Virus record (IMG/VR): IMGVR_UViG_3300005288_000109
Coordinates: 1 to 23,844 of that record
Direction: 5' to 3' (one strand)
Source: a virus
Length of the DNA: 23,844 bases
The position numbers were made by a program, and so were the translations under genes. Shown piece after piece: positions 1-23,844 of the stretch. The number at the start of each line of letters is the position of its first letter. Position 1 is the stretch's first letter. The notes under the pieces are model-generated. The model saw nothing but the letters and a program-made list of their open reading frames with translations. It was not told the DNA's origin and ran no database searches.

Positions 1-7
1 GTCTTTA

Positions 8-109
8 CTCATTACTACTTGCCTCTCTCCTCATGTAGTAGTGAGCTTTCTAAAACTATTCCTTTGCGAAGCATATTGTAGGTTGTCCTGTCGAGATAGT
101 TTTAGAAAG
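8..109 (+). other. Structured leader: two abutting stem-loops
   Basis: Two inverted repeats lie directly next to each other. The first pairs 8-18 with 35-45 (11 bp, one G-T) around a 16-nt loop. The second is a perfect 14-bp pairing of 46-59 with 96-109. Its 36-nt loop contains two small hairpins, TGC-GAA-GCA near 67-75 and AGG-TTGT-CCT near 80-89. The stems could stack on each other. No gene fits in 1-138. The element may be an mRNA leader, the 3' part of a longer RNA that begins outside the window, or a DNA recognition site for packaging, since pac or cos sites often lie beside the small terminase gene. The repeats are directly visible; the role is inference. Confidence 0.5.
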
Positions 110-138
110 AATTTTATTAATTCTATAAGGTAATATTT

Positions 139-540
139 ATGGCTAATAAGAATCCTAACAAATCTACGAGATTTGACGGGGAAAAGTCGAACAGAAATAC
201 GAAATCAAATAGTAAAGTTCGCATCCAGAAATCTAAGCTTCGTGATACTGCTGCCAAGCTCCGAGAGCTGGAAAGTAAGTGCCTAGAAAACATTAAGAAC
301 AGTGTTGAAGGAAAAGAAGTAGAACCTAAACAGCTTGATTCTTCGAAGTGGGTTATCAACTCCCTGATCAGTCTGGACCGTGCAGCTAGTCAAGAAGAAG
401 CATCCCTCACTAAGATTCGTCTTGAAGGGAAAAGAGATGAGGACGATGAAGCTGATCAACAGGAAGCTGCTGAGATTGTAAAGCTTGTGCCTCGTTTGAA
501 GCGTACGTTTGATGAAAATGATGTAAAGAAAGATGATTAA
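139..540 (+). CDS. Putative terminase small subunit
   Basis: This encodes a 133-residue, highly charged protein. The basic N-terminus (about residues 1-35, rich in Lys, Arg, Asn and Ser) could contact DNA. Helical segments around 30-55 and 68-100 follow, the first with coiled-coil-like spacing, and the tail is acidic to mixed. A TAAGGTAA ribosome binding site sits just ahead of the ATG. Small terminase subunits are usually 100-180 residues, form rings and recognise the packaging site. The size, charge and position at the head of the packaging and head cluster fit that role, but I see no diagnostic motif. The HeH protein at 2445-2807 is the alternative candidate. The stop overlaps the next ORF by 8 nt. 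Confidence 0.45.
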   Translation: MANKNPNKSTRFDGEKSNRNTKSNSKVRIQKSKLRDTAAKLRELESKCLENIKNSVEGKEVEPKQLDSSKWVINSLISLDRAASQEEASLTKIRLEGKRDEDDEADQQEAAEIVKLVPRLKRTFDENDVKKDD

Positions 541-685
541 ACTTTCTAATCTTGATCCATCTAAAATCAAACCATCTCCTAGAGAAGAAACTTTAGAACG
601 TCTTAAGAAGTGGACAGAAGCTCAAGAGAAACTTGAAAAGGTTTGCAAAGAACTTGGTATTCCAGTTCCTGTTATGGTTTGTTAA
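533..685 (+). CDS. Small hypothetical protein, 50 residues
   Basis: The ATG lies inside the last codons of the upstream gene (8-nt overlap, consistent with coupled translation), and the frame runs to TAA at 683-685. The product starts MIKLSNLDPSK and contains one charged amphipathic helix of roughly 25 residues rich in Lys and Glu, followed by a Pro/Val-rich end (GIPVPVMVC). No Shine-Dalgarno beyond the upstream coding sequence is obvious. The codon pattern looks coding rather than random, and the overlap is typical of phage operons. I do not recognise a family. It could be a small accessory protein of the packaging complex, but that rests only on position. Confidence 0.5.
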   Translation: MIKLSNLDPSKIKPSPREETLERLKKWTEAQEKLEKVCKELGIPVPVMVC

Positions 686-925
686 AGAATTCCCGGACTG
701 CCTAGTTCTGGAACCCGTGGTTCTGGCGGACCACTGATGTAAATGACTGCTGGAAAGACAGCATGTGGTGAAGGCATCCGAACTATTGCGGGTGAGAGTT
801 CAGTCTAGAGGAAGTGTTCTAGGATTGACAACTATACTATAAGGGAGTGATACATCATTCTCTTGATTCAAAGCAGACGAGGCTGCCCAACTAAAAGCCT
901 ATGCTGTCTGTCTATAGGCTATAAT
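686..925 (+). ncRNA. Candidate structured noncoding RNA
   Basis: This gene-free stretch carries a run of stem-loops: 708-715 with 719-726; 730-734 with 765-769, enclosing 748-752 with 759-763; 780-784 with 797-801; 804-809 with 818-823; 841-850 with 855-864 (10 bp, tetraloop TACA); 873-876 with 883-886; and 896-902 with 914-920 (perfect 7 bp). In addition, 756-764 (AGACAGCAT) is exactly complementary to 901-909, in the loop of the last hairpin, so a long-range pseudoknot or an alternative fold is possible. No ORF with a ribosome binding site is present. It is not a recognisable tRNA, tmRNA or group I intron core. It could be a long 5' leader of the fibre genes or a separate RNA. Confidence 0.45.
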
Positions 926-969
926 TCCTCAGTACAAGACACCTAAAATAAATATAATAAAGGTGTTTC

Positions 970-1236
970 ATGGCTACTACCATTCCAGATTTACAAATCA
1001 ATAATACTGCCTACTTAGATTTATACGCAGCAACAGGAATTCCTGTAGGCACTCGTCTAGTGATACAGAATAAGACCACTGTTGGTGCCTTCCTCCAAAT
1101 AAAGAATTTTCAACCAGCTTCAAACTCTCAAGATGGAATCTTTCTAGAAGCTTACAAGTTTTATATTCTAGATGCTAACGAGGTTGGATGCTGGGTTAAA
1201 GGTATGACAAAGCTCTCCGTTCAGGAGATTGTTTAA
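970..1236 (+). CDS. Small virion protein, probable fibre partner
   Basis: This encodes an 88-residue protein behind an AAAGGTG ribosome binding site. It is rich in beta-prone residues, with a central run around PVGTRLVIQNKTT followed by LQIK, a form I associate with small phage structural proteins made of a single beta-barrel. The C-terminus (TKLSVQEIV) is typical of such virion proteins. Its stop overlaps the ATG of the fibre gene (TAATG), so the two are translationally coupled and probably act together, for example as a capsid or tail adaptor and a fibre. The assignment as a virion protein is inference from composition and context. Confidence 0.5.
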   Translation: MATTIPDLQINNTAYLDLYAATGIPVGTRLVIQNKTTVGAFLQIKNFQPASNSQDGIFLEAYKFYILDANEVGCWVKGMTKLSVQEIV

Positions 1237-2309
1237 TGCCTGCTCATCCTTATTTCCCTTCGCTGAATGAGAATACCTCTGGATCTGTTAATTCTGTTAA
1301 TGGAGAGCAAGGAGATGTTGTCCTAACTGCTCAAGATTTACAAGCTCAGCCTCACTCAGATATCTTGACAGATATTGCAGCTATTATGATGCCTGATAAT
1401 AGCTTGTTGATGGTGAACAATGTAGGTGACTTTACTCCCGCAAGTTGTATGCCTGCTGGAGTTGCGTGGTTAGGTTATTCGACTGTAGACCAACAGAAAG
1501 CCCACTTGTCATATTCTCAAGCGGCTGACTCTGGAAGCTACAATGACTTGAGTGATAAGCCAAGCATTCCAGACGCTCAAGTAGCCAGCGATTGGAACTC
1601 AAGTGGCGGTGTTTCTCAGGTGTTAAACAAACCTATTCTGTCATCAGTAGCCCTATCAGGGTCATACAACGATCTAACGAATAAGCCTACTATTCCTTCG
1701 GCACAAGTGCCATCTGATTGGACTTCTGTAAGCGGTGTGAGCCAGATACTGAACAAACCAACATTGTTCTCTGGAAACTACTCTGATCTTACTGGAAAGC
1801 CAAGCCTATTCAGTGGCAGCTATGTAGACCTTACAAACAAGCCCGTGTTGTTTGATGGGACATATACAAGCCTGACAGGTAAGCCTACAACGTTTACTCC
1901 CTCTGTTCACAACCAAGCTTGGTCAACGATTACATCTACACCAACTACTTTATCTGGTTACGGGATTACTGATGCTTATCCTCTGTCCAGTAATCCAAGT
2001 GGTTATCTGACAAGCGCCTCTTTGAGTAGCTACAGGAAGACTGAAACATTCTTAGGAACTACGGATGCAAATGGTAACTTTACAATTACATTTGCAAACA
2101 CTTACAGTACACCACCAGACGTTCAACCTCAGATAATCGGCGGCACATTCAATCAGTCTATCAGGGTTGTGTCTGTGACAAATACTGGCTGTGTTGTACA
2201 AGCAGCACAACGCAATCTTGTAACATTGCTTTCCGTTGAAGTGTTACTAGGAGCTACAGTAAATCTTGTAGGGGCTTCTGTTACCGTACAAGTTACTGCA
2301 AGAGTCTAA
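1236..2309 (+). CDS. Fibre protein with repeated SGSYxDLTxKP motifs
   Basis: This encodes a 357-residue fibre. Residues 20-37 (SVNGEQGDVVLTAQDLQA) match the collagen-free fibre-shaft motif seen in many phage head and tail fibres. Residues 97-220 hold at least five copies of a repeat of the form SGSYxDLTxKPxI/L, some separated by a longer AQVxSDW...GVSQxLNKP unit. Residues 265-357 form a Ser/Thr/Val-rich beta domain that looks like a trimeric receptor-binding tip. An AGGAG ribosome binding site precedes the ATG, which overlaps the previous stop. The position between the small terminase candidate and the large terminase, far from the baseplate genes, favours a head fibre or decoration fibre, but a side tail fibre is possible. 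Confidence 0.7.
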   Translation: MPAHPYFPSLNENTSGSVNSVNGEQGDVVLTAQDLQAQPHSDILTDIAAIMMPDNSLLMVNNVGDFTPASCMPAGVAWLGYSTVDQQKAHLSYSQAADSGSYNDLSDKPSIPDAQVASDWNSSGGVSQVLNKPILSSVALSGSYNDLTNKPTIPSAQVPSDWTSVSGVSQILNKPTLFSGNYSDLTGKPSLFSGSYVDLTNKPVLFDGTYTSLTGKPTTFTPSVHNQAWSTITSTPTTLSGYGITDAYPLSSNPSGYLTSASLSSYRKTETFLGTTDANGNFTITFANTYSTPPDVQPQIIGGTFNQSIRVVSVTNTGCVVQAAQRNLVTLLSVEVLLGATVNLVGASVTVQVTARV

Positions 2310-2319
2310 ATGATTTACC

Positions 2320-2345
2320 AGTTGCCTTTGAGATATAGGGCAACT
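2320..2345 (+). terminator. Stem-loop after the fibre gene, possible terminator
   Basis: AGTTGCC at 2320-2326 pairs perfectly with GGCAACT at 2339-2345, extended by a G-T pair, around a loop of about 10 nt. It lies 11 nt after the fibre stop. The following sequence is A/T-rich with T runs further down (2361-2371) but has no immediate T tract, so it is a weak terminator or a 3' end stabiliser. Confidence 0.4.
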
Positions 2346-2379
2346 TAATAAGTTATTTGCTATTTATTTTTAGAAACAC

Positions 2380-2408
2380 TTGACAGCAGTGATAAATGTT
2401 TGATACAC
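2380..2408 (+). promoter_or_regulatory. Possible sigma70-like promoter
   Basis: A perfect -35 box TTGACA lies at 2380-2385. GATACA follows at 2402-2407 after a 16-nt spacer, a poor -10 match (3 of 6). It sits about 40 nt ahead of the ATG at 2445 and just after a stem-loop, so it would start a new transcript covering the HeH protein, pseudo-ATPase and terminase genes. A similar TTGACA ... GATACA pair occurs at 825-854, inside the structured region. Confidence 0.35.
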
Positions 2409-2444
2409 TTCATCCTCAAGATTAAGAACACGAGGAGAATTTAA

Positions 2445-2807
2445 ATGAATCGATATATGTTGTACGTTACAGGTAATGATAGCCTCGGCTACAACTTCAT
2501 GAAGAACGTGGTAGAAGCTTCCAATAAAGGCGCTGTCCTTCAAGAAGACAAAGTACCACGACTGAACTATCCACATAGTTGCTGGATGTATATTGAAAGC
2601 AAAGAGATGTTGGAAGATAGTCCGGGCTTTCGTTATCAAGTAATTCAAGAGAATTATACGAAAGAACAACTTGAAGATATGCCTATTGAGGAAATTCGAC
2701 CAATCCTTGCCCGCCGGGGCATTAAAGGTCGCGATAAATCAAAGATGATCAAGCAGTATCTTGCCACTTGTGATGGCGGCGAGAAGGCTTCGGAAGAAGC
2801 CGAGTAA
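2445..2807 (+). CDS. HeH/SAP-like domain protein
   Basis: This encodes a 120-residue protein. Residues 1-65 form an unrecognised mixed domain with several aromatic residues (SCWMYIE near 45-51). Residues 72-107 read as a helix-extension-helix unit: YTKEQLEDMPIEEIRPILA, then RGIKGRDKSKMIKQYL, with the conserved turn GI-KGRDKSKMI typical of SAP, HeH and LEM folds that bind nucleic acid. The tail is acidic. A GAGGAGAA ribosome binding site precedes the ATG. It is first in a run leading into the terminase genes, so a part in genome recognition or packaging is plausible, and it is an alternative small terminase candidate. The domain call is by motif, the function by position. Confidence 0.6.
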   Translation: MNRYMLYVTGNDSLGYNFMKNVVEASNKGAVLQEDKVPRLNYPHSCWMYIESKEMLEDSPGFRYQVIQENYTKEQLEDMPIEEIRPILARRGIKGRDKSKMIKQYLATCDGGEKASEEAE

Positions 2808-2842
2808 AACAATTTAATTAATCCGCTATGGAGCAAGACGCT

Positions 2843-3487
2843 ATGTCAAAAGTAATATTTGCAACAAAGATGCAGAAAGAAGTTTTGGAAAGCAATGAGA
2901 AGCTGACAGTGATTACGGCAGAGCCGGGAGCTGGTTCAACTGTAGCCCTTCTGATGAAGGCTTATAAAGAAGCTAGCGACAATCATGATGTCAATGTTAC
3001 TTTCTTTGTACGAACCAAATGGGATATTCAACTACCGGGTGGTGTTCGCTCTGAGTTCATGAAACTGTTTGGTGAAGATGTTCGCTATTCTGAAACTTCC
3101 TGCATTGCAACCCTGAAGAATGGTTCAAAGATTAAGTTTGTAGCCTGTGATAAAGGTGTGGAGTCAACACTCGGCTTTGCTAAGGATTTAGTACTATACG
3201 ACATCAGTATCCCTAAAGACTTTGTTCTAGCTCATCTCTTCCGAGCTAATAAGATGGTCATTGTTGACTCAATTGAGAATCTTGAAAAAGATGACTCTTG
3301 GGCAAACATTGCTAATCTTCTAGATAAAGTTGATGGCAAGATCACTGGCTTCTGTGATTCTGTGAATCATATCACTGGGACAATTGAAGAGAACTTCTTG
3401 TTTGAGGGTGATAGAGAGCATTACAAAGAGTTGGTGATGCAGTCAATTCCCGGACGAATGAAAGTTCAGTTTGGGAGTGTTGTGTAA
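2843..3487 (+). CDS. Terminase-like pseudo-ATPase, no nuclease domain
   Basis: This encodes a 214-residue protein with the layout of a large terminase ATPase domain. Residues 23-34 occupy the P-loop place but read AEPGAGSTV, so the essential Lys of GxGK(S/T) is Ser32. Residues 55-120 follow the true terminase closely (FFVRTKW...GGVRSEFMKLF, then KNGSKIKFVACDKGVESTLGFAKDLVLYD against the terminase's SSGAEISFSHYENDTAAKKYQGIQISNIFYDE). In the Walker B place it has YDI rather than YDE. The end, HYKELVMQSIPGRMKVQFG, resembles LYKSNLEALPTLDKERLLHG, which closes the terminase ATPase domain, and no nuclease part follows. It is probably inactive in ATP hydrolysis and may be a regulatory partner. The start at 2843 has GGAG 9 nt upstream; the in-frame ATG at 2828 has no such site. 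Confidence 0.65.
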   Translation: MSKVIFATKMQKEVLESNEKLTVITAEPGAGSTVALLMKAYKEASDNHDVNVTFFVRTKWDIQLPGGVRSEFMKLFGEDVRYSETSCIATLKNGSKIKFVACDKGVESTLGFAKDLVLYDISIPKDFVLAHLFRANKMVIVDSIENLEKDDSWANIANLLDKVDGKITGFCDSVNHITGTIEENFLFEGDREHYKELVMQSIPGRMKVQFGSVV

Positions 3488-4134
3488 TGGTTAGTCGTAA
3501 GTATGTTGAGGGTGCTACATTTGGTCAGCTTACAATTGTAGGAATGGCTCCGAGACGAGGAACTAATAAATTTGTTTATTGTACTTGTTCTTGTGGTAAT
3601 CCAGAAACTATTGAAGTGTTCATTGGCAACTTAGGCCGAGGACATACTACATCTTGTGGTTGTGCTTTTAAAGAAGCTATTACCAAACACGGACTTCACA
3701 ATACTCTAGAATATAGAGTAAGAACTTATATGATCCAACGTTGCTACAATGAAAACCACGACTCTTATTTGGACTATGGTGGACGTGGAATTAATGTCTG
3801 TGAGCGTTGGTTAGAGTCAGTTGAGAATTTTTATACTGATATGGGTCCATGCCCTGATGGTATGACTCTAGAACGTATTGATGTCAATGGTAACTACTGC
3901 CCTGAAAACTGCAAGTGGGATACACCCAGTAATCAAGGTTATAACAAACGTATCCGTGAGTCTAACACATCAGGAAGAACAGGTGTTTATTGGGCTGAAC
4001 GAGAAGGTTTTTGGAAAGCTCAAATAGGCTATATGGGTAAGGTGTTTTCTCTCGGATCAAGCACATCTTTTGAAGAAGCTGTTAAACTAAGAGAAAAAGC
4101 CGAACTACACTATTATGGATGGATTAAGGAATAA
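3487..4134 (+). CDS. HNH homing endonuclease with AP2-like C-terminal domain
   Basis: This encodes a 215-residue free-standing endonuclease. Cys32, Cys34, Cys36, Cys57 and Cys59 form a likely zinc site (CTCSC ... SCGC). Residues 84-145 are the HNH nuclease core: RCYNENHDSYLDYGGRGI, then CERW, DMGPCPDGMTLERID, NGNYCPENCKWDT. Residues 158-211 (SGRTGVYWAEREGFWKAQI ... EEAVKLREKAELHYYG) form an AP2-like DNA-binding domain. The family cuts DNA to promote copying of itself or of a neighbouring intron into alleles that lack it. It sits at the junction between the pseudo-ATPase and terminase genes (TAATG overlap, GGGAG site upstream). It ends 2 nt before the terminase ATG and about 0.35 kb from the intron, and is the obvious candidate to mobilise that intron. 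Confidence 0.9.
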   Translation: MVSRKYVEGATFGQLTIVGMAPRRGTNKFVYCTCSCGNPETIEVFIGNLGRGHTTSCGCAFKEAITKHGLHNTLEYRVRTYMIQRCYNENHDSYLDYGGRGINVCERWLESVENFYTDMGPCPDGMTLERIDVNGNYCPENCKWDTPSNQGYNKRIRESNTSGRTGVYWAEREGFWKAQIGYMGKVFSLGSSTSFEEAVKLREKAELHYYGWIKE

Positions 4135-4136
4135 GA

Positions 4137-5911
4137 ATGACTGACGCAGTGACTATTGGTCCTGCGTCCCCCTTCCAAGAAAAGTATCTGAACTCCGATG
4201 CTCAGATAATGTTGGTTGGAGGGGCGGCAGGAAGTTCTAAGAGTTACGTGGGTTTGATGAGGCACCTACGCTTTGTAGATGATCCAAATTATCGAGCATA
4301 TTGCATCCGAAAGAACTCCAGTGCAATTATGGCTTCTGGTGGTTTGTTTTGGGAAGCCGTTAAATTATATACTCAGTTTGATCCTAAGATTAAAGTAAAA
4401 CTAAAAGATCAGAAGATTGTATTTAGTAGTGGTGCTGAGATTAGCTTCTCTCACTATGAGAATGATACAGCAGCTAAGAAATATCAAGGTAAATTGATTG
4501 CCTAGTGTAGTGGTGACATTACACCGTAACTTGGTTAATTCGGTGAAACCCCTAACGTAGAGTCGAGGGCAATACCGAGCGAAGCCCGAAAGGGAACGTG
4601 TAACGACTATCGCGAAAGCGAGTAGCCCTAAGTGGGGCGAAACACCAAGCATCTCGTTGAGATGGAGATATAGTCTGATCTATATGGAAACATATAGCTG
4701 CGAAAGCGGATAGGTGATTAACGCTACCTATTGAACAAACAATGATTCAAATTTCAAACATTTTCTATGATGAGGTAACTCACGCAGATAATGAAGATCA
4801 ACTTTGGTGGTTATGGTCACGTCTTCGTTCCGATTCAAAGAACATCCATTCAATGTGGTGGTCTTGCAATCCGGATAACGGGAGTTGGGTTCTTAAGTAC
4901 GCCATGCCGTTTTTGTACCCTGAAGGCCACGAATTAGCTGGTCGTCCAGACCCTGCAATGAATGGTGTTGTTAGGTATCTACTGCGAATTAACGGTGAAC
5001 TTTCTTGGGGAGAAACTCCGGAAGAGTTGATTGAAAAGCACGGTAATCCTGACCTACCCCACGACCATGAAGACCAAGTAAAACCAATTAGCTTCCAAGG
5101 TTTGTTCGGGACTATTGATGATAACCCTCCACTTAAAAAATCTAACAAACTTTACAAAAGTAATTTAGAAGCCTTGCCAACTCTGGACAAGGAGCGGTTA
5201 CTACACGGCAATTGGTTTGCGCGTGCTTCTAATTCGACGTACTATTCCAGATCGACTGTACCAGAACTACTTGAGATTCCACACGAATCTGAGTTTGTTA
5301 AGATTGTTCGTGCCTACGACGTTGCTGGTACTCTACCCCATGATGGTAATCGTGAGACAGATTATTTTGCGTCTGTAAAGATGGGTAAGTTGAAGAGTGG
5401 TAATTACGTAATCTTAGATGTTTGCCGTACACGTATTACCTTCGGCGATTGGTTCTCTCATATCTGTAGTAATGCGGAAAGAGACGGTCATAACGTAGAA
5501 ATAATCTTACCTGAAGATCCTAACCCAGCTTCAAAAGCATCTACAGTCTTGCTTGCCCGTTCATTGATTGAACAAGGTTATATAACCAAGACAAGACGTT
5601 CTGCTGGTGGTAAGTTAGACTCCTTTAGACCTTTTGCAGCATCCGCTGAACTTGGTGTGGTCTCTATTGTTAGAGATTGTGCTAATGACCTTTGGAATAA
5701 GGTTGTTAATAACAATGACTTCTTCCACGCTGAGTTGGAGAATTTTGATGGAAAGCGCCGTAGCGGCCCCCTAGGCCACGACGATATGTGCGACTGTTGT
5801 TCTCTAGCTTTCCTCTTTCTGGCACAAAAGATTAATATACCAAACTTTTCGTCTGGTTTACTTTCAGCGAAACTTACCAATACTAACCCCTTCCTTAATG
5901 CAGGAGCTTAA
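4137..5911 (+). CDS. terL: Terminase large subunit, split by a group I intron
   Basis: The exons are 4137-4490 (118 codons) and 4745-5911 (388 codons plus stop), joined in phase 0 to give 506 residues, normal for the family. The protein is the packaging motor ATPase and genome-cutting nuclease. Walker A is GGAAGSSKS (28-36). After splicing the Walker B region reads KYQG-IQISNIFYDE with the catalytic Asp127-Glu128, and a coupling motif WWSCNPD lies at 156-162. The nuclease domain has Asp310 (VRAYDVAG), Glu376-Asp377 (LPEDPN) and GHDDMCD at 462-468. Without splicing the reading frame stops after four intron codons (KLIA, TAG at 4503-4505), so splicing is required for function. An AAGGA site lies 6 nt before the ATG. 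Confidence 0.93.
4491..4744 (+). ncRNA. Group I intron in terL, no ORF, 254 nt
   Basis: P1 is formed by exon AGGU (4487-4490) with GCCU (4500-4503), giving the expected U-G pair at the 5' splice site. P2 pairs 4505-4512 with 4517-4524 around GUGA. P4 pairs 4540-4544 with 4574-4578, P5 4550-4553 with 4566-4569, and P6 is a CCC-GAAA-GGG hairpin (4585-4594). P7 pairs GACTA (4605-4609) with TAGTC (4671-4675), and P8 is TCGC-GAAA-GCGA (4610-4621). P9 is CTATATG-GAAA-CATATAG (4680-4697), followed by hairpins 4698-4709 and 4710-4731. The intron ends in G4744. The core strings (AACGACUAU, GGAGAUAUAGUCU) resemble the T4 td intron. Bases 4494-4499 could pair with the 3' exon (5 of 6) as P10. It should self-splice. 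Confidence 0.93.
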
Positions 5912-7405
5912 ATGGCTGACGAAGCAGAAATCTCCCTAGAGGCAGGGGACAATGAAATCCCAACTCTTTCTCTTGGGGAAGCTGGCTATAATGGCCTTCG
6001 GGTTTTAGGCGGCGAAATTCTTGAAGAATGTTCTCATGAACTGCGTTGGCCGCAAGCGATGCAGACTTTTAAACGTATGGAAAAGGACGGGGCTATTGCT
6101 CCAGCACTTGCATATGTGGAAATGATGATTTCTCGTGTTGACTGGAGTGTAAAGATTCCAGAAGGCTACGAAGAACAACTTAAAGATAAAGCTATCTACA
6201 TGCGTCAAGTTATGAATGATATGGAACACGATTTCAAGTCTTTCATTAAACAAGCTGTAAGCTTTAATCGGTACGGTTTTGCACCAGTTGAAAAGGTTCT
6301 AAGACTGAGATACCGAGATAAGGGCTCTCAATATAATGATGGGCTTGTTGGCATTAAGAAGCTTGTACTTCGTTCACAAGACACAATTGATAGCTGGAAA
6401 TTTACAAACAAGGGTCGTGATCTTGCTGGACTCTATCAGTGTGTAAATATCCAGAGCAACCGTGCTGCTAATTCTTACGAAGAAGTTGCAAACTATACTT
6501 ACGAAGATAATATCAAATTTATCCCTCGTAAAAAGTTCATGCTCTTTCGCTCAAATCCAATAAAAAACAACCCGGAAGGGCAATCCCCTCTAGTTGGTTG
6601 CTGGTCGGCATGGAAGTATAAGACAGCCTACCAAGAGTCCGAAGCTATTAGCGTAGCTCAAGATTCAAATGGGTTCAAGGTTCTTTACCTCCCCCCACAG
6701 TATATGACTGAAGATGCTTCTGAAGATAATAAAGCAGTCTTTGAGCACTATAAAACTGTAATTAAGAACATGCATCAGGCCAAGGAATCAGGACTAATCC
6801 TCCCCTTGATCCTAGATGACAACGGTAAGAAGATGTTTGAGTTTGAGATTATGTCTGTAACAGGGCAAAAGTCTTACGACACAAACGCCATTATCCAACG
6901 TTATACAGCAGAAATCCTTACGGCTTTGTTTGCTGACTTCCTATCTCTTGGTAGTAACGGTAGTGGTAGCTTCTCTCTTGCAGAGTCAAAGATTAGTGTT
7001 GTTGAGATGGCTATTCAATCAAAGCTGGATGAGATTAAAACTCAACTTAACTTTGACCTTGCCAAACAATTATTTAAGTTGAATGGTTGGTCAACCGACG
7101 TAATGCCTGAATGGACTTACGGCGAGATTGGTAAAGTCTCTATGGACGAAATCGGTAAGTTCGTACAACGAGTTTCCGCAGTATCCATGATGCCTAAAAC
7201 ACCACAAGTTGTTAACTGGATTATGGAACAAGCCAATATTCCTTATAAAGTTGACCCAGATACTTCTATCGGGGACTTGTCTGAGATGCTTACACCAATG
7301 ACTTCAGGTGCAGCTCAAGGTATGACCTCCGGTATGAGCAACGGCGTTGGAGGTTCTAATGGATCTTCGGGAGACAGTTCAACCAGTAATACGGAAAATA
7401 CATAG
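5912..7405 (+). CDS. Portal protein (DUF935 / Mu gp29-like)
   Basis: This encodes a 497-residue protein starting directly after the terminase stop, with AGGAG 5 nt upstream. Features typical of DUF935-type portals are visible: an N-terminal region with PQAMQTFKRMEKDGAIAPAL near 47-66, a stem with FNRYGFAPVEKV near 118-129, a segment FIPRKKFMLFRSNPI near 208-222, and a C-terminal helical part with SFSLAESKISVVEMAIQSKL near 352-371. The last 40 residues are a flexible Ser/Gly/Asn-rich tail. Twelve copies would form the ring at the capsid vertex through which DNA is pumped by the terminase and to which the connectors dock. The position between terL and the protease is the usual one. Confidence 0.85.
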   Translation: MADEAEISLEAGDNEIPTLSLGEAGYNGLRVLGGEILEECSHELRWPQAMQTFKRMEKDGAIAPALAYVEMMISRVDWSVKIPEGYEEQLKDKAIYMRQVMNDMEHDFKSFIKQAVSFNRYGFAPVEKVLRLRYRDKGSQYNDGLVGIKKLVLRSQDTIDSWKFTNKGRDLAGLYQCVNIQSNRAANSYEEVANYTYEDNIKFIPRKKFMLFRSNPIKNNPEGQSPLVGCWSAWKYKTAYQESEAISVAQDSNGFKVLYLPPQYMTEDASEDNKAVFEHYKTVIKNMHQAKESGLILPLILDDNGKKMFEFEIMSVTGQKSYDTNAIIQRYTAEILTALFADFLSLGSNGSGSFSLAESKISVVEMAIQSKLDEIKTQLNFDLAKQLFKLNGWSTDVMPEWTYGEIGKVSMDEIGKFVQRVSAVSMMPKTPQVVNWIMEQANIPYKVDPDTSIGDLSEMLTPMTSGAAQGMTSGMSNGVGGSNGSSGDSSTSNTENT

Positions 7406-8181
7406 TGAGAGAACTAAAGGATAAAGGTTGGGTAACTCCAACCGATAGAGAATCTTATTATGTATATGCTTTATATGACCTGAATGGATGGCCTTTCTAT
7501 ATAGGCAAGGGTAAAAACCTTCGTTTAAATAATCATGTAAAGCCAACTCTACTCAAAGAAAACTGCTACAAGAATTTTAAAATTAAAAAGATTCTTAAAG
7601 AGCAAGGTTATCTTAAAAGAGAGATTCTTTGCTATTGTGAATCAGAAGAGTCCGCACTAAATCTAGAAAAAGATTTAATTGCAGCTTATGGCATTTATAC
7701 AGAAAACGGCCTTCTGACTAACCACTCCAAACATCATTGGGACTTGCCAGCCAAGGCTTACGTAAAGAAAGCAGAAGCCCAGAAAGTTGAAAGACAAAGC
7801 CGTGTTTCTGATGAGTTGATTTTAAAAGCTTATAACTCTTGGAAATTTGATTTTGTCTCCATCCTCTCTCTAGCTGAAGGTTTAGGTCTTTCATCTTCTT
7901 ATCTCGGTAAGGTTTTTGAAGGCAAGAAACGGAAAGATTTAGGTCTTACTATTGAAACGCCCAGTAGACAATCACTTCGTTTAGGTATGGGTAAGCAACA
8001 ACTGATTGAGTTTGCTGAAGATCGGTTCGTTAATAAATTTTCCTATAGTCAATTAATGTCTAAATATTCTATGCCTAAAACAACAGTTGCTAGAGTTCTT
8101 AAGATGGAAGGTGTTTATTCTTTTCTTAAAGAACTTTATCCAGACGAACTTAAAAATAAGGAGTCCATTTATGGCCCATGA
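7405..8181 (+). CDS. GIY-YIG homing endonuclease
   Basis: This encodes a 258-residue free-standing endonuclease starting at a GTG that overlaps the portal stop (TAGTG), with a weak GGAA site 8 nt upstream. The nuclease domain occupies about residues 17-100: YVY at 19-21, FYIGKG at 31-36, Arg40, and Glu88 in the ALNLEKDLI helix are the expected catalytic positions. The C-terminal half has two helix-turn-helix-like segments, near 150-175 (SILSLAEGLGLSSSYLGKVF) and 215-245 (SYSQLMSKYSMPKTTVARVL), suited to target recognition. The 3' end carries the ribosome binding site of the protease gene and overlaps it by 11 nt, so the insertion keeps both neighbours intact. The gene is more A/T-rich than the flanking head genes, consistent with transfer. 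Confidence 0.88.
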   Translation: MRELKDKGWVTPTDRESYYVYALYDLNGWPFYIGKGKNLRLNNHVKPTLLKENCYKNFKIKKILKEQGYLKREILCYCESEESALNLEKDLIAAYGIYTENGLLTNHSKHHWDLPAKAYVKKAEAQKVERQSRVSDELILKAYNSWKFDFVSILSLAEGLGLSSSYLGKVFEGKKRKDLGLTIETPSRQSLRLGMGKQQLIEFAEDRFVNKFSYSQLMSKYSMPKTTVARVLKMEGVYSFLKELYPDELKNKESIYGP

Positions 8182-9523
8182 ATTAGCTCGCTTTCGTAGC
8201 AAGCTGTTCGATACTCCCCTCCTAGTGGACTCTAAAAGTTTTGAATCTATTCTTAACTATGTAGACAAGCGTTGTGAAGGGACTGTTGATGTTGTGCAGA
8301 AAGAAGCTAGTAATGAGTTCTCGATGTATAGCACTTTGCATTATGCGGAATCAAATCTTGGTGTTATCCACATCTCTGGCCCACTGACTAACAAGTCAAC
8401 TGGATGGGAAGCATTGTGTGGTGGTACATCGTATGAAAGTATTAAAGAAGACTTTGAAGCCTTGCTTGAAGCTGGTACTAAGACTGTAGCCTTTATGGTT
8501 GAGTCTGGCGGCGGTGAAGCCTACGGTATGATGGATACTGGTAACTATCTGCGTAAGTTGGCAGATGAAAACGGTGTTCGTATCATCTCGTATGTCGATG
8601 GCCTCAGTGCTTCGGCAGCCTACGGTCTTACTGCTATCTCTGATGAAATCATCTCTAATAAGAATTCTGAAATCGGTTCTATCGGTGTCTTGATTCGTTT
8701 GATGAATGATTCTAAAGCTCTTGAGATGGAAGGTTATCAGCGTTCCTTCATTAGTGCTGGCACTCAGAAGATTCCATACTCTGAAGACGGTTCTTTCCGT
8801 AAAGAGTTCTTGGATGACTTGCAATACAAAGTAGACACTCTCTACACAGACTTCGCAGAGTATGTTGCTGAACACCGCAACTTGTCTGTAGAAGCAGTTC
8901 GGAATACTCAAGCAAACACTTTCCTAGCGGGAGACGCGATTGCCTTGGGCCTAGCTGACCGGATTCTTACTCAGGAAGAGTTTTATTCGTACCTATCGGG
9001 CGAAGCCCAAACCAATAAAGAAGGAAGTTCGATGAGTAATCGTATCTTTAAATTTAGTAAAACCAATACTGAGGAAACTCTGAATATGTCGCAACTCGCT
9101 GAATTGCAAGCACAACTTGCACAGTACGAAGGCCAAGTAGCAGAGCTTACCTCTGTCAAAGAAACCCTGACTACTCTCCAATCTGCATTTGCAGAAAAAG
9201 AAGCAGCCCTGACTGAAGCACTTGCTCAAGTAGCCTCTGCGGAAGCTGCCGCTGTCACCGTTAAACTGGACGCACGTAAGTCCAAACTTGCCGCTGTAAT
9301 GTCCGCTGACAAACTGGAAGCTGTTTCTGCTTCCCTGTCCAGCCTTGACGACTCGGCATTTGAAACTGTTCTGAGTGGTTTTGCTGCACAGAAACAAGCT
9401 CTTGAAGCATCTGACATGTTTACAGAGATTGGCGACCAAGGTACTGAAGCTGTTGTAGAGACTACCTCGAAAGCTAAAACTTCTACCGAAGATCAAATTA
9501 AACAAAAACTCGGTCTAGTATAA
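8171..9523 (+). CDS. Head maturation protease, S49 family, with C-terminal scaffold
   Basis: This encodes a 450-residue protein. Residues 1-275 are an S49 (SppA/lambda C-like) serine protease: an oxyanion-region VESGGGEAYGM (110-120), the nucleophile Ser148 in DGLSASAAYG, and Lys200 in SAGTQKIPY as the likely general base. Residues 288-450 are a Glu/Gln/Ala-rich coiled coil ending in basic and hydrophobic residues, the form of a capsid scaffold. The protease would cut scaffold and other head proteins during maturation. The start at 8171 has AAGGAGT upstream; the frame is open further 5' (to 8087), but that part only overlaps the GIY-YIG gene. The nested arrangement resembles lambda C/Nu3. Confidence 0.88.
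   Translation: MAHELARFRSKLFDTPLLVDSKSFESILNYVDKRCEGTVDVVQKEASNEFSMYSTLHYAESNLGVIHISGPLTNKSTGWEALCGGTSYESIKEDFEALLEAGTKTVAFMVESGGGEAYGMMDTGNYLRKLADENGVRIISYVDGLSASAAYGLTAISDEIISNKNSEIGSIGVLIRLMNDSKALEMEGYQRSFISAGTQKIPYSEDGSFRKEFLDDLQYKVDTLYTDFAEYVAEHRNLSVEAVRNTQANTFLAGDAIALGLADRILTQEEFYSYLSGEAQTNKEGSSMSNRIFKFSKTNTEETLNMSQLAELQAQLAQYEGQVAELTSVKETLTTLQSAFAEKEAALTEALAQVASAEAAAVTVKLDARKSKLAAVMSADKLEAVSASLSSLDDSAFETVLSGFAAQKQALEASDMFTEIGDQGTEAVVETTSKAKTSTEDQIKQKLGLV
9032..9523 (+). CDS. Internal in-frame scaffold protein, nested in the protease gene
   Basis: ATG at 9032 (protease codon 288) is preceded by AAGGAAG at a suitable distance and opens a 163-residue product that is the whole coiled-coil tail of the protease. 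A second in-frame ATG at 9086 also has GAGGAAA 8 nt upstream and would give 145 residues. The product is rich in Ala, Gln, Glu and Leu (AELQAQLAQYEGQ, then EALAQVASAEAA), as expected of a helical scaffold that fills the procapsid and is later removed. Lambda Nu3 is made the same way from within gene C. The internal starts are seen directly; their use is inference. Confidence 0.6.
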   Translation: MSNRIFKFSKTNTEETLNMSQLAELQAQLAQYEGQVAELTSVKETLTTLQSAFAEKEAALTEALAQVASAEAAAVTVKLDARKSKLAAVMSADKLEAVSASLSSLDDSAFETVLSGFAAQKQALEASDMFTEIGDQGTEAVVETTSKAKTSTEDQIKQKLGLV

Positions 9524-9564
9524 GTCTAAAGACTTTACGCACTACTCTTTAAAAGGAAACAAAT

Positions 9565-10029
9565 ATGCCTTTCGTTGCTGCTACTTTCGTACAACGCTTC
9601 TCTGATCTTGTTGTACATGAGCTTGACCCATCTGTTGGTTATAGCCGCCGTGACCTGAACGTCACCCCTATCACTCCAGCTATCCGTATGGGTACTGTAG
9701 TTTATCGTGCCAAGTCTGCTGACCTCACTGCTGCTTGGACCGTACTGGCCTCTGCTGCTCCTCTGGTATTGACTAATGAATTCGCTGTTGTTTATGGCGA
9801 TCATTTCTCGTTCAATCCTTCGTTCGTTCCTCGTGCAATTGCTGCAAATCAATATAACGCTGTTGGTTTTGTTGGTACTTCGGGTGCTCTGCAACTGAAA
9901 GAATACTACATCAAACAAGTTGCAAAAGACACCGCTCCTAATGGTGGCGCTGCCCTGACTGATGCTCAAGTTGAAACCCTGAAGGGTCTGCTTGAGCAAC
10001 AAGGCATCCAAGTTCTCAAAACTGTTTAA
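9565..10029 (+). CDS. Head decoration protein (lambda D-like family)
   Basis: This encodes a 154-residue protein behind AAAAGGAAAC. It starts MPFVAATFVQRFSD, is beta-rich, and has a central PITPAIRMGTVVYRAK and a later FVGTSGALQLKEYYI. This pattern, together with the position between the protease/scaffold and the major capsid protein, fits a lambda D-like decoration protein that caps the mature shell. Codon use is strongly biased to GCT, CGT and CTG, like the capsid gene next to it, suggesting high expression. The C-terminus (DAQVETLKGLLEQQGIQVL) is helical. The 41-nt gap upstream holds a small AAGTC-TAAA-GACTT hairpin (9522-9535). Confidence 0.75.
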   Translation: MPFVAATFVQRFSDLVVHELDPSVGYSRRDLNVTPITPAIRMGTVVYRAKSADLTAAWTVLASAAPLVLTNEFAVVYGDHFSFNPSFVPRAIAANQYNAVGFVGTSGALQLKEYYIKQVAKDTAPNGGAALTDAQVETLKGLLEQQGIQVLKTV

Positions 10030-10061
10030 TTACAGATTATATTTAAGGAATTATAAATACT

Positions 10062-11126
10062 ATGGCAATTGTACTTGACCGCACTAATCTGGGTAAGGTT
10101 GTAGATCGTACCGAATCCCTGATTGTTATCCCAAACACCGTTGGTATCACCAATGCTCTGGGCCTGTTCCAAGACGACTATCGCAGTCAGAAGAACATTG
10201 AAATTGTTCGCAGCACCAAGAAAAGCCACATTCTGGAAGACCGTAACTGGGATGAGCGTAATCAGACTATTGCTGGTCGTCAACACGACTCGCTGCTGCT
10301 GAAGATCCCTCACTTCCCTCTGGACGATGCAATCACTCCTAACGATATCGACGGTATTGTTCAGGCTGGTTCGCTGGCAGAGTTTGCTGAGCTGGAAACC
10401 GTTGCTTCGGTTCGTGCTGACAAGATGATTGATATGCGTGAAGCGCATTCCCTGACCCTTGAAGCTGCTCGTATGCAGATGATTGTAACTGGTACTGCTT
10501 ATGCTCCTCGTGGCACTGTAGTTACCAACTTCTACACCGAGTTTGGTGTTACCCGTACTGAAATTGATGTTGATTTCTCGGGTGCTGCTGACCCTCGTGC
10601 AACCATCAACACCGCTAAGAAAGCAGTTCGTAACGGTCTGCGTGATGGTCAAGCCGGTACTGTTCGTTCGTTCGTAGTACTGTGCTCTGATTCGTTCTAT
10701 ATGGCTCTGCAACAAAACGCCTTCGTAACTGATGCATTCAAGTATGTTGACCAAGGTCAAGCTCTGAGTGTTCTGTTGGGTCGTGGCGGTAATGACGTTG
10801 CTGGTCTGGACGCTCGTTTCGAACAAATGTCCCTGTTCGGTTGCACCTTCATCAACGCTGGTGCTGCTGGTTACGAGAATGCTGCTGGTACTTTCGTACC
10901 GTTCATTCCAGAAGGTGATGCTTACATGCTGCCTGTTGGTGTGCGTGACCTGTTCAAAACTTACTACGCTCCGGCTAACCGTTTTGGTACCGTGAACCGT
11001 CGTGCTCAGGGTAGCTACTGGTACGAATACCTGAACGAAAAAGATGACATCATCGAAATCATGACTGAGCAAAACTTCTTGAACGCATTGCTCAATCCTG
11101 CTGCTGTTGTTCGTTTGTTCCTCTGA
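10062..11126 (+). CDS. Major capsid protein (lambda E-like family)
   Basis: This encodes a 354-residue capsid protein with an AAGGAA site upstream. Diagnostic segments of the phage major capsid protein E family are visible: LLLKIPHFPLDDAITPNDIDG near residues 76-96, a middle part with GVTRTEIDVDFSGAADP, LRDGQAGTVRSFVVLCSDSFY leading into the peripheral domain, and the C-terminal YYAPANRFGTVNRRAQGSYWYEYLNEKDD followed by ALLNPAAVVRLFL. It has the HK97 fold in known members and forms the icosahedral shell. Codon use is the most biased in the window (CTG for Leu, CGT for Arg), in line with a very abundant product. A stem-loop follows the stop. Confidence 0.92.
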   Translation: MAIVLDRTNLGKVVDRTESLIVIPNTVGITNALGLFQDDYRSQKNIEIVRSTKKSHILEDRNWDERNQTIAGRQHDSLLLKIPHFPLDDAITPNDIDGIVQAGSLAEFAELETVASVRADKMIDMREAHSLTLEAARMQMIVTGTAYAPRGTVVTNFYTEFGVTRTEIDVDFSGAADPRATINTAKKAVRNGLRDGQAGTVRSFVVLCSDSFYMALQQNAFVTDAFKYVDQGQALSVLLGRGGNDVAGLDARFEQMSLFGCTFINAGAAGYENAAGTFVPFIPEGDAYMLPVGVRDLFKTYYAPANRFGTVNRRAQGSYWYEYLNEKDDIIEIMTEQNFLNALLNPAAVVRLFL

Positions 11127-11141
11127 TTGTAAATTATAATA

Positions 11142-11159
11142 GGGGCTTGAAAGAGCCCC
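11142..11159 (+). promoter_or_regulatory. Stem-loop after the capsid gene
   Basis: GGGGCT at 11142-11147 pairs perfectly with AGCCCC at 11154-11159 around TGAAAG. No T tract follows, so it is more likely an mRNA 3' stabiliser or partial attenuator than a full terminator. It is similar in stem and loop to the one after the first tube gene (16173-16194). Confidence 0.5.
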
Positions 11160-11179
11160 ATATTCTGGAGTAAAAGAAT

Positions 11180-11407
11180 ATGGCTGTAGAAACTAAAAAT
11201 GGTTGGATCTTCGCTGTCCGTCAACTTGATGGTGCGATCGTAGGTGCAACTGTTCCCGCTGCAAGTACCACTGTTGCTGGTAAAGTAAAACAAATTACTT
11301 TTACTGCTCAACAATCCCCAGCATTTGCAGACCTTACTGCTGTAACCACAGCTTATAATGCATTGCTTACTAAATTGATTGCTGCCGGTATTATGCCTGC
11401 TGCGTAA
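11180..11407 (+). CDS. Small head-fibre-like protein
   Basis: This encodes a 75-residue protein behind a TGGAG site. The C-terminal part, FADLTAVTTAYNALLTKLIAAGIM, resembles the ending of small head fibre proteins of the phi29 gp8.5 type, in which such a helix follows a short beta region (here AGKVKQITFTAQQ). It lies directly after the major capsid gene and before a strong hairpin, as expected of a capsid accessory protein. It may bind the shell surface. The short length and limited motif make this a moderate call. Confidence 0.55.
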   Translation: MAVETKNGWIFAVRQLDGAIVGATVPAASTTVAGKVKQITFTAQQSPAFADLTAVTTAYNALLTKLIAAGIMPAA

Positions 11408-11412
11408 GTATA

Positions 11413-11436
11413 AAGGGCAGAGTTAACTCTGCCCTT
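11413..11436 (+). terminator. Strong hairpin closing the head module
   Basis: AAGGGCAGAG (11413-11422) pairs perfectly over 10 bp with CTCTGCCCTT (11427-11436) around the tetraloop TTAA. It is followed by GTAGTTTAGAATATTTT, which is T-rich but interrupted. It lies 5 nt after the stop of the small head protein and is the best intrinsic terminator in the window, separating the head genes from the LAGLIDADG gene. Readthrough must reach the connector genes unless there is a promoter downstream. Confidence 0.75.
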
Positions 11437-11496
11437 GTAGTTTAGAATATTTTGTGCTAAGCTGTTCAATCAAATTTTAAATAAAGGAGATTGAAA

Positions 11497-12459
11497 ATGC
11501 TAGCCCCAACATTTGTAGACGATAATGCACTTTGTGTGTTCGCTGTAGAATTATATAATTCTGGTAAACTCAAGAAAGAGGTTGCTGAGATTCTGGGTAT
11601 CAACCCGCGAACACTCTATGATAAGCTAAAAGCTTTCGGATTTTCTATATACAAAGAAAGGTCCGAAGGGTTATCTGCTGAACAAGAAGTTCAAGTTGCT
11701 GGTATGTATGCAGATGGGATAACAATTGATAATATTGTTATTCAATTGAATATTACTATCCAAGATGTTCGTAAAGTATTTAAGAAGTTTGATATTAAAC
11801 CTAAAAACCATAAGTTCTATAGGGAAAGGTATATAAATAAAAATTCTTTTTCTGATACAGATGAAGAAGAATGCGCTTATTACTATGGTTGGATTGTAAG
11901 TGATGGGTGTCTCTCTTCAACAGGAACTGTGACACTCTCCGTGCATACTAAAGATATTGAAATCTTAGATAATCTTAAAGCATATGTTGGAGGTAACAGG
12001 GCTATCTACTCTGGTGTAACAAGTCCTGACCCCAGAACTGGCACTATTTATCAAGTATCCTCTTTCTCGTTTCAGGATGATGATCTAGCTGAGAGACTTG
12101 TTAGTTTTGGGCTTGAGCAAAGAAAGTCTACTAAAGAAACTTGTCCAGAATGCTTCAAACTTAACCGCCACTTTTGGAGAGGAATGTTAGAGGGTGATGG
12201 TTGTATCTCTAAAACAAGTAATAATTTTGACTTAGTCGGGAGCGATGAAATTGTTCAAGACTTTGCTAATTATTGCAAGTTCTTATTCCCAGAGTGCAAG
12301 CCCAGATTCTACAAGAAAGGTTCGATTAGTGTAGTCAGTCTTTGCAGTAAAGTATACTCTAAACAAATCCTAGATGAATTGTACAGAGACTGTAAATACA
12401 AATTATCTAGAAAGTACAATATTTATTTGGAGAAATACTATGGCACTAACTCCGGTTGA
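11497..12459 (+). CDS. LAGLIDADG homing endonuclease with N-terminal HTH domains
   Basis: This encodes a 320-residue free-standing endonuclease. The ATG at 11497 has AAAGGAG 7 nt upstream; an in-frame TTG at 11491 is less likely. Two helix-turn-helix segments come first: residues 24-49 (KLKKEVAEILGINPRTLYDKL) and 63-97 (DGITIDNIVIQLNITIQDVRKV). Residues 127-305 carry two LAGLIDADG-type motifs, YYYGWIVSDGCL (128-139) and FWRGMLEGDGCI (226-237), each ending in the catalytic acidic residue. A CPEC pair (216-219) lies between them. The gene sits between the head terminator and the connector genes, and its last codons contain the ribosome binding site and the start of the next gene (20-nt overlap), so insertion left the neighbour functional. 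It is more A/T-rich than the capsid gene. Confidence 0.88.
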   Translation: MLAPTFVDDNALCVFAVELYNSGKLKKEVAEILGINPRTLYDKLKAFGFSIYKERSEGLSAEQEVQVAGMYADGITIDNIVIQLNITIQDVRKVFKKFDIKPKNHKFYRERYINKNSFSDTDEEECAYYYGWIVSDGCLSSTGTVTLSVHTKDIEILDNLKAYVGGNRAIYSGVTSPDPRTGTIYQVSSFSFQDDDLAERLVSFGLEQRKSTKETCPECFKLNRHFWRGMLEGDGCISKTSNNFDLVGSDEIVQDFANYCKFLFPECKPRFYKKGSISVVSLCSKVYSKQILDELYRDCKYKLSRKYNIYLEKYYGTNSG

Positions 12460-12868
12460 GGAAGTAAGATTTTTAATTGGTTTAGGCCCTACGTCACCTT
12501 TTGCAAATCTAGTCTCAGACGCTGAAATTGAGTGGGCTCTTGAGCGTACCAATGGAAACATCATTCAAGCCGCACGACTGATAGCCATCTCTCTTTCGTT
12601 TCAGTTAGCTGGTTACAATACCCGAGAAAGAGTAGGTGATGAAGAAATCTGGAACTCTGTTTCCACTTCTTATCTCGCAGCACTTAAGAACTTTATTACA
12701 GACCCTGCTGTACTGATCCCAAATGGTTTGATGCCTTGGTCTGCTAACAAGTGTCCAAGTAAGCTTATGAGTATTGAAATCTGTGACGGCGATAATTGCA
12801 AGGAAGCTTGTGAATGTGCTTGCGAGAGTACATCTGCTTGTAATTGTGCAGCTGGTCCTACTTTCTGA
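12440..12868 (+). CDS. Head-tail connector (adaptor) with Cys-rich tail
   Basis: This encodes a 142-residue protein. Residues 1-90 (TPVEEVRFLIGLGPTSPFA, then SDAEIEWALERTNGNIIQAARL) are helical and resemble head-tail connector adaptors that dock under the portal. The C-terminal 40 residues are unusual: eight cysteines at 105, 115, 120, 124, 126, 128, 134 and 136, including CECAC and CNC, which suggests metal binding or disulphides. The start at 12440 has GGAG 7 nt upstream, inside the LAGLIDADG gene; the frame is open further upstream, but only as overlap. It is the first of four small genes that make the neck. Confidence 0.65.
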   Translation: MALTPVEEVRFLIGLGPTSPFANLVSDAEIEWALERTNGNIIQAARLIAISLSFQLAGYNTRERVGDEEIWNSVSTSYLAALKNFITDPAVLIPNGLMPWSANKCPSKLMSIEICDGDNCKEACECACESTSACNCAAGPTF

Positions 12869-12877
12869 GGTTAAGTT

Positions 12878-13264
12878 ATGGCTCTTAGATTTAACCTTAT
12901 TAAGTTTACAGATGTAGTAGTTACACGAAGACTCGCAGGTACGTTTGTAGATGGTGATTGGGTAGAAGGAACTACTGAAACATTTACAGCCGGACTTAAA
13001 GTTCAACCTGTAAAACCTTTTGAACTTCTTCAGTTTCCTGAATCAGATAGGTCACGAGAGTGGCTTAAGGTGTATTGTAATACTCACAACCTTAGATCAC
13101 AAATTGAAGGCACAGTAGGTTTTGACGCCGATGAATTCCAGTGGGATTCTATTATTGATGGTGTTCCTTACACTTTCAAAATCATGAAGACTTATAGGTT
13201 TAAGGATTCGTGTATTGATCATTGGAAGGGCTGGGCTGCTAGAACAGAACTCACCCCAAACTAA
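12878..13264 (+). CDS. Head closure / stopper-like neck protein
   Basis: This encodes a 128-residue beta-rich protein with a TGAGGTTAAG site before the ATG. The run TVGFDADEFQWDSIIDGVPYTF followed by KIMKTYRFKDS, and the early segment RRLAGTFVDGDWVEGTTETF, match the layout of head completion or stopper proteins, which seal the connector after DNA filling. The call rests on size, beta character, the position directly after the adaptor and the usual adaptor-stopper-completion-terminator order. I see no catalytic motif. Confidence 0.55.
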   Translation: MALRFNLIKFTDVVVTRRLAGTFVDGDWVEGTTETFTAGLKVQPVKPFELLQFPESDRSREWLKVYCNTHNLRSQIEGTVGFDADEFQWDSIIDGVPYTFKIMKTYRFKDSCIDHWKGWAARTELTPN

Positions 13265-13276
13265 AAGGATAACAAA

Positions 13277-13759
13277 ATGTCTTTTAAGTTGAAGGTTGAT
13301 AAGTCTGGTTGGGAGAAGATGAAGAAGGAACTTCTAAAAGGAAGTCAATTAGAGGTTCAAGTTGGTATTGTTGAACCTACCTACTACGGAAGTGACAACG
13401 ACAATCTATCTGTTGCACAAGTCTGGCAGTGGCAAGAGGAAGGCGTACCAGCTCAGAATATCCCAACACGCCCAGCTATCAGAGTTGGATTTATGGCTCC
13501 GATTAAAAAAGGACTGTACGACTCGTATTTTGTTGAGAGTATTCAGCGAATTGCCGAAGGAAAAAGCACCTTCAAACAAGAGTACACAAGGATTGGTGCC
13601 ATGGCTAAGGGTGACTTGAAAGAGGCTGTTGAGCTATGGGATTCCCCACGAAACAGTCCATATACGGTTGACCTTAAAGGGTTTGACAACCCACTGATTG
13701 ATAGCGGACTTCTTTATGAGTCTATTGATTTTAAAGTAGATAAGAAAGGGAGTAACTGA
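13277..13759 (+). CDS. Tail completion / neck protein (HK97 gp10-like)
   Basis: This encodes a 160-residue protein with an AAAAGGATAA site before the ATG. The motif set LEVQVGIVEPTYY, VAQVWQWQEEGVPAQNIPTRPAIRVGF and the ending NPLIDSGLLYESIDFKV is characteristic of phage neck/tail-completion proteins (HK97 gp10 / Mu virion morphogenesis type): a GI start, an E-x-G-x-P-x-x-x-IP-x-RP core and a final LIDSGxL hairpin. It would join the head connector to the tail. The stop overlaps the next ATG (TGATG). Confidence 0.7.
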   Translation: MSFKLKVDKSGWEKMKKELLKGSQLEVQVGIVEPTYYGSDNDNLSVAQVWQWQEEGVPAQNIPTRPAIRVGFMAPIKKGLYDSYFVESIQRIAEGKSTFKQEYTRIGAMAKGDLKEAVELWDSPRNSPYTVDLKGFDNPLIDSGLLYESIDFKVDKKGSN

Positions 13760-14301
13760 TGGCAGGTATTTATACAGATGTTAGAGCTGCCATTCGTAGA
13801 AGTGCTCTGGCAGCCCTTTCAGAGTTTGTAAACCCTATCGTGATTTTTAGTAATTCGAACGGAACTGAACCTGCTGAGAGTTATGTTGTTGTAAACATTC
13901 TGAATATTGAACAGCAGGGCCATCATAGTACATCCACGTTAGCTAATACTAATGAGACATTGACGTTTCAAGTGGCTTACGAGGTCATGTGTCAACTAAG
14001 CTTTATTGGAAGTTTGAGTGGTGATATGTCGCAAAGCTTCACACAGAACATTAATAACAACCCCCTTACTCGTTTAGAGTTGCAAAGAAATAAATTAGGG
14101 TTGATGAGGAAAAGCCAGATTCGTAGGGCACCTCAGAAACGAGATACCAAATGGGTTGAGTATCATAATCTTGATGTAACATTTAACTACATCATTATTA
14201 CTGACCAACTTGTTGATGTTGTTGAAGGCGTAGTCATTGCTGATGAGGCTTCAGAGATTCCATTAATTATAAAAATTCCAGAAAGTATCATTTATCCGTA
14301 G
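13759..14301 (+). CDS. Tail terminator / neck protein (gp12-like)
   Basis: This encodes a 180-residue protein. The middle region, YEVMCQLSFIGSLSGDMSQSF, followed by RNKLGLMRKSQIRRAPQKRDTKWVEYHNLDVTF, fits the phage neck terminator family, in which a conserved RxxQ/KRDTxWxxxxxLDVxF stretch precedes a final beta strand. Such proteins form a ring ending the tail tube and sheath at the head side. It starts in overlap with the previous gene and is followed by a 32-nt gap before the sheath gene. The family assignment is by motif memory and order. Confidence 0.65.
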   Translation: MAGIYTDVRAAIRRSALAALSEFVNPIVIFSNSNGTEPAESYVVVNILNIEQQGHHSTSTLANTNETLTFQVAYEVMCQLSFIGSLSGDMSQSFTQNINNNPLTRLELQRNKLGLMRKSQIRRAPQKRDTKWVEYHNLDVTFNYIIITDQLVDVVEGVVIADEASEIPLIIKIPESIIYP

Positions 14302-14333
14302 CAATGGCTACACAACAAAGGATCATATAAAAT

Positions 14334-15617
14334 ATGAGCGATCTTAATGATGTAGTTTCGGTTGTTATTACAGACCAGACTACTGCTATTGCTACCGCAA
14401 GTTTCGCCGTTCCCCTTATCTTGGCTACGTTCACAAACTTTTCAGAACGTACCCGCACTTATACCAGCATTACAGATGTTGGTGCAGACTTTGCTACCAC
14501 TGATAAAGCTTTTATCATGGCTCAACAAGTCTTCGGTCAATCCTCTGTAATTGGCGCTCCACCTCCTTCAGTTGTAATTGGTCGTCGCCAAGTTGACAGT
14601 GTAGTGTTTACCCCCACTGTTGCAGACAGCACTGTCTACACTATCATTCTGAATGGTACTACTTACACTTTCACCTCCGGTGTTGGGGCAACAGCAACTA
14701 CTATCGTAACAGGTTTGAAAGCTGCTATCGGTACTCCGGCTGGTATTACTGTCGGCGGCACAGCCACTCTTACTTTGGCTGTCACTACTCCGGGTAACCC
14801 TTGGAGTGTTAAAGCTTCGGTTAACCTTGTTGGTGTAAACACTGCTACTGAAACTTGGCCTGCTGCACTCTTGGCTGTTGATGCTGAGAATGATATTTGG
14901 TATTGCTTGACTGCTGAGACTCAGGTACTTGCTGAGCAATTGGCACTGTCTGACTTGATTAATTCTATGGATAAAATCTATGGCTTGTCCTCGGCTGACA
15001 CTGTAGCACCAACCACAGGCCCCACAGATATTGGTGCTGTTCTTAACGCTAAATCTGCTTCTCGTACCTTTGGTGTTTACTCTGCTACATCGGCTACTGA
15101 GTATCCAGCAGTTGCATGGATTGGTAGTCAACTGGCGGTCACTCCAGGTGCAAATGATTGGGATTTCAAGCGTGCTAGTGGTGTTACTCGCAGCATCCTT
15201 ACCCCAACTCAGATTACCAATTTGCGCAATAAATCTTGGAACTTTTACCGCACAAAAGGCGGTGTTGATATCTTCCAAGACGGCAACATGTTTGATAAAA
15301 AACCGATTGATGTTCGAATTGGTAAAGACTGGTTGAAAGCTCGTCTTCAGGAAGGTATCTACTTCCGTATTATCAACAGCCTCAAAATCCCAATGACTGA
15401 CACTGGCCTTTTGATTGTGGAGAATGAAATTCGTGCTGTACTCTCCTTGGCTGAAAGTAACGGTTTGATTGATAGTGGCTGGAAAATTACTACGCCTCCT
15501 GTTTTGAGCATTCCAGCGACTCTTCGTGCTCAACGTGCTGCTGGTGTGTTTGTTATTCAAGCCCGTTTGCAAGGTAGTATCCGCAGCGTTTCCATCCAAT
15601 TCTACCTTTCTGTATAA
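14334..15617 (+). CDS. Contractile tail sheath protein (DUF3383 type)
   Basis: This encodes a 427-residue sheath subunit. The N-terminus (VVSVVITDQTTAIATASFAVPLIL) and the following FSERTRTYTSITDVGADF resemble DUF3383 proteins. The C-terminus contains the conserved sheath elements: WNFYRTKGGVDIFQDGNMFDKKPIDVRIGKDWLKARLQ near 301-340, and the ending DSGWKI, AGVFVIQARLQGSIRSVSIQFYLSV. Residues about 88-168 are an inserted beta domain (STVYTIILNGTTYTF ... SVKASVNL) likely exposed on the tail surface. The sheath contracts to drive the tube into the host. An AAAGGATCAT site lies 5' of the ATG. Codon use is biased as in the capsid gene. Confidence 0.9.
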   Translation: MSDLNDVVSVVITDQTTAIATASFAVPLILATFTNFSERTRTYTSITDVGADFATTDKAFIMAQQVFGQSSVIGAPPPSVVIGRRQVDSVVFTPTVADSTVYTIILNGTTYTFTSGVGATATTIVTGLKAAIGTPAGITVGGTATLTLAVTTPGNPWSVKASVNLVGVNTATETWPAALLAVDAENDIWYCLTAETQVLAEQLALSDLINSMDKIYGLSSADTVAPTTGPTDIGAVLNAKSASRTFGVYSATSATEYPAVAWIGSQLAVTPGANDWDFKRASGVTRSILTPTQITNLRNKSWNFYRTKGGVDIFQDGNMFDKKPIDVRIGKDWLKARLQEGIYFRIINSLKIPMTDTGLLIVENEIRAVLSLAESNGLIDSGWKITTPPVLSIPATLRAQRAAGVFVIQARLQGSIRSVSIQFYLSV

Positions 15618-15631
15618 TACCGGAGTAACTA

Positions 15632-16165
15632 ATGAGTTCTAACTATATTGGTAATTATGCCCCGGATGACTTTACGATTGTAATTTCGAAAGGGGATTTT
15701 GTCCACACTGTATCTGGTTTCGCAGATGGCACCTTCGTTTCAATGAACCGTTTGGTGCCATCTAGCACGCCATATCAAGGTGTTGGTAAATCAAATTCCT
15801 TCGGTCGTGTAAAACGTAGTGTAACTGGTATGACTGTAGATATTACTCTGCATCAATACTCACCATCCAACACTGTTCTACAACAGCTCCAAATTGCTGA
15901 TGCAAACACTACGGATAATACTTGGGTGTTTGCAGTTACTATCAAAGATCTGAGCGGTCAAACTGTAGCCTCTTCTAACAGTGCAATTATTGCCTCTCCT
16001 CCAGCAGTAACTTTTGGTTCGGATACCTCCACTCGTGATTGGCAGATTCACTTCTTTGGTAGTGATTTGTTCATTGGTGGCAACATGCCTTTGGCTCCTG
16101 CTGAAGTCGCTGCTGTTGAAGCAGCGGGCGGTACAGTCGATCAAAGATGGCGTCTAAATCCTTAA
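15632..16165 (+). CDS. Tail tube protein (DUF3277 type), copy 1
   Basis: This encodes a 177-residue protein with CCGGAG before the ATG. The pattern NYAPDDFTIVISKGDFVHTVSGFADGTFVSMNR, then SVTGMTVDITLHQYSPSNTVLQQL, TIKDLSGQT, SSNSAIIASPP and STRDWQIHFFGSDLFIGGNM is the DUF3277 tube fold, probably the main subunit of the inner tail tube. It follows the sheath gene directly, as tubes usually do, has the strongest codon bias of the three copies, and is followed by a stem-loop, all fitting high expression. It is paralogous to the next two genes. Confidence 0.85.
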   Translation: MSSNYIGNYAPDDFTIVISKGDFVHTVSGFADGTFVSMNRLVPSSTPYQGVGKSNSFGRVKRSVTGMTVDITLHQYSPSNTVLQQLQIADANTTDNTWVFAVTIKDLSGQTVASSNSAIIASPPAVTFGSDTSTRDWQIHFFGSDLFIGGNMPLAPAEVAAVEAAGGTVDQRWRLNP

Positions 16166-16172
16166 TTGGTAT

Positions 16173-16194
16173 TAGGGGTTGAAATATACCCCTA
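16173..16194 (+). promoter_or_regulatory. Stem-loop after tube gene copy 1
   Basis: TAGGGGT (16173-16179) pairs with ACCCCTA (16188-16194) around an 8-nt loop beginning TGAAAT. It follows the tube stop by 8 nt and precedes the AAGGAG site of the next gene. A weak T-containing tail (TAATTT) follows. It resembles the hairpin after the capsid gene in its GGGG/CCCC stem and TTGAAA stretch, and may stabilise or attenuate the upstream mRNA. Confidence 0.45.
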
Positions 16195-16211
16195 TAATTT
16201 AAGGAGATTTT

Positions 16212-16712
16212 ATGGCAATCGCTAACTATTCCCCAGAGTCTGTAAACTGCCTAGCTTTTGGTATCCCATTAGATGGTTTTGCAGAGGGTACATTCATTAC
16301 TATCACAAAAGATAGAATTCCTTACCGCACCACAGAGACATCAGATGGAAGTGTTGCTAGATTATATAGCAATAGTCAAACATACACGATCTCTTTAACA
16401 CTTCATAGGGGTTCAACTTCTAATGATGTGTTAACGAAACTGTGGCAACTTGACGAACTAACCCAGCGTGCTAAATTCCCGTTATTCATTAAAGACCTTT
16501 CTGGTACGGACTTGTTCTTTTCAACTAACACTTGGATAGAAGGAATTCCTAGTATGGTTCAAAGTACCAATTTTGATGCCCGTACATGGACACTTAGATC
16601 TTCGCAAGCTGCCATCAATATTGGGAGTAACCAAGATGCAAGTGGTATTCTACAAGACTTGTTTAATATTGCATCTATTGGTGTTCCGGTGATTGAGGAT
16701 CTACTTCAATGA
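16212..16712 (+). CDS. Tail tube-like protein (DUF3277 type), copy 2
   Basis: This encodes a 166-residue paralogue of the tube protein behind TTAAGGAG. The same landmarks appear in the same order: NYSPESVNCLAFGIPLDGFAEGTFITITKDR, TYTISLTLHRGSTSNDVLTKL, FIKDLSGTDLFFSTN, DARTWTLRSSQAAINIGSN. A longer C-terminal helical tail (DASGILQDLFNIASIGVPVIEDLLQ) is added. It is probably a special tube ring, such as a tube initiator or completion ring, or part of the baseplate interface. Its stop overlaps the next start (ATGA). Confidence 0.75.
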   Translation: MAIANYSPESVNCLAFGIPLDGFAEGTFITITKDRIPYRTTETSDGSVARLYSNSQTYTISLTLHRGSTSNDVLTKLWQLDELTQRAKFPLFIKDLSGTDLFFSTNTWIEGIPSMVQSTNFDARTWTLRSSQAAINIGSNQDASGILQDLFNIASIGVPVIEDLLQ

Positions 16713-17203
16713 CTAATAGTTTTACTGTAAATACTTACTCACCTCACGATGTTATTCTAACCATAAGTGGATACCAATTTACTGGGTGGGATACTATAAC
16801 AATTAACCGAAGTGTGAAAGGTTTCACTCCTATTCGTGGTATCCGTGGTAAAAACACGAGAGTTAGAAATGCAGACACTTCCGCAACAATCGGTATTGCA
16901 TTACTTCAGTCCTCTCAAGGGAATGACGTAATGTCCGATATTCACCAGCAAGATTTGGTGAATGGTACGGGCCGACTGGCTTTGATGTTAAAGGATAAGT
17001 CAGGTAGAAGCGTATTCTCTTCAAATGAAGCTTTTATAGTAGGATTCCCTACTTCCAGATTCAGTGGTCAGTTTGAATACCGTGACTGGGAACTGTTCGC
17101 CCAATCCACTGACACGTTTACTATTGGTGGTAATGCAAGACCATCAAACCTAGTTGATGGTTTATTGGATGGTGCAACAGACTTTATAAATAACATATTT
17201 TAA
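16709..17203 (+). CDS. Tail tube-like protein (DUF3277 type), copy 3
   Basis: This encodes a 164-residue third member of the family: TYSPHDVILTISGYQFTGWDTITINR, SATIGIALLQSSQGNDVMSDI, LMLKDKSGRSVFSSNEAFIVGFP, YRDWELFAQSTDTFTIGGN, ending in a hydrophobic helix (LVDGLLDGATDFINNIF). The start overlaps the stop of copy 2 by 4 nt, suggesting coupled synthesis of equal amounts. With copy 2 it probably forms specialised rings rather than the bulk tube. No independent ribosome binding site stands out beyond GAGGAT upstream. Confidence 0.75.
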   Translation: MTNSFTVNTYSPHDVILTISGYQFTGWDTITINRSVKGFTPIRGIRGKNTRVRNADTSATIGIALLQSSQGNDVMSDIHQQDLVNGTGRLALMLKDKSGRSVFSSNEAFIVGFPTSRFSGQFEYRDWELFAQSTDTFTIGGNARPSNLVDGLLDGATDFINNIF

Positions 17204-17219
17204 ATCTGAGATAAAATAA

Positions 17220-17540
17220 ATGGCAGCTCCACAATTTCAAGTATTGGAACAAACAACTATTACTGTAGATGGTGAAGACTATCTAGTAAGTGCTATGCCT
17301 GCAACAAAGGGTTTGATGTTCATTGAGAAACATCAAGAAGCTATTGATGCAGGTAAAGCGGACCTCAGTCAGATGAAACAAATCATCTGTAACTATGTGT
17401 CCAAAGATAATATGCAAATCACCGAGAAGACTTTTGATATTTCTTTCTCTAGGAAATATGCTCATCTAAACAAGCTCTATAAGGAAGTGTTGAACTTCAA
17501 CTTTGAAGAGCTTTTTCAGGCACCCGATACAGAAGAGTAA
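17220..17540 (+). CDS. Tail assembly chaperone, short form (G-like)
   Basis: This encodes a 106-residue protein between the tube genes and the tape measure, the standard place for lambda G-like chaperones that coat the tape measure protein before tube assembly. It starts MAAPQFQVLEQTTITVDGEDYLV and has a helical C-terminal half ending FNFEELFQAPDTEE. It contains no recognised catalytic motif. The reading frame continues only by a -1 shift into the following open frame (see the GT entry). No clear ribosome binding site lies before its ATG beyond GAGATAAA. Confidence 0.75.
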   Translation: MAAPQFQVLEQTTITVDGEDYLVSAMPATKGLMFIEKHQEAIDAGKADLSQMKQIICNYVSKDNMQITEKTFDISFSRKYAHLNKLYKEVLNFNFEELFQAPDTEE

Positions 17541-17791
17541 TTGATCCAGCTGTATCGGGTAAAGCCCCACCAACACCACTAGAAAGAGAAATAGACAAGA
17601 CATTCTCCCAGCATTGGAGCATCTATCGGATTGCTATGCATGAGAAAGGGGGTCTTGAGTTGGCTGCTGAGATGGAGTGGAAGTACTCTACCAGACAAAT
17701 GCTGAAAATTGTAGAGCTTCTTGATATTCATGATTCTCTTTCAGAGCAAGCTAGAAACAAAGCAGCAGCTAATAAAAATAAACCGAAATGA
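17220..17791 (+). CDS. Tail assembly chaperone, frameshifted long form (GT-like)
   Basis: The -1 frame is open from 17507 to TGA at 17789-17791 and lacks an ATG until 17636 or any ribosome binding site. It encodes a normal-looking protein: DPAVSGKAPPTPLEREIDKT, then FSQHWSIYRIAMHEKGGLELAAEMEW and MLKIVELLDIHDSL, ending in a Lys/Asn/Ala-rich tail. The window for the shift is 17507-17540. The likeliest slip is on the run CTTTTTC at 17511-17517, where tRNA-Phe on TTT can re-pair one base back. That gives about 99 + 91 residues (190). Lambda-type phages make G and GT this way. The exact slip base is inference. Confidence 0.7.
17511..17517 (+). promoter_or_regulatory. Probable -1 frameshift site
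   Basis: The zero frame reads CTT TTT CAG. Slipping one base back on the second codon leaves TTT paired with TTT and continues TCA GGC in the open -1 frame. It is not a classical X-XXY-YYZ heptamer, because the P-site Leu codon would not re-pair, so a single-tRNA slip is implied. It is the only homopolymer run in the permitted interval 17507-17540. Confidence 0.5.
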
Positions 17792-17799
17792 CGGAGTAA
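17788..17799 (+). other. Mini-ORF ATG-ACG-GAG-TAA in the tape measure frame
   Basis: The ATG overlaps the stop of the GT chaperone (ATGA) and reads M-T-E-stop in the same frame as the tape measure gene. Its second and third codons contain the CGGAG that would serve as ribosome binding site for the ATT at 17806. It may be a remnant of an earlier start, a coupling device, or the product of a point change or sequencing error in the start region. Confidence 0.45.
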
Positions 17800-17805
17800 C
17801 ATACT

Positions 17806-19665
17806 ATTAATATTGCATCTTACTTCGCAAGTATAGGCTTTTCTGTTGACACTAAGGGTCTTAAGAAGGTTGATAAGGCTTTAGCTGATCTAGAAAAGAA
17901 ACTTAAGAAATTTAGTGGTTTTGGTAATTCACTAAATTTCGGCATTGGTAACTTTACAGTTGACCAACGAAAACTCGAAAAAGTTCTTGGCACTGCTTTG
18001 GACATAGCTAGTAACCGAGTTGTCTTTGATATCAATAAGTTTGTTGTCAATCAAGCTGCCTTGAATCAGACGGTTGCCATTGCAATGGCGCGTGCTGGTA
18101 TGGCTCATCCAATGAGGATTACTCCTCAAGCAGTTCCTAGTACCCACACTCCTGCTGTTACTCCACAAGGTCGTACTAAAGAGGCTGCTGTGACTGGTGT
18201 TGCCGCTGGTGCGGCACGCGGGCGTGGAATGCCTAGCCTACTTGGCCCAGCTATTGCCCTAGGCCTTGGTGGTTATGGTCTGTCGAGCCTCAATAAGCGT
18301 AACCAAGAAGTTGTAGCTGCCCAATTGCAGACACAAGCCGTTATCATGGGTAATGGTGGTACAGCAGAACAAGGTGAACAATCATTCGATTGGCTCCGTA
18401 AGACTGCAAACCGCGTGGGCTTCAATTACCTTGAATCTTCGGGTGACTTCAACGTACTGACATCAAACCTTCTTGGGTCTGGCGGTACTGTTGCACAGTC
18501 GCAAAATATCTTTAAAGGTTTTGCTGAATATGGTAGGGTTAATAAACTCTCGCCAGCAAGGCAGAAATTAGTATTTAACGCACTGTCTCAAATTGCTGGT
18601 AAAGATAAGCTCCAATCTGAAGAACTTACCAAACAACTTGGTAACAGTCTTCCGGGGGCTAAAGATATCTTTGCGCAAGCTTGGCAGCAAAAGACAGGTG
18701 GCAATCTCACAGGAAGTAAGGCGATCATTGCTCTTGAAGCTGCAATGAAAAAAGGTCAAGTTCGTGGTGATATTCTTAACATAGCTGCCAACATTGCCAG
18801 TGAGAAAGCTCAGCCCGGGCTAGCTAAGGCATCTCAAGCATCTCAAGCTGAACAAGGTCGTTATCAAAATGCTATAAGTGATATGGCTATCGTGGCATCA
18901 AATGCCGGTGTAGAAGAAGGCTTTGCCCGTATCTTTCGTACCCTTACAGCCGGTTTGAGTGAAAGTGGTAGTTTGGTTAAGGCTCTTGCAGAAGGCTTTA
19001 ATGACGCTACAAAATGGGCTGATGATTTGCTTCTCTTCCCACAGTCTTTTGCTAGGGCTCTTGAGGGTAAAGACAGCCTTGTAGCAGATTGGCTTGGTGT
19101 TGACAAGACAAAAGAATTGATCCAAGATTGGAAGGATATTAAGCAAATCTTTTCAGACATATCCTCTATTAAGTTTGACTTTCTCCCCACATTAAAATCT
19201 ACAGCAGAAGAAATTTCAACAATCATGAACGCGATTGGTGAATTTCAAAGATGGAAGACAGGACAGTCAACATCAACTACGATCAACTACGATGAAATTG
19301 ATAAAGTTGACCCTTTCGGTCTGGGTAGTTATACAAGTCCAGTAGGTATTGCAAAAGCTGCAACCAACAATTTTATGGTTAATATTGATAAAGCTCAGGC
19401 ACGGGGTGCTGCTGTTTATGGTAACCCTACTTCTCCATTCTACGGTAAACCTGAAGAATATGACCAGAACCAAAAGAACATGGCTATGGACCAAGCAGAA
19501 GCTCAGGCTAATTCAACGGTGACATCTAATCAATTTGATATAAGTATCAATATTGACCCAGTTACTCTAGCCAATATGGATGTTGAGGCTCAAGCGCAAG
19601 AACTCGGAAGTTGGTTTCGTAATGAGCTTGAAAAAGCCACCGTAGCATTCCCGGAAAAGGAGTAA
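17806..19665 (+). CDS. Tape measure protein, AUU start predicted
   Basis: This encodes 619 residues if translation starts at ATT 17806. The frame is open from the TAA at 17797 onward and contains no ATG, GTG or TTG before 17998, yet the N-terminal part is clearly coding (INIASYFASIGFSVDTKGLKK, then coiled-coil KALADLEKKLKK). CGGAG lies 9 nt before the ATT. Later parts are typical of tape measures: an Ala/Gly-rich region, one hydrophobic segment near 142-163 (MPSLLGPAIALGLGGYGLSS), long helices, and a C-terminal SISINIDP-like beta tail. At about 0.15 nm per residue this predicts a tail near 90 nm. It determines tail length and is ejected through the tube. An in-frame ATG at 17788 is followed by a stop after three codons. 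Confidence 0.85.
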   Translation: MNIASYFASIGFSVDTKGLKKVDKALADLEKKLKKFSGFGNSLNFGIGNFTVDQRKLEKVLGTALDIASNRVVFDINKFVVNQAALNQTVAIAMARAGMAHPMRITPQAVPSTHTPAVTPQGRTKEAAVTGVAAGAARGRGMPSLLGPAIALGLGGYGLSSLNKRNQEVVAAQLQTQAVIMGNGGTAEQGEQSFDWLRKTANRVGFNYLESSGDFNVLTSNLLGSGGTVAQSQNIFKGFAEYGRVNKLSPARQKLVFNALSQIAGKDKLQSEELTKQLGNSLPGAKDIFAQAWQQKTGGNLTGSKAIIALEAAMKKGQVRGDILNIAANIASEKAQPGLAKASQASQAEQGRYQNAISDMAIVASNAGVEEGFARIFRTLTAGLSESGSLVKALAEGFNDATKWADDLLLFPQSFARALEGKDSLVADWLGVDKTKELIQDWKDIKQIFSDISSIKFDFLPTLKSTAEEISTIMNAIGEFQRWKTGQSTSTTINYDEIDKVDPFGLGSYTSPVGIAKAATNNFMVNIDKAQARGAAVYGNPTSPFYGKPEEYDQNQKNMAMDQAEAQANSTVTSNQFDISINIDPVTLANMDVEAQAQELGSWFRNELEKATVAFPEKE

Positions 19666-19672
19666 TAACTAT

Positions 19673-20449
19673 ATGTCGTTAGCCATCCGGTGGGGTGAAG
19701 ATAATGAAGAAACGGGTGGGTTCGTCTATCTAGATTCTGTGACAGTATATACCCAAAACTATAGCGGTAAGGTCACGAAACACCCGGTGGATTCAGGAGT
19801 CAATATCACTGACCACTTCATCAGAGACAACTTAAGGATTACCTTATCCTGTGTCATCTCAGGTGTTGATATCTCTACGGGCACTTATCTTATCCAAGAT
19901 AACTCCGGGAATGCACCATTCAACTCTCAAGAAGCCCCAATTGCTGTGTCTGTTAACTCTACAGACGCAAGCGTCCTTAAGAAGTTCATCCCAGACAGTA
20001 TAGGTCAGTTCCTTCCAGATAGTACACCAGATGTTGCAATGGACCCTGCAAGGATTGACCTTACTGAACAAATCAGAGATGCCTTGGTTAGTCTTATTTC
20101 TGGTGAAATCTTTAACGAAGATACAGGTCAATTTGATCCAAATATTCAGCTTGTTCGTCTGTTTGAGTTTGACAAGCAACTTCTTAAAAAGATCATCAAC
20201 AGACTTGTAATCACTAATATAATTTTTAAAGAAGATGCTAACAGCGGTTATGGTTTGTACTGTGATATTACTTTTGAGCAGGTTACTTTTGCTTACTTGA
20301 AGAAGACTCGTATCCCCTCCAGTATCCTTCTTAAGAAAGCTTCTCAGAAGAGTATGAAAGGGAAACAAGACAGTACCCCTCAGGATGTCGGTACTGGTGA
20401 ATCACCTAAAGAAACTGACCCACTAAGACAAGCAACGGCGGTGCAATAA
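19673..20449 (+). CDS. Dit-like distal tail / baseplate protein
   Basis: This encodes a 258-residue protein with AAAAGGAG upstream. The N-terminal region (VYLDSVTVYTQNYSGKVTKHPVDSG, then VNITDHFIRDNLRITLSCVISG) is the pattern I associate with Dit-like tail proteins of contractile phages, whose N-terminal domain forms a ring at the end of the tube. The middle has a helical part (FEFDKQLLKKIINRLVITN) and beta strands (LYCDITFEQVTFAYL). The C-terminal 45 residues are a polar, probably disordered tail. It lies right after the tape measure, where distal tail proteins normally lie. Confidence 0.7.
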   Translation: MSLAIRWGEDNEETGGFVYLDSVTVYTQNYSGKVTKHPVDSGVNITDHFIRDNLRITLSCVISGVDISTGTYLIQDNSGNAPFNSQEAPIAVSVNSTDASVLKKFIPDSIGQFLPDSTPDVAMDPARIDLTEQIRDALVSLISGEIFNEDTGQFDPNIQLVRLFEFDKQLLKKIINRLVITNIIFKEDANSGYGLYCDITFEQVTFAYLKKTRIPSSILLKKASQKSMKGKQDSTPQDVGTGESPKETDPLRQATAVQ

Positions 20450-20784
20450 TGACCCTTAAATATGTTGCACTAGATCTTTTTCCAGATGCTTTCTATGAGT
20501 ATTCGGTTGCACTTCAAGGTGTTAGTTATATCTTGCAGTTTACTTACAATGAGAGATGTAAACTTTACTTTCTTTCGCTGCTTACTGCTGATAATGAGAT
20601 GATTGTGTCTGGTGCGGCTCTTGTCCCGGACTACCCTGTACTGCAAGACTACGCCACATTCCCACTCACAGGATTCTTCTGGTTGGAAGAAAAGGCAGAA
20701 ATCAAAACAGAGGCTTATAAAACCTACCCAGATTCATTAGATCAATTTTATAACTTCTTTTACATATATGACGATGAAGAGTAA
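20449..20784 (+). CDS. Baseplate plug protein (Pam3 gp18-like)
   Basis: This encodes a 111-residue protein starting in overlap with the previous stop (TAATG). The sequence FYEYSVALQGVSYILQFTYNER, then LYFLSLLTADNEMIVSGAALVPDYPVL and FPLTGFFWLEE matches a small beta-sandwich family known as the plug of the cyanophage Pam3 baseplate, which closes the tube until contraction. The acidic end (YIYDDEE) runs to 20784. Family recall and its place between the Dit-like and hub genes support the call. Confidence 0.7.
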   Translation: MTLKYVALDLFPDAFYEYSVALQGVSYILQFTYNERCKLYFLSLLTADNEMIVSGAALVPDYPVLQDYATFPLTGFFWLEEKAEIKTEAYKTYPDSLDQFYNFFYIYDDEE

Positions 20785-20786
20785 AT

Positions 20787-21674
20787 ATGGAAATCTATCA
20801 ACGAAACAGAGTCTACCAACTAATCATTGGAGATTACAAAAATAAACAAGGTTTGTTAGTTGATAGTTTGCAAGTTACATTTGATATCAGCAAAAGCACG
20901 AATAACAAGAAACGCACCAACTCAGCAGCTATTGAAATTTACAACCTATCTGACGAATCTTTAAAACTGCTTGACCTTGATTATCCTGTTGCTTCCTTCT
21001 CTGCTGGATATAAAGATACTGGTGGAGTGAAGCTCCTTTTCTCTGGTAAAGTAACTAACGTCAGCACCCGTAAAAGTGGTGCTGACCGTGTTACTCAAAT
21101 CCAAATGGGTGCTGGCTACACTGAACTAAATCATCAAGTGCTGAGTGAGTTGGTTCCTCCGGGGGGTACGGTTAAGGATGTTGCTGAGGCTATTCGAAAA
21201 AATCTTCCGGGTGTTTCTCGTGGGCTGTACAACGGAACTAACCTTAATAACCCAATTATCTATGGTTACCCTTTAATGGGTACTCCTCGTGAGATGCTTG
21301 ATGAGCTGTCTGAAAAGTACGCTGTAGATTGGCAAGTTGAGGGCGACACTCTTTACCTACACAACATTGACAGGGCTAACACTGAGAACTTCCCACAAGC
21401 TTATGTTATATCTCGTTATACAGGGTTAATGGATAAAGCTTATCGTGTTGCCGGCGATAAGCGTAGGTCAAAGAAAGACCAAGCCCGTAAACCCGGTGTT
21501 CAACTTAAGATTCTATTGAACCCTGACATTGTGGCCGGAGATATTATTAAGCTAGAAGACTCCCTTATCACAGGCTGGTTCAGAGTAGACGACCTTCGGC
21601 ATACTGGTGGATGGCGTTCAAACGACTGGTATACGGAAATAAGAGCAACGGCACTAGAGAAGGTAACCACTTAA
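20787..21674 (+). CDS. Baseplate hub protein (gp27 / gpD-like)
   Basis: This encodes a 295-residue protein. Landmarks of the hub fold are visible: an N-terminal beta domain (RVYQLIIGDYKNKQGLLVDSLQVTFDISK), NSAAIEIYNLSDESL, FSGKVTNVSTRKSGADRVTQIQMGAG, the central GTPREMLDELSEKYAVDWQVEGDTLYLHN and the ending GWFRVDDLRHTGGWRSNDWYTEI. Three copies form the trimeric hub that connects the tube to the spike. ATG follows the previous stop by 2 nt. The stop overlaps the start of the spike gene by 1 nt. Confidence 0.82.
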   Translation: MEIYQRNRVYQLIIGDYKNKQGLLVDSLQVTFDISKSTNNKKRTNSAAIEIYNLSDESLKLLDLDYPVASFSAGYKDTGGVKLLFSGKVTNVSTRKSGADRVTQIQMGAGYTELNHQVLSELVPPGGTVKDVAEAIRKNLPGVSRGLYNGTNLNNPIIYGYPLMGTPREMLDELSEKYAVDWQVEGDTLYLHNIDRANTENFPQAYVISRYTGLMDKAYRVAGDKRRSKKDQARKPGVQLKILLNPDIVAGDIIKLEDSLITGWFRVDDLRHTGGWRSNDWYTEIRATALEKVTT

Positions 21675-22420
21675 TGACAACAGATGTTATTCAAGACCTT
21701 ATAGTGTCAGCCTTTAACTCTCAAATTAATAATCTTTACACAGCAATCCCCTGTATTGTAGTGGGTGTAAGAGATGGTTCTACTGTAGACATCCAACCAA
21801 CTATTAATCAGAAGTTTAAAGATGGTACAATTAAAGAGCGTCCAGTTATTCTCGGTGTTCCAATCTCTTTCCCTGTTAGTAACACTGGCGGCATGACTTT
21901 CCCAATCAATCCCGGAGATACTGGGACAGCCATATTCTCTATGAGGAATATGGATGGTTGGAAGGGTGGTAATGGTAGACCATCAAGTCCAATGAACTTC
22001 GCTAAAATGGACAAAGGGGATGCAATCTTTATTCCCGGCATCCAACCTCCGGGCGTATCAGTAAATAGTGCTGGTAAGCATGTTCTTACTCACGACACTA
22101 AAGATACGGTGATGTTTAGTAACGTAGGTGGTTCTGAAGCTGAAATAAGAATTAAAGCTGATGGCAGTATAGAGATTAATACATCAAGTCAACCCGTTAC
22201 TATTAATTGCTTAGATGCTAATGTAAACGCCTCAAACTCTATTAATTTAAACGCTCAAACGATGGTTGTTGATGTTCCAAATATGACTTTCATAGGCAAT
22301 ATTGTTCATCAGGGTGATTATACTCAAGTTGGAACTTACACACTTAATAGTATTAATATCAACCTGCACAAACACACAGGCGTTACTGTTGGTACAGGAA
22401 CTTCGGGGACAATGGTTTAA
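21674..22420 (+). CDS. Membrane-piercing spike protein (Gp138-like)
   Basis: This encodes a 248-residue protein starting at the TAATG overlap; the frame is open further upstream but only inside the hub gene. Residues 1-125 form the OB-like domain (TAIPCIVVGVRDGSTVDIQPTI, VILGVPISFPVSNTGGMTFPINPGD, GDAIFIPGIQPP). Residues 140-225 form a beta-helix with repeated short strands (IRIKADGSIEINTSSQPVTI). The tip NLHKHTGVTVGTGTSG has a His-x-His pair (232 and 234), which in related spikes binds iron. It sits at the end of the tube and punctures the outer membrane on contraction, which points to a Gram-negative host. Confidence 0.85.
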   Translation: MTTDVIQDLIVSAFNSQINNLYTAIPCIVVGVRDGSTVDIQPTINQKFKDGTIKERPVILGVPISFPVSNTGGMTFPINPGDTGTAIFSMRNMDGWKGGNGRPSSPMNFAKMDKGDAIFIPGIQPPGVSVNSAGKHVLTHDTKDTVMFSNVGGSEAEIRIKADGSIEINTSSQPVTINCLDANVNASNSINLNAQTMVVDVPNMTFIGNIVHQGDYTQVGTYTLNSININLHKHTGVTVGTGTSGTMV

Positions 22421-22421
22421 T

Positions 22422-22796
22422 ATGGACCTACTACTTATAGTTGAAACCAATGATGCTGTATTCTTCAACGGGCCGCTGACTAAAGAATATACAACCCAAC
22501 CATTTACTCAAACTGTAGAACAACGTTTGCGTATTCGGCTACAGACTTTTTTGGAAGAATGGTTTTGGGACACTACTTATGGTGTGCCTTACTATCAGTC
22601 TTTACTTGGCCACAAACAAACAAGTAAAGCAGCTGCTGATCTAATATTCCAGAGTCAAATTCTTTCCGAAGTTGGTGTTAAGGAGATTGTTTCCTTCAAA
22701 TCTACATTTAAGAACAGACAATACTCCTTGGTGTTCCAAGCTAAAGTGGTGAACGGTGAGAATACACCTCTGATCACGCTCAACAATATAATTTAA
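22422..22796 (+). CDS. Baseplate wedge protein (Mu gp46 / T4 gp25-like)
   Basis: This encodes a 124-residue protein starting at 22422, 1 nt after the spike stop. The core FTQTVEQRLRIRLQTFLEEWFWDTTYGVPYYQSLLGH is the signature of the gp46/gp25 group: an Arg-rich helix, then EW-x-x-D-x-x-x-G-V/I-P. It anchors the sheath to the baseplate. The open frame extends further upstream, but this runs inside the spike gene and lacks motif support. The order spike, gp46-like, gp47-like (baseplate J) is the same as in Mu. Confidence 0.82.
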   Translation: MDLLLIVETNDAVFFNGPLTKEYTTQPFTQTVEQRLRIRLQTFLEEWFWDTTYGVPYYQSLLGHKQTSKAAADLIFQSQILSEVGVKEIVSFKSTFKNRQYSLVFQAKVVNGENTPLITLNNII

Positions 22797-22809
22797 AGGA
22801 TTCAAACAT

Positions 22810-23844
22810 ATGGCGGGCGTGACTGATTCCGGCTTTATAATTAAAAGACTTACTGAAATCTATGGTGATAAAGCAGCACTTGCTGTCCAGCTATTCCAAG
22901 ACTTAGTTGCTGTTGGTGATATCGTAGACACATCATCTAGCTCTATTCTAGGCCGTTTGATTGCATTAGACTCCCCAAGCGAAGCAGACCTCTGGGAAGC
23001 AGCCCAAGAAGTCTACGCAGCCTTTGACCCAAACTCTGCTACAGGTATTGCTCTTGATAACCTTGTAGCTTATGCTGGTCTGACACGAAAAGAGCAAACT
23101 TTCACAACTTCGTCTATTCTGGTTGCTGGTGACACGAACACCCTTATCCCCGTAGGACAGACTGTAAGTAGCTCTACAACTGGGGAACAATTCACCACAG
23201 TTGGTGCTATTTCCCTATCCCCCAGCAGCGCTAGTGGTATAACCGTCTCCGTAGTCACCCTACAGAATAGCACAGCTTACACCATCACTTATGCCAATAC
23301 AACAACCTCCAACACCATCACATTTACGTCTGATGCGAGTGCCACGGTTGCTGAAATCTTGGCTGGGTTGCAAGGGGTTATTGCTGGTGCTCACCCAACA
23401 CTGAATTCTTCTGTTGTTGGCACCACTCTCGTAATCAATCGCAATGATATCTTCCAAACTGTAAACTTCACTACTTCAGTCAATCTTGGTATTAACAAAG
23501 TACGTACTGTTGGTGAAGTAGTTGCTGTAGACTCCGGTATTATTGTCCAACCTGCAAATACGATTGATACCATTCTCACACCAATGCTTGGCTGGGACAG
23601 TGTAAATAACCCTGTCGCAGCTACTCCCGGCGAAGATCGTGAGACGGATGAAGAACTTCGTCTACGCTTTCGTAACGGTAAGTTTGACCGTGCAACCAAC
23701 ACTCTTGATGCTATTTACTCCGCTCTCATCAACTTAGATAATGTTAGTGAAGTAACTATTTATGAGAATGATACAAGTGTTGTAGATGGTAATGGTGTTC
23801 CTGCACACAGCTTTCTTCCAATCGTTGTTGGTGGTTTGAGTACA
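22810..23844 (+). CDS. Baseplate J protein (Mu gp47-like), 3' end outside window
   Basis: The frame is open from ATG 22810 (AAAGGA upstream) to the window end: 345 codons without a stop, so the gene is partial. The N-terminus (GFIIKRLTEIYGDKAALAVQLF) and SEADLWEAAQEVYAAFDPNSATGIALDNLVAYAGLTR are typical of baseplate J. So is TPGEDRETDEELRLRFR near 272-288, the conserved segment that binds neighbouring wedges. Residues about 146-230 form an inserted beta domain (NSTAYTITYAN ... FTTSVNLGI) resembling the insert of the sheath protein. It would build the baseplate wedge ring around the hub. Confidence 0.88.
   Translation, partial: MAGVTDSGFIIKRLTEIYGDKAALAVQLFQDLVAVGDIVDTSSSSILGRLIALDSPSEADLWEAAQEVYAAFDPNSATGIALDNLVAYAGLTRKEQTFTTSSILVAGDTNTLIPVGQTVSSSTTGEQFTTVGAISLSPSSASGITVSVVTLQNSTAYTITYANTTTSNTITFTSDASATVAEILAGLQGVIAGAHPTLNSSVVGTTLVINRNDIFQTVNFTTSVNLGINKVRTVGEVVAVDSGIIVQPANTIDTILTPMLGWDSVNNPVAATPGEDRETDEELRLRFRNGKFDRATNTLDAIYSALINLDNVSEVTIYENDTSVVDGNGVPAHSFLPIVVGGLST

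Follow-up and report, generated by a model that had tools for sequence, protein, structure and literature searches.

What does the DNA between positions 686 and 969 of this viral genome encode, if not a protein? The window analysed here is the complete 23.8-kb virus record (23,844 nucleotides). A sequence-only reading had described 686-925 as a gene-free series of hairpins with almost no spacers and had proposed it as a candidate new RNA. In agreement with this, no convincing open reading frame was found in 686-969, and hairpins with short spacers are present (P1 to P5, and a further one at 896-902/914-920). The interval is indeed structured, but as a single RNA it merges two separate elements and truncates the second. 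The first is a core RNA, the second a leader-like element of the next gene, called element B (Table 1).

The core RNA is built as a chain of hairpins, numbered from P0 to P5. The first one, P0, is short and mostly has a loop of four bases (UUCG and GNRA types and others); this hairpin is absent from the window and from L043, L045, L048 and L054. The loops of the other hairpins are near-invariant (GCCU, UCUGGCGG, GAAAGA and AGGnnAnnGUG) while the stems vary, and the conserved part of the family ends at a ACAACTAT-like sequence. The covariance model of the family matches the window at 699-835 with 112-117 bits, and the flanks of this match are conserved in homologues.

Table 1. Features of the locus and of the large terminase gene, in positions of the window.
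Feature	Positions	Strand	Basis or remark
Upstream gene	139-540	+	In nearly every phage a relative lies ahead of the core RNA; small-terminase assignment putative, from position alone
50-aa ORF between upstream gene and core RNA	533-685	+	
Core structured RNA	684-835 (boundaries approximate, ~150 nt)	+	From right after the stop of ORF 533-685 to ACAACTAT
P1	690-699/704-713, loop GCCU 700-703	+	18 distinct arm pairs among members
P2	717-721/730-734, loop UCUGGCGG 722-729	+	Arms versus invariant loop
P3	748-752/759-763, loop GAAAGA 753-758 (variants in family)	+	Covariation and arm test
Conserved linker, GYGGWGA type (here GUGGUGA)	765-771	+	Alignment of members
P4	775-780/789-794	+	Both sides change in 5/5 modelled pairs; pairing in 96.5% of cells
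P5	800-808/819-828, G822 bulged, loop AGGnnAnnGUG type	+	
Element B, separate conserved 5' leader of gene at 970	836-969 (start approximate)	+	
Element B helices	896-902/914-920 and 879-882/927-930	+	
Element B hairpin	939-944/961-966	+	Just before AUG
Downstream gene, phrog_4770	970-1236	+	No assigned function
Group I intron (RF00028, 88 bits)	4481-4697		Inside large terminase gene

The case for a conserved fold comes from an alignment of 25 distinct sequences, which was fitted to the covariance model. In this alignment 96.3% of the cells were paired, compared to 53% for shuffles and at most 42% for slid structures, and 20 of the 22 modelled pairs exhibited two-sided changes. Independently of the model, the arms of P1, P2 and P3 were tested. 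For P1, 122 of 130 positions were paired among members. Wherever the P2 loop is present, the arms around it form 5-6 complementary base pairs, despite widely differing arm sequences; within the model all P2 cells were paired and all four pairs changed on both sides. For P5 two-sided changes were found in 8 of 9 modelled pairs, with 97% of the cells paired. G-U cells (34) by far outnumbered A-C cells (4), which indicates selection on the + strand as RNA. A cruciform or pac site at the DNA level was rejected on the same grounds. As judged from these comparisons, 684-835 is a genuine structured RNA and a new family outside Rfam 15. The proposal of a new RNA is thus borne out for the core: its stems change in a compensatory manner across homologues, and at E <= 10 no credible match to a known Rfam family was obtained.

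The predicted stability of the fold points in the same direction. The + strand of 686-969 folds with -85.2 kcal/mol (z -2.74) and beats 200 of 200 dinucleotide shuffles, whereas the - strand of 686-930 provides a z-score of +0.76. For the core alone, z is -3.31 on the + strand and -0.42 on the - strand. Compared in kcal/mol, the + strand was the more stable one in all 24 family members tested. The z-scores of single members were often modest, such that the argument rests on the covariation.

Homologues of the core RNA were found in about 31 phage contigs, including the isolated Pseudomonas phage vB_PsaM_M1 (M1 in the following). The first loci were reached via relatives of the terminase; IMG/VR was then scanned with patterns of the conserved loops and with covariance model R1. 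The non-coding stretch is conserved in L002, L004 and L008 by blastn. At scores of 34-137 bits the covariance model detected 26 copies, spread over 25 contigs and including the one of the window; six of these copies had served to build the model, so that their match to it is given from the outset. Another four, diverged copies lie beside element B or in contigs that carry it (L068, L088, L095 and L097), and one more is present in the whole record G012. The M1 copy, at about 39340-39640 of the phage record, was spotted by reading the record, whose annotation is blank at this site; it aligns with L097 by blastn (85% over 68 nt, E 5.6e-15) and was missed by the covariance models alone (best 7.4 bits at the site). 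Among cultured phages blastn returned only M1, with M1 itself as query, and the phages phiPMW and SYP lack the core RNA according to the covariance model. In cellular genomes one exact pattern gave five matches, none of which passed the covariance model. One additional pattern scan gave no match.

The family members differ in the modules they contain. L022 carries a tandem partial duplication of the core RNA (4273-4527), in L068 a tRNA-Met stands in place of P3-P5 (5586-5725), and M1 and L025 contain extra sequence within the RNA. Modules such as P2 or P3 are missing in some members (M1, which is without P2, and L068), so that none of the loops is indispensable on its own. In three contigs (L024:1098, L028:5971 and L010:5790-5930) stretches rich in hairpins and containing CUCCUC motifs lie downstream of the core RNA or replace it; they are possibly another RNA element. 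A second structured-looking stretch follows the core RNA directly in L042 and L045, located between CTGCAAC..GTTGCAG repeats.

Element B was found in 13 contigs, always directly upstream of a start codon. Its cells are 98% paired, compared to at most 44% for slid structures. Two-sided changes are seen in 2 of its 16 pairs; the sequences are too alike for strong covariation to be within reach. No credible Rfam match was obtained in 500-1100. Element B has the look of a leader that would regulate the phrog_4770 gene in cis. A pseudoknot between CAGAC (874-878) and GUCUG (906-910) is probable: the pairing fits all ten aligned element-B sequences, a set in which covariation tests it weakly.

This bears on the 9-nt complementarity between AGACAGCAT (756-764) and ATGCTGTCT (901-909), from which the sequence-only reading had derived a pseudoknot or a switch between two folds. 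The match exists in the sequence; as a meaningful pairing it does not hold up. When 686-925 was dinucleotide-shuffled 2000 times, 118 of the shuffles (~6%) contained at least one perfect 9-nt pair as good as this one, i.e. it is at chance level. In the homologues that possess both elements (L002, L019, L022 and L024) the match is reduced to AGAC/GUCU. The two arms belong to two different elements, each of which accounts for its own side: AGAC forms the last part of the P3 loop region and occurs also in phages without element B, while the 901-909 arm falls inside element B, where GUCUG can pair with CAGAC. A pseudoknot or switch formed by the 9-nt pairing was therefore discarded.

We next consider the surroundings of the core RNA. 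In most genomes it follows a relative of the upstream gene by 15-160 nt, with larger gaps of 318-468 nt in L052 and M1, whereas the gene downstream of it varies. The product of the upstream gene is a putative small terminase subunit, assigned by position only. PHROGs and Pfam searches were silent on its family, and tblastn against cultured phages gave no match. AlphaFold2 predicts a helical hairpin with modest confidence, for which Foldseek lists the G20c and P74-26 small terminases among weak matches. The short reading frame that follows is probably a real gene, given that a similar C-terminus (..VPVMVC before the stop) precedes the core RNA in L095.

For about 8 of the 31 genomes a tRNA is the nearest neighbour of the core RNA. 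According to ARAGORN, L009, L023 and L052 have a tRNA-Thr right before the RNA, and L068, L088, L095 and L097 have a tRNA-Met that follows it directly or overlaps it; in M1 a tRNA-Pro lies downstream. Most members, including the window, have no recognisable adjoining tRNA. In L002, L008, L025, L044, L047, L050 and L051 the core RNA is directly preceded by a cloverleaf or three-way-junction fold that looks like a degenerate tRNA and scores below the tRNA model.

Some further features of the window were recorded. Two strong inverted repeats, one with a UCUCUCCUC loop, were noticed by eye at 8-112 upstream of the gene at 139. The large terminase gene is split by the group I intron into 4137-4505 and 4742-5911; RF00028 matches the window only at this intron, and the core RNA was accordingly rejected as a group I intron. 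Three likely homing endonuclease genes lie among the structural genes: 3487-4134 (HNH-like, judged by eye only), 7405-8181 (GIY-YIG in Pfam) and 11491-12459 (LAGLIDADG/HTH in Pfam).

How might the core RNA act? We favour, with a probability of roughly 60%, a processed noncoding RNA that acts in trans through its conserved loops; its transcription, its processing, its action in trans and its partner are what we infer. The RNA would be transcribed jointly with the putative small-terminase gene, as a section of one transcript. It would most likely be cut out, by tRNA-processing enzymes where a tRNA adjoins and perhaps by an endonuclease elsewhere. Once free, the RNA would offer its loops (GCCU, UCUGGCGG, GAAAGA and AGGnnAnnGUG) to a partner, or to several, of protein or RNA. 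We prefer this reading since in several genomes maturation of the adjoining tRNA would split the core RNA from the neighbouring mRNA on the tRNA side, and since the downstream gene is not fixed. Against it speak the many members in which no tRNA adjoins and the absence of single loop modules from some of them; the near-constant upstream gene would also suit a role in cis. As a partner of the loops, E. coli rRNA was rejected: 7-mer matches occurred at about chance frequency. GGAAAGAC equals positions 2056-2063 of 23S rRNA; given the loops tested, a single 8-mer match is nothing unusual, and no conclusion is drawn from it.

Two roles in cis were weighed. In the first, the nascent hairpins would bind RNA polymerase as put does in phage HK022, such that antitermination or suppressed pausing lets the late operon be read through. 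Serial hairpins with conserved loops near the start of an operon leading to terminase, portal and capsid genes would suit such a role, as would the precedent of put, a hairpin pair that acts on the polymerase from the nascent RNA (PMC9378689). We consider it unlikely: downstream terminator-like sites are not in excess (for 1-12000, both strands taken together, 10 found versus 8.6 expected), transcription would start anew from a consensus promoter at 2380-2409, and tRNAs stand directly after the core RNA in M1, L068, L088, L095 and L097 and before it in L009, L023 and L052. Moreover, put consists of only two hairpins. The second role, improbable as well, is that of a UTR element: either the RNA would protect or control the upstream mRNA from its 3' end, or it would serve the downstream gene as 5' leader. 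The short distance to the upstream stop codon in most genomes is what one would expect of the former, yet tRNAs intervene between gene and RNA in L009, L023 and L052 and the gap is wide in L052 and M1. For the latter, the downstream gene is not constant and the role of leader is already taken by element B. The set of invariant loops is also richer than a stability hairpin would need.

The close linkage to the putative small-terminase gene raises a link to packaging, in which the RNA or its DNA would be recognised by the neighbouring protein as a pac site or as a partner resembling the phi29 pRNA. The P1 loop (CUGCC) and the P2 loop (GGCGG) are complementary and could kiss between molecules, and a C-for-U change in L037 and L038 keeps the match. 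M1, however, has the P1 loop without P2, L040 breaks the loop match, the G-U bias reflects selection on RNA and not on DNA, and the neighbour is unproven as a small terminase. We regard such a packaging element as quite improbable. The same low standing applies to a variant of the trans-acting reading in which the RNA would work with the adjacent packaging proteins and assemble via the P1 and P2 loops, giving a terminase system an RNA component in phages other than the phi29-like ones. That the RNA is a functionless remnant of an intron or of tRNA genes, as might be suspected from the adjoining tRNAs and the group I intron in terL of the window, is hardly credible in view of the strong covariation across divergent phages; moreover, at E <= 10 neither the tRNA nor the group I intron models match the core.

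The hairpins of the core RNA behave like modules that can be exchanged while their loops stay fixed. This suggests a partner that recognises the loops and could itself be isolated. Few phage RNA families are backed by covariation this strong, and most of those are without a function. The core RNA is small, sits in a nearly fixed place by a putative packaging gene and is present in the isolated phage vB_PsaM_M1, which makes its expression and role directly testable.

Finally, we compared the core RNA with known systems. The full-text literature searched, with subscription papers mostly outside its scope, contains no description of it; automated phage-RNA catalogues may list it. The packaging RNA of phi29-type phages differs in hosts, structure and packaging system. 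The core RNA shares with it the complementary loops and the place beside a packaging gene, here a putative one, but its P1/P2 loop complementarity is near-invariant, shows no clear covariation and is not universal. Sponge RNAs of the CsrB/RsmZ type are likewise hairpin arrays with recurring loop motifs; such a function was rejected, as GGA is not enriched (93 observed versus 82 expected from shuffles, 26 copies). With HK022 put, of about 70 nt and two hairpins (PMC9378689), the core RNA has in common serial phage hairpins inside an operon, while its five to six hairpins over about 150 nt have unlike loops and another position. An early promoter lies shortly before put; for the core RNA no consensus promoter was found directly upstream on the + strand. 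cmscan of the window, L002, L009 and M1 against Rfam 15, up to E 10 or 5, gave no credible family for the core RNA and neither GOLLD nor ROOL. These elaborate phage-encoded RNAs often lie near tRNA genes and have no known function (PMC12286853; see also PMC7567579). The core RNA has about 150-300 nt where GOLLD and ROOL reach about 600-800 or more, it folds into simple hairpins in a row and it matches none of the Rfam models. It is thus not a member of GOLLD or ROOL, but it resembles them in being encoded by phages and in having, in some genomes, tRNAs as neighbours.

Follow-up and report, generated by a model that had tools for sequence, protein, structure and literature searches.

A probable catalytically dead relative of the terminase ATPase domain encoded near the large terminase gene of tailed phages

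The window, by which we mean the whole 23.8-kb virus record analysed (23,844 nucleotides, head genes on the + strand), encodes a 214-aa protein (2843..3487, +) that is very probably a stand-alone, catalytically dead ATPase domain of the large terminase subunit (TerL). We refer to this protein as PTL. Since PTL is without three features that define TerL, namely the P-loop Lys, the Walker B Glu and the nuclease, it is not a TerL, and we regard it as a terminase-fold pseudo-enzyme. The named genomes that carry the gene currently annotate its product as "hypothetical protein." Our literature search, with most subscription papers outside it, found no description of such a terminase pseudo-ATPase, and we file PTL as an accessory family of terminase pseudo-ATPases that so far has no name. 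TerL is highly conserved among phages, and both bacterial sensors and a phage satellite are known to target it. A dead TerL look-alike that is selectively kept in several phage lineages would represent either a new mode of regulating DNA packaging by the motor or a decoy that counters the recognition of TerL.

The PTL reading frame is open from ATG 2828 or ATG 2843 to the stop at 3487. We prefer the start at 2843, because a GGAG ends 9 nt 5′ of this ATG and because in 6/6 IMG/VR relatives an in-frame stop leaves just two codons 5′ of the equivalent ATG. A small conserved ORF (2445..2807, +; DUF7440-like, below cut-off) adjoins PTL on its 5′ side, preceded by a fibre-like ORF (1236-2309, +) and a small protein rich in charged residues (139..540, +), which is a small-terminase candidate by position only. 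Between PTL and terL lies a free-standing HNH endonuclease ORF (3487..4134, +; phrog_374, 1.1e-65). The gene for the true large terminase follows as two reading frames. The exon 1 frame (4137..4505, +; phrog_979, 1.7e-40) encodes the P-loop GGAAGSSKS and extends into a group I intron (4481..4697, +; RF00028, 88.1 bits) before reaching its stop, while the exon 2 frame (4742..5911, +; phrog_979, 1e-100) encodes the Walker B motif YDE and the nuclease domain. The portal gene occupies 5912-7405 (+). The HNH ORF is absent in one close relative (L004), where the gap from the PTL stop to the terL ATG is 14 nt; elsewhere an HNH gene or several genes separate PTL from terL. The small proteins at 139-540 of the window and 8576-8980 of L093 had no Pfam family match. 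Those encoded 5′ of terL in phiPMW and SYP match DUF5681 (including 4495-4917 of L010) and are putative small terminases.

The original prediction had read the layout of a terminase ATPase domain from the letters of PTL, and the landmarks that it named are present. When a six-PTL profile was aligned to 17 TerLs with hhalign, the probability was 97.8 and the E value 6.6e-13, with the P-loop and Walker B motifs in register and RTKW...GGVRSEF of PTL paired with RKNS...GGLYEQA of the TerLs. The window protein carries Q11 at the place of the Q-motif, a degenerate P-loop (EPGAGST), a Walker B strand ending in YDIS, Arg134 between helix alpha3 and strand beta4 and a closing GTIEEN...IPGR segment. This closing segment, GTIEENFLFEGDREHYKELVMQSIPGR, aligns to GTI-DNP-L---NP-Y---LE-LP--R-RLL-G of TerL, and the GTI-EN closing segment of the TerL ATPase domain is retained in the window group. 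A TerL HMM scored the window PTL at 27.4 bits, compared with a maximum of 3.6 for shuffled sequences (1000 shuffles made, 704 reported by the HMM). At E ≤ 0.01 its single PHROG match was phrog_979, terminase large subunit (E 1.3e-6), a profile that matched 6/9 members of the PTL alignment A1. For the window PTL, Pfam Terminase_6N reached 12.5 bits, under its 22-bit cut-off, and neither NCBIfam nor a search of PDB sequences returned a match.

We rejected the phrog_979 match as sufficient proof of TerL kinship, because this profile also detects PhoH-like proteins; for the same reason, PhoH is the control that matters. Five other proteins matched by phrog_979 or by the PTL profile look PhoH-like by eye (GSGKT-type P-loop, DE-Q), and four of these, omitting the incomplete L098, made up the control alignment A6. 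The hhalign E values against this PhoH profile, which is shallower than the TerL profile (4 versus 17 sequences), were 2.1e-6 for the window group, 0.029 for the L077 subgroup and 0.0033 for the Vibrio/PH357 subgroup. With the window sequence excluded, the L077 subgroup (A7) matched TerL with probability 92.8 and E 4e-7, and the Vibrio/PH357 subgroup (A8) with probability 70 and E 4e-5. In all three subgroups, the PhoH match was weaker than the TerL match, and TerL rather than an unrelated family was the best match in the profile comparison. Taken one by one, the copies of Klebsiella phage 05F01, Vibrio phages CoeS_P1 and qdvp001 and Pseudoalteromonas phage PH357 showed no clear excess over shuffles with the TerL HMM; they are linked to the family through other PTLs. 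Detection of PhoH-like proteins by phrog_979 in the same genomes is a possible source of mis-annotation.

The predicted structure agreed with these comparisons. An AlphaFold model of PTL (six-sequence input; pLDDT 69.5, pTM 0.71) adopts a terminase-type ASCE fold rather than a non-ASCE one, and ranks 1-15 of a Foldseek search of the PDB with this model were all solved TerLs. Against the ATPase domain of P74-26 TerL (4znl_B), the model gave a VIA Z of 15.1, with 176 residues aligned at rmsd 3.9, followed in order by D6E, Sf6, NAT10, T4 and helicases. For the L077 copy (A5), the prediction was of low confidence (pLDDT 42, pTM 0.36), and this model was set aside. The top viral structural match in BFVD was A0A5Q2W6R2, a 195-aa protein (E 4.1e-12, 30% identity, 218 columns) that, judged by size, is probably a member of the PTL family.

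Could PTL instead belong to another ASCE ATPase family, such as PhoH or the N-terminus of a UvrD/GajB-like helicase, and merely resemble TerL? Besides the shared detection by phrog_979, PhoH2 (3b85) matched the PTL model with a VIA Z of 12.1, and Pfam UvrD matched residues 6-46 of the TS9/DL copy at 0.0013, below cut-off. PADLOC, run on 5/13 PTLs, gave no defence-profile match over most of the protein; weak matches to GajB, Nhi or Cas3d fell in the N-terminal part, those to GajB within the first 50-70 residues (0.0024 for the window, 5e-5 for TS9/DL, 0.001 for 05F01). However, such matches either cover no more than the Q-motif and P-loop or, in each of the three subgroups, fall short of the match to TerL, and the closing segment is TerL-like. 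In addition, a tblastn search with the L077 copy returned 30 records, of which 26 are annotated as terminase (E 0.01-0.6), three are unannotated and one is the CoeS_P1 copy. We consider membership of another ASCE family highly improbable. By eye, the broken PTL of PH357 also ends in a TerL-like segment.

We next considered the catalytic positions. In the hhalign register with 17 TerLs, Ser32 lies opposite the P-loop Lys, and Asp120-Ile121 lie opposite the Walker B Asp-Glu; both predicted substitutions thus hold. We compared 13 distinct PTLs, consisting of the window, L001, L004, L005, L006, L077, L093 and L094 together with those of Klebsiella 05F01, Aeromonas DL/TS9, Vibrio CoeS_P1, Vibrio qdvp001 and PH357 (copy a). 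Left out of the count were L002 and L003, whose protein is that of L001; TS9, which does not differ from DL; L092, which is the L077 contig; and two broken copies, those of phiA047 and PH357-b. All 13 PTLs are without the Walker B Glu and 12/13 without the P-loop Lys, while true TerLs have Lys in 16/16 rows having the column and Glu in 17/17. The Lys place holds S in four PTLs, V in three, A and H in two each, and L and K in one each; the Glu place holds A in four, H in three, Q in two, and I, D, C and S in one each, the Asp of 05F01 having been positioned by eye since MAFFT shifts that row. Different lineages carry different replacements, which suggests that the residues were lost repeatedly or that these positions drift. 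None of the relatives has both residues. The one lineage with the Lys, that of Aeromonas, retains GSGKS and is still without the Glu; since the Lys is retained there, the Aeromonas PTL may still bind nucleotide. The RNase H-like C-terminal nuclease domain of TerL is also missing, as had been predicted: PTL ORFs, which are 191-251 aa long, stop either at the closing motif of the ATPase domain or shortly past it. Judged by these residues, PTL would be catalytically inactive.

The gene is nonetheless kept, as the original prediction had supposed. For five PTLs that are 72-87% identical, dN/dS was 0.080-0.237 in 10/10 pairs, indicating purifying selection, and Q11 and the last P-loop glycine are invariant in the 9 rows of A1. 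These values already largely refute the idea that PTL is a neutral remnant, that is, a decaying and functionless terminase copy, as does the existence of 12 distinct full-length sequences. Frame changes do break the phiA047 copy and one of the two PH357 copies, and PH357 copy a is N-terminally short, features that decay would produce; we nevertheless judge a remnant highly unlikely.

PTL genes occur in several groups of phages. Close relatives in IMG/VR are L001-L006 (72-81% identity) and L077/L093/L094 (33-36% identity), and distant copies are carried by Klebsiella phage 05F01, the Vibrio phages CoeS_P1 and qdvp001, Plateaulakevirus phages and PH357. In the eight compared IMG/VR genomes and six named phages (05F01, TS9, DL, phiA047, CoeS_P1 and qdvp001), PTL lies on the same strand as terL and ~0.01-5.3 kb upstream of it; in the L077 group it is upstream of the small-terminase candidate. 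The phiA047 gene (L037 5995-6575) is broken into two frames. PH357 has two PTL-like genes far apart (L036 2408-3091; L055 1327-2176): the broken copy is ~3 kb upstream of terL, and copy a is 71 kb away, half a genome from terL, with a frame that begins just before the P-loop and an annotated start after it.

A profile search did not find PTL in 13/13 other named phages with this type of TerL (phiPMW, M1, PAK_P4, KB57, FFH2, phi92, Kashira, SYP, psageK4, Barba23S, ICP1, VSe11 and FKP3), although very divergent copies could be missed, because PH357 copy a itself scored just 1.7e-4. Six of these 13 phages did give matches at E ≤ 0.02, namely to their own TerLs in five and to a PhoH-like protein in FKP3. 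There was also no PTL match in a 90-kb IMG/VR contig, possibly incomplete, whose TerL is 74-83% identical to that of the window; the seven other contigs without a match in that scan are short fragments and uninformative. Further scans of viral contigs and genome contigs gave no additional PTL relative. Two candidates were discarded: an SYP gene (L042 3011-3628, E 4.7), which contains the string GKHNTGKS, has its match beyond the P-loop and has no terminase closing motif, and L095 is a full-length TerL of another type with the P-loop Lys. We regard PTL as belonging to an accessory family that is old and patchy in its distribution and that occurs in tailed phages with a phrog_979-type TerL.

The original prediction derived PTL from duplication of the neighbouring terL, which our phylogeny does not support. 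When 13 PTLs and 24 TerLs were placed in one tree, the 23 phrog_979-type TerLs, including those of 05F01, CoeS_P1, qdvp001, PH357 and TS9, formed a clade (100/99) that excludes every PTL, and a smaller earlier tree, without the TerLs of 05F01, CoeS_P1, qdvp001 and PH357, agrees. Since this clade excludes all PTLs, PTL is not a recent copy of the neighbouring terL, and we reject duplication as a recent local event, with the caveat that several branches are long and could push fast-evolving copies outside the TerL clade. A single origin for all 13 PTLs is neither shown nor rejected: monophyly had an AU p of 0.176 in the smaller tree and appeared in 8% of bootstrap trees in the larger.

We also compared the divergence of PTL with that of nearby genes by Mantel tests in eight genomes (the window, L002 and L089-L094), which are all PTL-bearing IMG/VR contigs at hand minus the near-copies L001 and L003. 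All eight have a small-terminase candidate. PTL identity correlated with that of this candidate at r 0.81 (87 of 5000 permutations as high), of the small upstream ORF at r 0.40 (285 of 5000), of TerL at r 0.25 (282 of 5000) and of the portal N-terminus at r 0.24 (615 of 5000); ten gene pairs were compared and the permutation counts are uncorrected. Since the sample is small and linked, the closer tracking of the small-terminase candidate than of TerL is a lead and not proof. Individual comparisons show how loose the coupling to TerL is. The PTLs of L092, L093 and L094 are 81-95% identical and their TerLs 39-53% identical, while the window and L092 have PTLs that are 36% identical and TerLs that are 71% identical. 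L092, L093, L094 and L002 are strongly mosaic, such that the histories of TerL, portal, small-terminase candidate and PTL differ within the phage group.

Overall, PTL looks like an optional TerL mimic rather than a part of the motor. We tentatively favor a model in which PTL mimics TerL and competes for factors that bind it, because PTL is optional and is not matched to TerL type. We infer its inactivity, binding, competition and target from the computed fold, homology, missing residues, selection, patchiness and loose coupling to TerL. As it looks like TerL and apparently cannot work as TerL, PTL most plausibly binds what TerL binds. It would present a TerL-like ATPase-domain surface and, without hydrolyzing ATP or cutting DNA, would compete with TerL for its binders; the likeliest of these would be TerL-targeting factors, either sensors of the host or inhibitors from satellites, and the phage's own small terminase or portal would be less likely ones. 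We assume from its place among head genes that PTL would be made late, beside TerL. TerL is described as the molecule sensed by Avs1-3 (PMC12724215; PMC12931631) and as the target of the satellite protein Gpi (PMC12409358), and a defence and counter-defence pair is reported between small and large terminase genes (PMC10884400). A more specific proposal, which we consider rather unlikely as it stands, is that PTL is a dedicated decoy that would blind Avs-like TerL sensors or TerL-targeting satellite inhibitors during packaging and would be inherited largely independently of TerL. We know of no Avs or satellite in the hosts of these metagenomic phages. Several results also count against mimicry: a packaging role would also explain the same-strand place near terL in the eight IMG/VR genomes and six named phages, the tracking of the small-terminase candidate (r 0.81) may reflect either packaging or simple linkage, and the correlation of PTL with TerL is above zero (r 0.25).

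These same results are consistent with a possible, if somewhat doubtful, role as a packaging regulator or motor subunit that becomes part of the TerL ring, caps it, or links the small terminase to TerL. Catalytically dead subunits act in other ATPase rings, for example the clamp-loader delta-prime subunit. By analogy, PTL might supply a surface in trans, possibly including an arginine, while not itself turning over ATP. Its position upstream of terL (PH357 copy a excepted) and its tracking of the small-terminase candidate would fit such a role, as would a basic residue, R134 in the window and K in L094, that follows alpha3 and precedes beta4, in the stretch that holds the trans-arginine of D6E TerL. 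In D6E TerL, the catalytic residue is described as E143 and the trans-arginine as R158 (PMC5727402). However, little weight can be placed on a single basic residue retained within so short a stretch. True TerL has two invariant arginines (R142 and R144 of SYP TerL) and PTL retains one, most likely the R144 equivalent, so that it is only tentatively equated with R158; moreover, the D6E residue numbers were mapped only via the paper and the model, because a search of PDB sequences with the TerL profile A4 found no terminase. A regulator also fits less well with the 13 named phages and the 90-kb contig in which PTL was not found, and with the 81-95% identical PTLs that sit beside divergent TerLs. 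Of the roles that the original prediction allowed, that of a dedicated motor partner is weakened, because the gene is patchy and its divergence follows that of TerL only loosely, and an obligate partner looks unlikely. A substitute for the small terminase, that is, a DNA-recognition subunit, would suit a gene located between or beside small-terminase-like genes and terL, but the predicted TerL ATPase fold and the separate putative small-terminase candidate in 8/8 genomes compared make this very improbable.

Comparison with known proteins places PTL nearest to the phrog_979-type TerLs (relatives of FelixO1, rV5, PAK_P1 and phiPMW), with which it shares the ASCE fold, Q-motif, P-loop frame, Walker B Asp and GTI-DN closing segment. 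PTL differs from them in the absence of the Lys (12/13), the Glu (13/13) and the nuclease, in its length of 191-251 aa, in being a separate gene and in falling outside the 23-TerL clade. Its best solved structural matches, the ATPase domains of the D6E (5oea) and P74-26 (4znl) TerLs, come from active ATPases, which PTL does not appear to be. A0A5Q2W6R2 resembles it in structure at the 30% identity given above. Gpi, an inhibitor of ICP1 TerL (PMC12409358), offers a parallel in that the packaging motor is what it acts on; by its description, to which our comparison is confined, it is borne by a satellite, unlike the phage-borne PTL. The delta-prime-type dead ring subunits of clamp loaders belong to a different ATPase family and offer a works-like analogy for a regulatory role only.

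The terL region also carries several selfish elements. Within ~5 kb, the window contains three: the HNH ORF (3487-4134), the terL intron and a GIY-YIG homing endonuclease ORF (7405-8181) 3′ of the portal gene. The group I intron (4481-4697) is placed after a conserved YQG, just 5′ of the Walker B strand. In qdvp001, TS9/DL, phiA047, FKP3 and L078, too, terL is split or interrupted, which may point to a recurrent insertion site. In Klebsiella 05F01, Vibrio CoeS_P1 and phi92, the TerL P-loop carries an intein-like insertion of ~150 residues that follows GGAAG or GGSAG, begins with Cys and ends in TGN before SGKS; TerLs with this insertion are encoded at 12409-14505 of L008, 9995-11965 of L009 and 5350-7431 of L040.
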